Positions 1 to 64,000 of a stretch of 64,000 nt of DNA are shown here, in pieces. This DNA comes from Pseudomonas sediminis (lineage in GTDB: Bacteria; Pseudomonadota; Gammaproteobacteria; Pseudomonadales; Pseudomonadaceae): contig NZ_NIQU01000008.1 of NCBI RefSeq assembly GCF_002741105.1, positions 124,001-188,000 on the forward strand, in the 5' to 3' direction. The notes below the pieces were generated by a model, which saw nothing but the letters and a program-made list of their open reading frames with translations, was not told where the DNA came from and searched no databases. Positions within the stretch are counted from its first letter, which is position 1; each line of letters starts with the position of its first letter. Made by a program: the position numbers and the translations under genes.

Positions 1-1
1 C

Positions 2-565
2 GGTGACGACCGTACCGATTCGGCCATCCTCAAGATGTTCCATATGAGCCGCAAGGATGAGCCATTCGCAGACGTGATCGAGTCGCTGAACCTGATCCCG
101 GTGTCGATCAGCTACGAGTACGACCCCTGTGACCTGGCCAAGGCTCGCGAGCTCTGTGTGCGTGCCGCCACGGGCAGCTACACCAAGGCGCCGGGCGAAG
201 ACGACGCCAGCATCGCCCTGGGCATCACCGGCTATAAAGGCCGCGTGCACCTACACTTCAGCCCGCCTGTCGCCGGTCTGGAGGACACCAAGCAGCTTGC
301 CCAGGAGATGGATCGTCACATTCTCGGCCAGTATCGCCTCTTCCCTGTGCACTACCTGGCCTACGCAATGTGGGAAGGCCGCGAGGCCGAGCTGAACGTG
401 CCGGCAGCAAGCGATGTATTCGATGCCGCGGAACTGGCCAAGGCCGAAGCGCAGTGGAACAAGCGCCTGGCCGCCTGCAGCGCCGAGGAAAAACCGTTCC
501 TGATCCTGCAGTACGCCAACCCGGTGCGAAACCAGTATCGGATCAAGGCAGGCCTGCCCCTGTAA
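2..565 (+). CDS. PlsC-like acyltransferase, C-terminal part (5' end outside window)
   Basis: The open frame runs in from the window edge, starting GDDRTDSAILKMFHMSRK, and ends at TAA. The run resembles the GRAKDGxDRT segment and following region of bacterial 1-acyl-glycerol-3-phosphate acyltransferase-like proteins. These transfer acyl groups to (lyso)phospholipid precursors at the inner membrane. The conserved stretches NLIPVSISYEYDPCD and YRLFPVHYLAY also fit this family from memory. The catalytic HX4D motif would lie upstream of the window, so activity cannot be judged. A terminator follows 20 bases after the stop, so this gene ends its transcript. The family call is from pattern memory only. 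Confidence 0.7.
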   Translation, partial: GDDRTDSAILKMFHMSRKDEPFADVIESLNLIPVSISYEYDPCDLAKARELCVRAATGSYTKAPGEDDASIALGITGYKGRVHLHFSPPVAGLEDTKQLAQEMDRHILGQYRLFPVHYLAYAMWEGREAELNVPAASDVFDAAELAKAEAQWNKRLAACSAEEKPFLILQYANPVRNQYRIKAGLPL

Positions 566-584
566 GGCAGCCATCGCCACAAAC

Positions 585-614
585 GAAAACGGCAGCCCGA
601 TAGCTGCCGTTTTC
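585..614. terminator. Bidirectional intrinsic terminator
   Basis: AAAACGGCAG and CTGCCGTTTT pair around a short loop, with A and T tracts on either side. It sits between two convergent genes and can serve both. Confidence 0.8.
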
Positions 615-630
615 ATTTATCGCTCAAGCG

Positions 631-906
631 TCAAAGCCGCGTACTGAACCAGGACAGCACCAGGGCTGCACCCAGGCAAATGCCACCGAAGCGATAGAAG
701 AAGCGGTTGATCCGCAGCGTACGCTCGTCCTGAACCTCGGCTTCATCCAGCTCGCCTTGCGCCAGCACTCGCGCTACGCCGCGCTGCTCGCGCAAGTGAG
801 TCATCAGGCACAGCCAGGCGCCCGCCAACGCGAAGAACAATGCCAGCGAATTGACCGCCCCGGCCGGATGGGCGAGGAACAGTGACCACAACATCTGCAG
901 CGACAT
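631..906 (-). CDS. Small two-helix membrane protein of unknown function
   Basis: A 91-residue protein whose family I do not recognise. Two hydrophobic segments (about residues 18-35 and 73-88) flank a charged stretch (HLREQRGVARVLAQGELDEAE). This suggests an inner-membrane hairpin protein. I chose the ATG at 906 because GAGGTG lies about six bases upstream; two upstream in-frame ATGs (927, 951) lack a comparable ribosome site. It converges on the acyltransferase gene and shares its terminator. No catalytic motif is visible. Confidence 0.55.
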   Translation of the reverse strand: MSLQMLWSLFLAHPAGAVNSLALFFALAGAWLCLMTHLREQRGVARVLAQGELDEAEVQDERTLRINRFFYRFGGICLGAALVLSWFSTRL

Positions 907-1180
907 GCAACACCTCGAGAACAGCATGGTGCAGCAACCTCGCCACCGCACCAGAATGGGGATTTTGGCCGAGAAGCGGTGCGTCTCGACCCTCGAAAAG
1001 TCGTCGCGCAGTGTACTGAAATACCTCTTTTATAAGGTTCGTTTCCGACGAACGCGGTCCGCTATCCCGAAATCGTCTGAAAACTGTCATATGCCTGGCC
1101 TAGGGTTTGTATCTCCAAGAGTGACCAAACAGTCACGACTGTTGCTGGAGCCAAACCTCAATGTCCCTGGAGGACCTGCC

Positions 1181-1387
1181 ATGCTCAATTCTCAACCGCT
1201 GGACCGCGATTACCTGATCGACTCACTGGATGAAGTGGACGCCGTGGTCGACGAGCTTTCTTTCAACGTGCAGGACCAGCACTGGCTGGTGTACTGCGCC
1301 CTTGGCGGCTATGAGCATTACGACCTGCCGGATATCGACAACCGTACCGGCATGAGCCTGCCGGAGTTCTACGCCGAAGCAGCATGA
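1181..1387 (+). CDS. Small acidic conserved hypothetical protein
   Basis: A 68-residue acidic protein (DRDYLIDSLDEVDAVVDEL near the N-terminus). The ATG follows an excellent GGAGG at eight-base spacing, and an intrinsic terminator follows the stop, so this is a complete monocistronic unit. No signal peptide, membrane segment or known domain is seen. The open frame extends upstream to 851 without a good ribosome site. I take that as chance and place the start at 1181. In P. aeruginosa a small hypothetical gene sits near ispB (from memory); this may be its counterpart. Function is unknown. Confidence 0.65.
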   Translation: MLNSQPLDRDYLIDSLDEVDAVVDELSFNVQDQHWLVYCALGGYEHYDLPDIDNRTGMSLPEFYAEAA

Positions 1388-1403
1388 AGACCCAGGACAA
1401 ATG

Positions 1404-1433
1404 AAAACGCCCCGCAATGCGGGGCGTTTTTTT
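1404..1433 (+). terminator. Intrinsic terminator
   Basis: A stem ACGCCCCGC/GCGGGGCGT with a 3-base loop is followed by seven T residues, right after the small acidic gene. The leading A-run means it may also serve the convergent lipoprotein gene. Confidence 0.85.
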
Positions 1434-1449
1434 ATAACGATGCGCCGAA

Positions 1450-2034
1450 TTACTGCAGCAGTACCTGGCCGATGGTCGGGTCCTTGAACGCACGAGTCAG
1501 CGCGTCGCTGAGCACGTCACCCACCAGCTTACTATTGGTCTGCTGGTTCGGTGCGGTACCGAAACGCTGGTTCAGCGAGGCACCGTAACGGCCAGTATAG
1601 CGGCGGCTGCCACCTTGCACGTCGGCACGGATCGAGGCCGAGATATCCGCCTCGGTGACGTACATGCCCTCTTTGGGCGACTGATACTTCAGTTCCGCCA
1701 GGGTGATGGTCAGCTGTGGTGCGTTATAAGCATTGGGCGACGGTGTAAAACCGAGCAGACGCACAGCCGCTTCGGCCTCAGCCTGCAGCTTGGGCAGCAC
1801 ATAATCGGGGTTGACACTGATGGAGCTGGTCTCTGGATACAGGCCCCCGCGGGTGCCAAGCACCGGCGAAGGACGGCCGTCGACCACACGCACCACCACC
1901 GGCTGGCCCTGGCCGACTGGTGTCAGCGAACTGGTCAGCTTGGGTTGCGGGGTGAGTTGCTGAGGGCTGAGGGCGCAACCGGCCAGAGTCAGGCTGGCGG
2001 CAGCAAGCAAGGCGATCAACGCACGGTGCAGCAT
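1450..2034 (-). CDS. YajG-family lipoprotein
   Basis: The start MLHRALIALLAAASLTLAGC is a typical type II signal peptide with the lipobox LAGC (Cys20), so the mature protein is a lipoprotein, probably in the outer membrane. The rest (PVVVRVVDGRPSPVLGTRGG, LTITLAELKYQSP, and a C-terminus predicted to recruit or bundle) matches the YajG family, whose role is not well defined. I use the ATG at 2034 because GGAG lies eight bases upstream. An ATG two codons earlier (2040) is too close to that site. About 194 residues, normal for the family. Monocistronic and convergent with the small acidic gene. Confidence 0.75.
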   Translation of the reverse strand: MLHRALIALLAAASLTLAGCALSPQQLTPQPKLTSSLTPVGQGQPVVVRVVDGRPSPVLGTRGGLYPETSSISVNPDYVLPKLQAEAEAAVRLLGFTPSPNAYNAPQLTITLAELKYQSPKEGMYVTEADISASIRADVQGGSRRYTGRYGASLNQRFGTAPNQQTNSKLVGDVLSDALTRAFKDPTIGQVLLQ

Positions 2035-2199
2035 GCTCATCTCTCCGAGTGAGGTAAAAGTGGCCGGCAGTATAACCAGCGCGGCCTGAGGCCGACAGTA
2101 GCGCTGCATAGGACCGCTGGCAGATCGCTGCGGTTCCTGTCATCAGCCTGTCACCGCGCGCTGGCATAAAGTACCTGTCACCACGCTGGAGCCTTCGCC

Positions 2200-2430
2200 A
2201 TGCTGTTGCGCCGCCTGTTAAGCCCCGCTCGGCCGATGCGCCATTTCGCCCTGATCGATGATCGTGGCGTTTGCTGTGCGCTGCGGCAAATGCAGGAACA
2301 CCCGATCCAGGCAGGATGGGTGGAAATTCGCGAGCCGAGCATCTCCTGGCTGGGCGCCCCACTGCCCGCCGGTGCCCGGCTCACCCCGGTCGCCACACAC
2401 GCATCAACAGCCCGCCCGTTGGCGGCCTGA
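2200..2430 (+). CDS. Small conserved hypothetical protein
   Basis: 76 residues with the core RHFALIDDRGVCCALRQM and ending in an alanine-rich tail. GGAG lies eight bases before the ATG. The protein is soluble-looking, with two adjacent cysteines (CC at about 25-26), and no recognised domain. It lies head-to-head with the YajG gene across a 165-base gap, so the gap probably holds divergent promoters. The good ribosome site and typical codon use support it as real. The function is unknown. Confidence 0.55.
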   Translation: MLLRRLLSPARPMRHFALIDDRGVCCALRQMQEHPIQAGWVEIREPSISWLGAPLPAGARLTPVATHASTARPLAA

Positions 2431-2893
2431 CCGGTGAAAGAATAAAAGTCACGCAGGGGCTCAATTTCCCCTCATTCACCGTTATAATCACGCCCCGATT
2501 ATAAGGACGTCTCCTGATCGGGCCGAACGACCTCGCCGATGCAACGTCATCGCCCCGCCCCAGAGAGTCGCCCACTTCGAGCTGCCGCTTCCGGCCAGCC
2601 GCTTTCAGCCCATATGCAGAGCAGTTATGCAGCCATGCATTGCATGATTTGCACGGGCAAAAGCGCGCCGAGGCAGTCGAGCTTTTGAGGTTCACCGCTC
2701 CAAAAGAGCGTGAAAAAGACGGTTTTTACAAACTTCACAAGAGTGTGGCGAACAGATGAACAGTTTTGCGTCCGCAAATCCCAGCCTTGACCCTCCCCGC
2801 CGAACGACAGGGCATCACGCCTGAGTCTGCCGGTATCGCCCTGAAAGGCCGAACGGCCGTCTATCTGGTGCAGTTTTTCTTGGAGAGAGGTTA
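2431..2893. other. Long leader/intergenic region before mqo
   Basis: 463 bases without a convincing gene. A TATAAT-like hexamer is at 2483-2488 and a related ATTATAA at 2499-2505, so a promoter for mqo with a long untranslated leader is possible. No good -35 hexamer could be placed. A minus-strand open frame of 104 codons here has no ribosome site or family resemblance and was not accepted. Confidence 0.4.
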
Positions 2894-4393
2894 ATGGCGC
2901 ACAACGATTCCCAAAGCGTAGATGTGGTGCTGGTTGGTGCCGGCATCATGAGCGCGACCCTGGGCGTACTGCTCAAGGAACTCAACCCCGGCATCACCCT
3001 GGAAGTGGTGGAGCTGCGCGAGTCCGGCGCAGTGGAAAGCTCCAACCCCTGGAACAACGCCGGCACCGGTCACGCGGCCCTGTGCGAGCTGAACTACACC
3101 CCGGAAGGCGCTGACGGCAGCATCGACATCAAGAAGTCGGTGAACATCAACGCCCAATTCGAGGAGTCCAAGCAGTTCTGGGCCTACCTGATCGAAAAAG
3201 GCGCGATCAACTCGCCGAAGACCTTCATCAACCCGGTCCCGCACATGAGCTTCGTGCGCGGCAACAGCGGTATCGCCTTCCTCAAGAAGCGTTTCGAGGC
3301 CCTGCGCCAGCACCACGCCTTCACCGAGATGGAGTACACCGAAGATCGTGCCACCATCGCCGAGTGGGCGCCGCTGCTGATCCCGGGCCGCGACAGTGGC
3401 GAGCCGCTGGCGATGACCCGCGTGCAAGCCGGTACCGACGTCAACTTCGGCGCGGTCACCGAACAGATGCTCGCCTACCTGACCACCCAACCCAACGCCA
3501 AGGTCACCTGCAACCAGAAGGTCACCGACCTCAAGCGCGACGGTGACGGCTGGCTGGTGGACATCAAGGACACCCGCTCCGGCGCCACGCGCAAGCTCAA
3601 GAGCAAGTTCGTCTTCCTTGGAGCTGGCGGCGGCGCACTGCCACTGCTGCAACTGTCCGGCATCCCCGAAGGCAAAGGCTTTGGCGGCTTCCCGGTGAGT
3701 GGTCAGTGGCTGCGTTGCGACAACCCTGAGATCGTCAAGCAGCACCAGGCCAAGGTCTACAGCCAGGCTGCCGTCGGCTCACCGCCGATGTCCGTGCCGC
3801 ACCTCGACACTCGCGTAGTGGACGGCAAGAAATCCCTGCTGTTCGGCCCTTACGCCGGCTTCACCACCAAGTTCCTCAAGTACGGTTCATTCCTCGACCT
3901 GCCGCTGTCGGTACGCCCCAACAACCTCGGCCCGATGCTGGCGGTGGCGCGCGACAACCTGGATCTGACCCGTTACCTGATCAAGGAAGTGATGCAGTCC
4001 GAAGAGCAGCGTCTGAACACCCTGCGCGGCTTCTACCCGGAAGCCAAGGCCGAGGACTGGCGTCTGGAAGTGGCCGGCCAGCGCGTGCAGATCATCAAGA
4101 AGGACGCCAAGAACGGTGGCATCCTGCAGTTCGGCACCGAACTGGTGGCAGCTGCAGACGGCACCATCGCTGCCCTGCTCGGCGCCTCGCCGGGCGCTTC
4201 GGTGACCGTGTCGATCATGCTCGACCTGATCCGTCGCTGCTTCCCCGAGCAAGCCAAGAGCGAAGGCTGGCGCACCAAGCTGGATGAGATCTTCCCGGCC
4301 ATGGCCGAGGTTCTGTCTCACGACGCCGAGCGCTATCGCCAGGTACAGACGCAATCGAACCAGCGCCTGCAGCTCGATACACCCAGCGCCTGA
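2894..4393 (+). CDS. mqo: Malate:quinone oxidoreductase
   Basis: A 499-residue FAD-dependent, membrane-associated dehydrogenase that oxidises malate to oxaloacetate and passes electrons to quinone. It is an NAD-independent alternative to malate dehydrogenase in the TCA cycle. The N-terminal FAD-binding motif [15 protein letters not shown] (about 10-24) and the signature [22 protein letters not shown] (positions about 49-70, quoted in part) are diagnostic. Length is normal. GGAGAGAGG lies just upstream of the ATG. The gene stands alone between its leader and a strong terminator. Confidence 0.95.
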
Positions 4394-4403
4394 TCGTCAC
4401 GCA

Positions 4404-4433
4404 CAAAAAACCGCCCTTCGGGGCGGTTTTTTA
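4404..4433 (+). terminator. Intrinsic terminator after mqo
   Basis: AAAAAACCGCCC TTCG GGGCGGTTTTTT: a perfect stem with a UUCG-type loop and flanking A and T tracts. It can also end the convergent creA transcript. Confidence 0.9.
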
Positions 4434-4453
4434 TGGGCGTTGCTCAGCTCAGG

Positions 4454-4915
4454 TTACTGCTGACCCCAGGGCAGGATCGGAATGGCCGTCACCGCATTCT
4501 GCGGGCTGCCCTCGATCACTCGGTCGCTGTAGACCAGATACACCAGCGTGTTGCGCTTGGCGTCGAAGAAACGCACCACCTGCATGGTCTTGAACACCAG
4601 CGAGGTGCGCTCCTTGAACACCTCTTCGCCGTCCTTGAGCTTGCCCTTGAAGGCAATGGGACCGACCTGGCGGCAGGCGATGGAGGCCTCGGCGCGATCC
4701 TCGGCCAGGCCCAAGCCACCCTTCACGCCGCCTGTCTTGGCGCGCGACAAGTAGCAGGTCACACCGTCGACCTTGGGGTCATCGAAAGCTTCGACGACGA
4801 TCTTGTCGTTCGGCCCGACCCATTTGAACACCGTCGACACCTCACCGATGGTTTCGGCCAGTGCCAGGCCAGGTAGCACCAGCAGGCTCAGCACACATCC
4901 CTTGAACAAGTTCAT
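4454..4915 (-). CDS. creA: CreA family periplasmic protein
   Basis: A 153-residue protein with a cleavable signal peptide ([10 protein letters not shown], cut near residue 20) and the CreA family core ([20 protein letters not shown], ending at about residue 52). CreA is a small secreted protein of unknown biochemical role. Its name comes from the E. coli cre locus, but no creBCD genes occur here. An AGGAGAGGG-like purine run precedes the ATG. It lies 18 bases downstream of proB on the same strand and is probably co-transcribed with it, as in other Pseudomonas (from memory). Confidence 0.85.
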
Positions 4916-4933
4916 CGCCCTCTCCTTTCGCGT

Positions 4934-6052
4934 TCAAACCAGGATGAGATTATCCCGGTGCACCAACTCCGGCTCATCGACATAGCCCAGCAGCTTCTCG
5001 ATGGCATCGGACGGCTGGCCGATGATCTTCTGCGCCTCCAGCGCACTGTAGTTGACCAGGCCACGGGCAATCTCGCGGCCGTCAGGCGATACGCAGACCA
5101 CCATCTCGCCGCGACGGAAACTGCCCTGCACCGCCTTCACACCCACCGGCAGCAGGCTCTTGCGATCCTGGCTCAACGCCTTCACCGCACCAGCATCCAG
5201 CACCAGGGTACCGCGCGTTTGCAGGTGGCCGGCCAGCCATTGCTTACGCGCCGCCAGCAAGCCGCGCTCGGGAGCCAGCAGCGTGCCCAAGCGCTCGCCG
5301 CCCTTGAGGCGGGCCAGCACCTGCTCGATGGCGCCGCCGACGATAACGGTATGCGCGCCGGAGCGCGCAGCCAGACGCGATGCACGCAGCTTGGTCTGCA
5401 TGCCACCACGACCCAGTGCGCCACCGACACCACCGGCCACTGCATCCAGCGCCGGGTCATCCGCCCGGGCCTCGTGAATCAACTTGGCATCGGGATTGTG
5501 CCGCGGGTCGGCGTCGAACATACCGTCGCGATCGGTGAGGATAACCAGCAGATCGGCTTCGACCAGGTTGGCCACCAAGGCGGCCAAAGTGTCGTTGTCG
5601 CCAAAGCGAATCTCGTCAGTGACCACCGTGTCGTTCTCGTTGATCACCGGCACCACGTCGAGATCGACCAGAGTGCGCAAGGTGCTGCGCGCGTTCAGGT
5701 AGCGTTTGCGGTCGGACAGATCATCGTGCGTCAGGAGAATCTGCGCAGTACGGCGGCCGTGCTCGGCAAAACTGGATTCCCAGGCCTGCACCAGCACCAT
5801 CTGACCGATCGCGGCGGCAGCCTGCAGCTCGTGCATCGCACTAGGTCGGCTGGTCCAGCCCAGACGGCTCATACCGGCCGCCACAGCGCCGGAGGACACC
5901 AGCACCAGCTCCACGCCCTGCTCACGCAGCGCGACCATCTGCTTGACCCACACCGCCATGGCCGCACGATCCAGGCCACGCCCGTCAGCGGTCAGCAGCG
6001 CACTGCCGATCTTCACCACCCAGCGCCGCGCGCCGGTCACCTTGTCACGCAT
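4934..6052 (-). CDS. proB: Glutamate 5-kinase
   Basis: 372 residues, the usual length for the two-domain enzyme that phosphorylates glutamate in the first step of proline synthesis. The amino-acid kinase domain (about 1-260) shows VVKIGSALL near the N-terminus, VSSGAVAAG (about 53-61), NENDTV and [10 protein letters not shown]. The C-terminal PUA domain (about 280-365) follows. The product is cytosolic and normally feedback-inhibited by proline. proA is not adjacent in this window. proB is separated from upstream obgE by a terminator, so it probably has its own promoter in the 80-base gap or relies on read-through. Confidence 0.95.
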
Positions 6053-6098
6053 GATCTTCCAACCTTAGCCAGAAAATGATGGGGTCCACCCCACCTAC

Positions 6099-6123
6099 AA
6101 AAACGCCGCAATTAAGCGGCGTT
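6099..6123 (-). terminator. Intrinsic terminator after obgE
   Basis: Read on the minus strand, AACGCCGCTT AATTGCGGCGTT followed by T residues forms a stem directly after the obgE stop and before proB. Confidence 0.75.
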
Positions 6124-6133
6124 GGAAACTTGC

Positions 6134-7381
<1,248 letters not shown>

Positions 7382-7474
7382 TCAACAGAACAACGTAAAG
7401 GCCCTTGCCGGATGACCCCACGCAAACAGCGTGGCGTTATGGGTGATCGGGCAAGAACCCAAGGATACAGAAAC

Positions 7475-7506
7475 AAAAAAGCCCCGTCCTACGGACAGGG
7501 CTTTTC
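7475..7506 (-). terminator. Intrinsic terminator after rpmA
   Basis: On the minus strand AAAAGCCCTGTCC GTAG GACGGGGCTTTTTT forms a strong stem and T-tract 15 bases after the rpmA stop. It separates the two ribosomal protein genes from obgE. Confidence 0.85.
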
Positions 7507-7520
7507 CAGCGCGTAGGCGA

Positions 7521-7778
7521 TTAGGCCTGAACGACGCTCACGTAGCGACGGCCGAAAGCGCCCTTCACTTCGAACTTGACCACGCCTTCGACTTTAGCGA
7601 AGAGGGTGTGGTCTTTGCCCATGCCCACGCCGAAACCGGCATGGAACTCGGTGCCGCGCTGACGAACGATGATGTTGCCGGCCTTGATGACCTGACCACC
7701 GTACATTTTCACGCCAAGGCGTTTACTTTCGGAATCGCGGCCGTTACGGGTAGAACCGCCAGCTTTTTTGTGTGCCAT
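7521..7778 (-). CDS. rpmA: 50S ribosomal protein L27
   Basis: 85 residues beginning [20 protein letters not shown], the standard L27 N-terminus that reaches the peptidyl transferase centre of the ribosome. It starts directly with AHKK and has no Firmicute-type cleaved leader. The downstream [20 protein letters not shown] is also characteristic. It is 36 bases downstream of rplU in one transcript, with AGGAG before the ATG. Confidence 0.98.
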
Positions 7779-7814
7779 GAGTCAATACTCCTATAAAGGA
7801 TCGGGGCCGACGAA

Positions 7815-8126
7815 TCAGGCCTGGATACCGGTGATTTTGATCTCAGTGAACCACTGACGGTGGCCCTGACGCTTCATGTGGTGCTTACGACGGCGGAACT
7901 TGATGATGCGCACTTTATCGTGACGGCCTTGCGACACGACTTCGGCAACCACTTTAGCGCCGTCTACGACCGGAGCGCCGATCTGAACGTCGTCGCCATT
8001 GCCGATCAGCAGAACGCGATCGAAAGTCACGGCTTCGCCGGTGGCGACTTCGAGTTTCTCGATCTTGAGGAATTCGCCTTCGGTGACTTTGTATTGCTTG
8101 CCACCAGTAACAATTACTGCGTACAT
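7815..8126 (-). CDS. rplU: 50S ribosomal protein L21
   Basis: 103 residues, the normal L21 length: [19 protein letters not shown] at the start and [20 protein letters not shown] near the end, where the family contacts 23S rRNA. The frame is open further upstream to 8294, but the ATG at 8126 with GGAG nine bases upstream gives the family start. It is the first gene of the rplU-rpmA transcript. The promoter lies in the 247-base gap shared with divergent ispB. Confidence 0.98.
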
Positions 8127-8373
8127 GGTAAATCTCCGTTGATCCTGCTCACCCAGCGCTTTAGAAAAGTCGTTATTGGCTGGCATGGCTGCTTGGGGCC
8201 GGAAGTGACACCCTTGCAATTGCGTAAGGCAGGGAAATACCCAGGGGGAAAGTTCAGGGTGGGCGATTGTACGCAAGCGCTGAACGCTTCGCAAGGGGCG
8301 CCCGTGCTTACCTTGACAGCCCCTACCCCGCCACCTAGCATGCCGCGCAACCTCAAAGGAGCACCAGTCGCCG

Positions 8374-9342
8374 ATGCAACCCCAGGCTTTCTACCGCGTG
8401 GTAGCGGACGATTTCACCGCCGTCGATGGCATCATTCGCCAACAGGTGGTTTCCCGCGTGCCGCTGGTGGAAAAGATCGGCGACTATATCATCTCCGCTG
8501 GCGGCAAGCGCCTGCGCCCATTGCTGGTGCTGCTCAGCGGTCGCGCCCTGGGTTACCAGGCAGACGATCTGCGCCTGCTGGCCGCCACCATCGAATTCCT
8601 GCACACCGCCACCCTGCTGCATGACGACGTGGTCGACATGTCCGACATGCGCCGCGGCCGCAGCACCGCCAACGCCCAATGGGGCAACGCACCAAGCGTA
8701 CTGGTGGGCGACTTCCTTTATTCACGCTCGTTCGAAATGATGGTCGAGCTCGGCTCCATGCCCGTGATGAAGATTCTCTCCCACGCCACCCGCGTGATCG
8801 CCGAAGGCGAAGTGCTGCAGCTGTCGAAGGTGCGCGACGCTAGCACCACCGAAGAGACCTATATGGAAGTCATCCGCGGCAAGACCGCGATGCTGTTCGA
8901 AGCTTCGACTCACGCCGCTGCCGCCCTGGCCGAAGCCAACGAGGCACAGCGCGAGGCCTTGCGTACCTTCGGCGACCACCTGGGTATCGCCTTCCAGCTG
9001 GTCGACGACCTGCTCGACTACAAGGGCGATGCAGCCGAACTGGGCAAGAACGTCGGTGACGATCTCGCCGAGGGTAAGCCGACCCTGCCACTGATCTACA
9101 CCATGCGCGAAGGCACCGAAGAACAGGCTGCTCTGGTACGCCGCGCGATTCAGAAAGGTGGCATCGAAGACCTGGAAAGCATCCGCGCCGCCGTGGATGC
9201 CGCCGGCGCCCTGGAGTACACCGCACAACTCGCGCGCGACTACGCCGAACGCGCCATTGCCTGCCTGGAAGTGCTGCCGGCCGGCGAATATCGCGATGCA
9301 CTGATCGAGCTGAGCCGTTTCGCCGTCGCTCGTACGCATTAA
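8374..9342 (+). CDS. ispB: Octaprenyl (polyprenyl) diphosphate synthase
   Basis: A 322-residue trans-prenyltransferase that builds the ubiquinone side chain from IPP and FPP. The first aspartate-rich motif is DDVVD (84-88) within [15 protein letters not shown], and the second is DDLLD (211-215). The residues before the first motif are typical of long-chain enzymes. In Pseudomonas, whose quinone is mainly Q9, the product may be nonaprenyl diphosphate (inference). AAAGGAG lies 12 bases upstream of the ATG, slightly far. It is transcribed divergently from rplU, a conserved arrangement. Confidence 0.93.
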
Positions 9343-9442
9343 GACCAGCGGTGCGCACGCCGCACCCTACGGAAAGTCGCGCGCATCATGCCCGTAGGGT
9401 GTCGCGGGGCCGCCTAGGCCGTGCGCACCAGCTGACAGAAGC

Positions 9443-9474
9443 GAAAACGCCCCGAACCAGTCGGGGCGTTTTTC
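9443..9474 (+). terminator. Intrinsic terminator after ispB
   Basis: AAAACGCCCCGA ACCAG TCGGGGCGTTTTT, about 100 bases past the ispB stop. Between them lies an inverted GTAGGGTG-type repeat (about 9357-9400). Confidence 0.85.
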
Positions 9475-9494
9475 GTTCAGGCCTGGCGGATTAG

Positions 9495-9650
9495 CAGGCC
9501 GTTGAAAAACGTAGGCGAGGCAGCCAGTGCAAGGCAAAAACAGGCGAAAAAGCGCAGTTTACGAGTTGTAAATGAGCATTTTGATCGGACTCGCGCACGA
9601 GCCTGTTTTTAACGCAGCAATGGCAACGCAGGTAGTTTTTCAACAGCCTG
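9495..9650. repeat. MITE-like repeat, copy A (156 bp)
   Basis: The ends are CAGGCCGTTGAAAAAC and the inverse of CAGGCTGTTGAAAAAC (15 of 16 matching). The inside holds AAAAACAGGC and GCCTGTTTTT as an inner inverted pair around a GTTTACGAGTTGTAAATGAG core. Its right end touches the TAA stop of the minus-strand reductase gene. Flanks are TTAG and TTAC, possibly a diverged 4-bp target duplication. Compared with copy C it carries about 16 extra bases in the centre. No transposase is encoded, so it would move only with a helper enzyme. Confidence 0.8.
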
Positions 9651-10409
9651 TTACAGACGCAGGCCGCCGTCCAGCTCGAGAATACGACCGGTGTAGTAGT
9701 CGTTTTCCAGAATGTAGGCCACCGAGTGGGCGATCTCGGCCGGCTTGCCCATGCGCTTGAGCGGAATACCCGAGGTCATCTTCTCCAGGGCTTCCGGCTT
9801 CATGCTGCCGGTCATCTCGGTCTCGATGAAGCCCGGCGCCACGCCTGCGACACGAATGCCATAACGCGCCAGCTCCTTGGCCCAGACCACGGTGTCGGCA
9901 GCGACACCCGCCTTGGCAGCCGAGTAGTTGGCCTGGCCCATGTTGCCCGCGCGGGAAATGGAGGAGATGTTGACGATCGCACCCTCGCTCTTCAGCTCGA
10001 TCATCTTCGCCGCTACTTCGCGCGTGCAGAGGAACACGCCGGTCAGGTTGACATCGATCACCGCCTGCCACTGCGCCAGGCTCATCTTGGTCATTTCACC
10101 ATCCTTCACGCGGATGGTCAGGCCATCACGCAGGATGCCGGCATTGTTGACCAGGCCGTTGATGGCGCCGAAGTCATCGGCAACCTGGGCGACCATATGG
10201 GTCACCTGCTCTTCATCGGCAACGTTGCACAGATAGGCACGGGCGTCACCGCCGGCAGCCTTGCAAGCGGCCACGGCTTCGTCGAGCTTTTCCGCGTTCA
10301 GATCGACCAGCGCCAGCTTGGCGCCCTTGGCCGCCAGGTACTCACCCATGGCGCGGCCCAGCCCCTGGCAACCGCCAGTGATGATGATGACTTTGTCTTT
10401 CAGTTGCAT
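9651..10409 (-). CDS. FabG-like short-chain dehydrogenase/reductase
   Basis: 252 residues of classical SDR fold. The cofactor motif is TGGCQGLGRAMG (about 11-22), with NNAG (about 88-91), the catalytic Ser of NISSISRAG (about 148-156) and the YSAAKAG tyrosine-lysine pair (about 161-167). The C-terminus ILELDGGLRL is that of 3-oxoacyl-ACP reductase-like enzymes. Substrate is not assignable: beta-ketoacyl-ACP/CoA or another ketone. Asp36-type LVDLN after beta-2 hints at NAD(H) rather than NADP(H). It is transcribed away from the HugZ-like gene. The stop codon is immediately followed by repeat copy A. Confidence 0.8.
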   Translation of the reverse strand: MQLKDKVIIITGGCQGLGRAMGEYLAAKGAKLALVDLNAEKLDEAVAACKAAGGDARAYLCNVADEEQVTHMVAQVADDFGAINGLVNNAGILRDGLTIRVKDGEMTKMSLAQWQAVIDVNLTGVFLCTREVAAKMIELKSEGAIVNISSISRAGNMGQANYSAAKAGVAADTVVWAKELARYGIRVAGVAPGFIETEMTGSMKPEALEKMTSGIPLKRMGKPAEIAHSVAYILENDYYTGRILELDGGLRL

Positions 10410-10500
10410 CGCTTTATCCCCTCAAGGTGCAGCATTTACCGACCCCGCTGATGCCCGCTAACCGCTATGCTAGGGCGTCTGTCCGTTTCTTGGGAGTCGG

Positions 10501-10626
10501 TTCACGGCCTTGCGAGCTAGAGTGATGCAAGGCAAAAACAGGCGAGGAAGCGCAGTTTACGAGTTGTAAATGAGCATTCCGAGCCTGTTTTTAACGCAGT
10601 AGCGCCGACGCGCAGCTGGCTGTGAA
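10501..10626. repeat. MITE-like repeat, copy B (variant ends)
   Basis: It shares the core of copy A almost base for base (GCAAGGCAAAAACAGGCG through TTGTAAATGAGCATT and GAGCCTGTTTTTAACGCAG). Its ends differ: TTCACGGCC pairs with GGCTGTGAA (8 of 9). It lies in the promoter-side gap between the SDR and HugZ-like genes, about 20 bases before the latter's ribosome site, so it could affect either promoter. Confidence 0.75.
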
Positions 10627-10662
10627 CAGGTTCCCACGGATTCTTTGCGAGGAGTCATTAAG

Positions 10663-11397
10663 GTGAGCGTGAAAGCCGGCAAGCATGCACGAGAATTGCT
10701 GCTCAAGGAATACCGTGGCGTGCTCAGCACCCACTCCAAGGCCATGCCGGGTTTCCCTTTTGGATCGGTGGTGCCCTACTGCCTGGACGCCGAGGGCCGG
10801 CCGCTGATCCTGATCAGCCGTATCGCCCAGCACACCCATAACCTCGGGCAGGACGCCAAATGTTCGCTATTGGTCGGCGAACGTGGCGCAGAGGATGTGC
10901 AGGCGGTCGGCCGCCTCACTTTGCTCGCCGAAGCACGACAGTTGCATGACGAGAGTGAAATCGAAGCGGCCGCACAGCGTTATTACCGCTTTTTCCCTCA
11001 GTCGCGCGACTACCACCGGGCGCATGATTTCGATTTCTGGCGGCTGGAGCCGGTGCGCTGGCGCTTCATCGGCGGCTTCGGGGCCATTCACTGGCTCGAC
11101 CAGGTAACCCTGGCCAACCCCTTTGCGACGGACGGCAGCGAAACGAGCATGGTCGAGCACATGAACGAAGACCATGCCAAGGCCATTGCACATTACGTCG
11201 AACTGGCCGGCCTGCCCCAGCACGAAGCCGCGCAGATGGTCGGTGTCGACCAGGAAGGCTTCCACCTGCGCATTGGCCAGAGCCTTTACTGGCTAGCCTT
11301 TCCAACATCCTGCAACAACCCGGGGCAGGTACGCGAAGCCCTGGTGATGCTGGCTCGCGCCGAGAGCTGGCCGACCAGTGGTGCGCCTTCAGCTTGA
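10663..11397 (+). CDS. HugZ-like heme/FMN-fold protein with DUF2470 domain
   Basis: 244 residues. The N-terminal split-barrel (about 5-150; GVLSTHSKAMPGFPFGSVVP) belongs to the pyridoxamine-phosphate-oxidase-like fold. The C-terminal domain (about 160-235; EHMNEDHAKAIAHYVEL) is DUF2470, as in HugZ-type heme oxygenases. Heme degradation is therefore possible, but the fold also binds flavins and no ligand residue can be proven here. I choose GTG at 10663 because GGAG lies eight bases upstream; a TTG at 10645 would place that site inside the gene. The gene order SDR-HugZ-like-fxsA-groESL matches P. aeruginosa from memory. Confidence 0.75.
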   Translation: MSVKAGKHARELLLKEYRGVLSTHSKAMPGFPFGSVVPYCLDAEGRPLILISRIAQHTHNLGQDAKCSLLVGERGAEDVQAVGRLTLLAEARQLHDESEIEAAAQRYYRFFPQSRDYHRAHDFDFWRLEPVRWRFIGGFGAIHWLDQVTLANPFATDGSETSMVEHMNEDHAKAIAHYVELAGLPQHEAAQMVGVDQEGFHLRIGQSLYWLAFPTSCNNPGQVREALVMLARAESWPTSGAPSA

Positions 11398-11461
11398 ATT
11401 CAGGCCATCACCCCATACTTAACTCCTACTGGAAGCCCACTTCCGCCAAGGACCCACTGAA

Positions 11462-11911
11462 ATGCGCGCCTTTTTGTTTCTCTTCCTGCTGTTCCCGATC
11501 ATCGAGCTGGCCCTGCTGATCAAGGTTGGCAGCGCCATTGGCGTGCTGCCCACCCTGCTGCTGATCATAGGCACCGCGATTCTCGGCAGCGTGCTGCTGC
11601 GCGTCGCCGGGGTGGCCACTGCCTGGCGCGCCCGTGAAAAACTCTCGCGTGGCGAGCTGCCCGAGCAGGAAATGCTCGAAGGCCTGTTGATCGCCGTCGG
11701 TGGTGGCCTGCTGCTGTTGCCGGGCTTCATCAGCGACATCTTCGGCGTGCTCTGCCTGATTCCGTTCACCCGTCGCCTTTTGGTTGGCAAGATTCGCCGC
11801 CGTGCCGAGGAGCAGGCCCTGCGTCAGCGCGCCTTCTTCGATGACCAGGCCGCCCGTTCCGGACAGACCCGCCCCAACGTGCTCGAAGGCGAGTACGAGC
11901 GCCGCGACTGA
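11462..11911 (+). CDS. fxsA: FxsA cytoplasmic-membrane protein
   Basis: 149 residues. Hydrophobic helices (about 4-25 LFLLFPIIELALLIKVGSAI, 27-48, 78-98) and the family motif GGGLLLLPGFISDIFG (about 80-95) identify FxsA. This is an inner-membrane protein named for suppressing F-plasmid exclusion of phage T7 in E. coli. Its normal role is unclear. The C-terminal 35 residues are charged and cytosolic. AAGGA precedes the ATG. It sits immediately upstream of groESL, as in many gammaproteobacteria, but a REP-like palindrome and the groES promoter lie between. Confidence 0.9.
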   Translation: MRAFLFLFLLFPIIELALLIKVGSAIGVLPTLLLIIGTAILGSVLLRVAGVATAWRAREKLSRGELPEQEMLEGLLIAVGGGLLLLPGFISDIFGVLCLIPFTRRLLVGKIRRRAEEQALRQRAFFDDQAARSGQTRPNVLEGEYERRD

Positions 11912-11924
11912 TCCCTACAGTTCT

Positions 11925-11983
11925 GTAGGAGCCGGCTTGCCGGCGATCCCTCTCTGGCTGATCGCCGGCAAGCCGGCTCCTAC
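11925..11983. repeat. REP-like inverted pair (GTAGGAGCCGGCTTGCCGGCGATC type)
   Basis: Two inverted copies of a 24-base palindromic unit facing each other across an 11-base spacer. This differs in sequence from the GTGGGAGGGGCTT-type REPs near the RAYT gene. It may fold in the fxsA 3' end and limit read-through or protect mRNA. Confidence 0.75.
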
Positions 11984-12028
11984 ACACGTTCGCCCCTCTC
12001 TGCAGCGCAAAAAATTTCACCCCCGCCC

Positions 12029-12054
12029 CTTGAAATGCCCTTGCCCGCCCACAT
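12029..12054 (+). promoter_or_regulatory. Sigma-32 heat-shock promoter of groESL
   Basis: CTTGAAA (-35) and CCCACAT (-10) are separated by 12 bases. This fits the RpoH consensus CTTGAAA-N11-16-CCCATnT. It lies about 150 bases upstream of groES. Confidence 0.8.
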
Positions 12055-12204
12055 GTAGCAGTCACCGCAAGGTGCCTGCCCCTGAGGCAGTCCAACTTTC
12101 GCGGTGCGCCCAGCGTGCCGCGCCCGGCCTCGCCGGATTTTACAAACCCGCCGACCAATCAAGAGTCGGCAAGTTGGCCATTCAATTGTTAGGAGAGATC
12201 GACA

Positions 12205-12498
12205 ATGAAGCTTCGTCCTCTGCATGACCGCGTCGTGATCCGTCGCAGCGAAGAAGAGACCAAAACCGCAGGCGGCATCGTGCTGCCGGGCTCGGCCGCC
12301 GAGAAGCCGAACCAGGGTGAAGTCGTTGCCGTCGGTACCGGTAAGGTTCTGGATAACGGCGAAGTCCGTCCGCTGGCCGTCAAGGTCGGTGACAAGGTGG
12401 TATTCGGCCCGTACTCCGGCAGCAACACCGTCAAAGTCGACGGCGAAGACCTGCTGGTAATGGGCGAGAACGAAATCCTCGCTGTCGTCGAAGCCTGA
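12205..12498 (+). CDS. groES: GroES co-chaperonin
   Basis: 97 residues starting [20 protein letters not shown]. The mobile loop [13 protein letters not shown] (about 20-32) docks on GroEL and caps the folding chamber. Length and sequence are fully typical. AGGAGA precedes the ATG. It is the first gene of the groES-groEL operon, with 48 bases to groEL, under a visible sigma-32 promoter. Confidence 0.99.
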
Positions 12499-12534
12499 TT
12501 CCCACGAATCTCCGTTTAACCTTCAAGAATTTGA

Positions 12535-14193
<1,659 letters not shown>

Positions 14194-14220
14194 GCCGACC
14201 GGCTCCCACGCAGCACAAAG

Positions 14221-14250
14221 AACCCCGCGCCCGTCGCGGGGTTTTTTATT
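14221..14250 (+). terminator. Intrinsic terminator of groESL
   Basis: AACCCCGCG CCCGT CGCGGGGTTTTTTATT: a nine-base stem and T-tract 28 bases past groEL. Confidence 0.9.
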
Positions 14251-14401
14251 GCTCGCGAAGCAGTCAGACCGATCGGAAGTTTACGGACATTTCCTGTGGA
14301 CTCAGGAACGTTGTTTGCTTATGTTTTGTTACAAGCCTGAACAACGTAGTACGCGTTCACGAGACGAGCACTGCGCAAACCTCCAATAGAAGAAGAAAAA
14401 C

Positions 14402-15106
14402 ATGGCCCTTTGCAGTACGAGCGAAATTCCCCAGCAGGCATTCCAACACTGGTGGCAACAGCAAGGTGATTGGGTCGAAGAGCCCAACGTTCGTCGCGGC
14501 GGCGAAAGTGGTGTGCAGCGCCTGCTGGATGAGACCGGCGTGCTCTACGCCAAGAAACAGATCGGCCATATCTACCGCAGCCTGCTGCACCCGCAGGGGC
14601 GCCCCACCGTTCTGCGCGAACGCAAAGCCCTGCAGGCCCTGCCCTCTCTGGGCGTGATGGTGCCGCGGATGATCTATTGCGGTATCGATTATGACCAGCA
14701 GCAAGGCTGGCGCGGCCTGCTGGTAACCGAGGCATTGGAAGGCTTCGAGAACATCGAGCTCTGGTACGCCCAAGGGGGGCGTGAAGCGTGCGGTGAGGCA
14801 GTGCATGCCCAGTTGCTGCAACTGGTTGGTGCAACCCTGGCGCGCATGCACCTGGGACGCTGGCAGCACGGCTGCCTCTACGCCAAACACATCTTCGTGC
14901 GCATCGACGGCGAAACGCCGCAGGTGGCCCTGCTGGACCTGGAAAAAAGCCGTCGCCGCCTGACCCGCCTCCAGGCCGCTCAGCACGACCTGCCGCAACT
15001 ACGACGCCATAGCCCCTGGTCCGACGCCGACTGGCAACAACTGCTGCAGGGCTATCGCCAGATATTCGCCGATGGCGCCAAAGGTCTCGGCACAGCTATT
15101 GCCTGA
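14402..15106 (+). CDS. inaA: InaA-family lipopolysaccharide-kinase-like protein
   Basis: 234 residues of the Kdo/WaaP-like protein kinase fold. A lysine-bearing strand (GVLYAKKQIGHIYRS, about 47-61), ERKALQAL helix, HLGRWQHGCLYAKHIFV catalytic-loop-like segment (about 157-173) and LLDLEKSRRR as the metal-binding Asp segment (about 185-194) are visible. InaA proteins of Pseudomonas respond to weak acids; the substrate is not established. The gene starts 150 bases after the groESL terminator, so it has its own promoter. The SD AGAAGAA is weak. A terminator follows. Confidence 0.75.
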   Translation: MALCSTSEIPQQAFQHWWQQQGDWVEEPNVRRGGESGVQRLLDETGVLYAKKQIGHIYRSLLHPQGRPTVLRERKALQALPSLGVMVPRMIYCGIDYDQQQGWRGLLVTEALEGFENIELWYAQGGREACGEAVHAQLLQLVGATLARMHLGRWQHGCLYAKHIFVRIDGETPQVALLDLEKSRRRLTRLQAAQHDLPQLRRHSPWSDADWQQLLQGYRQIFADGAKGLGTAIA

Positions 15107-15113
15107 GTAAACG

Positions 15114-15142
15114 ACTGCCGGCCCAGTGCCGGCAGTGCTTTA
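15114..15142 (+). terminator. Probable intrinsic terminator after inaA
   Basis: ACTGCCGGC CCAGT GCCGGCAGT forms a nine-base stem followed by GCTTTAT, a weak T-run. Confidence 0.6.
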
Positions 15143-15283
15143 TCCGCAACACCTCGTTCCATCCGCATTACCCCCACCAGGAAGTGGCTCTACCTCGCAC
15201 CTTTTCGCCAGGTAACGAGAAAGTCTGCAGGCAACTGCAACTGCCAAGGCCGGCTGTTACACGGCGCCGTGACCGGCACCTAA

Positions 15284-15303
15284 GGTTACGTTAAGACGTT
15301 ACC
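15284..15303. promoter_or_regulatory. Possible operator: imperfect palindrome
   Basis: GGTTACGTTAAGACGTTACC has arms matching at 7 of 9 positions. It lies in the 358-base gap 15107-15464, about 160 bases upstream of the small secreted-protein gene. The gap otherwise shows only the inaA terminator. A binding protein cannot be named. Confidence 0.3.
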
Positions 15304-15464
15304 TGCACCATTGTTGAACCAACCGACCAGGCCCGAGTCCCAGCACAGCCCCGGCTGATGCCAGCTACACGCTAAGACCGTTCGTCGCATGAGACGACGA
15401 CAAGGCAATGGGTGATCTAGGTTTAGCGAACAGCGTTTGGCAGCGCTTTCAAGGGGTTAGCAAA

Positions 15465-15701
15465 ATGAAATTAGAAATAGCACGAGGTTTGTTCCTTGGC
15501 CTCGCACTCAGCGTAACGGCAATCGCCGCCGCAGCCTGGCAGGAGCCCGGCCCACGCGTACTGGAAGCGCAAGCCTGCACCGCTGTGGAACCCTGTCCAA
15601 CCGCGCCTTTGCGCAAGCAGGTACAGCCCGCAGCCAACCCGGACGCCAACCTGCTGGTGCTGATGTTCGGCCTCAGCGGCGCGATGAAGGGCGAGCACTG
15701 A
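15465..15701 (+). CDS. Small secreted protein of unknown function
   Basis: 78 residues. A signal peptide (LARGLFLGLALSVTAIAAAA-like, cut around residue 23) is followed by a short mature part with two cysteines (QACTAVEPC) that could form a disulfide. The C-terminal segment ANLLVLMFGLSG is hydrophobic. AAGGGG precedes the ATG. An upstream in-frame ATG at 15408 lacks a ribosome site. The stop directly abuts the stop of the convergent gene with no gap and no terminator. No family recognised. Confidence 0.55.
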   Translation: MKLEIARGLFLGLALSVTAIAAAAWQEPGPRVLEAQACTAVEPCPTAPLRKQVQPAANPDANLLVLMFGLSGAMKGEH

Positions 15702-16430
15702 TCAACTCTGATCACCACGCACCACGGCCAATTGGCGGGCGCGGTCGAGCGTCAGGCGCACCATGCAGTCGTAGCTGAATTCGCCGAACACCGAATAGGG
15801 CTGGTCCTCGCCATAGGGTTTGCATTCGGCATCACGCATCGCGATCCAGTTACGCTGCGCCTGACGCAGTGCCGTACCCGCCTCGTCCGATAGCTGCCTC
15901 TGGCGCTCGCGGTAAGCCGCATTGAGCAGCGCATCGGCATCGCCCAACACCAACGCACTGATCCCGCCCAGCGCCATCACGTTCTGCGGCAACGCCAGAG
16001 GCATCTCGGCGTTCCAGTTGTAGAAGCCATTGGTCTCGACCCGCAAACGTGCCGTGGGCCGGCTGTAAAAGTCGTCGTGATGCGGCTGCAGCTGGGTGCG
16101 ATAGACCAGCTCCAGATAGATCGGGTCACTGGCACGTTCCGGTTTGGCCAGCAACGTCTGGTAGATCGGCTGCTGAGGACCGCTGCCCTCGTCGATGCTC
16201 ACCTCCAAACAACTGTTCGGCGCCAGGCGTTCTCCCGGCTCTCTGGCCACCGGACATTTGCTGACGATGGACTCCTGATCGGTACCGAAAGCCTCGTCCA
16301 GCACGCGCACCAGCAGACGCACTTCCGGTGCCTGTGAGAAATCGGCGTGAACGACGGTGGCAGTGAGCGTACCTTCTGCGGCCGCAACCAGCGGCGACAG
16401 GCACAGAGCGAGCAACACGGGCATGCGCAT
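15702..16430 (-). CDS. Secreted protein with LprI-like (DUF1311) C-terminus
   Basis: 242 residues with a signal peptide (MPVLLALCLSPLVAAAEG). The C-terminal third, ALLNAAYRERQRQLSDEAG followed by LRQAQRNWIAMRDAEC, has the pattern of the LprI/DUF1311 domain, which includes lysozyme inhibitors. The N-terminal part (about 25-150) is not recognised. A periplasmic role in defence against lysozyme is possible but unproven. The start at 16430 has AAGG at six-base spacing. An alternative ATG is two codons later, and the open frame reaches 16505. Confidence 0.65.
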   Translation of the reverse strand: MRMPVLLALCLSPLVAAAEGTLTATVVHADFSQAPEVRLLVRVLDEAFGTDQESIVSKCPVAREPGERLAPNSCLEVSIDEGSGPQQPIYQTLLAKPERASDPIYLELVYRTQLQPHHDDFYSRPTARLRVETNGFYNWNAEMPLALPQNVMALGGISALVLGDADALLNAAYRERQRQLSDEAGTALRQAQRNWIAMRDAECKPYGEDQPYSVFGEFSYDCMVRLTLDRARQLAVVRGDQS

Positions 16431-16686
16431 GGATAACCTTCCCTGGCGATGAAAACCAGTCGGCATGATGCTTAGCACCGCGCTGCCTGACAAGCAGGTG
16501 GCCATGAAGGCGAGCAGTGGTTCTCGCAGCGCATCGGGCGACTGGCCAATAGTGGCGTTTTAGAGCCTCTCGTTCAGTTTTGATTAAGTAAGAATCTTTA
16601 TCGTTGCCCCGGAAGTGACCAACCGGTCACAGGCGTTTGGCTGGCAGTCGAGAACGTCACCGACGGACATCACAGGAGATGCAACG

Positions 16687-17418
16687 ATGAACTCAACCGC
16701 TTCCCGAACCGGCAAGACCCTGCACCCCGTTGCCAAGGACCAAGCCCAGGCCGCCCTGCACCAGCTGGTGCAGGGCTTTCGCCGTTTTCGCCAGGAGGTC
16801 TACCCGCAGCAGCAGGCGCTGTTCAAGCGTCTGGCCTCGGCGCAGTCACCCAGCGCGATGTTCATCACCTGCGCCGACTCGCGCATCGTGCCGGAGCTGA
16901 TCACCCAGAGCGACCCTGGCACCCTGTTCGTCACCCGCAACGTGGGTAACGTGGTGCCGCCCTACGGGCAGATGAACGGTGGCGTTTCCACCGCCATCGA
17001 ATACGCCGTGCTGGCGCTCGGCGTGCAGCACATCATCGTCTGCGGCCATTCCGACTGTGGTGCGATGAAGGCCGTGCTCAATCCGGCCAGCCTCGACAGC
17101 ATGCCCACGGTACGCGCCTGGCTGCGCCATGCCGAGGTGGCGCGCAGCGTGGTGGCGGACAACTGCAACTGCGGCAGCGCCCATGAAACCCTCGGCGTGC
17201 TGACCGAGGAGAACGTGGTAGCCCAGCTCGACCACCTGCGCACTCACCCCTCCGTCGCCGCCCGTCTGGCCAGCGGCCAACTGCACATCCATGGCTGGGT
17301 CTACGACATAGACAGTGGCGGCATTCGTGCCTACGACGCCGCTTCGGGCAACTTCCTTGCGCTCGATGGCGACGAGCAGCCCTGCGCCACCCCGCAACCG
17401 CGCTACGCCAGCGCCTGA
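16687..17418 (+). CDS. Beta-class carbonic anhydrase
   Basis: 243 residues; interconverts CO2 and bicarbonate in the cytosol. Zinc ligands are Cys62 (CADSR), His121 and Cys124 (CGHSDCG), with the Asp64-Arg66 dyad of the active site intact. NVGNVVPPYG and GHSDCGAMKAV are family signatures. GGAGAT precedes the ATG, and an upstream in-frame ATG at 16615 is not supported. The SulP transporter gene follows 84 bases downstream on the same strand, suggesting joint handling of bicarbonate. P. aeruginosa has several paralogues, so I leave the symbol blank. Confidence 0.92.
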   Translation: MNSTASRTGKTLHPVAKDQAQAALHQLVQGFRRFRQEVYPQQQALFKRLASAQSPSAMFITCADSRIVPELITQSDPGTLFVTRNVGNVVPPYGQMNGGVSTAIEYAVLALGVQHIIVCGHSDCGAMKAVLNPASLDSMPTVRAWLRHAEVARSVVADNCNCGSAHETLGVLTEENVVAQLDHLRTHPSVAARLASGQLHIHGWVYDIDSGGIRAYDAASGNFLALDGDEQPCATPQPRYASA

Positions 17419-17502
17419 TCCACCCATTTCCCTGAGCCTGCGCCGACTGATGGCGCGGGCACGGGCTGCTTTTGCCCGTAGATCGGGCCAGGAGAGATAT
17501 TC

Positions 17503-19014
17503 ATGACTGTATTTCGCACACTGCCACGGGACGCGCTGGCGTCCGTGGTGGTCTTTCTCGTCGCCCTGCCACTGTGCATGGGCATCGCCATCGCCTCCGG
17601 CATGCCGCCGGCCAAGGGACTGATCACCGGCATCATCGGCGGTCTGGTGGTCGGTTTCATCGCCGGCGCGCCACTACAGGTGAGCGGCCCGGCTGCCGGC
17701 CTCGCCGTGCTGGTGTTCGAGCTGGTGCGTACTCACGGCATGGCTGCGCTAGGCCCGGTGTTGCTGCTGGCCGGACTGATCCAGCTGGTCGCCGGCACCT
17801 TGCGCCTGGGCGGCTGGTTTCGCGTCACCGCGCCGGCGGTGGTCTACGGCATGCTCGCCGGCATCGGCATCCTCATCGTGTTGTCGCAGGTGCACGTGAT
17901 GATCGATGCCGCGCCCAAGGCCTCCGGCCTGGACAACCTGCTGGCCTTCCCCGGCGCCGTGGGTGATGCGCTGACCCTGCTCGGCAGCAACGCCATGATC
18001 GCCGGTGCAGTGGGCCTCGGCACCATCGCCAGCATCTGGCTGTGGGAGCGTTTTCGCCCAGCGCCACTGCGCTTTCTGCCCGGCGCACTGGTCGGCGTGA
18101 CGCTCGCCACTCTGGCCAGCCTGTGGCTGACACTGCCGGTCAAGCGCGTCGAACTGCCGGCCGATCTCGGCGATGCCATCGACTGGATCACCCCGCAGGG
18201 CTTGGCCAGCCTGGCCGATCCACAACTGCTGATCGCGGCGCTAGCCCTGGCCTTTATTGCCAGCGCCGAGACGCTGCTGTCTGCCGCCGCTGTCGACCGC
18301 ATGCACGATGGCCCGCGTGCGCGCTTCAACCGCGAACTGTCCGCCCAGGGCATCGGCAACATGCTTTGCGGTGCGGTCGGCGCCCTGCCGATGACCGGGG
18401 TGATCGTACGCAGCTCGGCCAACGTCCAGGCCGGTGCTCGCGGCCGCGCCTCGACCATCCTCCACGGTGCCTGGCTACTGGCCCTGGTCGCTCTGCTGCC
18501 GGTCGTACTGCAGAGCATCCCGGTGGCCAGCCTCGGCGCGGTGCTGGTGTACACCGGCTGCAAACTGGTCGACCCCAAGGCCATGCGCAACCTCGGCCAA
18601 TACGGCCGTGCCCCGGTGTTCATCTATATCGCCACCGCATTGTGCATCGTCTTCACCGACCTGCTGACCGGCGTGCTGGTGGGCTTTGGCCTGACGTTAC
18701 TGAAGCTGGTGTGGAGCGCCTCGCGCCTGCGCGCAAAACTGGTGCCCACCGGCCCGAACAGCGCCGAGTTGCGCATGAGCGGCGCCGCCACCTTCCTGCG
18801 CGTGCCACAACTGGCCAAGCTGCTGGCCAGCGTCGAGCCCGGCACACGCCTGCACCTGAGCCTGGCGCGGGTCAGCTATATCGACCATGCCTGCATGGAA
18901 CTGCTGGAAGACTGGGGCCGCTCCGCTCGCGCTCAGGGTGGCGGGCTGGAGATCGTCGAAGGGGCGGCTTTGAAACGCCGAGTAGAGGGCAGACAGCGCA
19001 CCGCGCTGGCCTGA
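17503..19014 (+). CDS. SulP-family anion (sulfate/bicarbonate) transporter
   Basis: 503 residues. About eleven hydrophobic helices fill residues 10-400; conserved early segments are PLCMGIAIASGMPPAKGLITG and SGPAAGLAVLVFEL. A C-terminal STAS domain (about 420-500; LHLSLARVSYIDHACMELLE) follows. SulP members carry sulfate, bicarbonate or other anions. Pairing with a carbonic anhydrase argues for bicarbonate (inference). CAGGAGAG precedes the ATG. It ends at a small hairpin, then the truncated NYN gene. Confidence 0.88.
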   Translation: MTVFRTLPRDALASVVVFLVALPLCMGIAIASGMPPAKGLITGIIGGLVVGFIAGAPLQVSGPAAGLAVLVFELVRTHGMAALGPVLLLAGLIQLVAGTLRLGGWFRVTAPAVVYGMLAGIGILIVLSQVHVMIDAAPKASGLDNLLAFPGAVGDALTLLGSNAMIAGAVGLGTIASIWLWERFRPAPLRFLPGALVGVTLATLASLWLTLPVKRVELPADLGDAIDWITPQGLASLADPQLLIAALALAFIASAETLLSAAAVDRMHDGPRARFNRELSAQGIGNMLCGAVGALPMTGVIVRSSANVQAGARGRASTILHGAWLLALVALLPVVLQSIPVASLGAVLVYTGCKLVDPKAMRNLGQYGRAPVFIYIATALCIVFTDLLTGVLVGFGLTLLKLVWSASRLRAKLVPTGPNSAELRMSGAATFLRVPQLAKLLASVEPGTRLHLSLARVSYIDHACMELLEDWGRSARAQGGGLEIVEGAALKRRVEGRQRTALA

Positions 19015-19023
19015 TTGCACCAC

Positions 19024-19053
19024 GGCTCACTCACCCAGGTCGGTGAATGAGCC
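19024..19053 (+). terminator. Hairpin after SulP gene
   Basis: GGCTCACTCACC and GGTGAATGAGCC pair (11 of 12) around a six-base loop, ten bases past the stop. There is no T-tract, so termination is uncertain. Confidence 0.45.
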
Positions 19054-19135
19054 AGGTCAATGGATCGACTGACGGACTATGGCGCAACGCCATTATTCGC
19101 AGTAATGTCGATCCATCGCCCAGCAAGGACGCACC

Positions 19136-19264
19136 ATGGCCAGCAAACCCAATACCGCCCGCCAGCATAAGCACTTCGCTGTTTTGATCGACGCGGACAA
19201 CGCCCCCGCCGCCATCGTCGAAGGTCTTTTCGAAGAAATTGCCAAGTACGGCGAGAAATCCTAA
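19136..19264 (+). pseudogene. NYN-domain (DUF88-like) ribonuclease, truncated after 42 codons
   Basis: Codes for MASKPNTARQHKHFAVLIDAD and onward to KYGEKS, then stops. The segment FAVLIDADNAPAAIVEGLFEEIAKYGE matches the start of NYN/DUF88 proteins, whose first conserved aspartate lies in LIDADN. Full proteins are over 200 residues (family knowledge). The match ends at KYGE, and the following DNA is abruptly A+T-rich. No C-terminal part was found downstream. This is therefore a remnant cut by insertion or deletion, and its junction marks the left edge of an acquired segment near 19258. Confidence 0.75.
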
Positions 19265-19331
19265 TGCTAATACCCCCCCGGCCACTTACTGTTCGAAGTA
19301 ATTAATTACTGACGTCATATATGGTATTCAC

Positions 19332-20390
19332 ATGCATACAAATCCAGATCAAGAACTGGAATTCCGCCTAGGAAAAAAGAAAATCCTCGTAAGAAAAAAA
19401 GAAACATCAGAGCACTATTTCAACTGCGAATACCTTTGCGAATCATCACTCGAACTCGACTTTGAAGATATTAAAACCCTAACACCCAAAGAACTCCACG
19501 AAAACCTTTACATATCCACATTTTTCTCCAACGACACATTTAAGCCAGCAAACTTTTTCGAAATAGGAAAAAAACACGAAAAAACCAACGCCAGAATAGG
19601 CCTAAGCTTCAACATATCAAACTGGGATTACGACATATCCCCACTAAAATTCATAAGAACTTACTCAGAAGAATTAGAGAAATCCCTAACCATCACAAAT
19701 AGCTCCGACAAAATTGATGACGGCTGGTTTTACATTGACATTCAAATTACACCCTCAATTCTCGAAAACTTAACAATATCAGAAAATATCTCCAATATAT
19801 CGAAAGTCCTCAAGAGCACACAAGAAAGAGTTTTACATAGCCTTGCACTAAACGGAATTTGCGCGCAATTCAATTTCCCAGCACCTTACAGGCATGCCTA
19901 CTCGCAGTATCTTATATATTTTGGACAGTTCCTTGAAGATTTAGGGATTGAGGCTGACGTGTCACTGAAATCTGAAGAGGGAACAACGACCTTACAGATA
20001 TCCCCTCACAGCAAAACCCAAGCAATACGCGAGATACATTTCGCCCTAACCGCTTTTTTGGATCTACCTGACAGCGCCTCGAGAGGCCTGATCACCCCCC
20101 GAGACGGATGGTTAGCAGAAGCAAAATTCCTGCAACTAAACGCAGCCATTGAACATCTCAACTCACAACTAAAGCTGCAACAAGCTATATCCAACGCTCA
20201 CGCAGCAAACATCCAGATGCTGAAACAATATATTGAAAAAGCAAAACACCCCATCGAAAGCAGCAACCATATCGAACCATTCGCAGGATTTAAAATAACC
20301 AAATACAAAGGCAGCTTTTTTGAAATAGACATTCCAAAACTTGCAAAGAGATTAAAATTCAACCTAACTAGAACCACCCCTAACGAATAA
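19332..20390 (+). CDS. A+T-rich orphan gene of unknown function
   Basis: 352 residues, rich in Lys, Asn, Ile and Ser, with many AAA, ATA and AGA codons. This is very unlike the GC-rich neighbours and signals horizontal origin. No signal peptide or membrane segment is seen. The N-terminal half looks like mixed alpha/beta. Residues about 265-300 (FLQLNAAIEHLNSQLKLQQA) look like a coiled-coil or long helix. The C-terminus is basic (KLAKRLKFNLTR). I recognise no family. The start ATG at 19332 has no clear SD. The location, right after a truncated NYN gene and before a long repeat, resembles cargo at a small insertion hotspot. Confidence 0.65.
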   Translation: MHTNPDQELEFRLGKKKILVRKKETSEHYFNCEYLCESSLELDFEDIKTLTPKELHENLYISTFFSNDTFKPANFFEIGKKHEKTNARIGLSFNISNWDYDISPLKFIRTYSEELEKSLTITNSSDKIDDGWFYIDIQITPSILENLTISENISNISKVLKSTQERVLHSLALNGICAQFNFPAPYRHAYSQYLIYFGQFLEDLGIEADVSLKSEEGTTTLQISPHSKTQAIREIHFALTAFLDLPDSASRGLITPRDGWLAEAKFLQLNAAIEHLNSQLKLQQAISNAHAANIQMLKQYIEKAKHPIESSNHIEPFAGFKITKYKGSFFEIDIPKLAKRLKFNLTRTTPNE

Positions 20391-20417
20391 ACTAAAAATA
20401 TAGGATGGACAGCGCGA

Positions 20418-20985
20418 CGACGCTTTTCGCCCTTACGGCGAGTGACTTTCTCTTTGCTCGCGCGAAAGAGAAAGTAACCAAAAAGAAAGCGCGCCCGACA
20501 TCCGGGTTTCGCTTCGCGAAACTTCCCTCGCTCCGGCGCTGCTCCGAGGGTCGTCACGGTGGGCCATCCCTGGCCCATCGTTCCTCGTTTGGCATCCCTG
20601 CCAAACGCCCCTCTACGCAGCACCTCCAATCGGCCTCCTGACGGGATCAAGGATCGCGGCGCCTACCAAAGCTGCGGAATCAACTACGGAAAAGCCGCGG
20701 ACTACATCCGGCCTACGGCTTGGATTCTGGTAACCCTGCAGAGAACGATCAAACGCAGCCAAACGCCCCTTCAGGAGGCCGAACGGAATCGTTGTGTAGA
20801 GGGTTGAGCGGCATGGATGCCGCGAGAGCCGCGATGGGCCAGGGATGGCCCTCCGCGGCGTACCCTCGGAGCAACGATGGAGTAAGGGAAGTCGAGCGCA
20901 GCGAGACCCGGATGGCGGGGCACAGACCTTTTGGTTCCTTTTGGGGCGTTTGCCAAAAGGGACTCGCCGTAAGGGCGAAACCGTA
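20418..20985. repeat. Long imperfect inverted repeat (two ~215-bp arms)
   Basis: The left arm (20418-20641) begins CGCTTTTCGCCCTTACGGCG and the right arm (20771-20985) ends with its inverse, GACTCGCCGTAAGGGCGAAA. Between the termini the arms share CATCCGGGT, GCTCCGAGGGT, GGCCATCCCTGGCCCATCG, CTCTAC and CGGCCTCCTGA in matching order, with substitutions. About 130 bases lie in the centre. Short open frames here (for example 20405-20641) are repeat translations, not genes. Similar repeats occur in other Pseudomonas and Xanthomonas genomes (from memory). Confidence 0.75.
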
Positions 20986-21056
20986 ATTTCAGACAACAAA
21001 TTTGCGGCGTCGGAGTGCAGGGCTCAAATAAGAGCAAGAGCGCCCTCTCCCCTACC

Positions 21057-21082
21057 CCCCTCTCCCGCAAGCGGGAGAGGGG
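21057..21082. repeat. Palindromic hairpin CCCCTCTCCCGC/GCGGGAGAGGGG
   Basis: A perfect 12-base inverted repeat with a two-base loop, preceded by CCCTCTCCCCTA. It is a common dispersed intergenic hairpin of GC-rich proteobacteria and is part of the repeat-filled stretch 20391-21219, which holds no gene. Confidence 0.7.
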
Positions 21083-21127
21083 AACTGATCGTGATCCTTC
21101 GGCGATATCAGCTGGCTTCCCAGACTT

Positions 21128-21190
21128 TCGCGGCTGAAGCCGCTCCTACAGATTTGGGTGCCTCGGGTCGCGGCTAAAGCCCCTCCTACA
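21128..21190. repeat. Two directly repeated REP units
   Basis: TCGCGGCTGAAGCCGCTCCTACA (as 23 bases from 21128) and a close copy from 21168 lie in the same orientation. They are of the GTAGGAGC subtype. They lie in the 3' flank of the N-acetyltransferase gene. Confidence 0.75.
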
Positions 21191-21219
21191 AGATCGTGGC
21201 GATACCAGCGGCCTTGCCT

Positions 21220-22047
21220 TCACGTCCCCGCAATCAACCGCTCGATGATCTGCCGTAGCTCAGGGTGCTCCGGCATCTGAATCCCAAACTCCTCACGTAA
21301 CACCCCCAGCACCTCATCGACACTCTGCAACTGCACCCGCTCACTCGCCTGCCCCAGGCGGTGAATGGCGAAGCTGCCATTGTTCAGCGTCTTGCGCAGG
21401 CCTGGCCCTGTACGCGCGGCGATCATCTGGCCGAGGAAGGGCGAATCCGGGTGGGTGCACACGTACCAGTTACCCACCACATAATCGATATCCGCCACCT
21501 GCTGCAGATCGAACACGTACATCGCCCGCCAGCTACCGGCGACCAATGCGCGCAGGGTGTAGGTGCCATCCACCAGCGTCAGACGATAGGGCTCATGCGG
21601 TGTGGCCTGTTCGGCCTCGCTGTCGAGCAGCAAGGGACCGGTCGGCACCATGCCGCCGAAGCCAACGTCGCTGATATAGCGCACACCATCGATGGTCACC
21701 AGCACCAGCATATGGGTGCGCGCCGGCAAGGCATCCTCCGGGCCACCCATGACCACGCGGCCGGTCAGCCCGCGCGCGTCGAAGCCCAGCGCCTGTAACA
21801 GCAGCAGGTACAGGCGGTTGAGTTCGAAACAGTAACCGCCACGGCCCTGGTGAAGCAGTTTGTCCTGAATCGCGGCGGGTTCTACCTCCACCGGCACACG
21901 CAGCATGCTGGCCAGGGTTTCGAAGGGGAACTCGGCAGTGTGCCGCGCCTGCAGCTCACGCAGGGTGTCGAGGGTCGCTGGCGGCGCCGACGAGTAACCC
22001 AGGCGCCCGAGGTAGGTGTGTAGATCCAGCATGAATGGCTCGGTCAT
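21220..22047 (-). CDS. Arylamine N-acetyltransferase
   Basis: 275 residues; transfers acetyl from acetyl-CoA to aromatic amines and hydrazines in the cytosol. The catalytic triad is Cys73 (GRGGYCFELN), His112 (ARTHMLVLV) and Asp127 (YISDVGFGG). Length is normal for bacterial NAT. The ATG at 22047 is backed by GGAG seven bases upstream; an alternative is five codons later. The natural substrate in Pseudomonas is unknown. It is divergent from a small lipoprotein gene. Confidence 0.93.
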   Translation of the reverse strand: MTEPFMLDLHTYLGRLGYSSAPPATLDTLRELQARHTAEFPFETLASMLRVPVEVEPAAIQDKLLHQGRGGYCFELNRLYLLLLQALGFDARGLTGRVVMGGPEDALPARTHMLVLVTIDGVRYISDVGFGGMVPTGPLLLDSEAEQATPHEPYRLTLVDGTYTLRALVAGSWRAMYVFDLQQVADIDYVVGNWYVCTHPDSPFLGQMIAARTGPGLRKTLNNGSFAIHRLGQASERVQLQSVDEVLGVLREEFGIQMPEHPELRQIIERLIAGT

Positions 22048-22221
22048 CGTGCATCTCCATTTCTACTGCTGGCTGTTTTACCAGAGGTCGGGGATAGGAG
22101 ATATGCAACGAATCGCATGGCGTGCTCGAGTCAGCGCTTGCGGTTTGCGGCAGCCGGCACACACAAATCGACAGAAATGCGCCAATCTATTGTTCATCGC
22201 ACGAGCTTGCCCGAGGACTCC

Positions 22222-22428
22222 ATGATGCATCTGCGCCGTTTCTGCACTGTTTCCCTGTTACTCATCTTGAGCGGTTGCGGCGCCGGTGAGACGGCCGCCA
22301 CGGCGACGCTCCAGGCTGAGCAGGCCAAACAGGCTCAGCAGCAAATGGAGCAGCTCAAGCAGCAGATTGACCAGGCCAACGCGGCGAACACCCAGCGCCT
22401 ACAGGAGGCCATCGATCAGGCGCAGTGA
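22222..22428 (+). CDS. Small lipoprotein with coiled-coil tail
   Basis: 68 residues. The type II signal ends in the lipobox LSGC (about residue 19). The mature part, TLQAEQAKQAQQQMEQLKQQ and onward, is a Gln/Ala-rich continuous helix likely to form a coiled coil. This recalls small outer-membrane lipoproteins of the Lpp/OprI kind, but the sequence is not one of these. Start is at the first of two adjacent ATG codons, after GAGGA. Monocistronic, ended by a terminator 70 bases downstream. Function unknown. Confidence 0.6.
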   Translation: MMHLRRFCTVSLLLILSGCGAGETAATATLQAEQAKQAQQQMEQLKQQIDQANAANTQRLQEAIDQAQ

Positions 22429-22500
22429 ATGGCGTCTCCTGGGCGGTATTTCCATCCAGCGGAGCGCTGCTTGCAACGAGCAACGCGCCGCCTGACAACA

Positions 22501-22528
22501 AAAAGGCCGATCAAGTGATCGGCCTTTT
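22501..22528. terminator. Bidirectional intrinsic terminator
   Basis: AAAAGGCCGATCA AG TGATCGGCCTTTT: a perfect stem with A and T tracts, between the small lipoprotein gene and the convergent bauC. Confidence 0.85.
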
Positions 22529-22548
22529 CGTTCAGAGCATCAGCTCAC

Positions 22549-24045
22549 TCAGCCATTGCTGGGGAAGGCGAACTGCGCCGCTTCGTGGCTCTTGCGTGCC
22601 GGCCAGCGCTGGGTGATGGCCTTCTTGCGGGTGTAGAAGCGCACGCCATCCGGGCCGTAAGCATGCAGGTCGCCGAACAGCGAACGCTTCCAGCCGCCGA
22701 AGCTGTGGTAAGCAACCGGTACCGGCAGCGGTACGTTGACGCCGACCATGCCGACTTCGATCTCGTCGCAGAACAGGCGCGCGGCTTCACCGTCGCGGGT
22801 GAAGATGCAGGTGCCGTTGCCGTACTCGTGATCGTTGATCAGTTGCATGGCTTCTTCCAGGCTGCCGACGCGGACGATGCACAACACCGGGCCGAAGATT
22901 TCGTCGGTGTAGATGGTCATCTCCGGTGTCACCTTGTCGAACAGGGTACCGCCGACGAAGTAACCGTTCTCGTTGCCAGCGACCACCAGATCACGGCCGT
23001 CGACCACCAGCTTGGCGCCCTGCTCGACCCCGGCGTCGATGTAGCCCTTGACCTTGTCGCGCGCAGCGGCGGTGACCAGCGGGCCCATGTCCAGGCCGCA
23101 GGAGGTACCGGCACCGATTTTCAGTGCCTGGATCTGCGGGACGATCTTCTCGACCAGCGCATCGGCGATCTGGTCGCCCACGCACACGGCCACGGAGATG
23201 GCCATGCAGCGCTCGCCGCAGGAGCCGTAGGCCGCGCCCATCAGTGCGCTGACGGCGTTGTCCAGGTCGGCATCGGGCATCAACACTGCGTGGTTCTTGG
23301 CGCCGCCGAGAGCCTGCACGCGCTTGCCGCGCTTGGTGCCTTCGCTATAGATGTATTCGGCGATCGGGGTCGAGCCGACGAAGCTCAGGGCCTTGACCTC
23401 GGGCGCTTCGATCAGCGCATCGACCGCGTCCTTGTCGCCGTTGACCACGTTCAGCACGCCCTTGGGCAGGCCGGCCTGGTTCAGCAGTTCGGCGATGAAC
23501 AGGGTGGAACTCGGGTCACGCTCGGACGGCTTCAAGATGAAGCAGTTGCCGCAGACGATGGCCAGCGGGTACATCCACAGCGGCACCATGGCCGGGAAGT
23601 TGAACGGGGTAATGCCTGCCACGACACCAATGGGTTGCAGATCGGTCCAGGCGTCGATGTTCGGGCCGACGTTGCGGCTGTATTCGCCCTTGAGAATTTC
23701 CGGAGCGGCGCAGGCGAACTCGACGTTCTCGATGCCGCGCTTGAGTTCACCGACGGCGTCTTCGATGGTCTTGCCATGCTCGGCGCTGATCAGCGCAGCG
23801 ATTTCGTTCTCGTTCTGCTCCAGCAGTTGCTTGAAGCGGAACATGATCTGTGCACGCTTGGCCGGCGGGGTGTTGCGCCAGGCCGGGAAGGCAGCCTTGG
23901 CGGCGTCGATGGCCAGTTGCATGGTGGCGCGATCAGCCAGGCCGACGGCGCTGGTGGAGTCGCCGGTGGACGGGTTGTACACCGGGGCGCTGCGACCGTT
24001 GCCGGCAACGCGTTCGCCGTTGATCAGGTGCGGGATGTGGCTCAT
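22549..24045 (-). CDS. bauC: CoA-acylating malonate/methylmalonate-semialdehyde dehydrogenase
   Basis: 498 residues of the aldehyde dehydrogenase superfamily, MmsA type. Converts malonic (or methylmalonic) semialdehyde to acetyl- (or propionyl-) CoA. Seen are the segment GVVAGITPFNFPAMVPLWMYP, the LGGAKNHAVLMPDADLD stretch that replaces the usual ELGG motif in this family, and the catalytic Cys in YGSCGERCMA (about 281-290). I start at ATG 24045 with GGAG at seven bases; TTG 24057 is in frame but overlaps that site. It lies 82 bases downstream of bauA with a REP pair between. The bau name follows the P. aeruginosa beta-alanine locus (from memory). Confidence 0.88.
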   Translation of the reverse strand: MSHIPHLINGERVAGNGRSAPVYNPSTGDSTSAVGLADRATMQLAIDAAKAAFPAWRNTPPAKRAQIMFRFKQLLEQNENEIAALISAEHGKTIEDAVGELKRGIENVEFACAAPEILKGEYSRNVGPNIDAWTDLQPIGVVAGITPFNFPAMVPLWMYPLAIVCGNCFILKPSERDPSSTLFIAELLNQAGLPKGVLNVVNGDKDAVDALIEAPEVKALSFVGSTPIAEYIYSEGTKRGKRVQALGGAKNHAVLMPDADLDNAVSALMGAAYGSCGERCMAISVAVCVGDQIADALVEKIVPQIQALKIGAGTSCGLDMGPLVTAAARDKVKGYIDAGVEQGAKLVVDGRDLVVAGNENGYFVGGTLFDKVTPEMTIYTDEIFGPVLCIVRVGSLEEAMQLINDHEYGNGTCIFTRDGEAARLFCDEIEVGMVGVNVPLPVPVAYHSFGGWKRSLFGDLHAYGPDGVRFYTRKKAITQRWPARKSHEAAQFAFPSNG

Positions 24046-24067
24046 GGGGATCTCCAAAGTCAGGTTG

Positions 24068-24122
24068 GTGGGAGGGGCTTCAGCCGCGACTGAATGAGCG
24101 TTGCGGCCAAAGCTCCTCCCAC
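24068..24122. repeat. REP inverted pair between bauA and bauC
   Basis: GTGGGAGGGGCTTCAGCCGC (from 24068) faces a diverged inverse copy ending CTCCTCCCAC. It lies within the transcript, so it may modulate bauC expression or mRNA stability. Confidence 0.7.
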
Positions 24123-24127
24123 AGGAA

Positions 24128-25465
24128 TCAATCGAGTTTGTTCAGTACATCGCCGACGGCATTGAAGACGCGGTCGAGGTCTTCGATCTTGGCGTTGAAG
24201 GTTGGGCCGAACTGCAGGGTATCGCCACCGAAGCGCACGTAGAAACCGGCCTTCCAAAGAGCCATGCCGGCCTCGAACGGACGGATGACGGCGTCACCAT
24301 CACGCGGGGCAATCTGCAGAGCGCCAGCCAGGCCGCAGTTGCGGATATCGATGATGTGCTTGGTGCCCTTCAGGCCATGCAGCGCGGCCTCGAACTTCGG
24401 CGCCAGCTCGGCGGACTGCTGGATCAGGTTCTCGCGCTTGAGCAGCTCCAGCGTCGCCAGACCGGCGGCACAGGCCACCGGGTGCGCCGAGTAGGTGTAG
24501 CCATGGGTGAACTCGATCATGTGCTCCGGCGACGGCTGCTGCATGAAGGTGTTGTAGATCTCGCTGCTGGCGATCACCGCACCCAGCGGGATGGCGCCGT
24601 TGGTGATCTGCTTGGCGACGTTCATCAGGTCCGGGGTCACGCCGAAGAACTCCGCGCCGCTCCACTTGCCCATGCGGCCGAAGCCGGTGATGACTTCGTC
24701 GAAGATCAGCAGGATGTTGTGCTGGGTGCAGATTTCGCGCAGGCGCTGCAGGTAGCCCACCGGCGGCACGATGGCACCGGCCGAGCCGGACATCGGCTCG
24801 ACGATCACCGCGGCGATGTTGGAAGCGTCGTGCAGCTCGATCAGCTTGAGCAGTTCATTGGCCAGTTCCACGCCGCCAGTTTCGGCCATTCCCTTGGTGA
24901 AGGCCATGCCCGGCTGCAGGGTGTGCGGCAGGTGGTCGGCGTCCATCAGTTGGCCGTACATCTTGCGGTTGCCACCGATGCCGCCAAGAGCAGTGCCAGC
25001 GATATTGACGCCGTGGTAGCCACGGGCACGACCGATGAAGCGGGTCTTGGAGGCCTGGCCTTTGAGGCGCCAGTAGGCCTTGGCCATCTTCACCGCGGTG
25101 TCGGCGCACTCGGAGCCGGAGCCGGTGAAGAACACGTGGTTGAGGTCGCCCGGCATCAGGTCGGCGACCTGCTCGGCCAGCTTGAACGACAGTGGGTGGC
25201 CGTACTGGAAGCCCGGCGAATAGTCGAGGGTGCCGAGCTGCTTGGCCACGGCCTCCTGGATTTCCTTGCGCGAGTGGCCGGCACCGCAGGTCCACAGACC
25301 GGACAGGCTGTCGTAGACCTTGCGGCCCTGGTCGTCGGTCAGCCAGCTGCCTTCGGCGCCGACAATCAGACGCGGGTCGCGCTGGAAGTTACGGTTGGCG
25401 GAGAACGGCATCCAGTGCGCATCCAGCTTGAGCTGGCTGGGGGTTGCGGTCTGCGGCATGTTCAT
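24128..25465 (-). CDS. bauA: Beta-alanine:pyruvate transaminase
   Basis: 445 residues, class III PLP aminotransferase. Moves the amino group of beta-alanine to pyruvate, giving malonic semialdehyde for bauC. It matches P. aeruginosa BauA closely from memory: HWMPFSANRNFQ, GLWTCGAGHSRKEIQEAV, FFTGSGSECADTAVKMA, and the PLP Asp in LIFDEVITGFGR. The PLP lysine lies in NVAKQITNGA. I choose ATG 25465 (start MNMPQTATP, GAGG at eight bases), not the TTG at 25513. With bauC it forms the beta-alanine pathway, also used for polyamine breakdown. Confidence 0.92.
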   Translation of the reverse strand: MNMPQTATPSQLKLDAHWMPFSANRNFQRDPRLIVGAEGSWLTDDQGRKVYDSLSGLWTCGAGHSRKEIQEAVAKQLGTLDYSPGFQYGHPLSFKLAEQVADLMPGDLNHVFFTGSGSECADTAVKMAKAYWRLKGQASKTRFIGRARGYHGVNIAGTALGGIGGNRKMYGQLMDADHLPHTLQPGMAFTKGMAETGGVELANELLKLIELHDASNIAAVIVEPMSGSAGAIVPPVGYLQRLREICTQHNILLIFDEVITGFGRMGKWSGAEFFGVTPDLMNVAKQITNGAIPLGAVIASSEIYNTFMQQPSPEHMIEFTHGYTYSAHPVACAAGLATLELLKRENLIQQSAELAPKFEAALHGLKGTKHIIDIRNCGLAGALQIAPRDGDAVIRPFEAGMALWKAGFYVRFGGDTLQFGPTFNAKIEDLDRVFNAVGDVLNKLD

Positions 25466-25534
25466 CGGAGGAGCCTCGAGCTGGCGGCGTTTGGGAGATT
25501 TGTAGTCCGACAAGCCATATAGGCACCATGCGAA

Positions 25535-25557
25535 TCGCGGCTAAAGCCGCTCCTACA
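25535..25557. repeat. Single REP unit in the bauA-bauR gap
   Basis: TCGCGGCTAAAGCCGCTCCTACA in reading as a 23-base unit. It lies in the divergent promoter region of bauA and bauR. Confidence 0.7.
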
Positions 25558-25647
25558 AAAACCTGTCTGTTGCCAGCAAAGGTGCCACGGGCATAGAGTC
25601 AGTAAAACAGTACTCTTCTTATCTTCAGTTCAAGGCCTACTAAACAA

Positions 25648-26565
25648 ATGAGCAGCCGCCGTCCCGATCCGCTGGCCCAGGTCAGCGACTTTGAAATCCG
25701 CCTGCTCAAACTGTTTCGCAGCGTGGTGGAATGCGGCGGTTTTTCCGCAGCCGAAAGCGCCCTGGGCATCGGCCGCTCGGCCATCAGCCAGCAGATGAGC
25801 GACCTAGAGCAACGCCTCGGCCTGCGTCTATGCCAGCGCGGCCGCGCCGGTTTCGCCCTGACCGAGGAAGGCCGCGAGGTGTACCAAAGCACCCTGCAAC
25901 TGCTGGCGGCGCTGGAAAGCTTTCGCACCGAGGTCAACGGCCTGCACCAGCACCTGCGTGGCGAGCTGAACATCGGCCTGACCGACAACCTGGTGACCAT
26001 CCCGCACATGCGCATCACCAACGCCCTGGCGCGCCTCAAGGTGCAGGGGCCGGACGTGCGCATCAATATCCGCATGACGCCGCCGTCAGAGGTGGAACAG
26101 GGCGTGATCGACGGCCGCTTGCATATCGGCGTGGTACCGCAGGTCGGCGCCCTCTCCGGCCTGGAATACCAGGCGCTGTACGACGAGCGCTCGCTGCTCT
26201 ACTGCGCGGTCGGCCACCCGCTGTTCTATGTCGATGACCAGCAGCTTGAAGACCAACGCCTCAACGCTCAGGAGGCCATCGCCCCGACCTTCCGCGTGCC
26301 CCCCGAGGTGCAGAGCCACTACCAGGCGCTGAACTGCACGGCCAGCGCCTCGGACCGCGAAGGCATGGCCTTCCTTATTCTCACCGGGCGCTATATCGGC
26401 TACCTGCCCGACCACTATGCCCAGGCCTGGGTACAACAGGGCCGCCTGCGCGCGCTGAAGGCCAGCAGCCGCTTCTACGACATCAACCTGGCAGCGGTCA
26501 CGCGCAAGGGGCGTCGCGCGCACCTGGTGCTGGAGAGCTTTCTCGAGGCCCTGGCTGAGGCCTGA
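25648..26565 (+). CDS. bauR: LysR-family regulator of the bau genes
   Basis: 305 residues. The N-terminal winged helix-turn-helix (about 12-70; GGFSAAESALGIGRSAISQQ) precedes a substrate-binding domain (about 95-300). It is transcribed divergently from bauA, the classical LysR layout, across a 182-base gap. The P. aeruginosa counterpart controls beta-alanine utilisation (from memory). The ligand is probably beta-alanine or the semialdehyde (inference). No SD is clear before the ATG. Confidence 0.8.
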   Translation: MSSRRPDPLAQVSDFEIRLLKLFRSVVECGGFSAAESALGIGRSAISQQMSDLEQRLGLRLCQRGRAGFALTEEGREVYQSTLQLLAALESFRTEVNGLHQHLRGELNIGLTDNLVTIPHMRITNALARLKVQGPDVRINIRMTPPSEVEQGVIDGRLHIGVVPQVGALSGLEYQALYDERSLLYCAVGHPLFYVDDQQLEDQRLNAQEAIAPTFRVPPEVQSHYQALNCTASASDREGMAFLILTGRYIGYLPDHYAQAWVQQGRLRALKASSRFYDINLAAVTRKGRRAHLVLESFLEALAEA

Positions 26566-26800
26566 TCGCGCACCATAAAAGCGCTCGAGCACCAATAACG
26601 GGCAACCCTTTAATCCCGGTGACGCGCGAACAACCCAGTCGAAACCAGACTTCCCGGTGCAGAACGCCGATATCATGTCGCCATATTAATGACGGCAAGT
26701 TTCTTGCTGGCAAATCGCCAGGGCGATGATCGCACTGCGCTTACTCCCTTCGCATGGCCGGCCACTCGGCTGTCGTTATTCCTGGTTCTCGAGGCTCATG

Positions 26801-28798
26801 ATGTTCTTCTTCAAACCGGTTCTGGCGTTGATGAACCGCGCGCGTTACGCCCACAAATTCCTGCTGATCTTCACTGTGTTCATGCTGCCCTACTGCTGGC
26901 TATCGGTGAGCAAGCTGCTCGACGTCAACGCCACGCTGGAGCAGTCGCAGCACGAGCTACAAGGCCTGCAGACCATCGAGCACTACCTGCCGGTGTATCG
27001 CCAGGCGCTGGAGCAGGCCGGCATGCACGTGATCGGCTATGCGCGTAACAAGGACGACGCCAAGCAGGAAATCGAGCGCCGCAGCCAGAGCTTCGTCGCG
27101 GCCATCGCTGAACTCAATGCCAGCCTCGATAGCGGCGTGTTCGCTGACATGAAGCTCGCCGAAAGCGACCCCGGCTTCAGCATGGACAGGAAACTGTCGA
27201 CACAGGGCCTGAGCTCGCAAATGATCGAGCACGTCAGCTCGGTGCACGACCTGAGCGCCAACATGCGCGAGATCGCCGCCATGTCCAAGCTCAGCCAGGA
27301 CAGCAATCCACGCATCTACCGCAACATCGACCTGCTGCTCAACCAGCTGCTGCCGCTGTACGAAGTGCTGACCCAGACCCGCACCTACGCCGGCTACATG
27401 ACTGCCTACGGTTTCCTCGAATCCTCGTCGCGTTCGGCCATCACCAACCAGCTCAGCACCCTGCAACGCTACGCCGGCGGCATCGAGGCCAAGGGCAACG
27501 CCGAGGCCCAGCAGTTGATGACGAGCGCCGCGCGTGATGCTGCCGAGCAATACAAGCGCGAGATCGTCGACACCTATACCCAGAGCGGCTACTTCGACCA
27601 GAACGCGGTGGAACACTGGCTGCAGCGCTACGAATCCTATGCGCCGCAGGCAGCCGAGCTGGACAAGGCCGCGAGCCTGCTGCTGCAGGAAACCACGCGC
27701 CTGCTGCAGGCTCGCACCGACGCCAACCTGCGCGAACTGGTGCTGTGGGCTGGCACCCTGCTGGTGGTGATCGCCTTGCTGGTGTACCTGTTCGTCGGTT
27801 TCTACCTGTCAGTGCGCGGCGCCATTCGCGACCTGACCAATGCCACCCGACGCATGGCCGAAGGTGACCTGCGCCAGAGCGTGAAGACCGCCGCGCGTGA
27901 CGAGCTGGGCGATCTGGCCCAGGACTTCAACGAGATGCAGACGCGCATGAGCGAGCTGATCGCGCAGGTCGCACGCTTCTCCGAAACCACCCTGGACAAG
28001 GCGCAGAGCGTCAGCGATAGCGCCTCCACCAGCCAGCGCAGCGTCGAGCGCCAGGCCAACGAACTGGAGCTGATCGCCACCTCGATGAGCGAGCTGGTCA
28101 GCAACGTTCAGGAGGTTAGCCAGAACTCCCACGTCACCGCCGACAAGGCCAATACCGCGGGCGAGAAATGCCGCGAAGGCCGCGTGCAGGTCGACCATGC
28201 GGTGTCACGTATCAACCAGCTGTTCAGCGAGATGGACGATTCCATCGGTGCCATCACCTCGGTGGAGAAGGAAAGCGAGGAGATCGCCAAGGCCGTCGAC
28301 CTGATCAAGAGCGTCGCCGAGCAGACCAACCTGCTCGCCCTCAACGCCGCCATCGAGGCCGCCCGTGCTGGCGAACAGGGCCGCGGCTTTGCCGTGGTCG
28401 CCGACGAAGTACGCAGCCTGGCCATTCGCTCCCACGAGCTCACCGGCGAGATCGACCAGACCATCGGTCGCCTGCGCCAGCAAGTCGGCAGCGCGGTGAA
28501 GACCATTCGTGGCAGCCACCAGAGCGCGGCGCAGAGCGTCGAGCAGATCACCCTGACGGCGAACATCTTCGAGCAGATCACCGGCAGCATGGATCAGATC
28601 ATCGACCACAACATCCAGATCGCCTCGGCCGCCGAGCAGCAGGCTGCGGTGGTTCAGGGCGTCGAGCAGAACACCCTGGAGATCAAGAGCCTCAGCGACA
28701 GTAACGCCCATGAAGCGCAGAGCACGGTGAACGTCAGCGACGAGCTGACCGGCATGACCCGCAACCTGCACGGCCTGATTGCCAACTTCAAGGTATGA
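26801..28798 (+). CDS. Methyl-accepting chemotaxis protein
   Basis: 665 residues. Transmembrane helix 1 is about 18-36 ([15 protein letters not shown]). A long, helix-rich periplasmic sensor of about 280 residues follows, then helix 2 about 320-345, a HAMP domain ([12 protein letters not shown] region) and the signalling domain. The signalling tip [20 protein letters not shown] is intact. The sensor size suits a helical bimodular-type domain, but this is a guess and the ligand is unknown. I use the second of two adjacent ATGs, six bases after GAGG. No che genes are nearby. Confidence 0.88.
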
Positions 28799-28950
28799 CC
28801 CGCGTGGCCGTAAGCGAGACCCGCTCACGGCCAGCCTGGGGTGACGCAGCCGACGCAAACGGGCTTTTTCACGCCGTAATGCTTGTCACCCAGGCGGCGC
28901 TGGGGTATCTGTGCAAACGCCCCGCTCCCTGATCAGTTCGGAATCACCCC

Positions 28951-29613
28951 ATGACCTTCGAAGTCCCCGCCCACAGCTCCAACGGCAAACCCGCCGGGCG
29001 TATCCGCCAGAAGAACGAAGAAGCCATCATCAAGGCTGCCGAGGAGGAGTTCGCCCGGCACGGCTTCAAGGGCACCAGCATGAACACCATCGCGCAGAAC
29101 GTGGGCCTGCCCAAGGCCAACCTGCACTACTACTTCAACAACAAGCTGGGGCTGTACCTGGCGGTGCTGAGCAATATCCTCGAGCTGTGGGACAGCACCT
29201 TCAACAACCTCACGGTCGACGACGATCCGGCCGAGGCGCTGGAGCTTTACATCCGCGCCAAGATGGAATTCTCCCGGCGCCAGCCGAAGGCTTCGCGCAT
29301 CTTCGCCATGGAAGTGATCAGCGGTGGCGACTGCCTGTCGCAGTACTTCAACCAGAACTACCTGGACTGGTTCCGTGGCCGTACCGCCGTGTTCGAAGGT
29401 TGGATCGCCGCCGGCAAGATGGACCCGGTCGATCCGATCCACCTGATTTTCCTGCTGTGGAGCAGCACCCAGCACTATGCGGACTTCGCCTCGCAGATCT
29501 GCCGCGTGAAGCAGAGCTCGCGCCTGACCAAGCAGGACTTCGAGCAAGCCTCCGATCAACTGGTGCAGATCATCCTCAAGGGCTGCGGCCTGACGCCTGC
29601 TGCCAAAGCCTGA
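28951..29613 (+). CDS. TetR-family regulator, RutR/YcdC-like
   Basis: 220 residues. The helix-turn-helix is at about 40-60 (TSMNTIAQNVGLPKANLHYY). The C-terminal segment, with EVISGGDCLSQYFNQNYLDW and FLLWSSTQHYADFASQ, fits the RutR group that senses pyrimidines or purines. In P. aeruginosa a similar gene sits next to pyrimidine catabolism genes (from memory). Here purine transport genes begin 3.5 kb downstream, so regulation of them is possible but not shown. Its stop overlaps the ATG of the next gene (TGATG), so translation is coupled. Confidence 0.75.
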   Translation: MTFEVPAHSSNGKPAGRIRQKNEEAIIKAAEEEFARHGFKGTSMNTIAQNVGLPKANLHYYFNNKLGLYLAVLSNILELWDSTFNNLTVDDDPAEALELYIRAKMEFSRRQPKASRIFAMEVISGGDCLSQYFNQNYLDWFRGRTAVFEGWIAAGKMDPVDPIHLIFLLWSSTQHYADFASQICRVKQSSRLTKQDFEQASDQLVQIILKGCGLTPAAKA

Positions 29614-30197
29614 TGGCCTTCACCCTGCTCGGCCCTTGTGAATACCGCGAGGAGATTCGCAAGAGCCGCTTCATCGCCCTCGCCGCACCGATTGCCAGCG
29701 CGGCCGACGCGCAAGCCTTCATCGACAGCCACAGCGACCTGGCGGCATCGCACAACTGCTGGGCGTGGAAGGTCGGCAATCAGTACCGCTTCAACGACGA
29801 CGGCGAACCGGGCGGCACCGCGGGCAGGCCGATCCTCGCGGCCATCGAAGGGCAGGACTGCGATCAGGTCGTGGTGCTGGTGATTCGCTGGTACGGCGGC
29901 ATCCAGCTCGGCACCGGCGGCCTGGCCCGCGCCTACGGCGGCAGCGCGGCGAAATGCCTGCAGGCCGGCGAGCGCAGCGAACTGGTGCTGCGCCAATCCT
30001 TCACTTGTCATTTACAGTTCGCCGAGCTGCCCGTGTTCAAGGCGCGTCTGAACGAGTTCGACAGCCTGATCGAGCGCGAGGATTACGACGCCACCGGCGC
30101 GCTCCTGCACCTGGCAGTAGTGCCGGCCGAACATGCGGCGCTGGAGCGTTTGCTGGGTGATATCAGCCGCGGCCGCGAAAACCTGAGGGCGCCATGA
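29613..30197 (+). CDS. YigZ/IMPACT-family protein
   Basis: 194 residues. The N-terminal UPF0029 (impact) domain shows KSRFIALAAPI, the SHNCWAWK stretch, NDDGEPGGTAGRPIL (about 67-81) and RWYGGIQLGTGGLARAYGG (about 97-115), all diagnostic. YigZ has a distant link to translation regulation; the bacterial role is unclear. It overlaps the upstream regulator by one base and the next gene by four bases (ATGA), so the three genes form a tight operon. Confidence 0.88.
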   Translation: MAFTLLGPCEYREEIRKSRFIALAAPIASAADAQAFIDSHSDLAASHNCWAWKVGNQYRFNDDGEPGGTAGRPILAAIEGQDCDQVVVLVIRWYGGIQLGTGGLARAYGGSAAKCLQAGERSELVLRQSFTCHLQFAELPVFKARLNEFDSLIEREDYDATGALLHLAVVPAEHAALERLLGDISRGRENLRAP

Positions 30198-30760
30198 AGC
30201 GGACGACTACTGCACTGCTGCCGCTGCTATGGCTGGCCCTGCCGGCCCAGGCTGAAGTCCAGGAGCAGCTGCAGGAGCAGTACTACGACCTGCAGGTGGC
30301 GTCCGGCGAGTCCCTCAGCCGCGCCATCGACCAGGCCTCGCCGATTCGCCAGAACGGTCAGATTTACCACGCCTACACCCGCTGGAAGGTGCAGTGGAAT
30401 TTCTGGTGGCGCGAGCAACGCGACGGTCGCTGCCAGATCGATCTCACCCGCACCCAGTTGCACGCCACCATCACCCTGCCCCGCCTTGGCGGCGGCGATG
30501 CGCAGCAGCGCCAGCGTTTTGAGCAGTACCTGAACGCACTGCGCGAGCATGAACTGGGCCATTACCGCATCGGCCAGGCTGCCGCCGCCGAGATCGACGC
30601 CGCCCTGCTGCAAACGCCCGAATACTCCAGTTGCGCCGAGCTGCAACAACAGGCCAATCAGCGCGCCAATGCCATCCTGCAGCGACATGCCGAGCAGGAG
30701 CGGCAGTACGACCGGCAAACCGGACACGGCCGCAGCCAGGGCGCCTGGCTGACGGAATAA
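30194..30760 (+). CDS. Secreted DUF922-type putative zinc peptidase
   Basis: 188 residues. A signal peptide (ALLPLLWLALPAQAEV, cut near 20) is followed by a DUF922 domain with the zinc-type motif HELGH (119-123). A cysteine pair (Cys80, and the Cys of YSSCAEL) could form a disulfide. The domain is predicted to be a metal-dependent protease in the periplasm. Substrate and in vivo role are unknown. The ATG overlaps the previous stop, so it is co-translated with the YigZ gene. Confidence 0.75.
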   Translation: MKRTTTALLPLLWLALPAQAEVQEQLQEQYYDLQVASGESLSRAIDQASPIRQNGQIYHAYTRWKVQWNFWWREQRDGRCQIDLTRTQLHATITLPRLGGGDAQQRQRFEQYLNALREHELGHYRIGQAAAAEIDAALLQTPEYSSCAELQQQANQRANAILQRHAEQERQYDRQTGHGRSQGAWLTE

Positions 30761-30805
30761 GTGCGCTATCCTGATTCACCGTTCTCATCTCTCATGGAGC
30801 CTGAC

Positions 30806-31492
30806 ATGACTGCCCCTCGATCCATCCTGATCATCGGTGCCTCACGCGGCCTCGGCCTTGGTCTGGCCGGTGAATTCGCCGCCCAGGGCTGGGCCGTGAC
30901 CGCCACCGTGCGCAGCGCCGCGCAACAAGCACCGCTGCAGGCACTGCCCGGCGTGCGTGTCGAGCAACTGGAGATGACCGATCCGGACAGCCTCGCGCAA
31001 CTGGCTGACCGCCTGAGCGGTCAGTCATTCGACGTCATCTTCGTCAACGCCGGCGTCGCCGGTCCCGACCACCACAGCACCGCTCAGGCCACTGCCGAGG
31101 AAATGGGTCAGCTGTTCCTGACCAACGCTGTCGCCCCGCTACGCGTGGCCGAACGCCTGCTGCCGCAGCTGGCCGCCGAGCATGGGTTGATCGTGTTCAT
31201 GAGCTCGATCCTCGGTAGCATCGAGACCGGTGCCGGCCTGGGCATGCCGCTGTACGGCGCCAGCAAGGCCGCGCTCAACCACCTCGTGCAGTGCTTCGTA
31301 CGCACTCAGGACAACCCAAAACTCGGCGTAGTGCTGATGCATCCGGGCTGGGTACGCACCGACATGGGCGGCGCCGACGCGCCGCTGGATATCGACAGCA
31401 GTTGCAAGGGCATGGTCCGTCAGGTCAGCGCCGCCGTCGGCCAACCCGGCCTGCGCTATCTCGACTTCGAGGGCAACCCGCTGCCCTGGTAA
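30806..31492 (+). CDS. Short-chain dehydrogenase/reductase, CsgA/sniffer-like
   Basis: 228 residues. The nucleotide motif is ILIIGASRGLGLGLA (about 6-20), with NAGVAG (about 81-86), MSSILGSI and the catalytic YGASKAALN (about 152-160). The C-terminus HPGWVRTDMGG is typical of SDRs related to the C-factor/sniffer group that act on carbonyl compounds; the substrate is unknown. Start at 30806 has GGAG at six bases. The upstream ATG at 30794 and GTG at 30761 are less likely. It lies 45 bases after the DUF922 gene and may belong to the same operon. Confidence 0.78.
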   Translation: MTAPRSILIIGASRGLGLGLAGEFAAQGWAVTATVRSAAQQAPLQALPGVRVEQLEMTDPDSLAQLADRLSGQSFDVIFVNAGVAGPDHHSTAQATAEEMGQLFLTNAVAPLRVAERLLPQLAAEHGLIVFMSSILGSIETGAGLGMPLYGASKAALNHLVQCFVRTQDNPKLGVVLMHPGWVRTDMGGADAPLDIDSSCKGMVRQVSAAVGQPGLRYLDFEGNPLPW

Positions 31493-31510
31493 GCGTCAGT
31501 GCTGGATATC

Positions 31511-31530
31511 GGCCTGCCACCAGGCAGGCC
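31511..31530 (+). terminator. Perfect hairpin after the SDR gene
   Basis: GGCCTGCC ACCA GGCAGGCC, 18 bases past the stop. No T-tract follows, so it may be a Rho-assisted or processing hairpin. Confidence 0.4.
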
Positions 31531-31557
31531 GTGCAATTGTGTTGGAGAAGAATAACG

Positions 31558-31992
31558 ATGGAAGTAAGCATCGGTAATGACCCAGCGTTGATCCGCCTGG
31601 CTCAAGGTATCCGCTATCAGGTCTTCACATGTGAGCAACGGATTCCTGCGGAGCTGGACCTTGATGGACTGGACGAAGAGTCCTTCCATGCGCTGGCAAC
31701 TGAACGGGGTGAGCCAATTGCCACTGCCCGCCTGACACTTAAAGAGGACAGGTCTTCTACCCTGGCCAGGGTGGCGGTCAGTCAGGCTTATCGGAGCGCG
31801 GGAGTTGCGTCGGCCGTTGTCCAGGCGTTGATACAGCATGCGCAAGAGATAGGCGCCACCTCCATTGAACTTCATGCTCACAGCCACCTGAAAGGCTATT
31901 ACGAGAAATTCGGGTTTGAGTTCATCAAGGAAGTTGAAATCGTGGGCGAACATCAGCTCATTGAAATGCGACGCCAACTCGCACGCGCATAG
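31558..31992 (+). CDS. GNAT-family N-acetyltransferase
   Basis: 144 residues. The acetyl-CoA site is in LARVAVSQAYRSAGVASAVV (about 80-99, the usual Q/R-x-x-G-x-G/A pattern), and the C-terminal ELHAHSHLKGYYEKFGFEF is the usual beta-bulge and helix. The form is close to ElaA-like small acetyltransferases. Substrate unknown. GGAGAAG precedes the ATG. Codon use is slightly less biased than that of the neighbours, perhaps a later arrival, but this is only an impression. Confidence 0.75.
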   Translation: MEVSIGNDPALIRLAQGIRYQVFTCEQRIPAELDLDGLDEESFHALATERGEPIATARLTLKEDRSSTLARVAVSQAYRSAGVASAVVQALIQHAQEIGATSIELHAHSHLKGYYEKFGFEFIKEVEIVGEHQLIEMRRQLARA

Positions 31993-32169
31993 CGACATAA
32001 GGCGATAGCTCCCAGGCACCAGTGTGAAGGCCATGCCGCCTCTCTAACGGTCCGGATAGGCTGTCGCCATTTCGCCCCAGCGTGCACAACCAGAGAATCC
32101 GTATACTCTGCGTGCTTCAAACTCTCGCTGGATGCGAGCCTCCCACCACCGTCAATCGGAACCAGGTCA

Positions 32170-32730
32170 ATGGACAACCTGTATCAGCCTCCCAAAGCCG
32201 AACTGCTGGACGAACAATCGCCCTCCCGTAACGCCTTCTTCGTCACCTCAGAGAACAAACTCTACCTGCTGAATTTCGCCACCTTCGGCCTGTACTCCCT
32301 CTACTGGTTCTACAAGCAGTGGGACAGTCAGCGCGCCACGATGCTGCCGAAACACATCATGCCGGCGGCACGTTCGCTCTTTCAGATTTTTTACACCCAC
32401 TCGCTATGCCGCCTGATCAGCGAGCATCAGCAGCGTCAGGGGCTGGGATCTTGGGATTATTCGGGCACTGCCTGGCTCTATGTCCTGTTGCTCTTCGTCA
32501 CCAATGGCCTGTCACGCGTGGATATCCAGAACAGCGTTCTTGATCTGCTGCTATTGCTCGGCTGCGTGATGGCGCCAGCCTTTCCTCTGGCGCAGATCCA
32601 GCGACAAGCCAACCAGGCCAGCGGTGATGAGGATGGGCAGAGCAATGCACGGATCAGCGGCCAGAACCTGCTGTTCATCATTCCCTGCGCCTTGCTGTGG
32701 ATACTGGCTGTGATGGGCTTTTTTATCTGA
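32170..32730 (+). CDS. Multi-pass membrane protein, unknown
   Basis: 186 residues. The N-terminal motif NLYQPPKAEL recalls a group of proteobacterial membrane proteins beginning N-P-Y-x-P-P. Hydrophobic segments lie at about 35-50 (YLLNFATFGLYSLYWF), 95-112, 120-140 and 168-186, so four helices are likely. TFGLYSLYWFYKQW recalls DUF4234-like proteins. No enzyme motif is seen. The gene stands alone, with a weak SD. Confidence 0.6.
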   Translation: MDNLYQPPKAELLDEQSPSRNAFFVTSENKLYLLNFATFGLYSLYWFYKQWDSQRATMLPKHIMPAARSLFQIFYTHSLCRLISEHQQRQGLGSWDYSGTAWLYVLLLFVTNGLSRVDIQNSVLDLLLLLGCVMAPAFPLAQIQRQANQASGDEDGQSNARISGQNLLFIIPCALLWILAVMGFFI

Positions 32731-33104
32731 CGCTCGAATACAGGCAGCGCAGTTGTAGGGTGGATTGAACGCAGTTAAAACCCTCATGACCACACAACTT
32801 GGGTATCGCGGAGCTGAATCCAGGTGACCTCCGCCAGAAGGTCGCCAATCTGGAACGTCGAGGCTTTGGGGTTACGAATCGCGGCTAAGGCCGCTCCTAC
32901 ACGAGTCTCACCCATAACGTCGTAGCCGCTATAACCGCGAGCGCGCAAATAAGGTGCGCCTTTCGCTCCGCAAGCAGAGGCTGGCACCAATAGTGGGCGC
33001 TAAAACACTCGTAGCAGTGGGCGAACCTCGTGCCAGCGCATTTTCTGACCCCTTGGCCAAGTTTTTGCTTTAACCCCGCTCAGTTATCTCCATGAGCGCT
33101 TTCC
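32731..33104. other. Intergenic region with one REP and repeat fragments
   Basis: 374 bases without a supported gene. It contains a GTAGGGTGGATTGAACGCAG dispersed-repeat fragment (from about 32756), one REP unit (32879-32901, TCGCGGCTAAGGCCGCTCCTACA) and presumably the promoter of the ABC transporter operon near the right end. No clear promoter hexamers were found. Confidence 0.5.
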
Positions 33105-34652
33105 ATGTCTGCCTCACCCGACTCCCCACACCTGCAGCTGACCGCCATCAGCAAGCAGTACCCCGGCTGCCTGGCCAACGACCGTATCGACCTGACCATC
33201 GCCCCAGGCGAAATCCGCGCCCTGCTGGGCGAGAACGGCGCCGGCAAGAGCACGCTGATGAAGATCATCTACGGCGTCACTCAACCCAGCAGCGGCGAGA
33301 TTCGCTGGCAGGGTCAGGCCTTGAAGATGCGTGATCCGGCCATGGCGCGTGGTCTAGGCATCGGCATGGTGTTCCAGCATTTCTCGCTGTTCGAGACGCT
33401 GACCGTGGCCGAGAACATCGCCCTGGCCATGGGCGCCGAGGCCGGTACGCCCAAGCAGCTTGAGCCGAAGATTCGCGAGGTATCGCAGCGCTACGGCATG
33501 GCGCTGGAGCCGACGCGCCTGGTGCACAGCCTGTCCATCGGCGAACGGCAGCGGGTGGAGATCGTCCGTTGCCTGATGCAGGACATCAAACTGCTGATCC
33601 TCGACGAACCGACCTCGGTACTCACCCCGCAGGAGGCCGACGAGCTGTTCGTCACCCTGCGCCGTTTGGCCGCCGAGGGCTGCAGCATCCTCTTCATCAG
33701 CCATAAGCTCGGCGAGGTACGGGCGCTGTGCCAGAGCGCCACGGTACTGCGCGGCGGGCGGGTGTCCGGCCATTGCGTGCCGGCAGAATGCAGCGACCTG
33801 GAGTTGGCGCGGCTGATGGTCGGCGACGCCGAGGGACTGGAAAGCAGTTATCCGAAAGTCAGCGGCGGCCTGCCACGGCTGCGCGTCGATGACCTCAGTT
33901 GGCACAACCCCGACCCGTTCGGTTGTTCGCTGGAACGCATTCGCCTGGAGGTGCGTAGCGGCGAGATCGTCGGTATCGCCGGGGTCGCCGGCAATGGCCA
34001 GGACGAACTGCTCGCGTTGCTCAGCGGCGAAACCCGCCTGCCCCGTGGCGAACGCGAGCGAGTCAGCCTGGATGCTGCGCCAGTGGCCAATCTGCATCCC
34101 GATGCGCGGCGCGCTCTGGGCCTGGCCTTCGTGCCCGCCGAGCGCCTCGGCCATGGCGCGGTGCCGGAGATGAGCCTGGTGGACAACGCCCTGCTCACTG
34201 CGTTCGGCCAGGGCCTGGTCAAGGGCAGCCTGGTGCAGCGCGGCAAGGTGCGCGCGCTGGCCGAGCAGATCATCCAGCGCTTCGCGGTGAAGACGCCGGA
34301 TGCCGACACCGCTGCACGCAGCCTGTCCGGCGGCAATCTGCAGAAATTCATCCTCGGCCGCGAGATTCTGCAGAACCCGAAACTACTGGTGGCCGCACAC
34401 CCGACCTGGGGCGTGGACGTTGGCGCGGCCGCCGCCATCCACCGCGCGCTGATCGCCCTGCGCGATGCCGGCGCGGCGATCCTGGTGATCTCCGAAGACC
34501 TCGACGAGCTGTTCCAGATCAGCGACCGCATCGGTGCGCTGTGCAGCGGACGCCTTTCGCCGCTGGCCGAGACAGCGCAGGTGTCCACCGTGGAAGTCGG
34601 CCGCTGGATGGCCGGTGAGTTCGATCAACCCGCCGCTGCTGCGGCCTGCTGA
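33105..34652 (+). CDS. Nucleoside/purine ABC transporter, ATP-binding protein
   Basis: 515 residues with two fused ATPase domains. The first has Walker A GENGAGKST (about 43-51), the signature LSIGERQRVEI and Walker B LLILDEPTSVLTP. The second (about 255-510) has the degenerate Walker A GVAGNGQDE, the signature LSGGNLQKFILGREI and, in place of Walker B Asp-Glu, LLVAAHPTWGVDVGA. This asymmetric layout is typical of BmpA-type nucleoside and sugar importers (NupA/YufO-like). It is followed 11 bases later by the first permease gene. The ATG at 33105 has only a weak SD. Confidence 0.88.
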   Translation: MSASPDSPHLQLTAISKQYPGCLANDRIDLTIAPGEIRALLGENGAGKSTLMKIIYGVTQPSSGEIRWQGQALKMRDPAMARGLGIGMVFQHFSLFETLTVAENIALAMGAEAGTPKQLEPKIREVSQRYGMALEPTRLVHSLSIGERQRVEIVRCLMQDIKLLILDEPTSVLTPQEADELFVTLRRLAAEGCSILFISHKLGEVRALCQSATVLRGGRVSGHCVPAECSDLELARLMVGDAEGLESSYPKVSGGLPRLRVDDLSWHNPDPFGCSLERIRLEVRSGEIVGIAGVAGNGQDELLALLSGETRLPRGERERVSLDAAPVANLHPDARRALGLAFVPAERLGHGAVPEMSLVDNALLTAFGQGLVKGSLVQRGKVRALAEQIIQRFAVKTPDADTAARSLSGGNLQKFILGREILQNPKLLVAAHPTWGVDVGAAAAIHRALIALRDAGAAILVISEDLDELFQISDRIGALCSGRLSPLAETAQVSTVEVGRWMAGEFDQPAAAAAC

Positions 34653-34663
34653 CGGAGCCCGTC

Positions 34664-35761
34664 ATGCTGTTATCCCTGGAACCGCGCGGCCAGGAGTCGC
34701 GCCCCATGCTCTGGCTGTCGCCGCTGCTGGCCGCCGTACTGACGCTGGTGAGCGGCATGCTGCTGTTCACTCTGCTCGGCCATGATCCGCTGGAAACCCT
34801 GCACACCCTGCTGATCGCCCCGGTCAGCGACTGGTACGGCGTGTCCGAACTGCTGGTCAAGGCGCTGCCGATCCTGCTCTGCGCCCTGGGCCTGGCGGTC
34901 GCCTACCAGGCGCGCATCTGGAACATCGGCGCCGAAGGCCAACTGCTGATCGGCGCCCTGGCCGGCAGCGCCATGGCCCTGCAACTGATCGACTGGGAAA
35001 GCCGCTGGGCGCTGGCCTGGGTGGTGCTCGCGGGCACCTGCGCAGGCGCGGCTTGGGCCGGGCTGACCGCCTGGCTGCGCACGCAGTTCAACGCCAACGA
35101 AATCCTTACCAGCATCATGCTCAACTACATCGCGCTGAACCTGCTGCTGTTCTTCGTGCATGGGCCGCTGAAAGACCCGGCTGGTTTCAACTTCCCTGAG
35201 TCGGCCATGTTCGGCGATTCCAGCCGCCTGCCGCTGGTCAGCGAGGACGGGCGCCTGCACGGCGGCCTGTACCTGGCGCTGCTGGCTCTGGTGGCGGTGT
35301 GGGTGCTGCTGCACAAGAGCTTTCTCGGCTTCCAGATCAAGGTGCTCGGCCTGGACAAGCGCGCCGCCGGCTTCGTCGGCTTTCGCGAGAAGCGTTTGGT
35401 GTGGTTCGCCCTGCTGGTCAGCGGCGCACTGGCCGGCATGGCCGGCGTCGGCGAAGTGGCCGGGCCGATTGGCCAACTGGTACCACAGGTCTCGCCCGGC
35501 TACGGCTATGCGGCGATCACCGTGGCCTTTCTCGGCCGTCTCAATCCACTCGGCATTCTGTTTGCCAGCCTGTTGATGGCGCTGCTGTACCTGGGCGGCG
35601 AGAACGCGCAGATGAACCTCAATCTGCCGCAGGCGATCACCCAGCTGTTCCAGGGGATGATGCTGTTCTACCTGCTGGCCTGTGACGTGCTGATCCTCTA
35701 CCGGCCACGGCTGAAGTGGAAATGGGCGAAGCGCGAGCGCCTCGCTGAAGCGACCACCTGA
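34664..35761 (+). CDS. Nucleoside/purine ABC transporter permease 1
   Basis: 365 residues, about nine to ten hydrophobic helices. The motif GAEGQLLIGALAGSA (about 87-101) and NANEILTSIMLNYIALNLL (about 144-162) mark the BPD_transp_2 permeases of BmpA-type nucleoside transporters. CGGAG precedes the ATG. It forms the membrane channel with permease 2; between them lies a REP pair. The C-terminus RLKWKWAKRERLAEATT is cytosolic and charged. Confidence 0.87.
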   Translation: MLLSLEPRGQESRPMLWLSPLLAAVLTLVSGMLLFTLLGHDPLETLHTLLIAPVSDWYGVSELLVKALPILLCALGLAVAYQARIWNIGAEGQLLIGALAGSAMALQLIDWESRWALAWVVLAGTCAGAAWAGLTAWLRTQFNANEILTSIMLNYIALNLLLFFVHGPLKDPAGFNFPESAMFGDSSRLPLVSEDGRLHGGLYLALLALVAVWVLLHKSFLGFQIKVLGLDKRAAGFVGFREKRLVWFALLVSGALAGMAGVGEVAGPIGQLVPQVSPGYGYAAITVAFLGRLNPLGILFASLLMALLYLGGENAQMNLNLPQAITQLFQGMMLFYLLACDVLILYRPRLKWKWAKRERLAEATT

Positions 35762-35763
35762 CT

Positions 35764-35814
35764 GTGGGAGGGGCTTTAGCCGCGACAAAAGCTCGCCGCT
35801 GAAGCGCCTCCCAC
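35764..35814. repeat. REP inverted pair between permease genes
   Basis: GTGGGAGGGGCTTTAGCCGC (from 35764) faces an inverse copy ending CGCCTCCCAC. It lies inside the operon. Confidence 0.75.
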
Positions 35815-35841
35815 AAAGAGCATGAATGCAAAGGAATCCCC

Positions 35842-36768
35842 ATGGATCTCGATCTGTTGACCAATATCTTCTACGCCATGGTGCGTACCGGCACGCCGCT
35901 GCTGCTGGTGGCGCTGGGTGAGCTGGTGTGCGAGAAGAGCGGCGTGCTCAACCTCGGCCAGGAAGGCATGATGCTGTTCGGCGCGGTGATCGGTTTCATC
36001 GTCGCCTTCAGCACCGGCAGCCTGTGGCTGGGCGTGTTGCTGGCGATTGCCGCCGGCATGCTGCTGTCAATGCTGTTCGCCGCTGTGGCGCTGGGCTTCA
36101 ATGCCAACCAGGTAGCCACCGGCCTGGCCCTGACCATCTTCGGCGTCGGCCTGTCCACCTTCGTCGGCGCGGCGTGGGTCGGCAAGCCGCTGAGCGGTTT
36201 CGAGCCCATCGTCATCCCGCTGCTGTCCGACATCCCGCTGATCGGGCGCATGCTGTTCGCCCAGGACGTGCTGATCTACCTGTCCTTCGCCCTCTTTGCG
36301 CTGGTGGCCTGGGTGCTGCTGAAAAGCCGCATCGGCCTGATCATCCAGGCTGTTGGCGAGAACCCGGACGCCGCCAGTGCCATGGGCCTGCCGGTGCTGC
36401 GCGTGCGTACCCTGGCGGTGCTATTCGGCGGCGCCATGGCTGGTCTGGCGGGCGGCTACCTGTCGCTGGCCTACACGCCGATGTGGGCGGAAAACATGAC
36501 CGCCGGCCGCGGCTGGATCGCTCTGGCCCTGGTGGTGTTCGCCAGTTGGCGCGTATTCCGTGTGCTGCTCGGCGCCTACCTGTTCGGCCTGGCCAGCATC
36601 CTCCACCTGGTGGCGCAGGGCATCGGCCTGTCGATCCCGTCGAACCTGCTGGCCATGCTGCCCTACGTCGCCACCATCGTGGTGCTGGTGCTGCTCTCGC
36701 GTGATGCGATCAAGACCCGGCTGTATGCGCCGGTGTCGCTGGGCCAGCCTTGGCAGCCGGGGCATTGA
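35842..36768 (+). CDS. Nucleoside/purine ABC transporter permease 2
   Basis: 308 residues, about eight to nine hydrophobic helices. The motif CEKSGVLNLGQEGMMLFGAV (about 30-49) and LGFNANQVATGLALTIFG are characteristic of the second permease of BmpA-type importers. An AAAGGAA site lies upstream of the ATG. It completes the transporter with the ATPase and permease 1. The matching substrate-binding protein is encoded 2.5 kb downstream, beyond the RAYT gene and the deaminase. Confidence 0.87.
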   Translation: MDLDLLTNIFYAMVRTGTPLLLVALGELVCEKSGVLNLGQEGMMLFGAVIGFIVAFSTGSLWLGVLLAIAAGMLLSMLFAAVALGFNANQVATGLALTIFGVGLSTFVGAAWVGKPLSGFEPIVIPLLSDIPLIGRMLFAQDVLIYLSFALFALVAWVLLKSRIGLIIQAVGENPDAASAMGLPVLRVRTLAVLFGGAMAGLAGGYLSLAYTPMWAENMTAGRGWIALALVVFASWRVFRVLLGAYLFGLASILHLVAQGIGLSIPSNLLAMLPYVATIVVLVLLSRDAIKTRLYAPVSLGQPWQPGH

Positions 36769-36785
36769 TGCTCAACCGTTACTAG

Positions 36786-36861
36786 TCGCGGCTGAAGCCC
36801 CTCCCACAAAAGCCCGCCTACAGGTGTCATATCGCACTGTGGGAGGGGCTTTAGCCGCGAC
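36786..36861. repeat. REP inverted pair upstream of the RAYT gene
   Basis: TCGCGGCTGAAGCCCCTCCC (from 36786) and, 31 bases after the first unit, its inverse from 36839. Together with the pair at 37374-37450 it brackets the transposase. Confidence 0.85.
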
Positions 36862-36912
36862 AAGCTTTTTTCGGCTATACCTTCAGCCACACCCCAATCG
36901 GGAGGCTAAGGA

Positions 36913-37362
36913 ATGCCCCACTCAGCCAGTTTGCGTGCTGGCCGTTTCTCGGAAACACAACGCATCTATCTACTCACCGCTACGACCGAAAACCGCGAAA
37001 CGCTGTTTTCGGATCTCACTGTTGGTCGGCTCGTCGTTGCAGAACTCAAAGCCGCCCAGCAGGACGGCCTGGCCGAATCACTGGCCTGGGTGCTCATGCC
37101 GGATCACCTTCACTGGCTGATTGCACTGCAGCAAGGCTCGATCAGCGACCTGATGCGGCGTGTCAAGGGACGCAGTGCCAAGCGAATTAACGCGTTGGTT
37201 GGTTGTCAGGGAAAGCTCTGGCAGGATGGTTTTCATGACCGAGCGCTGCGCCGGGAAGAGGATGTTCTGCCCGCCGCACGTTACATCGTCGCCAATCCCC
37301 TGAGGGCTGGCTTAGTCAACCGGGTGGGCGATTATCCATTGTGGGATTCGGTGTGGCTCTGA
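36913..37362 (+). mobile_element. REP-associated tyrosine transposase (RAYT)
   Basis: Codes for a 149-residue Y1 transposase of the IS200/IS605-like superfamily. The HUH motif is HLH (65-67) in MPDHLHWLI. The catalytic tyrosine is Tyr124 in AARYIVANPLRAGLV. RAYTs are single-copy domesticated enzymes thought to mobilise REP palindromes. The gene is bracketed by two near-identical inverted REP pairs of the GTGGGAGGGGCTT type, and similar pairs fill the gaps around it. GGAGG lies 10 bases before the ATG. It sits within the purine operon region, so it may be transcribed with it. Confidence 0.88.
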
Positions 37363-37373
37363 GCTTGGGAGAG

Positions 37374-37450
37374 TCGCGGCTGAAGCCCCTCCCACAAAAG
37401 CCGATCTCACAGACAAGTGCCATTCTTGTGGGAGCGGCTTCAGCCGCGAC
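37374..37450. repeat. REP inverted pair downstream of the RAYT gene
   Basis: TCGCGGCTGAAGCCCCTCCC begins at 37374, only 11 bases after the RAYT stop; its inverse GTGGGAGCGGCTTCAGCCGC begins at 37428. Confidence 0.85.
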
Positions 37451-37576
37451 AGGCTTGTTGCCCCTGACTTCAGAGTCAGCTATCTTCGCCGCACGTCATT
37501 TCCGACGCACCTGGATCAGCAGACAGGGTCAACACTGAGCTGGCTTACCTGACATCAACCTCAGAGGAGCCTGCTC

Positions 37577-38932
37577 ATGGCAGCTACCCGTATCTGGATC
37601 AAGAACCCCCTCGCCATATTCACCGCCAACGACCTGGACGCTTCCGGTGGTCTGGTGATCGAGGATGGCCGCATCGCTGAAGTGCTCGGCGCTGGTCAGC
37701 AACCTGCCACTCCCTGTCAGCAAGTGTTCGATGCCCGCGAGCACGTGGTGCTGCCGGGCCTGATCAACACCCACCATCACTTCTACCAGACCCTCACCCG
37801 CGCATGGGCGCCGGTGGTCAACCAGCCGCTGTTCCCCTGGCTGAAGACGCTCTATCCGGTCTGGGCACGCCTCACTCCCGAGAAGCTCGCCCTGGCCAGC
37901 AAGGTGGCGCTGGCCGAACTACTGCTGTCCGGCTGCAGCACGGCTGCCGATCATCATTACCTGTTCCCCGGCGGCCTGGAGAACGCGATCGATGTGCAGG
38001 TCGAAGCGGTACGCGAACTGGGCATGCGCGCCATGCTCACGCGCGGTTCGATGAGCCTGGGCGAAGCGGACGGCGGGCTGCCGCCACAGCAAACGGTGCA
38101 GCAGGGTGAGGTGATCCTGGCGGACAGCCAGCGCCTGATCGGCCAGTACCACGAGCGCGGCGACGGGGCGCAAATCCAGATCGCCCTGGCGCCCTGCTCG
38201 CCCTTCTCGGTGACTCAGGAAATCATGCGCCAGAGCGCCGAACTGGCCGAGGAGCTGGACGTGCGCCTCCATACCCACCTGGCCGAAACCCTCGACGAGG
38301 AAGACTTCTGCCTGCAGCGCTTTGGCCTGCGCACTGTGGATTATCTGGACAGCGTCGGCTGGCTCGGCCCGCGCACCTGGCTGGCCCATGGCATCCATTT
38401 CAACCCCGACGAAATCGCCCGCCTGGGCGCTGCCGGCACCGGCATCTGTCATTGCCCCAGCTCCAACATGCGCCTGGCTTCGGGCATCTGCCCCAGCGTC
38501 GAGCTGGAAGCCGCCGGCGCGCCGCTGGGCCTGGGCGTCGATGGCTCGGCCTCCAACGATGCCTCGAACATGATCCTCGAAGCGCGCCAGGCGCTGTATA
38601 TCCAGCGCCTGCGCTACGGCGCCGAGCAGATCACCCCGCAGCGCGTGCTTGGCTGGGCCAGCAAGGGCTCGGCAAAACTGCTGGGGCGCAGCGATATCGG
38701 TGAGCTGGCGGTGGGCAAGCAGGCCGACCTGGCGCTGTTCAAGCTCGATGAGCTGCGCTTCTCCGGCAGCCACGATCCGCTTTCGGCGCTACTGCTGTGC
38801 GGCGCCGACCGCGCCGACCGGATGATGATCGGCGGTACCTGGCGCGTTATCGATGGGCAGATCGAAGGGCTTGATATGGCGCAGTTGATCGCCGATCACC
38901 GCCAGGCGGCGCGTGAGCTGATCGCCGGCTGA
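37577..38932 (+). CDS. 8-oxoguanine deaminase
   Basis: 451 residues of the amidohydrolase superfamily, AtzA/TrzN-like. Metal ligands are His66 and His68 (NTHHHFYQ), a His in WLAHGIHF and an Asp in GVDGSASND. The nearby THLAET stretch is typical. The counterpart in P. aeruginosa (PA0142, from memory) was shown to deaminate 8-oxoguanine to urate, a step in clearing oxidised purines; it also belongs to a purine gene cluster. AGAGGAG precedes the ATG. The metal is normally zinc. It lies between the RAYT gene and the transporter binding-protein gene. Confidence 0.85.
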   Translation: MAATRIWIKNPLAIFTANDLDASGGLVIEDGRIAEVLGAGQQPATPCQQVFDAREHVVLPGLINTHHHFYQTLTRAWAPVVNQPLFPWLKTLYPVWARLTPEKLALASKVALAELLLSGCSTAADHHYLFPGGLENAIDVQVEAVRELGMRAMLTRGSMSLGEADGGLPPQQTVQQGEVILADSQRLIGQYHERGDGAQIQIALAPCSPFSVTQEIMRQSAELAEELDVRLHTHLAETLDEEDFCLQRFGLRTVDYLDSVGWLGPRTWLAHGIHFNPDEIARLGAAGTGICHCPSSNMRLASGICPSVELEAAGAPLGLGVDGSASNDASNMILEARQALYIQRLRYGAEQITPQRVLGWASKGSAKLLGRSDIGELAVGKQADLALFKLDELRFSGSHDPLSALLLCGADRADRMMIGGTWRVIDGQIEGLDMAQLIADHRQAARELIAG

Positions 38933-38951
38933 CATCAGCTAACCGCCTGAG

Positions 38952-39013
38952 TCGCGGCTAAAGCCCCTCCCACAAGAACAGCACCAACCTGTGGGAGGGG
39001 CTTCAGCCGCGAC
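38952..39013. repeat. REP inverted pair
   Basis: TCGCGGCTAAAGCCCCTCCC from 38952, inverse from 38991. The rest of the 287-base gap up to 39219 shows no gene; it probably holds a promoter. Confidence 0.8.
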
Positions 39014-39219
39014 CGTCGTTTCATCAATGCGAGCCCAGTACCTACGCACCACAACACGGCACTTCACAACACCACGCACCAATCCAGCTCCAGCATCGAG
39101 CCAGGCCAACAGCCAGAACGGCAGCAACGCCGCTATCTGTCTTGTTGGTCAGCTTTTTGCAGTCATGGGATCAGCCAACCAACGGCCATCCCAATACCAA
39201 GACTGGAGCTGCACCCACC

Positions 39220-40302
39220 ATGTTCGAGAAGAGCAAAAAACCGCTGCTGCGCACCCTCGTCGCCGCCCTGGGCTTTGGCGCCATGCTCAGCGCCTCCGCC
39301 GCCGATCCGCTGAAGGTCGGCTTCGTCTACATCGGCCCCATCGGCGACCACGGCTGGACTTACCAGCACGAACAAGGCCGGCAGATGCTGATCAAGGAAA
39401 TGGGCGACAAGGTCACCACCAGCTTCGTCGAGAACGTGCCGGAAGGTGCCGACGCCGAGCGGGTGATCCGCAACATGGCCAAGGGCGGTTTCGACCTGAT
39501 CTTCACCACCTCCTTCGGCTATATGAACCCGACGATCAAGGTGGCCAAACAATTCCCCAAGGTGACTTTCGAACACGCCACTGGCTATAAGCAGGACAAG
39601 AACGTCGGCACTTACCTGTCGCGCTCCTATGAGGGGCGCTACGTTGGCGGCTTCCTCGCGGCGAAGATGACCAAGACCAAAAAAGTCGGCTACATCGCCT
39701 CCTTCCCGATCCCCGAGGTGATCCGCGACATCAACGCCATCCAGCTGGCGCTGGACAAGTACAACCCGGGCACCGAGATCAAGGTGGTGTGGGTCAACAC
39801 CTGGTTCGATCCGGGCAAGGAGTCCGACGCCGCCAACGCGCTGATCGACCAGGGTGTGGACGTGATGTTCCAGCACACCGATAGCCCGGCGCCGATCCAG
39901 ACCGCCGAGCGCCGTGGCATCTACTCCGTCGGCTACGCCTCGGACATGGCTCACTTCGGACCCAAGGCCGTGCTCACCTCCATCGTCAACGACTGGGGCC
40001 CGCATTACGTCAAATCCACCCAGGCGGTGATCGACGGCACCTGGCAGCCACAGGACTTCTGGGGTGGCCTGGCCGAAGACACCATCGAACTGCCGATCAG
40101 CGATCTGGTGCCGGCTGACGTGAAGAGCGAGGCCGAGCAGATCATCGCCGACATTCGCAGCGGCGCGTTCCACCCCTTCACCGGCCCGATCAAGGATCAA
40201 AGTGGCGCGGTGCGCATCGCCGAGGGCGTGAGCGCGACGAACGCCGAGCTGGCCTCGATGAACTACTACGTGGAAAACGTGAAGGCCGAAATGCCGAAGT
40301 AA
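39220..40302 (+). CDS. BMP-family substrate-binding protein of the purine ABC transporter
   Basis: 360 residues. Signal peptide MFEKSKKPLLRTLVAALGFG and onward to SASA, cut near residue 27; there is no lipobox Cys, so it is a soluble periplasmic protein. The mature part has the BMP/PBP1 fold (VGFVYIGPIGDHGWTYQHE; RNMAKGGFDLIFTTSFGYM; GRYVGGFLAAKMTKTKKVG). Members bind nucleosides or purines and deliver them to the YufO-type transporter encoded upstream. Start at 39220 follows GGAG at 11 bases. An upstream ATG at 39142 would remove the signal from the N-terminus. Confidence 0.87.
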   Translation: MFEKSKKPLLRTLVAALGFGAMLSASAADPLKVGFVYIGPIGDHGWTYQHEQGRQMLIKEMGDKVTTSFVENVPEGADAERVIRNMAKGGFDLIFTTSFGYMNPTIKVAKQFPKVTFEHATGYKQDKNVGTYLSRSYEGRYVGGFLAAKMTKTKKVGYIASFPIPEVIRDINAIQLALDKYNPGTEIKVVWVNTWFDPGKESDAANALIDQGVDVMFQHTDSPAPIQTAERRGIYSVGYASDMAHFGPKAVLTSIVNDWGPHYVKSTQAVIDGTWQPQDFWGGLAEDTIELPISDLVPADVKSEAEQIIADIRSGAFHPFTGPIKDQSGAVRIAEGVSATNAELASMNYYVENVKAEMPK

Positions 40303-40331
40303 TTGGCTGGCGGGTTGCACCCGCCCTACGG

Positions 40332-40374
40332 ACTGAAGCCGCTCCCACACCTGTAGGAGCGGCTTCAGCCGCGA
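40332..40374. repeat. Compact REP pair
   Basis: GACTGAAGCCGCTCCCAC and GTAGGAGCGGCTTCAGCCGC face each other with four bases between. Mixed GTGG/GTAG feet. Confidence 0.75.
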
Positions 40375-40502
40375 TAATTTGGAAATCACCGATGCCGTCC
40401 CTGCTTATCTCAGCAGAACCGCATCACCGTGGCACCGACCTTTGGTGCCACGCATCGCTGCCCTGGGTACGAGAAGACTCGCAGCAACATCCCGGAGCTT
40501 TT

Positions 40503-41462
40503 ATGAACAGCCTGCCCATCATCGACATCGCCCCGCTATACGCCGACGACCCTTCGGCCTGGCCTGCGGTCGCCGAGCAGATCGACCACGCCTGCCGCGA
40601 ATGGGGTTTCTTCTACATCACCGGACATCCGATCAGCGCCGAACGCATCGACGCACTGCTGAGCGCAGCGAAGACCTTCTTCGCCCAGCCAGCCGAAGAA
40701 AAACTCAGGATCGACATCACCCAGACCACTCACCACCGCGGTTATGGAGCAATTGCCACCGAGCAGCTCGACCCGAGCAAACCGAGCGATCTGAAGGAAA
40801 CCTTCGACATGGGTTTCCACATGCCCGCCGATCACCCCGAGGTGCTGGCCGGCAAACCCTTGCGTGGGCCGAACCGTCACCCGGAGATGCCCGGCTGGAC
40901 CGAGCTGATGGAGCAGCATTACGCCGATATGCAGGACCTGGCCAAGACCCTGCTGCGCGCCATGGCCATGGCTCTGGAGATCGAGCACGACTTCTTCGAC
41001 GCGCGCTTCCATGAGCCTATCAGCGTGCTGCGCATGATCCACTACCCGCCGCGCCACACCGCCACCAGCAGTGACCAGCAAGGCGCCGGCGCGCACACCG
41101 ATTACGGCTGCATTACCTTGCTCTACCAGGACGATGCCGGCGGCCTGCAAGTGCGTGCACGCGATGGCGAGTGGATCGACGCGCCGCCGATATCCGGCAG
41201 CTTCGTGGTCAACATCGGCGACATGATGGCGCGCTGGAGCAACGACCGTTACACGTCGACGCCGCATCGGGTAATCAGCCCACAGGGGGTGGATCGCTAC
41301 TCCATGCCGTTCTTCGCCGAACCTCATCCCGACACGCTGATCGACTGCCTGCCGAACTGCTCCAGCGCGGATGATCCGGCCAAGTACATACCGGTGACCA
41401 GCGCCGAGTACCTGCTGTCGAGGTTCGCCGATACCTATGCCTATCGGCGCGAGGAGGCATAG
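40503..41462 (+). CDS. 2-oxoglutarate/Fe(II)-dependent oxygenase, isopenicillin-N-synthase-like
   Basis: 319 residues. The N-terminal DIOX_N part (NSLPIIDIAPLY) leads to the jelly roll with iron ligands His198 and Asp200 (GAHTDYGCI) and His255 (STPHRVIS). The 2-oxoglutarate arginine is in RYSMPFF (about 265). All needed residues are present. Its substrate is unknown. The location between purine-binding protein and adenine deaminase genes, conserved in P. aeruginosa (from memory), suggests a purine such as xanthine or a methylated base. GGAG lies five bases before the ATG. The stop TAG is part of the target duplication of repeat copy C. Confidence 0.85.
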   Translation: MNSLPIIDIAPLYADDPSAWPAVAEQIDHACREWGFFYITGHPISAERIDALLSAAKTFFAQPAEEKLRIDITQTTHHRGYGAIATEQLDPSKPSDLKETFDMGFHMPADHPEVLAGKPLRGPNRHPEMPGWTELMEQHYADMQDLAKTLLRAMAMALEIEHDFFDARFHEPISVLRMIHYPPRHTATSSDQQGAGAHTDYGCITLLYQDDAGGLQVRARDGEWIDAPPISGSFVVNIGDMMARWSNDRYTSTPHRVISPQGVDRYSMPFFAEPHPDTLIDCLPNCSSADDPAKYIPVTSAEYLLSRFADTYAYRREEA

Positions 41463-41602
41463 CAGGCTGTTGAAAAACTACCTGCGTTGCCATTGCTGCG
41501 TTAAAAACAGGCTCAAAATGCTCATTTACAGCTCGTAAACTGCGCTTTTTCGCCTGTTTTTGCCTTGCACTGGCGGCCTCGCCTACGTTTTTCAACGGCC
41601 TG
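41463..41602. repeat. MITE-like repeat, copy C (140 bp)
   Basis: Ends CAGGCTGTTGAAAAAC and the inverse of CAGGCCGTTGAAAAAC. The flanks are ATAG on both sides, a clean 4-bp target duplication that includes the oxygenase gene's stop codon. It lies in the opposite orientation to copies A and B, and lacks the 16-base insert of copy A. Inner arms AAAAACAGGC/GCCTGTTTTT and the TTTACAGCTCGTAAA core are conserved. Confidence 0.85.
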
Positions 41603-41619
41603 ATAGGGCTGATTGCCGC

Positions 41620-41705
41620 GTAGGGTGGATGACGCTTTTTTCATCCACCGCTTCAGCATCGTAGCCTGCACATCGGTGGACATGAAAAGCGATGTCCACC
41701 CTACG
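41620..41705. repeat. GTAGGGTGGA-type inverted repeat
   Basis: CGTAGGGTGGATGACGCTTT (from 41620) and its diverged inverse ending GATGTCCACCCTACG. The left unit is itself a hairpin (GGTGGATGA/TCATCCACC). Fragments of the same family occur near 9357, 32756 and 61367. Confidence 0.7.
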
Positions 41706-41748
41706 CAGCCGGCCAGGTGGCACAGCATGATCCTGTCCCAGCAGTTAA

Positions 41749-42735
<987 letters not shown>

Positions 42736-42744
42736 GCAAGAATA

Positions 42745-42803
42745 TCGCCGCTAAAGCGCCTCCCACAATACCCACGCTTCGTGGGAGGGGCTTTAGCCGC
42801 GAC
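42745..42803. repeat. REP inverted pair between convergent genes
   Basis: TCGCCGCTAAAGCGCCTCCC from 42745, inverse GTGGGAGGGGCTTTAGCCGC from 42781. May act as a bidirectional end point for the adenine deaminase and cytochrome b561 transcripts. Confidence 0.75.
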
Positions 42804-42810
42804 TGTACAC

Positions 42811-43347
42811 TCAGTGCTCCGAGAGCTTGCGCCGCTTGCCAGTCACCATCGACAGCGGCAGGTTTTCGCGCAGCCGATAGCTCTCGAACAAGGCGGCGGC
42901 GATATGCAGGCCGACCAACGCCATCAGGCCGTTGGCACAGAATTCGTGGATTTCCAGCGGCAGATCCGCGCCCCAGAAATAATCGACCTCCTCCATCAGA
43001 AAGCCGGTCACACCCAGGCCGAGCATCAACGTCATCATCAAGATCATCACCAACGCGCCCAGCGGCGAATGCCCCAGGCGGTGATACGGCTGCCCGGAAA
43101 CCAGCGCACGCAGGTGCTCGCGCAAACGCGCACGGCTCGGCCAGAAATCCGCCCAGCGCGCCGCCGGCGTACCGACGAAACCCCACACCAGGCGGATCGC
43201 CAGCCAGACCACCGCGTAGTAGCCGAACCAGCGATGCCAGTTCTCACCCTCTTCGGTGAAGAAGTAGTTGGCCAGGAAAGCGCCGGCCAGGGACCAGTGG
43301 AACAAGCGCACCACTGGGTCCCATAGGCGCACGGTCGCGGCGCTCAT
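42811..43347 (-). CDS. Cytochrome b561-type membrane protein
   Basis: 178 residues with four to five hydrophobic helices. Histidines for two hemes are seen in LFHWSLAGAFLANYFF (about 15-30), WHRWFGYYAVVWLAIRL, GHSPLGALVMILMM and GLHIAAALFESYRL. It belongs to the bacterial/Ni-Fe-hydrogenase-type b561 family, which moves electrons across the inner membrane. It overlaps the upstream PepSY gene by an ATGA, so the two are co-translated. Next to oprC, a role in reducing Cu(II) or supplying electrons for metal handling is plausible (inference). Confidence 0.82.
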   Translation of the reverse strand: MSAATVRLWDPVVRLFHWSLAGAFLANYFFTEEGENWHRWFGYYAVVWLAIRLVWGFVGTPAARWADFWPSRARLREHLRALVSGQPYHRLGHSPLGALVMILMMTLMLGLGVTGFLMEEVDYFWGADLPLEIHEFCANGLMALVGLHIAAALFESYRLRENLPLSMVTGKRRKLSEH

Positions 43348-43613
43348 CAGCTTTCCACATTGCTCTTGACGGCATCACCACTGACCGGGTCGAAGTAGAT
43401 TTCGACCTTCTTGCCGTCCTTGTTGTGGCCGTAGATTTCGTAGCAGTTGCCGCCAGTGACCTTGAACTTCTTGATCTCGTAGCCCTGGGCTTTCAGGTCG
43501 GCCTGGAACTTGTCTTGATCCTGCCACTGCGCCTTGTCGGCGGTGGTGCATTGGGTAGCAGCGAAGGTCAGCGGGCTGGCCAGAACCAGCGACAGCAGAA
43601 GCAGTTTGCGCAT
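43347..43613 (-). CDS. Small periplasmic PepSY-domain protein
   Basis: 88 residues: signal peptide (LLLLSLVLASPLTFA, cut near 19) and one PepSY-like domain (DKFQADLKAQGYEIKKFKVT, YEIYGHNKDGKKVEIYFDP). Two cysteines (QCTTADK, GNCYEIYG) may form a disulfide or a metal site. AGAGGA precedes the ATG. It overlaps the cytochrome b561 gene, a common PepSY-b561 pairing. It lies 240 bases downstream of oprC with a REP-like palindrome between, so it may be a separate transcript. Confidence 0.75.
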   Translation of the reverse strand: MRKLLLLSLVLASPLTFAATQCTTADKAQWQDQDKFQADLKAQGYEIKKFKVTGGNCYEIYGHNKDGKKVEIYFDPVSGDAVKSNVES

Positions 43614-43751
43614 GATGTAGTCCTCTCGGGTGCAGGGGAAGGTGTGTCTGCGGGTACTACTCTCGCGCTCGAACCTTAAGGCTCTATTAGCGCACGCAAA
43701 ATCGTAGCCCGGATGCAATCCGGGAAAGGTGGGTGCCGTGCCCGGCCAAGC

Positions 43752-43816
43752 GTAGGAGCCCGCTTGCGGGCGATCCGCTTTGTACAAGCGCCAATCGCCC
43801 GCAAGCGGGCTCCTAC
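43752..43816. repeat. REP-like inverted pair (GTAGGAGCCCGCTTGCGGGCGATC type)
   Basis: Two inverted 24-base units, close in design to the one at 11925-11983 but with different stem bases. It lies between oprC and the PepSY gene. Confidence 0.75.
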
Positions 43817-43856
43817 GAGCGGATCGCTACGGTTCGTGCTCTGGGCTAGCGAAGGC

Positions 43857-45971
43857 TCAGAAGTCGAAATCGACCTTGGCCCAAAGGGTACGACCCGGCT
43901 CGTCGATACGGGTCTCGGCCGGGAAGCCAAAGCCCGCGTCGCCAGCCAGGTTGAGGTGCTCGGCGTAGTTCTTGTCGAGCAGGTTATCCACACCAGCGCT
44001 GAGCTTGACCTGCTTGCTCACGCGGTAGGCACCGTTGAGCGAGAGCACGCCGAAACCGGCGCTGTCACCGAAGTCCTGCCCCACCACGTTGCCACGCCCT
44101 TCGGCGATGCGCCCCTGGCCATCGACCACACGCCACAGGGCGCCGACGCTCCAGTCGTCGCGCTGGTAGGTCAGGCCCAGTCGCGCTTCCAGTGGCGGCA
44201 TCTGCGGCAGCGCTTCACCGTCACTGCTGTTCTTGCCCCAGGCATAGGCCAGGGTCGCGTCGGCCTTCCAGTTGGAATCGAATGCATAGGCCACGCCCAG
44301 CTCGCCACCCATGATGCGCGCGTCGACGTTGTCGGCCTGCGTGCTCATGCCACGGTAGTCGAACAGGATGTAGTCGCGGATCTGCCCGACGTAAGCCGAG
44401 GCCCAGGCCTGCAGCTTGTCGTCCTGGTACTGGATGCCGATATCGAGCTGAGTGGTCTTCTCCGGCTTGATGCCATCGAAGGCGTTGTCCGCGCCGACTG
44501 GGCCATTGAGACCGGCGGAGAACAGCTCCCAGTAATCGGGGAAACGCTGCACGTGGCCGATGCCGGCATAGACGGTGGTCGGCGAGCCGGACAGGTCGTG
44601 CTCGTAGCGCACGAAACCGCTGGGCAAGGTATCGGCACGGGTCTCGCCCGCCGTCGGGTTGGGCGTGGTCATGCCCATCATGTCGCTGAAGTTCTGCCGG
44701 TAGTCCTTGGCCGAAGCGCGATCCAGGCGTGCGCCGGAGATCAGTCGATCACCCTCGGCCAGGCGCCAGGTGGCTTCGGCGAACACGCCGTAGTTGTGCA
44801 TCAGCGCGTCCTTGTCCCAGGGGAAGCGATCAGCGTCGACATAGGGCATGCCCATCATGCCGCCGCTGGAGCTGCGCTGGCGGTGTTCGCTGCGCTGCGC
44901 ATCGACGCCGGTGATCAGCTCGACGTCGTCCCACTTCCAGGTCGCGGCCAGGCGTGCACCGAGGGTGCGACGGTCGACCTGCGCCGCCATCGGCCCGGCC
45001 ATCATGCTGCTTGGGTCCGGCACGCGCAGACGGAAGTTGTCCATGATGTGGTCGGCGTAGTTGTAGTAGACCTTGGCCTCGACCTTATCCAGCACGCCAC
45101 CGAGGTTGCTGCGTTCGATACGCAGGCCGAGGCTTTCGCGCTTGAACTGGGTGCCGTCCATGCCACGGCCGCCATAACGCGCTTCGCCATCGCCACGACC
45201 GGCGCTGAGTTCGATCAGGGTATCGGCATCCGGCGTCCAGCCCAGGGCCACGTCGCCGTTCCACTTGTCCCAGCGCGAGGCGATGGTGTCGCCGTCACCG
45301 TTGTCGTAATCGTCCGACTGCGAGCGGTTGCCCATCACCCGCAGGTAGCCCTGCTCGCTGCCCACGGCGCCATCGATCAAGCGGTCGAAGCGACCATTGG
45401 AGCCCGCCAGCACACTGGCATGCAGGCGCGCGCCCAGTTCGCCGAAATGTTCCGGCTCGCGGTCGAAACGCACCACCCCAGCCGAAGCGCCCGGCCCCCA
45501 GATCACGGTTTGCGGACCCTTGGTGACGGTCAGTAAATCGAAGGTTTCCGGCGCGATGTAAGAACTGGGCGCGTCCATCCGACCGGGGCAGGCGCCGATC
45601 ATCTGCCCGCCATCGGTGAGCAGCAGCAGGCGCGAGCCAAACAGGCCGCGCAATACTGGATCGCTGTTACTGCCACCGCTGCGAATCGCGGAGAAACCGG
45701 GAATGGTCTTGAGGTAGTCGGCCGCATCGCTGGCCGGCACCGGCTGGCGTGGGTCCTTGGGGTCGGCCACCACGGTCAGCGGCGAGCTTTGCTGGATTGC
45801 CGTGATCACCGTGGGCGGCAGTTCGTGCACATGCTCCTCGGCAGCCTGCAAGGCCGTAATGGAACACAGGCCGCAGGCGACGGCGAAGGCATGGCGCCAG
45901 CGCAGGTTGCGGGTGGACAGGGCGAAACGGGACGAAGCGGAGCCGTGGCCCCGGATAGCGAAAACGGACAT
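43857..45971 (-). CDS. oprC: TonB-dependent copper receptor OprC/NosA
   Basis: 704 residues. Plug domain about 60-180, then a 22-strand barrel ending in VDFDF. The plug has the Cys128-x3-Met132 site (GACPGRMD) that binds copper in OprC (family knowledge). Methionine-rich loops (SMMAGPMAA, GMMGMP, MMGMTTP) add further copper ligands. OprC-type receptors import copper across the outer membrane, feeding for example NosZ. Start 45971 with AGG at seven bases; the long N-terminus includes a signal segment ending near 43. A DUF2946 gene ends 71 bases upstream. Confidence 0.92.
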   Translation of the reverse strand: MSVFAIRGHGSASSRFALSTRNLRWRHAFAVACGLCSITALQAAEEHVHELPPTVITAIQQSSPLTVVADPKDPRQPVPASDAADYLKTIPGFSAIRSGGSNSDPVLRGLFGSRLLLLTDGGQMIGACPGRMDAPSSYIAPETFDLLTVTKGPQTVIWGPGASAGVVRFDREPEHFGELGARLHASVLAGSNGRFDRLIDGAVGSEQGYLRVMGNRSQSDDYDNGDGDTIASRWDKWNGDVALGWTPDADTLIELSAGRGDGEARYGGRGMDGTQFKRESLGLRIERSNLGGVLDKVEAKVYYNYADHIMDNFRLRVPDPSSMMAGPMAAQVDRRTLGARLAATWKWDDVELITGVDAQRSEHRQRSSSGGMMGMPYVDADRFPWDKDALMHNYGVFAEATWRLAEGDRLISGARLDRASAKDYRQNFSDMMGMTTPNPTAGETRADTLPSGFVRYEHDLSGSPTTVYAGIGHVQRFPDYWELFSAGLNGPVGADNAFDGIKPEKTTQLDIGIQYQDDKLQAWASAYVGQIRDYILFDYRGMSTQADNVDARIMGGELGVAYAFDSNWKADATLAYAWGKNSSDGEALPQMPPLEARLGLTYQRDDWSVGALWRVVDGQGRIAEGRGNVVGQDFGDSAGFGVLSLNGAYRVSKQVKLSAGVDNLLDKNYAEHLNLAGDAGFGFPAETRIDEPGRTLWAKVDFDF

Positions 45972-46042
45972 GCGAATACCTGAAAGTTGGCAGCTTTTAT
46001 TAGGTGTCGGGCTCGGCTGAGCCCTGGCTGGACGACCAGACT

Positions 46043-46426
46043 TCAGGTACGCGGAGAGGCTCTGGGGTTGAGCGATGGCCACTGAAAGCGGCTACGTGAT
46101 GCGGGGCTGACGCGCGATAGCGGACGTATCGTTTCGCTGGCCAGCAGGCCGAACAACCCGAAGAAGGCTGCCAGGATGATGGCGCTGAAGCTGGAGCTCA
46201 TGGCGCAACCGCCACTGCCGAACAACCCCAACGGCACGACACCGGAGCCGTCGAGATCGGCCCCGGCGCCGAAATTGCCGTCGAAGGAGCAGTACTGCGC
46301 ATCCAGCCCACTGAGCTGCATCCCCGCCATCTGCCCATGACTGATCGCGCAGGCGAGCGCTGCGAACAGGACACTGAAATACAGCATCCAGGCAATCAGT
46401 GGTCGGTGCTGGCGGGATGACTTCAT
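46043..46426 (-). CDS. DUF2946 protein 1, CruR-like leader of oprC
   Basis: 127 residues. An N-terminal hydrophobic helix (about 11-28) leads to CAISHGQMAGMQLSGLD (Cys26, His30, Met33, Met36), then Cys46, Cys74 and a second helix (about 80-95). It ends SLNPRASPRT. The NPRASP motif (120-125) resembles the C-terminal RAPP arrest motif of Bordetella CruR, a DUF2946 uORF product that senses copper (family knowledge). Unlike CruR it has no CXXC. No strong SD precedes the ATG. It ends 71 bases before oprC, so I infer leader-peptide control of oprC. It is a close paralogue of the DUF2946 protein at 58351-58737. Confidence 0.75.
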   Translation of the reverse strand: MKSSRQHRPLIAWMLYFSVLFAALACAISHGQMAGMQLSGLDAQYCSFDGNFGAGADLDGSGVVPLGLFGSGGCAMSSSFSAIILAAFFGLFGLLASETIRPLSRVSPASRSRFQWPSLNPRASPRT

Positions 46427-46502
46427 GGGCAGTAACTGTAGCAGTCGTGCGAGCCTCGTCGATCTGCGACTCAGCGCCGCATAAACCTGGGTGGCGGGAG
46501 GG

Positions 46503-46793
46503 TTACTTGGCCATCCAGGTAATCACGGCCTGGTAGTCCTCAGCCGAGCAATCCATGCACAGGCCGCGCGGTGGCATGGCGTTGAAGCCCTCAGTGACAT
46601 GCTTGACCAGCGTCTCCATGCCCTGTGCCTTACGCGCTTCCCAAGCCGCGGCATCGCCTTTCTTCGGCGCGGTGGGTAGCTGGCCGTTGTGGCACATGCC
46701 ACAGGAACGGTTGAACACGGCCTCAGGGTCCTGCGCGGCATTGGCCGCAGCTGCCAGGCCGAGGGTAAAGGCAAGCAGAGCGAGTTTGTTCAT
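46503..46793 (-). CDS. Periplasmic c5-like cytochrome c
   Basis: 96 residues: signal peptide (LALLAFTLGLAAAANAA, cut near 20), heme site CGMCH (31-35) and distal Met73 in FNAMPPRG. A further CMDC (79-82) near the C-terminus is typical of cytochrome c5-like proteins, where it forms a disulfide. It can carry electrons in the periplasm. It lies upstream of DUF2946-1/oprC with a 76-base gap, so co-transcription is likely. Confidence 0.85.
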   Translation of the reverse strand: MNKLALLAFTLGLAAAANAAQDPEAVFNRSCGMCHNGQLPTAPKKGDAAAWEARKAQGMETLVKHVTEGFNAMPPRGLCMDCSAEDYQAVITWMAK

Positions 46794-46911
46794 GGTTCAA
46801 GCCTCATCGGTTGCTACTGTTGTTCTTGTCAGCGACGGTCTCGTGCGCCAGGCGCAAAAAAGCGGGCCCTCCCTTGCGGGAGAGCCGGCCACCGAACACC
46901 GTCGATAAAGT

Positions 46912-46966
46912 GGACTTCGGGCTTAATCGTGGATGCCCAGACAAGACATATTCCAACCCGAAGTCC
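46912..46966. promoter_or_regulatory. Inverted repeat GGACTTCGGG ... CCCGAAGTCC
   Basis: A perfect 10-base inverted repeat with a 35-base loop, about 120 bases upstream of the cytochrome c ATG. It may be an operator for the cytochrome c-oprC transcript or an RNA stem in its leader. Confidence 0.35.
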
Positions 46967-47000
46967 GCACATGCTATGGGGCTATCCCTGCCCTCTCAAC

Positions 47001-47075
47001 TGCGACAAGCCGCCACAGAGCGCCCAGGAAACCCGTGCTCATGGCGCCCTACGACAGGTGTGGCGGTTTGTCGCA
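47001..47075 (-). terminator. Inverted repeat TGCGACAAGCCGCCACA, 17-base arms
   Basis: Arms 47001-47017 and 47059-47075 match at 16 of 17 positions around a 41-base loop. It begins six bases past the stop of the unknown 182-residue gene, so it may end that transcript. No T-tract. Confidence 0.4.
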
Positions 47076-47081
47076 GAATTA

Positions 47082-47630
47082 TCATTCCGGTATGCGCAAC
47101 CAACGGCGGAAACCGCCCACGCCAGAGCGGCTCAACGGTGACCAGGCAAAGTCGTAACGGGCCGGCGGCAGCACCTGAATGTCTTCGTCCTGGGCGGCAT
47201 CCTGGTTCTTCCAATCGACCAATGTCAGCGGGCGCGCACTGCAGGCGAGCAGGATGCCCTGAGCGGAACTGGCATCGCTGGTCACCCAGCGCGCCGCAGC
47301 AGCCGAGAGCAGGCTCTCCACTTGCTCGGAGGTGACCCGCGGCGCGTATTCCGAGAGCAGCAGCCAGCGGCAAACGCTGATATGAAAAGTCCAGTCCTGC
47401 GCGGGCTGGCGACGATAGGCCCAGATCATGAAGCTGCGAAACAGCTCCACGCCTTCAGGCGGGTCGAGTTTGAGCAGCGACGGGCACAGGTCGTACAGCA
47501 GGTGCCAATACGGCAGCAGCTTGGCATCCAGCGCGATGAACGAGCGCGCGTTACTCGGGTAGTCGGGAAACAAGGTTTCGCCGATGGCACGGCGCACCGG
47601 CGGCATCGCCTTGAGTCGATATGAACGCAT
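47082..47630 (-). CDS. Unknown protein downstream of a DUF2946 gene
   Basis: 182 residues with no family that I recognise. There is no signal peptide. It has helix-rich segments with aromatic residues (YWHLLYDLCPSLLKL, ELFRSFMIWAYRRQP, HISVCRWLLLSEYA), Cys residues at several sites and a basic C-terminus (FRRWLRIPE). I start at ATG 47630, which has GGAG at nine bases; the frame is open to 47675. It lies 75 bases after a DUF2946 gene with RAPP, the position normally held by the copper-regulated target. It may therefore be a cytosolic member of the copper response (inference). Confidence 0.6.
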   Translation of the reverse strand: MRSYRLKAMPPVRRAIGETLFPDYPSNARSFIALDAKLLPYWHLLYDLCPSLLKLDPPEGVELFRSFMIWAYRRQPAQDWTFHISVCRWLLLSEYAPRVTSEQVESLLSAAAARWVTSDASSAQGILLACSARPLTLVDWKNQDAAQDEDIQVLPPARYDFAWSPLSRSGVGGFRRWLRIPE

Positions 47631-47705
47631 GGGTTCATGCTCCTGATCCGGTTCAGCCTCGGCACTGCGAGGCACAAGAAGCTCGGCGAGCTTCGTTCGC
47701 GGTGA

Positions 47706-48077
47706 TCAGGCAATAACAGGTGGCGCTCGTGACTGCGATGCGGGGAAACGCAATTGCAGTATGGGCTGACGCCGCAATAGCGGCGGTACAGCCTGTACCA
47801 CGGAGATGTCGAAACGGCCCCAGTCCTGGCAGCCCAGCGCAGGGCTGTTGATGAGCAGTGAGCAGTAGGCGCAGGCATCCAGCGAAAAACGCTGCGGTGC
47901 ATCGACCGGCGCGCTGCTGCTCTTCTCGTTGCCATCGTGGCAGGCCAGCTCGGCCAGCCACGACCAATCGCTGCTGTCGGCGCGCAGTTGCGAGAACAGT
48001 GGCGCAAAGGCGATCAGGACGAATGCCAGCAGCCCGAGCTGGGCGCCAAGCAGTCGCCTGCCGGCGCTCATCCGCAT
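47706..48077 (-). CDS. DUF2946 protein 2, canonical CruR-like (CXXC and RAPP)
   Basis: About 123 residues. A hydrophobic N-terminal helix (LLGAQLGLLAFVLIAFAPLF), Cys46-His47, the metal-type motif CAYC (69-72) within DACAYCSLL, and the C-terminal RAPP (117-120) three residues before the stop. These are the two elements that in Bordetella CruR sense copper and arrest translation (family knowledge). The start is uncertain: ATG 48077, ATG 48071 or GTG 48089, none with a clear SD. It follows TBDR 2 by 42 bases and precedes the unknown 182-residue gene by 75 bases. Confidence 0.78.
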   Translation of the reverse strand: MRMSAGRRLLGAQLGLLAFVLIAFAPLFSQLRADSSDWSWLAELACHDGNEKSSSAPVDAPQRFSLDACAYCSLLINSPALGCQDWGRFDISVVQAVPPLLRRQPILQLRFPASQSRAPPVIA

Positions 48078-48119
48078 CAGCGCCAGCACCGCAGCAGCAG
48101 GCTCATGCCAGAAACTCCG

Positions 48120-50171
48120 TTACCACTGAAACTGGACGCCGGCATACAGCGCGCGTCCGGTGCCCGGGTTGTACAGTTCCGAGGCCTCGGTTGCGCTGCC
48201 GGCGATGGCGACGTTGGCGATATAGCGGGTATCGGCCAGGTTGCGCCCCTCCAGGTAGCCCGACCAACCACCGCCGGCCTCGTAGCCGAGCTTGAAGTTG
48301 ATCAGCGTGTAGCGGTCGGTGGTCATCTGGTTGGCGTTGTCGGCGTAGTAGCCGTCCGGCACCCACTCGATGTTCGGTCCGGCGTAGACGCCGCTCGGAT
48401 GCTTGTAGAGCAGCTCGGCACGCACGTGATGCTTCGGCACACCGGGCAGCTCGTTGTTGCCGTAACGCTCGTCGTTATCGAAGAAGAAGTCGCTGTAGGT
48501 ATAGGCCGTGTTGAACCACAGGCTGTCGCCCTGGCTCAGGGACGACCTGAGCAGGGCCAGGCCAAAGCCAAGCTCGAGGCCCTGATGCACGGTGCTGTCG
48601 GCGTTCACCACGCTGCACGGGCTCCAGGGCGCCGTAGTCAGGCATTGCAGTTCGTTGTCGATCTCGGCGCGGTAGAGAGCGATATCCCAGTTGAAATCCT
48701 CGCGCTGGCCACGGCTGCCGACCTCGTAGGTGGTAGCGGTCTGCGCCTGGACCGAGGTGCTGGCTGGCGAGGCGAAGCTGTTGGCGTCATAGGTCGGCAC
48801 CTCTGCACTTCGCGAGACATTGGCGAACACCTGCCAACTGGCATCGACATCCCACAGCACACCAATCTTGGGGCTGAAGTGGTCGTAGCTGCGGCGGCCG
48901 GACTGGTCGCCATCGCTCAGGAAGCGGTCGCGACGATCACGCACCGAATGCTGAAACTGCGCGCCGGCGATCAACGCCAGATCCGAGCGGATGAAGAAGG
49001 AGTTCTCCACATAGGCCGAAGCGTTCTTCGACTTGTCGATGTTGGAGGATGCCAGGTCGCCCTTCACCGCATTGCCCAGATTGAGGTACTGCTTGTTGTC
49101 GATCTTGCCGTTGTGCAGGTTCACACCGGCGATCAGCCGGTTGCGGTAGTCACCGATCATGCCTTCGTCGGTCACGCGCATGAAGCCGCCGTAGTCATAG
49201 ACGTTGTAGTCCAGCCATTGGTAGATCGGGTGCATCACGTGGCGCTGCACGCCGAACACGCCCACATCGAGGAGGGTATCGTCGAAACGAAAGGTGGTCT
49301 TGTTGGCGACTCGCACCGCGTCGATGTTGCGCTGCTGGTCGAGGCGCTCGAACTCGGCACTGGCGCGGCGCGGCGACTTCAAGGCCGCAGCCTTGTCCAC
49401 CTCACCCGGTAGGCGCTGCTTGATCTCGCTGGCACTGAGGTAGAAGCGCGTTTCGACGTCATCCGAAAACCGGTAGCCGACATTGCCGCTCATACGGTTC
49501 TGGCGCCCGTCGCTATGGTCGCGATAACCATCGAAGCGCTGCACCGAGCCGGTCACGAAATAGTCGAACGGCCCGCTGACACCACCGGTGCTGGCCTGGG
49601 ACTTGCGATAGCCGAAGCTGCCAGCATCGATACGTGCGGCGAATGGCGAGGCATCGTGGCCGGTTGGCGTGACAAAATTGATCGCTCCACCCAGAGCGTT
49701 GGCCCCATAGCGCAGAGCATTGGCGCCCTTGTACACCTCGACGTGGCGATAGGCTGTAGGGTCAATCTCGAACAGGTCGACCAAGCCATCGGAGGTGTTG
49801 ATCGGAATCCCGTCCATGTACACGTTGATGCCGCGATTGCCATAGTTGCGCGACAGGCCGGAGCCGCGAATCGACACGCGGGCGTCATCGCCAAAACGTG
49901 GTTGAGCGAACACCCCCGGCACCCAGCCGAGCACATCCTTGATCGTCTGCGCCGGCCCGTTCTTGAACGCAGCATCCTCGACCACCGCAACCGAGCCGGG
50001 CGTACGCTGGATAGCGTGCCTGGCTTGCTCCGTATTGTCGGCCGTCAGCGCGCGCCCTTCGGTTGCGTAGGTGGTGGTGTCCGGCAGCACGACACCCTCG
50101 GACTCCCCATTGGCCCAGGCCAGATTGCAGGCACCGACGAGCAGTACCAGCGCAGTATTTGTTGTTTTCAT
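48120..50171 (-). CDS. TonB-dependent outer-membrane receptor (TBDR 2)
   Basis: 683 residues: signal peptide (ALVLLVGACNLAWA, cut near 21), plug domain (about 50-165; SVAVVEDAAFKNGPAQTIKD, SIRGSGLSRNYGNRGINVYM, NALGGAINFVTPTG) and barrel to the terminal VQFQW. FecA-like in plan. It is clearly paralogous to the receptor at 56186-58231. The ligand is unknown; the context of PCu(A)C and DUF2946 genes suggests copper or a copper chelate rather than iron. A DUF2946 gene ends 68 bases upstream. GGAAG lies nine bases before the ATG. Confidence 0.87.
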   Translation of the reverse strand: MKTTNTALVLLVGACNLAWANGESEGVVLPDTTTYATEGRALTADNTEQARHAIQRTPGSVAVVEDAAFKNGPAQTIKDVLGWVPGVFAQPRFGDDARVSIRGSGLSRNYGNRGINVYMDGIPINTSDGLVDLFEIDPTAYRHVEVYKGANALRYGANALGGAINFVTPTGHDASPFAARIDAGSFGYRKSQASTGGVSGPFDYFVTGSVQRFDGYRDHSDGRQNRMSGNVGYRFSDDVETRFYLSASEIKQRLPGEVDKAAALKSPRRASAEFERLDQQRNIDAVRVANKTTFRFDDTLLDVGVFGVQRHVMHPIYQWLDYNVYDYGGFMRVTDEGMIGDYRNRLIAGVNLHNGKIDNKQYLNLGNAVKGDLASSNIDKSKNASAYVENSFFIRSDLALIAGAQFQHSVRDRRDRFLSDGDQSGRRSYDHFSPKIGVLWDVDASWQVFANVSRSAEVPTYDANSFASPASTSVQAQTATTYEVGSRGQREDFNWDIALYRAEIDNELQCLTTAPWSPCSVVNADSTVHQGLELGFGLALLRSSLSQGDSLWFNTAYTYSDFFFDNDERYGNNELPGVPKHHVRAELLYKHPSGVYAGPNIEWVPDGYYADNANQMTTDRYTLINFKLGYEAGGGWSGYLEGRNLADTRYIANVAIAGSATEASELYNPGTGRALYAGVQFQW

Positions 50172-50239
50172 CAGAAGCGACTTCCACGTAATGGACTACG
50201 TATGCATGCCACGCAGCGCCAAGGCGCGGGCCGGCATGA

Positions 50240-50686
50240 TCAAGCGATTGGAACGCTGGCGAGGAAGTCGTGGGGAGAGGCGCGAGGATTGAGCGCCGAA
50301 CGCACTTGACGCGGCGGCGCTTGCGCCCGGTTGCCGAATGCGCTGGATGGCATCGCAACGGCCGGCAGATACTCCTGCCCCCAGGCGAAGGTATTCAGTG
50401 GCGCGGCGAGTGAGCCCGACGAACACAGTGGGCAACCCAGCTGCATGAACATCGTCTGCGTCGGGCTCTTGTCGCTTGTGGTGCCAACTGATGTATCAGC
50501 GTCGGCACTGCAAAAAATGCTGTCGAGCCCACTCAGGCTCAGGCCACTCATCTGGCCATGGTGCAGGCCGCAGGCGAACAGCCCCAACAGGATGCTCAGC
50601 AGCAGCATCCTGTTGGCAAAGGCCGGTACGAACGCCGCTACCCCAAGACGGGCAGCCAGTGTTCGCTCACCTGCGGTGGCGATCAT
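50240..50686 (-). CDS. DUF2946 protein 3, CruR-like leader of TBDR 2
   Basis: 148 residues. Hydrophobic helix (about 26-40), ACGLHHGQMSGLSLSGLD (Cys39, His42, His43, Met46), Cys59 and a CXXC motif CPLC (85-88). It ends ALNPRASPHDFLASVPIA, so NPRASP lies at 133-138, ten residues before the stop. It therefore combines CXXC with the HGQM site and the R-A-S-P motif. Its ATG overlaps the stop of the PCu(A)C gene (ATGA), so translation is coupled to it. It lies 68 bases before TBDR 2 and probably controls it. Confidence 0.75.
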   Translation of the reverse strand: MIATAGERTLAARLGVAAFVPAFANRMLLLSILLGLFACGLHHGQMSGLSLSGLDSIFCSADADTSVGTTSDKSPTQTMFMQLGCPLCSSGSLAAPLNTFAWGQEYLPAVAMPSSAFGNRAQAPPRQVRSALNPRASPHDFLASVPIA

Positions 50687-51174
50687 CAGTGCTTGTGTTC
50701 GCCGTGATCGGCACCATGGTCATGACCTGCCGGAGCGTCCTTCTGCACTGCGACTTCGACCTCGACCTTGCCGGCCTTTTCGAAAGTCAGGGTCAGCGGG
50801 AAGCGCTCACCGTCCTTGGCCTGCTGCTTCAGGTTGAACAGCATGACGTGATAGCCCATGGGCTCGAACTTCACCTCGCCACCGGCGGGGATGGCCACGT
50901 CCTGCACCTGCTGCATTTTCATCACGCCATCGGCATGCACGTGCTCGTGCAGTTCAGCCTTGCCGGCCACCGGGGTGCTGGCGCTGAGCAGACGATCCGC
51001 TTCGCTGCCCTTGTTGTGGACGACGAAGTAGGCCGCGGCAGTCGGTGCCACCGGCGGCATCTCGCGCGACCACGGGTGGTCGATATGCAGTTGGCCTGCC
51101 TCGTACTCGTGGGCCTGCACCAACAGCGTCGGCAGCAGCAGGGTCAGGCCGAGCAGGGTTTTCTTCAGGGTCAT
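50686..51174 (-). CDS. PCu(A)C periplasmic copper chaperone
   Basis: 162 residues: signal peptide (TLLGLTLLLPTLLVQAH, cut near 21), then the cupredoxin-like domain. The copper site H-x10-M-x21-H-x-M is complete: His76, Met87, His109, Met111. The C-terminal tail HDHGADHGEHKH adds histidines that could bind Cu(II). Such proteins carry Cu(I) in the periplasm, for example to cytochrome oxidase. AAGGAGG lies eight bases before the ATG. It is 32 bases downstream of TBDR 3 and overlaps DUF2946-3. Confidence 0.92.
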   Translation of the reverse strand: MTLKKTLLGLTLLLPTLLVQAHEYEAGQLHIDHPWSREMPPVAPTAAAYFVVHNKGSEADRLLSASTPVAGKAELHEHVHADGVMKMQQVQDVAIPAGGEVKFEPMGYHVMLFNLKQQAKDGERFPLTLTFEKAGKVEVEVAVQKDAPAGHDHGADHGEHKH

Positions 51175-51206
51175 GGGTGTTGCCTCCTTGTGGGAAAACG
51201 AAAACA

Positions 51207-53237
51207 TCAGAAATCCAGGGTCAATCCGGCATACAGGGCGCGGCCGTCACCGGGCGCATGCAGCGAATCCTGAGCACCGTCCGGGTCGTACCACACGTAC
51301 TCGTAATAGCGGTTGGTGACGTTCTTCATCTGCACGTCCACGCTCACCGTTTCGCTGACACGATACTCCGCGCCAAGATTGAGCAAGGTGTAACCGCCAT
51401 ATTGGCCGGTGCTGTTGGTACGCTCCAGATAGTAGTCGCTCTGGCCATTGACCCAGGCGCTGAGCTTGAGCTTGTCGGTGGCCTGGTAGTCAGCCCCCAG
51501 GGCGTAGAGATGATGCGGTACGTGGTCCATCTCCTTGCCCTTGCTGGCCGGCAGGTTGGGGCTCGCCGTGAGTATCTCGGAGAACTGCCGCGAGTAGGAC
51601 AGCCAGATACGCGCCTGATCGTCCGGATACAGGTTGAGTTGCACATCGTGGCCACGGCGCAGGGTTTCACCGACGTTCTCCGAATCGCCTACAGCATCAT
51701 TGAGCTTGCGCTGCACTTCGTCGGTGGCGTGCTGCTCCCAGTACGCCACGCGGCCATCGAGCCAGACCACCGGGTTGAACTTGATACCGGTCTCCCAGCC
51801 TTCGTTTATCGAAGGCTTGAGGTCATCGGCCTGACCAGCCAGCTTGTAGGCGCCGGAGCCGACACCGACCTGGAAGGTGCGCCCCCAGTTGGCGTAGAAA
51901 CTGGCTTCCTTCCAGGGGGAATAGACCACGCTGAATTTCGGCTGGCGAATGTTGCCGTAGTCGTTGGCACGGGCCCGCTCGCCAGTCAGTTCGTTGCGAT
52001 AGCCCCCCTCGATCTGATCGACGCGGTAGGCAGGAATAAACTTGAGGCTCTCCCAAGGCTGAATAACGGCCTGCACATAGACTCCCTTGGTGGTGAGGTC
52101 GAAGGCCTGGTCGCGGATCTTCGCCGTACGCACCTGCTCAGTGGTGCGATAGCGCTCGCTGACCACCTCCTGACGCTGGATATCCGCCCCGCCTTCCAGG
52201 GCGAAGTCATATAGGCCTCGCACATCCGGCCGCCAGGTCAGGCTGCTGATGGCGCCATACTGGTCTTCGTTGTTGAAGCGCTCCTGCTGAGACGAGGTGA
52301 TCCAGTATTTGGTCCAGCGGCGATCCTCAAAGCGGTTGTAGTAGACCTTGCTCGACCAGGCCAGATCCTCGGCGACATCAGTGTCCAGATGCAGGCTGAG
52401 CTGGTCCATGCTGCGCTCGCCTTCATCGAAGGCATTATTGGCGTAGGACTGGCGCGGATCGTCACGGGCATCGTCACGGGTCAGGTAGCCGGCCTCCTTG
52501 GCATCGGCCTCGTAATGCCGGGCAATCAGCCCGGCACGCCAGCCGGCATCGGCGGTGTAGAACCACTTGCCGGCGAAGCTCTGCCGTTCGGCGTCGGCGT
52601 GATCGCGATAGCCGCCGCTCTTTTGGTAAGCGACGAAGTAGTTCTGCGACCAGTTGCTCGTCTCGATGCCTTTGACCAGTTGCAGCTCCTGGGTATCGAA
52701 GCTGCCGCTGCGCATGCGCAGCTTGCCCTCGTTGCCGCCGATGCGGGTATTGATGCTGGCGTTGCCGGCGATGTTATGCAGGCCATAACGTGGATCGTTG
52801 GTGCCGCGCACCACTTCGATGTCTTCGATATCCAGCGGGAAGACCATGTCGATAAATGGCATGTTGCCGTCATTGGTGTTGCTCGGAATGCCGTCGATCA
52901 ACAGCTTCACGGCATTCACCTCGCCTTCGCCGTTGAAGCCGCGGAACGACAGCTTGCCGGAGGTGGTGCCCTGGTTGAACTGAGTGAGCATCACGCCCGG
53001 CACACGGCTGAACAGCTCCCAGCTGTATTGCACGGGTTGTTTTTCCAGCACGTCGCTGCCGACGTAATCCACCGAACTGAGGATGTTGTGGCTGGAAAGC
53101 GGCCCTTTTTCTTCGCCGGTAACGGTCACGGTGCCCAATGCTAGTGTGCTGTCGGCCAGGGCTGGCATTGCCTGCAGAGCAAGCGCCCATAAAACGAACT
53201 GAGCAGTGCCGGCCAGCGGCTTGAAAGTGAATCGCAT
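51207..53237 (-). CDS. TonB-dependent outer-membrane receptor (TBDR 3)
   Basis: 676 residues: signal peptide (FVLWALALQAMPALA, cut near 28), plug (about 45-160; ELFSRVPGVMLTQFNQGTTS, DIEDIEVVRGTNDPRYGLHN) and barrel ending in LTLDF. It belongs to the large iron/metal complex receptor class, but the ligand is unknown. It is less like the other three receptors. Start at 53237 (MRFTFK, GGAA at nine bases); the long open frame up to 53582 overlaps the PepSY gene and has no signal peptide at its start. It lies 98 bases downstream of PepSY A and upstream of the PCu(A)C gene. It is the only receptor here not headed by a DUF2946 gene. Confidence 0.87.
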   Translation of the reverse strand: MRFTFKPLAGTAQFVLWALALQAMPALADSTLALGTVTVTGEEKGPLSSHNILSSVDYVGSDVLEKQPVQYSWELFSRVPGVMLTQFNQGTTSGKLSFRGFNGEGEVNAVKLLIDGIPSNTNDGNMPFIDMVFPLDIEDIEVVRGTNDPRYGLHNIAGNASINTRIGGNEGKLRMRSGSFDTQELQLVKGIETSNWSQNYFVAYQKSGGYRDHADAERQSFAGKWFYTADAGWRAGLIARHYEADAKEAGYLTRDDARDDPRQSYANNAFDEGERSMDQLSLHLDTDVAEDLAWSSKVYYNRFEDRRWTKYWITSSQQERFNNEDQYGAISSLTWRPDVRGLYDFALEGGADIQRQEVVSERYRTTEQVRTAKIRDQAFDLTTKGVYVQAVIQPWESLKFIPAYRVDQIEGGYRNELTGERARANDYGNIRQPKFSVVYSPWKEASFYANWGRTFQVGVGSGAYKLAGQADDLKPSINEGWETGIKFNPVVWLDGRVAYWEQHATDEVQRKLNDAVGDSENVGETLRRGHDVQLNLYPDDQARIWLSYSRQFSEILTASPNLPASKGKEMDHVPHHLYALGADYQATDKLKLSAWVNGQSDYYLERTNSTGQYGGYTLLNLGAEYRVSETVSVDVQMKNVTNRYYEYVWYDPDGAQDSLHAPGDGRALYAGLTLDF

Positions 53238-53335
53238 GTAACTGATTTCCAACGTGTCGCTCGGCATGACGAAGATGCAGCGCCGAGCCGAATGAGTTCT
53301 GGCCTGGCGGAGTAAAACCGCCAGGCATCCATAGG

Positions 53336-54706
53336 TCAGGCAGACGGGGTACTGGGCGCGAATTGCCGCCGCAACAGGCCAACCAGCGCGTCCAGCCCCC
53401 AGACCAGCAGTAGCGAAGCGCCGACCAGCGGGAAGATCACGCCGAGCACGATCATCACGCCGATGGCGGTCTTCCAGCGCGGCAGGTCGTGACGCAGCGG
53501 GGGTACTCCGAAGCGCCCGGCCGGGCGGCGTTTCCACCACAGCACCAGGCCACTGACGGAGCTGAAGATGATCAGCAGGCACACCGCCGCCATCAGCAAC
53601 TGGTTGGCCAGGCCGAACAACTTGCCTTCGTGCAGCATCACTCCGGTTTCCACGGTTTTCGCCACCGGGCCGTAGTCCTTCCAGCGCACGTCGGCGAGCA
53701 CCGCGCCGCTGTATTGGTCGAAGTGCAGCGTGGCGTCGTTACGCGGGTCGTCAGCGAACAACGCGACGGTGTAAACGCCCTGCTCGCCTTTCGGCAGGCT
53801 GATGCTGTAGCCGGGCTGGACACCGCGCTCGGCGGCGCTGTCGACCACATGCTGCAGCAGGCTGGCGGAGGCAGCTGCGGGCTCATGCCCGGCATGGCCT
53901 TGATGCGCGGCATGCGGGTCGGAAGCCGGCAACGGCGTGACTTCCACCGCCCAGGCCACGGTTTGCTGACTGCTGCTGTTGAGGCTACCGGTCAGTTGCC
54001 CGGATTTGGGCACGTCATCCCACATCGCGGCGGGAAAGTGATTCCAGGCACCGGCGAACTGCGCACCCCAGTAGCCCGTCCAGGTCATGCCGGTAAGCAG
54101 CATGAACAGCAGCAATGCGCTGCCCCAGAAACCGGTCACCGCATGCAGGTCGCGCCACCACAGGCGCCCACGCGCGCTCAGGCGTGGCCACAGCACACCC
54201 GCCCCGCCGCTGCCGCGCGGCCACCACAGGTACAGGCCGGACACCACCAGCACGATGCCCCAGCCCGCGGCCAGTTCGATCAGCCGGTCACCAACGGTGC
54301 CGATCAGCAGATCACCGTGCAGCTTGCGTACTACCGCCTGCAGATTCCACAAGGCGTCCTGGGTGCCGAGCAGGCTGCCGCTGTAAGGATCGACGAACAG
54401 GTTCAGCTCCTGGCCGTCCTGATTGATCACGAACTGCGCGCTGCGATCCTGCGCAGCGGGCGGCAGGTATTTACTGACCACTGCCTGCGGATAGACCTCG
54501 CGGACAATGGCCAGTTGTTGATCGGCACTCAGGCGCTGCTCGGCGACCGGCACCTGCATCAGGTCGGCGTACATCCAGGTGTCGAGCTGCGGTTTGAACA
54601 GGTAGATAATCCCGGTGACCGACAGCAGGATCATGAACGGGATGACGAACAGCCCGGCATAGAAGTGCCAGCGCCAAGCCAGGTTGTAGAACGAAACTTT
54701 ATTCAT
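53336..54706 (-). CDS. PepSY-associated TM-helix protein A (putative metal reductase)
   Basis: 456 residues. Hydrophobic segments at about 18-36, 143-162, 190-215, 370-392 and 420-450. The pattern fits the PepSY_TM family, whose members include siderophore/metal reductases of the inner membrane. A conserved His is in RWHFYAGLFVIPFMILLSVTG, HGDLLIG and LHAVTGFWG. A histidine-rich insert (DPHAAHQGHAGHEP, about 263-276) lies in a periplasmic loop and could bind copper. Start 54706 has GGAG at seven bases. It follows PepSY B by 43 bases in the same operon. Confidence 0.83.
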   Translation of the reverse strand: MNKVSFYNLAWRWHFYAGLFVIPFMILLSVTGIIYLFKPQLDTWMYADLMQVPVAEQRLSADQQLAIVREVYPQAVVSKYLPPAAQDRSAQFVINQDGQELNLFVDPYSGSLLGTQDALWNLQAVVRKLHGDLLIGTVGDRLIELAAGWGIVLVVSGLYLWWPRGSGGAGVLWPRLSARGRLWWRDLHAVTGFWGSALLLFMLLTGMTWTGYWGAQFAGAWNHFPAAMWDDVPKSGQLTGSLNSSSQQTVAWAVEVTPLPASDPHAAHQGHAGHEPAAASASLLQHVVDSAAERGVQPGYSISLPKGEQGVYTVALFADDPRNDATLHFDQYSGAVLADVRWKDYGPVAKTVETGVMLHEGKLFGLANQLLMAAVCLLIIFSSVSGLVLWWKRRPAGRFGVPPLRHDLPRWKTAIGVMIVLGVIFPLVGASLLLVWGLDALVGLLRRQFAPSTPSA

Positions 54707-54749
54707 ATTCGGCTCCAGGCACAGCCACACAGGCCGTAGTAGAGAGATT

Positions 54750-56198
54750 TCATCGGTGCTGTCCTCGACGTAGCAGGCTCAGGCCCACCAGCGCCAACAG
54801 CACATGCGCTAATGCGACGATGCCCAGCAGCAGGTGCTTGTAGCCATTGCCCAGGCCTGCGAGAAATTCCCACTTGTGCAGGTAGGCAAAGGTCCAGCCT
54901 TCCGTGCGGTCAGCATCCTGCACGCGGCTGGCCAGGGCACCGTCCAGCGGGTCGATAAACAGCGCGGTGTTGTGCGCATCGGCATAGCTGGCCTTGAACA
55001 CAGGCAAGCGCTTGAAGACGAAGCCGTATTCGTGGTCAAAGCTGTGCTGCAGCGTGAGCGTCTGCGCCTCACCCAACCCCAGAGACTTGGCGTAATGATC
55101 GAGACGCTGCTGGGCATAACGACGTGGCGTGTCATTGCCCAGTTCACGGCCCTGAACATCCAGGTAATGCAGACTTGGCATGCTGGCGAACTGCTGCCCC
55201 TGGGCGCGCCAGATCGGCTTGCCGTCGAGTTCAAGCAGGCTGAGCATGTACAGCTCTTCACCGGCCAGCAGCCAGTCGGCCGCCGGTGCCGTATCCAACT
55301 CGGCCACGTTAAAGCTCGGCACAAAGGGCGCTGGCCAGGGCTGCGCGCCTTGCTTGTGCAACAGGTGCCAGGCACCGCTGCTGGCAAAGCTCAACGTCGC
55401 TAAAGCGAGCCCCAGCCCCCACCAGCCATGCAGCCGCCGGTTGAAGGTACGGGCACGCCGACGGGCGATAAACAGCGCCACACCAAACAGCGTCGCCGAG
55501 ACAATCGAGGCCAGCAGTACCAGCATCAGCACCGGGCGCAACGGGCCCGCCGCATCCAGCCAGCGAAAGCTGTGCATCGTCTGGAAGAACGCGCTGAACC
55601 AAGCCTTGCGCTGATCCACCAGGGTGCCGAGGCGGTCATGGAACAGGTCGACATACAGGCGTAACTGGTCATCACGCTGGGTGTCGACCCGCGCCACCGG
55701 CAGCAGGCGGTTGATAAAGGCGTATTCACTGGTAAAGCGCTCGATGCTGCCGGCATAGGCCAGCGGCTCGTCGCGGCCCAGGTAGTGCCGCGCCAGGCTT
55801 TCGGCATGAGCGCCGGCCAGCTCGACTTCCAGACCACTGCGTGCATGCCAGTAACGCGGCTGTAGCTCGCCAGCCAGACGCACCTGGTAATACGGCTCAC
55901 CGGCCAGCACCAACAGACGCAAGCCCTGCACCTGGGCAACTCCCGCCGCGCCGAGCACCTGCGCGGGACTGCTCAGGTTATCCAGCGGCAACACCTGCTG
56001 CGGTGTGGCCATGGTTTGCGGACGCGGCTGCAGGTAGCCCATCAGCGGGTGCAGCATGCCGCTGCCCGCCCAGCTGAAGATGCCCAGGCAGGCCAGCAGC
56101 GCCAGGCGCTTGTGCCACGGCATCAACCGCAGCAGGCGCTGGCGCCAGGTCAGGCGCGGCAGCTGTTGTGCTTGCAGGGCCGCCGTCAAAGCCTCCAC
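54750..56198 (-). CDS. PepSY-domain membrane protein B
   Basis: 482 residues. Hydrophobic helices at about 30-50, 220-245, 258-278 and 450-475, with large periplasmic parts between. LYVDLFHDRLGTLVDQRKAW and DHYAKSLGL are PepSY-like segments, and FHSFRW-type His residues (TMHSFRWLD) fit heme or metal contacts. The start is GTG at 56198, overlapping the end of TBDR 4 by 13 bases, so translation is coupled; a TTG three codons later is an alternative. A partner of PepSY A, probably in reduction of the metal brought in by TBDR 4 (inference). Confidence 0.75.
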   Translation of the reverse strand: MEALTAALQAQQLPRLTWRQRLLRLMPWHKRLALLACLGIFSWAGSGMLHPLMGYLQPRPQTMATPQQVLPLDNLSSPAQVLGAAGVAQVQGLRLLVLAGEPYYQVRLAGELQPRYWHARSGLEVELAGAHAESLARHYLGRDEPLAYAGSIERFTSEYAFINRLLPVARVDTQRDDQLRLYVDLFHDRLGTLVDQRKAWFSAFFQTMHSFRWLDAAGPLRPVLMLVLLASIVSATLFGVALFIARRRARTFNRRLHGWWGLGLALATLSFASSGAWHLLHKQGAQPWPAPFVPSFNVAELDTAPAADWLLAGEELYMLSLLELDGKPIWRAQGQQFASMPSLHYLDVQGRELGNDTPRRYAQQRLDHYAKSLGLGEAQTLTLQHSFDHEYGFVFKRLPVFKASYADAHNTALFIDPLDGALASRVQDADRTEGWTFAYLHKWEFLAGLGNGYKHLLLGIVALAHVLLALVGLSLLRRGQHR

Positions 56199-58231
56199 TC
56201 CAGGCCGACATACAGGCTCCGGCCATCGCCCGGCATGAACAGCGCAGCATCCTGGCCATTGGCATTGGCGACGACGCCGGTGGTGGCGATGTAGGTCTTG
56301 TCGGAAAGGTTGCGCCCCTCGACAAAGAAGCCCAGCCCCTCACGCGGGCGGTAACCGCCCTTCATGCCCCAAATGGCATAGGACTCGGCATACAACGACT
56401 CGGCATGGTCGGCTGCGTAGTGCACCGGCACCCATTCCAGGGTCGGGCCGACATACCAGCCGCCCTGCTGCCAGAGCACCTCCCCCTTGAGGAACTGACT
56501 CGGTACGCCGGCAATACGGTTGTTCCCGTAGGCGGGATCGTTGTCGAAGCGGAAATCGTTGAGTAGGTACTGCCCACGCAGGACCAGATTGCCCACCTGC
56601 CAGGCGCCGCCAAGTTCGATGCCCTGATGCACGGTGCGATCGGCGTTGGTGGTGACCACCTGAGTCGGGTTGAGCGGATTGACATACCCCAGCAGCTCAT
56701 CGCGGATCTCGCTGCGGTAGACCGCCAGGTCCAGATCCAGATTACCGCGCGTGATGCGCATACCGGCTTCAAGCGTGGTGGCTTTCTGAGCCACGTTCTC
56801 GGTGACGATAGCGCCGCCTGTCAGCTCGCTGAAGGTTGGCGGCTCGTAGCTCTGGCTGAGATTGGTGAAGAACTGCACACCTTCGCCTAGGTCATGGCGC
56901 AGGCCTATCCGGCCGATCCGCGCGCTGTAGCTTTTGGTGAAGGAGTCATCGCGAAAGCCGGTGGGGATGCCGACGAAGTTGAAGCTGCTTTTTAGCTTGT
57001 CATCGACATCGCGCTCGCTGTGCAGCCAGGTCAGGCCACCAATCAATGCCCAGTCCTCGGCCAGCGGGACTTCCAGCTCGGTGAAAGCGTTGAGACTGCG
57101 CGCGGTCTGAACCTGGCGGTCTACCAGATTGCCGCGCTTGCCCGAGACGTTGATGTAGTTCTTCGCCTGGTTGCGTCCCTGCAGTGCCTCGACACCACCG
57201 TTCCAGCGCCAGCCATCCGCGTTCTGCCATTTGTGGGTCAGGCGCACGCCGACATCTTCACTATCGACTTCCAGCACCTGAAAGATCGGGTGCCACAGTG
57301 ATTTCTCGCTGTAGAAGCTCGACAGTTCCAGGCTATGGCCACCGTCCAGTTGCAGGGTGGTGATATTGCCGATGCGGTTGAAGGTGAAGTCGCGCTTGTT
57401 ATCGCCGGTCACTGTGCTCAGCGCAGCCTGCTCAGGGTTACGCCGTAGCTGCGCTTTGGTCAGGCTGCCGGGGATTTCCGAATCGGTTTCCACGTGGCTG
57501 ATATAGAAGCGGGTCGCCAAGCGTTCGTTTATGCGTCCGCCGATATTGGCGAAATAGCGCTGGTTTTCCTGGCGCGAGTGGTCGCGGAAACCGTCCTGGG
57601 AATAATCGGAAAAACTCAGGTAGGCATCCCAATCACCAAAGTCTTCAGCCACCGCGCCGAAGATGCGCTGGTAGTCGAAGCTACCGGCCTCGGTGCGCAG
57701 CTGCACCTTGGGCGCGGTCTTGCCGGTGGGCGTGACGAAGTTGATCGCCCCGCCCAGGTTGGCAGCGCCATAGCGCCAGGCGTTGGCGCCGCGCATGACC
57801 TCAATATGGTCCAGAGCAATCGGTTCGATGGATTGAAAGTCACCACTGCCATCCGCCAGGTTCAGTGGCGCGCCGTCCTGCATCAGCAGGATGCCGCGCT
57901 GGTGGAAGGTGCGCTGCAGGCCCGAACCGCGGATCGACAGACGTGATTCCTCGGCGCCGGAGCGCGACTGGATATACACCCCGGTGGCCTGACTCAGGGC
58001 ATCCTGTGGAGAGCTGGCGCGCCCGGTCTTGTAGGTTTCGGCATCGACGATGCTGGCCCCGCCCGGAATGCGCGCGAACTCTGCACGCTTCTCGGCGATG
58101 CTCGGCGCAGTGGCGTCGCCCTGCTGGCGGCCAACAATGGTGCTGTCTTCCAGTTCGATTTGTGCAGCAAAGGCGGAGCTTGCCCCACTGACAGCGACGG
58201 CCAGCAGGCTGAATACAAATAGTGAACGCAT
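56186..58231 (-). CDS. TonB-dependent outer-membrane receptor (TBDR 4)
   Basis: 681 residues: signal peptide (LFVFSLLAVAVSGASSAFA, cut near 23), plug (about 45-165; IPGGASIVDAETYK, SIRGSGLQRTFHQRGILLM, NLGGAINFVTPTGKT) and barrel ending in VGLEWRL. FecA-like and paralogous to TBDR 2. The operon DUF2946-TBDR-PepSY-PepSY resembles the Bordetella CruR-BfrG operon, which also has a receptor and a PepSY protein (from memory). Start ATG 58231 with GGGGAAG; a TTG at 58243 is unlikely. It lies 119 bases after DUF2946-4. Confidence 0.87.
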   Translation of the reverse strand: MRSLFVFSLLAVAVSGASSAFAAQIELEDSTIVGRQQGDATAPSIAEKRAEFARIPGGASIVDAETYKTGRASSPQDALSQATGVYIQSRSGAEESRLSIRGSGLQRTFHQRGILLMQDGAPLNLADGSGDFQSIEPIALDHIEVMRGANAWRYGAANLGGAINFVTPTGKTAPKVQLRTEAGSFDYQRIFGAVAEDFGDWDAYLSFSDYSQDGFRDHSRQENQRYFANIGGRINERLATRFYISHVETDSEIPGSLTKAQLRRNPEQAALSTVTGDNKRDFTFNRIGNITTLQLDGGHSLELSSFYSEKSLWHPIFQVLEVDSEDVGVRLTHKWQNADGWRWNGGVEALQGRNQAKNYINVSGKRGNLVDRQVQTARSLNAFTELEVPLAEDWALIGGLTWLHSERDVDDKLKSSFNFVGIPTGFRDDSFTKSYSARIGRIGLRHDLGEGVQFFTNLSQSYEPPTFSELTGGAIVTENVAQKATTLEAGMRITRGNLDLDLAVYRSEIRDELLGYVNPLNPTQVVTTNADRTVHQGIELGGAWQVGNLVLRGQYLLNDFRFDNDPAYGNNRIAGVPSQFLKGEVLWQQGGWYVGPTLEWVPVHYAADHAESLYAESYAIWGMKGGYRPREGLGFFVEGRNLSDKTYIATTGVVANANGQDAALFMPGDGRSLYVGLEWRL

Positions 58232-58350
58232 GGACTTCCCCAAATCCGGCTGTCGGGTGCGTGCTATAGATCAGCCATGGACGCACCGACGAGCGCAGTT
58301 TTTATCTGACGAACAATTACGTGCGCGGCCTCAGTGCCGCGTGAGTGAGG

Positions 58351-58737
58351 TCAGACAGATACAGGGGAAGCGCGGGGGTTGGCCGAGGGCCATAAATAAC
58401 GGACAGTTCGCGGGACGAACTGCAAGACAGGGGTGGGGGCACGACTGGGAGCCAGCAAACCCAGCAGCCCGAAGAACGCCGCCAGGATGATGGCGCTGAA
58501 CAGGCTGGCCAAGGCGCAGTTGGCGCCAGTGGCCGGGTTCGGTGCGACGATGCCGGAGCCGTTGAGGTCGGCGCCCGCGCCGAAGTTACCGTCGAACGAG
58601 CAGTACTGGCCGTCCAGACCGCTGAGTTGCATGCCGGCCATCTGGCCGTGACTGATCGCGCAGACGAACGCACTGAACAGGATGCTGAAGTACAGCACCC
58701 AGGCGGTCAGTGAGCGGTCTTTGCGGGCCAGTTTCAT
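58351..58737 (-). CDS. DUF2946 protein 4, CruR-like leader of TBDR 4
   Basis: 128 residues, a close paralogue of DUF2946-1: both have Cys26, His30, Met33, Met36, Cys46 and Cys74 at the same positions, and the GNFGAGADLxGSG stretch. It ends WPSANPRASPVSV, with NPRASP at 120-125 as in protein 1. No CXXC. No strong SD before the ATG at 58737. It heads the operon with TBDR 4 and both PepSY genes. As the first gene of the whole minus-strand cluster, it probably receives the main promoter. Confidence 0.75.
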   Translation of the reverse strand: MKLARKDRSLTAWVLYFSILFSAFVCAISHGQMAGMQLSGLDGQYCSFDGNFGAGADLNGSGIVAPNPATGANCALASLFSAIILAAFFGLLGLLAPSRAPTPVLQFVPRTVRYLWPSANPRASPVSV

Positions 58738-58772
58738 GGGGCGCGACTCTAAACAGAGGATGGCAGCGCGAC

Positions 58773-58793
58773 ACTGCGGTGCGTTGCCGCAGT
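58773..58793. promoter_or_regulatory. Hairpin/palindrome in the leader of DUF2946-4
   Basis: ACTGCGG TGCGTTG CCGCAGT: perfect seven-base arms with a seven-base loop, 36 bases upstream of the ATG. Could be an operator or leader stem. Next to it (about 58804-58829) is a second stem GGAGTC...GGCTCC likely ending the LysR transcript. Confidence 0.4.
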
Positions 58794-58843
58794 AGTTTGA
58801 TGCAGGAGTCTAGCAGAGGCTCCTGTCTTTATCGCGGTAAGTG

Positions 58844-59758
58844 CTAACGCCACGGCGCAGCGTCCAACAAACGCTGGCAGCGCAGTTGCACGAATTCGCG
58901 CAGCAGGTGCACCGCCTTGCTCAGCTGGGCACGGTGCGCACAAACCAGATACAAAGGCGTCGGCTCGCCCAACCAGTTCGGCAGCAACACCTGCAGGCGC
59001 CCTTCGTGCACATCTTCGGCGACATCCAGCCAGGACTTGTACACCACGCCCTGCCCGGCCACGGCCCAGCGCCGAGTGACATCGGCATCGTCGCAAATCC
59101 GGTCACCCGCAACGTTCACCATTACCTCACGCTTGCCATCCTGAAAGCGCCAACGATCATGCGCACGGCCATGCAGCATATAAAGCAGACAATTGTGTTG
59201 CTGTAGGTCCTCCACGCTCTGCGGTGAGCCGTGCCGGGCGAGATAGGACGGCGAGACACAGAGCACCCGGCGATTGTCCGGTGCCACCGGCAGCGCCACC
59301 AGGCTGGAGTCCTCCGGGGCGCCGTAGCGCAGGGCGATGTCTACAGGTTCACGAAACAGATCGGTCACCCGGTCTGCCAGCAGCAGACGCAGCTGCAACT
59401 GCGGGTGCTCGCTCTGGAACTCGTCGAGCCAGGGCAACAATGTATTGCGCCCCAGATCCGACGGCGCCGACAACTGCAGTACACCGCAAATCCCCTCCTG
59501 GCTGCCGACCAGTTGCTGGCGCCCTTCCTCCAGGCTCTGCAGCGCCAGCCGGGCATGCACCAGATACAACTCGCCCTCGGGCGTCAGACGCAGGCTGCGC
59601 GTCGAGCGCGCGAGCAGGCGCACTTGCAGTTGCTGCTCCAGACGCTTGAGGGCGGCGCTGGCCACGGCTGGCGACACATCCAGCATTCGCGCGGCGGCAG
59701 AAAGACTGCCAGTCTCGGCAGTACGCACGAAAAGTTGCAGGTCGTCGAAACGCAGCAT
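58844..59758 (-). CDS. LysR-family regulator
   Basis: 304 residues. Winged helix-turn-helix at about 15-60 (TGSLSAAARMLDVSPAVASA), then a substrate-binding domain (about 90-295). It is divergent from the quinone-oxidoreductase gene across 117 bases, so it most likely regulates that gene and itself (LysR pattern). The effector is unknown. Similar divergent LysR/zinc-ADH pairs in other Pseudomonas respond to aldehydes or quinones, but nothing here proves this. It is convergent in no sense with the copper cluster; it reads toward it on the same strand, with a hairpin between. Confidence 0.8.
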   Translation of the reverse strand: MLRFDDLQLFVRTAETGSLSAAARMLDVSPAVASAALKRLEQQLQVRLLARSTRSLRLTPEGELYLVHARLALQSLEEGRQQLVGSQEGICGVLQLSAPSDLGRNTLLPWLDEFQSEHPQLQLRLLLADRVTDLFREPVDIALRYGAPEDSSLVALPVAPDNRRVLCVSPSYLARHGSPQSVEDLQQHNCLLYMLHGRAHDRWRFQDGKREVMVNVAGDRICDDADVTRRWAVAGQGVVYKSWLDVAEDVHEGRLQVLLPNWLGEPTPLYLVCAHRAQLSKAVHLLREFVQLRCQRLLDAAPWR

Positions 59759-59875
59759 GGTTGTTCACTTTCAAAATAATGATGAAAGAGACTCTATCCC
59801 TAGCCGCTTTTTTCAACCAGAAGAACCGATGAACATGAGCACCATCATCTGCACCAAACGAATCGGAGCTACACC

Positions 59876-60892
59876 ATGAAAGCCGTCGCCTATTACCAAT
59901 CCCTCCCCGTCGACCATCCCGAAGCCCTGCAGGACGTAAAGCTGGATGCACCGACTCCCGGACCGCACGATCTGCTGGTCGAGGTTCGAGCCATCTCGGT
60001 CAACCCGGTCGACACCAAGATCCGCCTTGGCGTTGCGCCGGACAATGGTGCCGCCAAGGTGCTCGGTTGGGATGCAACCGGCGTCGTCAAAGCCGTGGGC
60101 AGCGAAGTCAGCCTGTTCCAGCCCGGCGACCGCGTGTTCTATGCCGGCGCCATTGACCGCGCTGGCGCCAACAGCGAACTGCACCTGGTCGACGAACGCA
60201 TCGTTGGCCATATGCCAAACAGCCTGTCTTTCGCTGAAGCTGCAGCCCTGCCGCTGACCGCCATCACTGCCTGGGAACTGCTATTCGAGCGCCTGCAAGT
60301 CGCCGAGGGCTCGGTAGACCAGGGCCAGAGCCTGCTGATCGTCGGCGCTGCTGGGGGCGTCGGTTCTATCCTCACCCAGTTGGCGCGCCGCCTGACTGGC
60401 CTGACCGTGATCGGCACGGCCTCGCGCCCGGAAACCCAAGCCTGGGTCCGTGATCTGGGCGCACATCATGTAATCGATCACAGCAAGCCGCTGAGCGAGG
60501 AGCTGGCTCGCATTGGCATCGGCCAGGTCACCCATGTCGCCAGCCTGACCCAGACCGACCAGCACTACGCGCAACTGGTCGAATCCCTTGAGCCGCAGGG
60601 ACGCCTGGCGCTGATCGACGACCCGCTGCAACCGCTGGATGTGATGCAGCTCAAGCGCAAGAGCCTGTCGCTGCACTGGGAGCTGATGTTCACCCGTTCG
60701 CTGTACCAGACCGAAGACATGATCGAACAGCATCGCTTGCTGGAGCGGGTATCCGATCTGGTCGACAGCGGTGTACTGAAGACCACCCTCGGTGAGCATT
60801 TCGGCACCATCAATGCCGCCAACCTACGTCGCGCTCATGCGCTGCTGGAAAGTGGCAAGGCCAAGGGCAAGATCGTACTCGAAGGGTTCTGA
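59876..60892 (+). CDS. Zinc-type alcohol dehydrogenase-like quinone oxidoreductase
   Basis: 338 residues of the MDR superfamily, quinone oxidoreductase branch (ZADH). GroES-like fold about 25-130, and the NADPH site VGAAGGVGSILTQLARR (about 160-176). Zinc ligands of true alcohol dehydrogenases are absent: no GHE motif is found. It therefore probably reduces quinones or enones with NADPH in the cytosol. Start MKAVAYYQSLPV is the family start. It is divergent from a LysR gene that likely controls it. Confidence 0.85.
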   Translation: MKAVAYYQSLPVDHPEALQDVKLDAPTPGPHDLLVEVRAISVNPVDTKIRLGVAPDNGAAKVLGWDATGVVKAVGSEVSLFQPGDRVFYAGAIDRAGANSELHLVDERIVGHMPNSLSFAEAAALPLTAITAWELLFERLQVAEGSVDQGQSLLIVGAAGGVGSILTQLARRLTGLTVIGTASRPETQAWVRDLGAHHVIDHSKPLSEELARIGIGQVTHVASLTQTDQHYAQLVESLEPQGRLALIDDPLQPLDVMQLKRKSLSLHWELMFTRSLYQTEDMIEQHRLLERVSDLVDSGVLKTTLGEHFGTINAANLRRAHALLESGKAKGKIVLEGF

Positions 60893-60981
60893 GACGCGAT
60901 GGTGTGGGCTGAAGCGGATCGCCGCCCGGCCCACCCGACAAACCACGGCACAACCGTAAGGTAGGCGCAGGGTGGGCGTAG

Positions 60982-60999
60982 GGTGGGCTTCAGCCCACC
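60982..60999. repeat. Hairpin GGTGGGCT TC AGCCCACC
   Basis: A perfect eight-base stem, preceded by GTAGGGTGGGC-like direct repeats (60961-60981). It lies downstream of the oxidoreductase gene and is part of the dispersed GTAGGGTGG family. Region 60893-61160 shows no gene. Confidence 0.55.
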
Positions 61000-61160
61000 A
61001 GCTCTTGCATCCCGCGTCCGCCATCACGCTGCTTATCACAAAGCGTTCTTAGCGCTGGTCGGCCCTTTGACCCACGTCAGAACAAGGTCATGTGAGCGGA
61101 CTATCCTGACTATCCCCAAGTAGCGCCGACGACTCGTCACAGCTCAAGGAGGTGGTCAGC

Positions 61161-61343
61161 ATGAAGATTGTCGTCCAACCGCAGAATCAGGGTGGCGAAT
61201 GCCTGTGGCAGGTGCGCCTGGATCAGCATTGCGTGAGTTTTCGCAGCGAAGAAGAGGCGCACCAGTTCGTTGCCAGGCTGGAAGCGCGGCTGCGCGCGCC
61301 GCATAACCTGCCCGACTGGCCCGTGCAGCGTCAGGCGAGCTGA
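61161..61343 (+). CDS. Small hypothetical protein
   Basis: 60 residues: MKIVVQPQNQGGECLWQVRL at the start, then QHCVSFRSEEEAHQFVARLE. The beta-alpha pattern (WQVxxDxxxVSFRSEEEAHQF) recalls DUF2188-like small proteins, but the match is weak. AAGGAGG lies eight bases before the ATG, which strongly supports translation. An in-frame codon at 61152 overlaps that site. It is followed by a hairpin shared with the convergent regulator gene. Function unknown. Confidence 0.6.
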   Translation: MKIVVQPQNQGGECLWQVRLDQHCVSFRSEEEAHQFVARLEARLRAPHNLPDWPVQRQAS

Positions 61344-61366
61344 GCCTCAGCCCTGATTGCAATGAC

Positions 61367-61429
61367 GTAGGGTGTGCTGTGCGCACCGAAAAAAACGGGC
61401 TAGCCCTCGGTGCGCACGGCACACCCTAC
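61367..61429. repeat. GTAGGGTGTGCTGTGCGCACCGA inverted pair
   Basis: 23-base arms (61367-61389 and 61407-61429) match nearly perfectly around a 17-base loop with an A-run. The right arm contains the TAG stop of the TetR gene. Probably ends both convergent transcripts. Confidence 0.75.
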
Positions 61430-62073
61430 CTCGCCAGGCCGCCCGTCATCAGGCGTAACGCCGGGCTGTGCAGCATGTCCAGCACGGTATCGACCAGCGC
61501 AGGCGCTTGCTGCGCCAGGTCGAAGTTGGACACCAGCAACCAGTTGGACTCGATACCTTCCATATAGGCATGCAGGCAGACGGCAGCGCGTGCGCAGTCC
61601 AGGTCGCTCGGCAGTTGGTTCTTGTTGACCGCATTGCTCAGCGCCTTGGCGATGCGCTGATCGCACTCCAGGCTCAGCGCCTGCATGCGTTCACGCAGTC
61701 CAAGCAGCTCACCGGTGTATTCGCACTTGTAGCGCAGGATGTCGTGGGTGCGGTGAGTCTGTGGCTCACAGGCCAGCCGTGTCAGCGCCGTGATGAGCAA
61801 TTCACGCATGCAGCCCAGCGGGTCGGGCTCGTCTTCACTCTCGCTGGCACGCGCCAGCTCCTCGAGCGGCAGGCGCAGGCGTTCGAGCATCGCCTGAAAC
61901 AGGTCGATCTTGTTCTCGAAATGCCAATAGATGGCGCCGCGACTGACGCCGGCCTCTTTCGCTACTTCGGCCAGCGACGCACGGGAAACGCCCTGGGCAT
62001 GGAACACCCGCTCAGCGGCATCGAGTATCTGCACCCGTGTCGCCTGCGCTTCCTCTTTGGTTCTTCTGGCCAT
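61426..62073 (-). CDS. ttgR: TetR-family efflux repressor, TtgR-like
   Basis: 215 residues. The helix-turn-helix (ASLAEVAKEAGVSRGAIYWHF, about 33-52) and the C-terminal ligand domain (HTHDILRYKCEYTGEL, ALSNAVNKNQLPSDLD) are those of the AcrR/TtgR group that release DNA on binding drugs or plant phenolics. It is divergent from the efflux genes across a 179-base gap holding a TtgR-type operator. Regulates ttgABC and itself by analogy with P. putida. In P. aeruginosa the equivalent regulator is of MarR type (MexR), so this locus is of the Ttg kind. Confidence 0.87.
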   Translation of the reverse strand: MARRTKEEAQATRVQILDAAERVFHAQGVSRASLAEVAKEAGVSRGAIYWHFENKIDLFQAMLERLRLPLEELARASESEDEPDPLGCMRELLITALTRLACEPQTHRTHDILRYKCEYTGELLGLRERMQALSLECDQRIAKALSNAVNKNQLPSDLDCARAAVCLHAYMEGIESNWLLVSNFDLAQQAPALVDTVLDMLHSPALRLMTGGLAR

Positions 62074-62148
62074 TTGTCACCTACTTTTGCCTTGCAGTAA
62101 TCCTTCGGTAAGGAAGGACGGGCGAGAGTATGCAGGCAGCTTTAGGCA

Positions 62149-62172
62149 TTTACAAACATTCACGTACGTAAG
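62149..62172. promoter_or_regulatory. TtgR-type operator over the ttgA promoter
   Basis: TTTACAAACATTCACGTACG and the next bases TAAG (then TATATTCC) closely resemble the P. putida ttgR-ttgA operator as I remember it (TTTACAAACAACCATGAATG then TAAG, TATATTCC). The two half sites TTTACAAAC and GTACGTAAG are roughly dyadic. AAGTATATT supplies a -10-like sequence. Confidence 0.75.
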
Positions 62173-62252
62173 TATATTCCTCCATCGATTTTTTCCCCTG
62201 CCTTCGTACCCTTCGCCCCTTGGGCCATGATTCGATAAAACGAGGTTCTCAG

Positions 62253-63401
62253 ATGCACTCGAAGCCAGCCTTCGCTGTCTTGGTTTCCGCCATCGCCGTG
62301 GCAATGCTCAGTCTCACCGGCTGCCAGGAATCCAGCGCCCCCCAGACCCAGCAAACGCCGCAAGTCGGAGTGATTACGCTCGAGGCCAAACCCTTCACCC
62401 TGACCAGTGAAGTGCCAGGTCGTACCAGCGCCTATCGCATCGCCGAGGTACGCCCTCAGGTCAACGGCATCATTCAGAAGCGCCTGTTCACCGAAGGCAG
62501 TGAGGTCAAGGCAGGCCAGCAGCTTTACCAGATCGACCCGGCCACCTACGAAGCAACGTTCAAGAGCGCGCAAGCCACGCAGCTTTCCGCCAAGTCCCTG
62601 GCTGATCGCTACAAGCTGCTGGTTGCCGACAAGGCCGTCAGCCAGCAGGCCTATGACGAAGCCCGCGCTGCCGGTCTGCAGGCCGATGCCGCACTGGAGC
62701 AGGCGCGCATCGACCTGCGCTACACCAAGGTGATGGCGCCGATCAGCGGTCGCATCGGCCGCTCCGCGGTGACCGAAGGTGCACTGGTCAGCAACGGTCA
62801 AGCCAACGCCATGGCCACCATCCAGCAGCTCGACCCGATCTACGTCGACGTCACCCAATCGAGCAAGGAACTGCTGCGCCTGCGCCGTGACCTGGCCGAG
62901 GGCCGTCTGCAGAAGGCCAGCGACAGCGCCGCCAAGGTCGCGCTGAAACTGGAAGACGGCAGCCGCTACGCCCATGAAGGCACGCTGGAGTTCTCCGAGG
63001 TGGCAGTGGACGAAAGCACCGGCTCGGTGACCCTGCGCGCGGTGTTCCCCAACCCCGATCACCTGCTGCTGCCGGGCATGTTCGTGCATGCCGAGCTGCT
63101 CTCCGGGGTCAAGCAGAACGCCATTCTCGCCCCTCAGCAAGGTGTGACCCGCAACCAGCGCGGCGAACCCACGGCGATGGTGGTGGGTGCAGACAACAAG
63201 GTTGAACTGCGCGTGCTCAAGGCTGATCGCACCGCCGGCAGTGCCTGGCTGGTAGAGGAAGGCCTGAACGAAGGCGACCGCCTGATCACCGAGGGTCTGC
63301 AGTTCGTACAGCCTGGCGCCGAGGTCAAGGCCGTGCCGGCCAGCAACGTCAAGACCGAACAGCCTGCCCAAGACGCCGAACAAGCCAGCGGCCAGGACTA
63401 A
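62253..63401 (+). CDS. ttgA: RND efflux membrane fusion lipoprotein, TtgA/MexA-like
   Basis: 382 residues. Lipobox LTGC (Cys24) anchors it in the inner membrane. The rest shows the lipoyl half motifs (VRPQVNGIIQKRLFTEGSEV; LRYTKVMAPISGRIG), an alpha-helical hairpin between them (about 95-150) and the beta-barrel and proximal domains (PGMFVHAELLSGV). It couples the inner-membrane pump to an outer-membrane channel for solvent and drug export. The operator upstream and TtgR indicate drug-inducible control. The pump gene follows after 14 bases. Confidence 0.93.
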   Translation: MHSKPAFAVLVSAIAVAMLSLTGCQESSAPQTQQTPQVGVITLEAKPFTLTSEVPGRTSAYRIAEVRPQVNGIIQKRLFTEGSEVKAGQQLYQIDPATYEATFKSAQATQLSAKSLADRYKLLVADKAVSQQAYDEARAAGLQADAALEQARIDLRYTKVMAPISGRIGRSAVTEGALVSNGQANAMATIQQLDPIYVDVTQSSKELLRLRRDLAEGRLQKASDSAAKVALKLEDGSRYAHEGTLEFSEVAVDESTGSVTLRAVFPNPDHLLLPGMFVHAELLSGVKQNAILAPQQGVTRNQRGEPTAMVVGADNKVELRVLKADRTAGSAWLVEEGLNEGDRLITEGLQFVQPGAEVKAVPASNVKTEQPAQDAEQASGQD

Positions 63402-63415
63402 CGGAGAAGTACTGA

Positions 63416-64000
63416 ATGTCCAGATTCTTTATCGACCGGCCGATCTTCGCCTGGGTGATCGCCCTGGTGATCATGCTGGCGGGTGGCCTGTCCATCCTCA
63501 AGCTGCCGATCAACCAGTACCCGAGCATCGCGCCGCCTGCCGTTGCCATTCAGGTTTCCTACCCGGGCGCCTCGGCGCAGACGGTGCAGGACACCGTGGT
63601 GCAGGTGATCGAGCAGCAGCTCAACGGTATCGACGGCCTGCGCTACGTCAGTTCGTCGAGCAACTCCGACGGCAGCATGGAGATCATCGTTACCTTCGAA
63701 CAGGGGGTGAACCCGGATATTGCCCAGGTTCAGGTGCAGAACAAGCTGCAACTGGCCACCCCGCTGCTGCCACAGGAAGTCCAGCAACAGGGCATCCGTG
63801 TGACCAAGTCGGTGCGTAACTTCCTGATGGTCATCGGCGTGGTGTCGAAAGACGGCAGCATGACCCGTGAGGACCTGTCCGACTACATCGTCTCCAACCT
63901 GCAGGACCCGATCTCGCGGACCAAGGGCGTCGGCGACTTCCAGGTGTTCGGCGCGCAGTACGCCATGCGCATCTGGCTCGACCCGGCCAAGCTCAACAGC
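63416..64000 (+). CDS. ttgB: RND efflux pump, TtgB/MexB-like (3' end outside window)
   Basis: Open from ATG 63416 to the window edge, 195 codons. The N-terminal [20 protein letters not shown] is the first transmembrane segment of HAE1-type pumps. It continues into the first periplasmic porter region ([39 protein letters not shown]). The whole protein should be about 1050 residues with 12 helices and export drugs and solvents by proton antiport. GGAG precedes the ATG at 10 bases. The outer-membrane channel gene (ttgC) would lie beyond the window. Confidence 0.95.

Follow-up and report, generated by a model that had tools for sequence, protein, structure and literature searches.

Four DUF2946 leader genes in a copper-uptake locus

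The window analyzed here, a 64,000-nucleotide stretch of the Pseudomonas sediminis genome (assembly GCF_002741105.1, contig NZ_NIQU01000008.1, positions 124,001-188,000 of the forward strand), contains four small genes, designated leaders A, B, C and D, whose products all match Pfam PF11162 (DUF2946) above the family cut-off of 23.7 bits and which are probably copper-controlled stalling switches ahead of copper-uptake genes. A profile search of the whole 4.88-Mb genome recovered A, B, C and D and no further PF11162 genes. All four translations present a hydrophobic N-terminal segment, as expected of the export signal of the CruR family, and all four genes, together with the neighbors described below, lie on the minus strand.

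In the direction of transcription, leader C (58351..58737; 128 aa; 52.4 bits) starts 107 bases beyond the stop of a LysR gene and ends 119 bases before the ATG (58231) of a TonB-dependent receptor, TBDR4 (56186..58231; PF00593/PF07715; nearest solved structure YncD/PqqU). The genes that follow encode a first PepSY_TM-type membrane protein (54750..56198; PF03929, 33.1 bits), a second one of the FoxB/CrpH type (53336..54730; PF03929, 258 bits; PF03413, 43.8 bits), a further TonB-dependent receptor, TBDR3 (51207..53237; PF00593/PF07715), and a PCuAC copper chaperone (50686..51207; PF04314, 145.9 bits), the stop of which overlaps the start of leader B (50240..50686; 148 aa; 34.7 bits) by one base. 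Leader B ends 68 bases before the ATG (50171) of TBDR2, also a TonB-dependent receptor (48120..50171; PF00593/PF07715; nearest solved structure YncD/PqqU), and leader D (47706..48089; 127 aa; 41.8 bits) begins 30 bases past TBDR2, ending 75 bases before the ATG (47630) of a gene (47082..47630) that the original prediction had listed as unknown. This designation can be ruled out, as the product is a homologue of the methanobactin enzyme MbnC (TIGR04061, 217 bits; MbnC 7fc0, E=2.4e-26). Leader A (46043..46426; 127 aa; 40.4 bits), preceded by a gene for a small c-type cytochrome (46503..46793; PF13442, 55.7 bits), ends 71 bases before the ATG (45971) of oprC, encoding a TonB-dependent copper receptor (43857..45971; TIGR01778, 944.5 bits with a cut-off of 472; PDB 6fok OprC).

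These coordinates and PF11162 matches agree with the gene positions and distances given in the original prediction. Its proposal that the four leaders head four transcription segments does not hold. Since B overlaps the PCuAC gene, D closely follows TBDR2 and A sits behind the cytochrome gene, only C heads a transcription unit and is, like CruR, the first gene of a copper-related operon, and the location of B and D inside the operon implies that leaders act in series.

Conservation of the C-terminal motif and divergence of the sensor residues

All four leaders end in R-A-(S/P)-P. As originally described, three carry NPRASP with differing codons, read as AAC CCC AGA GCC TCT CCG in A (46052..46069; SLNPRASP-RT), AAT CCT CGC GCC TCT CCC in B (50273..50290; ALNPRASP-HDFLASVPIA) and AAC CCC CGC GCT TCC CCT in C (AACCCCCGCGCTTCCCCT; 58363..58380; SANPRASP-VSV), while D ends in the RAPP characteristic of CruR (SRAPP codons at 47718..47732; SQSRAPP-VIA). 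The motif was found near the C terminus in 247 of 257 distinct DUF2946 matches (RASP 151, RAPP 93, RSPP 3), in a sample that joined the best PF11162 scores to relatives of A and relatives of B and that is not an unbiased draw, so that its RASP:RAPP ratio does not represent a genus frequency. RA[SP]P itself, present in 244 of the 257, is almost invariant while other alignment columns vary. Of the 10 matches with none of the three motif forms, several are truncated or frame-shifted ORFs; variability of the motif in orthologues, named beforehand as grounds for abandoning the prediction, did not arise. RASP and RAPP interconvert through at least eight changes on the tree, which, together with conservation of the motif across the sampled leaders, rules out RASP leaders as decayed copies. 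NPRASP is a stable Pseudomonas variant, newly described here, that interconverts with RAPP. Asn at position -2 accompanies RASP in 122 of 124 leaders, as against 7 of 84, although the tree supplies too few independent pairs for a test of coupling. As regards the third motif position, Ser abolishes arrest in ApdP, where only Gly works, and partly (PMC12992588), whereas RGSP causes arrest in the SecM homologue of Mannheimia and RASP figures among the motifs of SecM-cluster uORFs (PMC10987492).

The leaders differ in their sensor residues. CXXC is present in B (CPLC, with C..HHGQM) and D (CAYC), and absent in A (CAMS, within GGCAMSS) and C (CALA, within NCALAS). Its second Cys is missing in 32 of 212 dereplicated leaders, and these 32 without exception have C..HxQ together with an extra membrane helix whose end lies 24-28 residues ahead of the motif; loss of CXXC is nested within this C-HxQ/membrane-helix class, and the CXXC-less class so defined is new here. 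The spacing between the CXXC position and the motif, taken from the translations, is 44 residues in A, C and D and 46 in B (44-46 across the sampled leaders). A and C belong to this class. Its conserved C, H, M and C residues are expected on the periplasmic side, flanked by two membrane helices, which makes it probable that these two leaders detect copper, or membrane insertion that depends on copper, outside the cytoplasm. An AlphaFold2 model of leader C (30 rows) placed a helix at residues 5-38 and offered no usable metal site, at low overall confidence (pLDDT 57).

The periplasm-facing C/H/M residues and second membrane helix of A and C also lend themselves to a reading in which the RASP leaders A, B and C resemble CutF, a DUF2946-type exported sensor with a shielded downstream Shine-Dalgarno (SD) and a positive copper response (PMC9973294), so that periplasmic copper binding would prolong the pause, with a sign opposite to that of CruR. 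The gated genes are nevertheless uptake receptors, as the TIGR01778 assignment of oprC indicates, and copper would hardly be expected to induce these; the interconversion of RASP and RAPP also speaks against opposite signs, and we regard this reading as very unlikely.

Complementarity to the next Shine-Dalgarno and C-rich 3' ends

The motif and tail codons of the leaders are complementary to the SD of the next gene, a feature newly described here. In C, the arm CUUCCCC (58364..58370), formed by the Ala-Ser-Pro codons of the motif, matches GGGGAAG (58235..58241) before the TBDR4 ATG, with a duplex energy of -19.6 kcal/mol with the TBDR4 SD region. In B, ACGACUUCCUCGC (50259..50271), located at +7..+20 from the expected P-site codon, matches ACGUGGAAGUCGC (50177..50189) before TBDR2 (-16.3 kcal/mol). 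The arm of D, CCUGAUC (47704..47710), includes the stop codon and matches GAUCAGG (47642..47648) before the MbnC homologue (-12.5 kcal/mol), and that of A, CGUACCUGAAGU (46040..46051), comprises the last codons and stop and matches CUUUCAGGUAUU (45975..45986) before oprC (-12.6 kcal/mol). Across 77 dereplicated leaders, complementarity to the own SD (-11.55 kcal/mol) exceeded that to swapped SDs (-8.74 kcal/mol; z -10.5, 0/1000 permutations), whereas no such effect was seen in five further regions of these leaders or in 147 ordinary gene pairs (-9.48 vs -9.28). In eight leaders belonging to other genera and families, SD pairing was no more than hinted at.

Such an arrangement might reflect constitutive translational coupling, in which the stem is opened by ribosomes as they pass or terminate, maintaining a fixed receptor:leader ratio, with neither arrest nor copper sensing. 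The closeness of most stems to the stop codon and gaps of about 45-200 bases would suit it, but the pairing arm lies between 0 and +24 relative to the P-site codon independently of tail length, so that in long-tailed leaders it follows the RA[SP]P codons and not the stop. Together with the near-invariance of the peptide motif and the copper-related neighbors, this makes coupling of that kind very unlikely.

In folding tests with a ribosome simulated at the motif, SD accessibility rose from 0.17 to 0.36, and a fictive stall 60 bases upstream produced no rise. For A, B and C, accessibility increased from about 0.001-0.002 to 0.21-0.34, while leader D showed no release in this test (0.38 to 0.36); a stem shielding the next SD, as described for CutF, is thus predicted in silico, most weakly for D. 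Codon usage is skewed: of 121 leaders, 108 encode the motif Ser by TCT or TCC and none by AGY, although AGY makes up 49% of Ser codons at the other positions of these leaders, and TCT accounts for 40% of motif Ser codons compared with 3.4% elsewhere in the leaders. This bias, and the pairing of these same bases with the next SD, indicate selection on the RNA as well as on the peptide. The original prediction had invoked selection on the peptide and not on the DNA; the first part is borne out, the second is not.

The evidence for pairing lies between groups, as covariation assessed pair by pair in a fixed register was no higher than in shuffles for the P. putida type, the PCuAC leaders and two RAPP groups, four of the five groups compared; in the remaining, ten-member CXXC-less group, shuffles rarely matched the observed double changes (31/1000). 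RNAalifold returned no consensus fold on whole gaps, because these do not align, and an Rfam search at E<=1 gave only chance matches and hence no known riboswitch.

At their 3' ends, A, B and C carry a C>G bubble above that of all 11,696 control windows, and D lies at the 99.3rd percentile. In 243 of 247 leaders, the bubble is stronger in the tail than in the upstream half. It is owed partly to proline codons; it exceeds synonymous recoding in 203 of 247, although against this baseline D falls below (z -1.2) and B is barely above (z 0.35). The presence of the bubble in all four leaders and throughout the sample, along with the experimentally demonstrated mechanism of CruR (PMC9426467), would fit plain CruR copies that act, as in Bordetella, by Rho-dependent termination alone, the SD complementarity having no regulatory role. 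A specific complementarity anchored at the arrest site and absent elsewhere in the leaders and from ordinary gene pairs, as well as the extreme Ser codon bias at the motif, render this rather unlikely. The specificity of the complementarity suggests instead a switch like those of SecM and CutF in addition to Rho termination.

A proposed arrest switch and its relation to known leaders

Taken together, we consider it likely that the four genes encode leader peptides (uORFs) belonging to the DUF2946/CruR family and that these control copper-uptake genes once transcription has begun, by an arrest that both frees the next SD and blocks Rho. At low copper, the ribosome would arrest at R-A-(S/P)-P shortly before the leader end and sit over the motif and tail codons; as these bases otherwise pair with the next SD, arrest would free that start site, and it would also shield the C-rich 3' end from Rho. 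In the presence of copper, the nascent leader would release the arrest, the departing ribosome would let the start site close, and Rho would end transcription within the untranslated C-rich stretch. Because C, B and D are serial in one operon, later genes would need several arrests, while leader A, behind the cytochrome gene, would gate oprC.

A more far-reaching proposal, which we put forward tentatively and rate somewhat below an even chance, is that A, C and their orthologues are membrane-anchored copper arrest peptides, in which the cytoplasmic CXXC sensor has given way to a periplasmic Cys/His/Met/Cys site combined with a second membrane helix, placed 24-28 residues ahead of the motif, and the pull exerted by membrane insertion conveys the copper signal. 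The RASP codons would double as an anti-Shine-Dalgarno, making one stretch both arrest peptide and RNA switch, and serial leaders would yield a graded copper response along one operon. RASP may owe its existence to the fact that TCT/TCC-CCN codons keep Arg-Ala-x-Pro while serving as an anti-Shine-Dalgarno, and the CXXC-less class raises the question of how and where copper is sensed. If the scheme is true, control of copper uptake across a large genus, and with it of relatives of P. aeruginosa OprC and CrtA, is exerted mainly once transcription has started.

The CrtA/OptJ (PA0434) and OprC loci of Pseudomonas aeruginosa likewise involve copper-responsive TonB receptors, and PA0433, which precedes PA0434, is annotated as DUF2946 (PMC9431628). 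These loci have been described as receptors, however, and no worked-out leader mechanism in Pseudomonas was found in the literature searched. SecM and related arrest peptides (RAGP, or RGSP in Mannheimia) likewise stall the ribosome close to the end of an exported leader and thereby open the next start site, and the third motif position is a small residue, as in RASP, but SecM monitors secretion, controls secA, has no copper ligands and is not known to be related in sequence to the four leaders.

Among DUF2946 leaders, CruR of Bordetella pertussis (bp2923, in cruR-bfrG(crtA)-bp2921), for which in vitro arrest and Rho termination have been published (PMC12992588, PMC9426467), is a uORF that shares with A, B, C and D the PF11162 family, the spacing (45 residues in CruR), downstream TonB receptor and PepSY_TM genes and the C>G bubble at the 3' end, which in CruR is the Rho site; D also shares CXXC and RAPP, and B shares CXXC. 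The original CruR-type reading is supported by family, spacing, bubble and downstream copper-uptake genes, and requires amendment in that A and C lack the CXXC that CruR needs and have a second membrane helix, A, B and C end in RASP, and several leaders lie in series. Gaps are also shorter here (68-119 bases vs 162) and the SD is complementary to the arrest codons. For Bordetella, with its 162-bp gap, Roy et al. made a case against translational coupling (PMC9426467). CutF, the leader of the multicopper oxidase gene cutO in Rhodobacter capsulatus, is likewise a DUF2946-type exported leader, with a stem that sequesters the downstream SD and that slowing of the ribosome would open. It differs in switching on a detoxification gene with copper, where the genes gated here serve uptake, in its CXXXC and proline-rich end without RA[SP]P, and in a stem described as intergenic, the 5' arm here being formed by motif and tail codons. 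For the two DUF2946 leaders that have been studied, CruR and CutF, different mechanisms (Rho termination and start-site opening, respectively) and opposite signs have been described; the Pseudomonas leaders bear signatures of both and may thereby offer a common scheme.

Organization of the DUF2946 leaders

Profile searches matched all four DUF2946 genes, designated here leaders A to D, to PF11162 and detected no further members in the rest of the genome. Recounting returned exactly the predicted gaps to the next gene (71, 75, 68 and 119 bases for leaders A, D, B and C), and the original observation of four DUF2946 leaders is correct. On the minus strand, a LysR-type gene (59758-58844) is followed by leader C (58737-58351), the TonB-dependent receptor TBDR4, two PepSY_TM proteins, the receptor TBDR3, a PCuAC copper chaperone, leader B (50686-50240), TBDR2, leader D (48089-47706), an MbnC homologue (47082-47630), a small cytochrome c gene starting at 46793, about 290 bases past the MbnC homologue, leader A (46426-46043) and oprC. 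The latter encodes a true OprC (TIGR01778, 944 bits; PDB 6fok match), and the gene behind leader D, initially described as unknown, is identified as the MbnC homologue by TIGR04061 (217 bits) and by a solved MbnC structure (E 2.4e-26). The start of leader B falls within the PCuAC stop codon and leader D lies 30 bases past TBDR2, leaving scant space for separate promoters and hence indicating that leaders C, B and D are arranged in series.

The MbnC homologue has no MbnB (DUF692) partner within the cluster, and the genome's two DUF692 genes, on contigs C12 and C18, seem to adjoin partners of their own. A related MbnC-like gene likewise lies behind a DUF2946 leader, with CCC replacing CXXC, in two of the fetched loci (L152 and L189), and in L189 it is followed by an MbnP gene. 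Upstream of the cytochrome c gene, a sigma-70-like site (46999-46971, minus strand) and an intervening intrinsic-terminator-like hairpin with a T run (46886-46865, minus strand) could either mark where the upstream operon ends or form an additional attenuator. The locus of a close relative (L191, 7619-11778) contains C-type, D-type (with MbnC) and A-type leaders and lacks TBDR4, the first PepSY gene, TBDR3, leader B and TBDR2; receptor cassettes, each with its own leader, seem to be gained and lost.

Putative arrest motif and sensor region

DUF2946 genes are present in 118 of the 119 genus genomes sampled, with one to seven copies per genome. Using a profile made of the window's own four leaders on about 200 fetched loci, we obtained 257 distinct proteins, among which 151 have a C-terminal RASP, 93 RAPP and 3 RSPP; NPRASP and SRAPP constitute two stable classes, and in the dereplicated set the third motif position is Ser or Pro. 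Tandems of a RASP leader, PCuAC and a RAPP leader are common, 35 RASP leaders having PCuAC and a second leader directly behind. On a tree built without the motif columns we counted at least eight RASP/RAPP changes, which argues that the two are close to interchangeable. Outside the genus, RASP turned up in a single further genus of the family, and the handful of leaders that could be read in other families carry RAPP or RGPP. Arrest by the Bordetella copper leader CruR places Pro in both P-site and A-site, and in ApdP a third-position Ser kills arrest while Gly partly works (PMC12992588), whereas Mannheimia SecM arrests at RGSP and RASP is found in SecM-type uORFs (PMC10987492); by analogy, arrest at RASP is plausible, if unproven.

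A further variant, SPRSPP, precedes a TBDR3-like receptor in P. alliivorans, P. asturiensis and P. triticifolii (L061, L070 and L072). Two DUF2946 proteins (L184, 916-1290; L177, 2731-3192) stop exactly at NPRAP or NPPAP, the stop codon occupying the fourth motif codon; RAP-stop is listed among ApcA-type uORF motifs (PMC10987492).

The spacing from CXXC, or its equivalent, to the motif is 44-46 residues in most leaders, like the 45 of CruR (PMC9426467). Of 212 dereplicated leaders, 32, including A and C, have Ala, Ser, Gly, Thr or Val instead of the second Cys. In all 32, the first hydrophobic segment closes with a Cys that precedes an H-x-Q sequence, almost always HGQM, and the remaining Cys leads directly into a second segment of 19 strongly hydrophobic residues. 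This second segment, present in only a minority of intact-CXXC leaders, stops 24-28 residues ahead of the motif. The inter-segment loop is devoid of Lys and Arg in 24 of the 32, and a median of five such residues lies past the second segment. Read through the positive-inside rule, this charge distribution predicts an N-in topology with a periplasmic loop and a cytoplasmic C-terminal part, so that the conserved Cys, His and Met residues are expected on the periplasmic side. Within this Cys-HxQ/second-segment class, CXXC was lost through two to four changes on the tree, and we infer that CXXC-less leaders may sense copper at a putative Cys/His/Met site. The predicted leader structure was too weak a model to inform on the sensor.

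Predicted pairing of motif codons with the next start site

The motif and tail bases complement the following gene's Shine-Dalgarno region; for the window leaders, the duplex energies are -12.6 kcal/mol for A, -16.3 for B, -19.6 for C and -12.5 for D. In leader C, CUUCCCC from the Ala-Ser-Pro codons lies opposite GGGGAAG. Scans along the leaders revealed one distinct peak close to their end; counted from the third motif codon, it falls at 0 to +24 irrespective of tail length (short, middle or long). Swapping Shine-Dalgarno regions among 77 leaders less than 70% identical weakened pairing from -11.55 to -8.74 (0 of 1000 permutations), and among 22 leaders less than 50% identical from -11.83 to -8.70. 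The effect was absent in five other stretches tested, the gap included, and 147 ordinary neighbouring gene pairs showed no own-partner pairing effect. Ser in the motif is encoded by TCC or TCT in 108 of 121 cases and never by AGC/AGT, which make up 49% of other Ser codons in the same leaders; TCT accounts for only 3.4% of these. Column-by-column covariation did not exceed shuffles in four of five fixed-register groups, and the case for pairing therefore rests on the comparison of diverged leaders. Of eight leaders taken from further genera and families within the class (L212-L227), six paired with their own partner better than with about 89% or more of foreign ones, hinting that anti-Shine-Dalgarno pairing extends beyond the genus.

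Placing a ribosome on the motif in folding calculations raised mean Shine-Dalgarno openness from 0.17 to 0.36, and in leaders A, B and C from about 0.001-0.002 to 0.21-0.34; leader D did not respond, and a ribosome placed 60 bases upstream left openness unchanged. Computed in 78-base windows, C minus G, which marks a candidate Rho site, reaches its maximum at the 3' end in each of the four leaders, in A, B and C higher than in every control window; of 247 leaders, 243 have a larger value at the 3' end than in the upstream half. This C-over-G bubble derives partly from amino-acid content; it lies above synonymous recoding in 203 of 247 leaders and does not in leader D.

A probable variant of known copper leaders

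Most of the original CruR-type reading stands, but the system is a variant: its motif is RASP in three leaders, leaders lacking CXXC are putatively anchored in the membrane, several leaders act in series, and the putative arrest codons contain an anti-Shine-Dalgarno. No description of these features in Pseudomonas was found in the open-access journal papers searched. The leaders probably work as follows. At low copper, the ribosome would arrest at RA[SP]P, leaving the next start site open and shielding the C-rich 3' end, with the operon on; with copper, arrest would be released, the start site would close and Rho would act on the C-rich sequence left untranslated. N-acetylcysteine treatment of P. 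aeruginosa raised the DUF2946 gene PA0433 by a listed 0.7 and PA0434, the receptor gene that follows, by 1.7 (PMC9431628). This fits a leader uncoupling the two genes, although the stimulus was mainly zinc chelation. The low-copper half of the scheme is what SecM does; start-site shielding has been shown for CutF of Rhodobacter capsulatus (PMC9973294), and Rho termination and copper relief of arrest have been shown or argued for CruR (PMC9426467).

Follow-up and report, generated by a model that had tools for sequence, protein, structure and literature searches.

D1 and D4, two of four DUF2946 leader genes in the window (the whole 64,000-nucleotide stretch of Pseudomonas sediminis DNA analysed here), are probably copper-responsive leaders of the CruR type, in which a ribosome arrested on the leader would unmask the Shine-Dalgarno (SD) sequence of the next gene. 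The more general result of the analysis is that an anti-SD lies at a specific position, under the stalled ribosome, in CruR leaders across the Pseudomonadota; the more specific one is that loss of the second cysteine of the CXXC motif is linked to a second hydrophobic segment.

The DUF2946 leaders and their next genes

All four leaders pass the gathering cut-off of Pfam PF11162 (DUF2946), 23.7 bits, with scores of 40.4 (D1), 41.8 (D2), 34.7 (D3) and 52.4 (D4) bits, and a whole-genome search found no further DUF2946 genes. As an earlier note on this DNA had described, D1 and D4 contain Cys26, His30, Met33, Met36, Cys46 and Cys74 (their cysteines being exactly these three) and no CXXC, while D3 has both the HGQM site and CXXC (CPLC) and D2 has CXXC only (CAYC). 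Position 36 in D3 is Leu instead of Met. D1 and D4 are paralogues that are 62% identical, so the positions common to just these two are little evidence of a site. The AlphaFold model of D4 is of low confidence; it shows a pair of helices, and its loops are disordered. Comparison of the D4 sequence with the PDB gave chance-level matches only.

Table 1 Features of the four leaders and of the genes around them (positions are those of the window).
Feature	Position	Strand	Description
D1	46043..46426	minus	DUF2946/CruR-type leader ORF, HGQM class; CAMS replaces CXXC; C-terminal NPRASPRT; 5' of oprC
D1 Cys26 codon	46349..46351	minus	Defining residue of the 162-member class
D1 His30 codon	46337..46339	minus	Defining residue of the 162-member class
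D1 Cys46 codon	46289..46291	minus	Conserved residue
D1 degenerate CXXC	46196..46207	minus	CAMS, residues 74-77; the first Cys persists as Cys74
D1 second hydrophobic segment	46139..46192	minus	Residues 79-96, SFSAIILAAFFGLFGLLA; hydropathy scan
D1 arrest core	46052..46063	minus	RASP codons, conserved core
D1 anti-SD	46042..46048	minus	ACCTGAA; overlaps the stop codon; pairs with the oprC SD
oprC SD	45978..45984	minus	TTCAGGT; complement of the D1 anti-SD
oprC	43857..45971	minus	TonB-dependent copper receptor after D1; ATG at 45971; TIGR01778, 944 bits; OprC structures
D2	47706..48089	minus	Canonical-type leader, CAYC and RAPP
D2 anti-SD	47704..47710	minus	CCTGATC; pairs with SD GATCAGG, 47642-47648
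MbnC-like protein	47082..47630	minus	After D2; TIGR04061, plus MbnC below cut-off
D3	50240..50686	minus	HGQM-class leader, CPLC and RASP, without second hydrophobic segment
D3 anti-SD	50263..50269	minus	GACTTCC; codons straight after RASP; pairs with SD GGAAGTC, 50179-50185
TonB-dependent receptor	48120..50171	minus	After D3
PCu(A)C copper chaperone gene	50686..51207	minus	Same run as D4
Two PepSY_TM genes	53336..56198	minus	After the D4 receptor
TonB-dependent receptor	56186..58231	minus	After D4; ATG at 58231
SD of D4-downstream receptor	58235..58241	minus	GGGGAAG
D4	58351..58737	minus	HGQM-class leader; CALA replaces CXXC; C-terminal NPRASPVSV
D4 degenerate CXXC	58507..58518	minus	CALA, residues 74-77
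D4 second hydrophobic segment	58450..58503	minus	Residues 79-96; hydropathy; predicted helix 79-98, low confidence
D4 arrest core	58363..58374	minus	RASP codons; include the anti-SD
D4 anti-SD	58364-58370	minus	CTTCCCC; inside the RASP codons; pairs with SD GGGGAAG

For comparison, a set of 285 DUF2946 proteins was assembled from loci gathered by genus, order, family and genome-contig searches. The 162 of these that have both Cys26 and His30 are referred to as the HG class; Cys74 was not a selection criterion.

The run headed by D4 comprises genes for a TonB-dependent receptor (TBDT), two PepSY_TM proteins, a second TBDT and PCu(A)C. The receptors after D3 and D4 are putatively CrtA-like, and CrtA-type receptors are copper-responsive in Pseudomonas aeruginosa and Bordetella pertussis (PMC12914433). 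A small cytochrome c gene (Cytochrome_CBB3 domain, 46503-46793, minus strand) lies immediately upstream of D1. The recognisable next genes of the HG class encode OprC, CrtA-like TBDT, PepSY_TM, PCuAC, MbnC-like or SCO1 proteins; the expectation in the earlier note that a receptor gene always follows was therefore too narrow. Where the next gene was readable (clusters were named by comparison with the window genes and by inspection, and some small ones are unreadable out-of-frame ORFs), it was in every case a copper gene, and the metal-unrelated neighbours that had been named as evidence against a metal sensor were not among them. An MbnC-like gene follows about 19 leaders of the set. A zinc sensor, which His-rich loops and the DUF2946 genes of a Zur study had brought to mind, was dropped because the readable next genes are all copper genes.

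Cys74 and the degenerate CXXC motif

Cys74 is present in all 162 HG proteins, Cys46 in 150/162, Met33 in 119/162 and Met36 in 34/162, position 36 being mostly Leu where Met is absent. Among the residues outside the class definition, all of them previously described as invariant, Cys74 alone holds throughout. Both synonymous codons are in use across the class at Cys26, His30 and Cys74, which indicates that conservation acts on the residues and not on the DNA.

In the alignment, Cys74 coincides with the first cysteine of CXXC, CAMS (D1) and CALA (D4) standing opposite CPLC, CSLC or CALC in relatives. The distance from Cys74 to the arrest arginine is 48 residues in D1 and D4 (class range 45-51; medians of 48-50 in members with CXXC), and the corresponding distance in B. 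pertussis CruR, Cys90 to Arg139, is 49 residues (PMC9426467). Judged by this alignment and spacing, D1 and D4 have lost the second cysteine of CXXC only, and Cys74 is not an additional cysteine. The lone cysteine of the earlier note is thus real, and CXXC is indeed missing, but it is the remnant of a degraded CXXC. The second cysteine is missing in 74/162 HG proteins. In three leaders with a RASP core (L243:268-678, L243:1345-1749 and L203:1155-1568) a CCC run replaces CXXC.

The earlier note had explained these proteins as a separate sensor clade in which a Cys/His/Met set around HGQM replaces CXXC as a Cu(I) site. The copper gene context agrees with this explanation, and so does the frequency of Met33, which is Met in 66/74 of the proteins without the second cysteine against 53/88 of those that keep CXXC, although independent pairs, a low-power test, gave no association between Met33 and second-cysteine loss. 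Against it, position 36 is mostly Leu, HGQM and CXXC occur together in many HG members, and in several lineages both have been lost: HGQA is found with CPMG in L156, L157, L161 and L190, HGQS with CALS in L210, and HEQV or HGEV in L141 and L131, which have His-rich loops and neither Cys46 nor the second cysteine. HGQM is therefore not retained whenever CXXC is lost. L235-L242 also lack Cys46 and the second cysteine and have a His- and Met-rich loop; most of them keep HGQM. The idea of a different sensor on the same leader design stands in so far as the design is common and some members lack CXXC, but HGQM, coexisting with CXXC as it does, is not a simple replacement for it.

Phylogeny and distribution

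The proteins without the second cysteine do not form a separate clade. A quick tree was made from 156 rows and 131 columns with the trait columns excluded; many of its forks are unresolved, but a well-supported branch splits the HG proteins, together with a nested CWCC group, from canonical CGYC/RAPP proteins. Second-cysteine loss required about 10 changes on this tree, at least 3 of them on well-supported (starred) branches, and thus happened several times within one Pseudomonadaceae clade. Taken together, this and the points above make a sensor in which HGQM has taken over from CXXC very unlikely. The CWCC group, nested in the HG clade, has lost Cys26 and His30; in L018:1489-2916, L029, L005 and similar loci of other Pseudomonas, two leaders are close neighbours, a CWCC/RASP leader preceding PCuAC and then a CGYC/RAPP leader preceding an OprC-like receptor.

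Matches to the class profile were found in 90/148 genomes of the family Pseudomonadaceae and in 2/369 genomes of the class sample, both of them Pseudomonadaceae. In the phylum sample, strong matches occurred in Pseudomonadaceae only and weaker ones elsewhere (E 1e-6 to 4e-5); the DUF2946 proteins examined in the genomes giving these weak matches have CXXC and RAPP, or are without the core arginine. On these profile matches, the subfamily whose first hydrophobic segment carries C-x3-H towards its end is real and confined to the Pseudomonadaceae in the samples.

The second hydrophobic segment

A segment was scored as present when the best 18-mer directly after Cys74 had a Kyte-Doolittle mean of at least 1.6. 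Such a transmembrane-grade segment occurs in 146/161 scorable HG proteins against 7/123 other proteins of the set. It is present in all 74 proteins without the second cysteine, and the segment-free HG proteins (15/161, including D3) retain CXXC in 15/15 cases. It is therefore the segment, not HGQM, that goes with the loss of CXXC, although the traits are clustered on the tree, so that the link represents few independent events and the independent-pair test has low power. The HG class is better defined by Cys26, His30 and Cys74, the second hydrophobic segment and a core of NPRASP or NPRAP followed by the stop codon.

Outside the Pseudomonadaceae, such a segment accompanies CXXC in 20/58 DUF2946 proteins, 19 of which lack C-x3-H; a two-helix leader is thus not unique to the HG class. 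In L262, L266, L270-L273, L280, L298 and L301, all non-Pseudomonadaceae, a strong second hydrophobic segment comes after CGYC, while Cys26 and His30 are absent. These leaders possibly represent an independent two-helix design.

Measured from the residue that would occupy the P site at the presumed stall, the N end of the segment is 46 residues away (IQR 45-48) and Cys74 is at 50. Force profiles (PMC7886326) show a helix beginning to pull once some 45 residues separate its N end from the peptidyl transferase centre. A segment at helix-pulling distance in all members without the second cysteine would also suit leaders that do not sense metal, being either constitutive or sensors of membrane insertion, and a two-cysteine mutant of B. 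pertussis CruR does retain expression while losing copper control (PMC9426467). We consider this unlikely for the CXXC-less members: Cys74 is fixed in all of them despite synonymous codon change, His-rich loops are found where Cys46 is missing, and the next genes are still copper genes.

Arrest core

D1, D3 and D4 have NPRASP near the C terminus and not RAPP, which is found in D2; the consensus of the HG class is WPxxNPRA[S/P]P. In about 30 HG members the stop codon comes straight after NPRAP, or after HPQAP in L235, L236 and L239-L242. Leaders that end exactly at NPRAP or HPQAP, with Pro and not Ser as the third core residue, are seen in L235-L242, L219-L225 and L185-L202; from their sequences, a ribosome stalled there would have the stop codon in its A site. 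The 58 non-Pseudomonadaceae proteins with a recognised core all have RAPP, RGPP or QGPP. Four non-Pseudomonadaceae DUF2946 proteins (L275, L299, L302 and L317) have a SAAPP end and no arrest arginine, and in these arrest may be lost or different.

During in vitro arrest of CruR, codons 3 and 4 of RAPP are in the P and A sites (PMC12992588). Upstream ORFs that cluster with SecM include RASP, and those that cluster with ApcA include RAP followed by the stop codon (PMC10987492). By analogy, we infer that RASP would also cause arrest; the published finding that the third core residue of ApdA and ApdP tolerates little change counts against this.

Pairing of the leader with the SD of the next gene

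In each of D1-D4, the SD of the next gene finds its complement in codons that lie at the arrest core or shortly beyond it (Table 1). Raw energies of duplexes between leader tail and SD were dropped: GC-rich coding sequence confounds them, and so do the RASP and RAPP codons, which resemble an anti-SD. Given this resemblance, an SD-swap permutation was used, which sets the pairing of a leader with its own SD against its pairing with SDs taken from other leaders. Some of the automatic start codons used are wrong, which should dilute the signal. Among 80 thinned leaders, the own SD was favoured at the P-site codon (z -5.8) and at +6 nt (z -7.4), with flanking values of z -2.5 in the -6 window and z -1.9 in the +12 window and no preference in the remaining windows. 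All four groups were significant separately (p 0.0026 for HG proteins without CXXC), and ordinary gene pairs of the same DNA reached z -2.4 at most. The result was replicated in a separate set of 52 non-Pseudomonadaceae leaders, with z -8.1 at the same position and z -2.7 in one other window (-36).

Neither a Shine-Dalgarno sequence nor its masking is mentioned in the main text of the CruR publication (PMC9426467). The output there is Rho-dependent termination, demonstrated for cruR-bfrG with bicyclomycin and by termination in vitro, and the same output could operate in the window leaders with anti-SD pairing as a secondary feature; both outputs could coexist. The short intergenic regions (71 nt after D1; group medians of 47-87 nt) and the position-specific anti-SD, replicated in a second set, argue against Rho as the main output, which we regard as rather unlikely.

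Proposed mechanism

Under SD unmasking by the arrested ribosome, which we favour, the leader would be translated ahead of the copper-uptake genes, its N-terminal hydrophobic segment probably entering the membrane co-translationally, and the ribosome would stall on WPxxNPRASP, the core close to the C-terminal end. The stalled ribosome would cover the anti-SD and leave the SD of the next gene exposed, allowing synthesis of the copper receptor. Binding of metal by the nascent chain would relieve the arrest; the SD would then be masked again (or Rho would terminate transcription, as in B. pertussis) and uptake would stop. That copper lowers uptake would be expected by analogy with CruR.

It is possible, though doubtful, that HG-class leaders hold a metal site between two helices. 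Helix 1 would contribute Cys26 and His30, close to its outer end; further ligands would come from Cys46 or a His-rich loop and from Cys74, just ahead of helix 2. With the ribosome stalled, some 46 residues would separate the start of the second helix from the P site, and metal-assisted formation of a hairpin could give the releasing pull. We infer the identity of the metal, its ligands, the membrane topology and the pulling; sensing may be cytoplasmic, periplasmic or within the translocon.

Relation to known leaders

Among the closest published systems is CruR of B. pertussis (Roy et al. 2022, PMC9426467), also a PF11162 protein with an N-terminal hydrophobic segment, encoded by the first gene before copper genes, with an R-A-x-P core at the C terminus and the first cysteine of CXXC at equal spacing from the core. 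CruR differs in having CXXC, RAPP, a 162-nt intergenic region and Rho termination; D1 and D4 have no second cysteine; they possess Cys26 and His30, a second hydrophobic segment and RASP, and their presumed stall site lies over an anti-SD. The N-terminal 40 residues of CruR can be replaced, and a semiconserved cysteine changed, without effect (PMC9426467), and an N-terminal site with Cys26 and His30 would differ from CruR in this respect.

CutF of Rhodobacter capsulatus (PMC9973294) is likewise an exported DUF2946-like leader, whose translation opens a stem-loop that masks the next SD. Unlike the window leaders it has CxxxC, its end is rich in proline, and the gene downstream of CutF is promoted by copper, whereas the receptors in the window should, following CruR, be made at low copper. 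SecM and other RAPP-type arrest peptides (PMC10987492, PMC12992588) share the R-A-x-P core, to which the sequence comparison with the window leaders is confined, the opening of an SD-masking stem-loop by the stalled ribosome, and release by pulling. SecM, however, monitors Sec export upstream of secA, whereas leaders of the D1/D4 type precede copper genes and carry Cys and His.

More speculatively, and with rather low confidence, the ligand set of arrest-peptide copper sensors might turn over while arrest and SD unmasking stay fixed, and the Pseudomonadaceae branch might sense metal by building its site between two transmembrane helices of the nascent chain, with insertion of helix 2 as the releasing pull.

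In the published work on CruR, sensing is by CXXC, arrest by RAPP and output by Rho (PMC9426467). The Pseudomonadaceae leaders change both CXXC (to a single cysteine) and RAPP (to RASP or RAP followed by the stop codon), and searches based on CXXC with RAPP or RGPP will miss many copper leaders. The anti-SD under the stalled ribosome gives the DUF2946 family an output step that is simple and can be tested, and control of OprC is directly testable.
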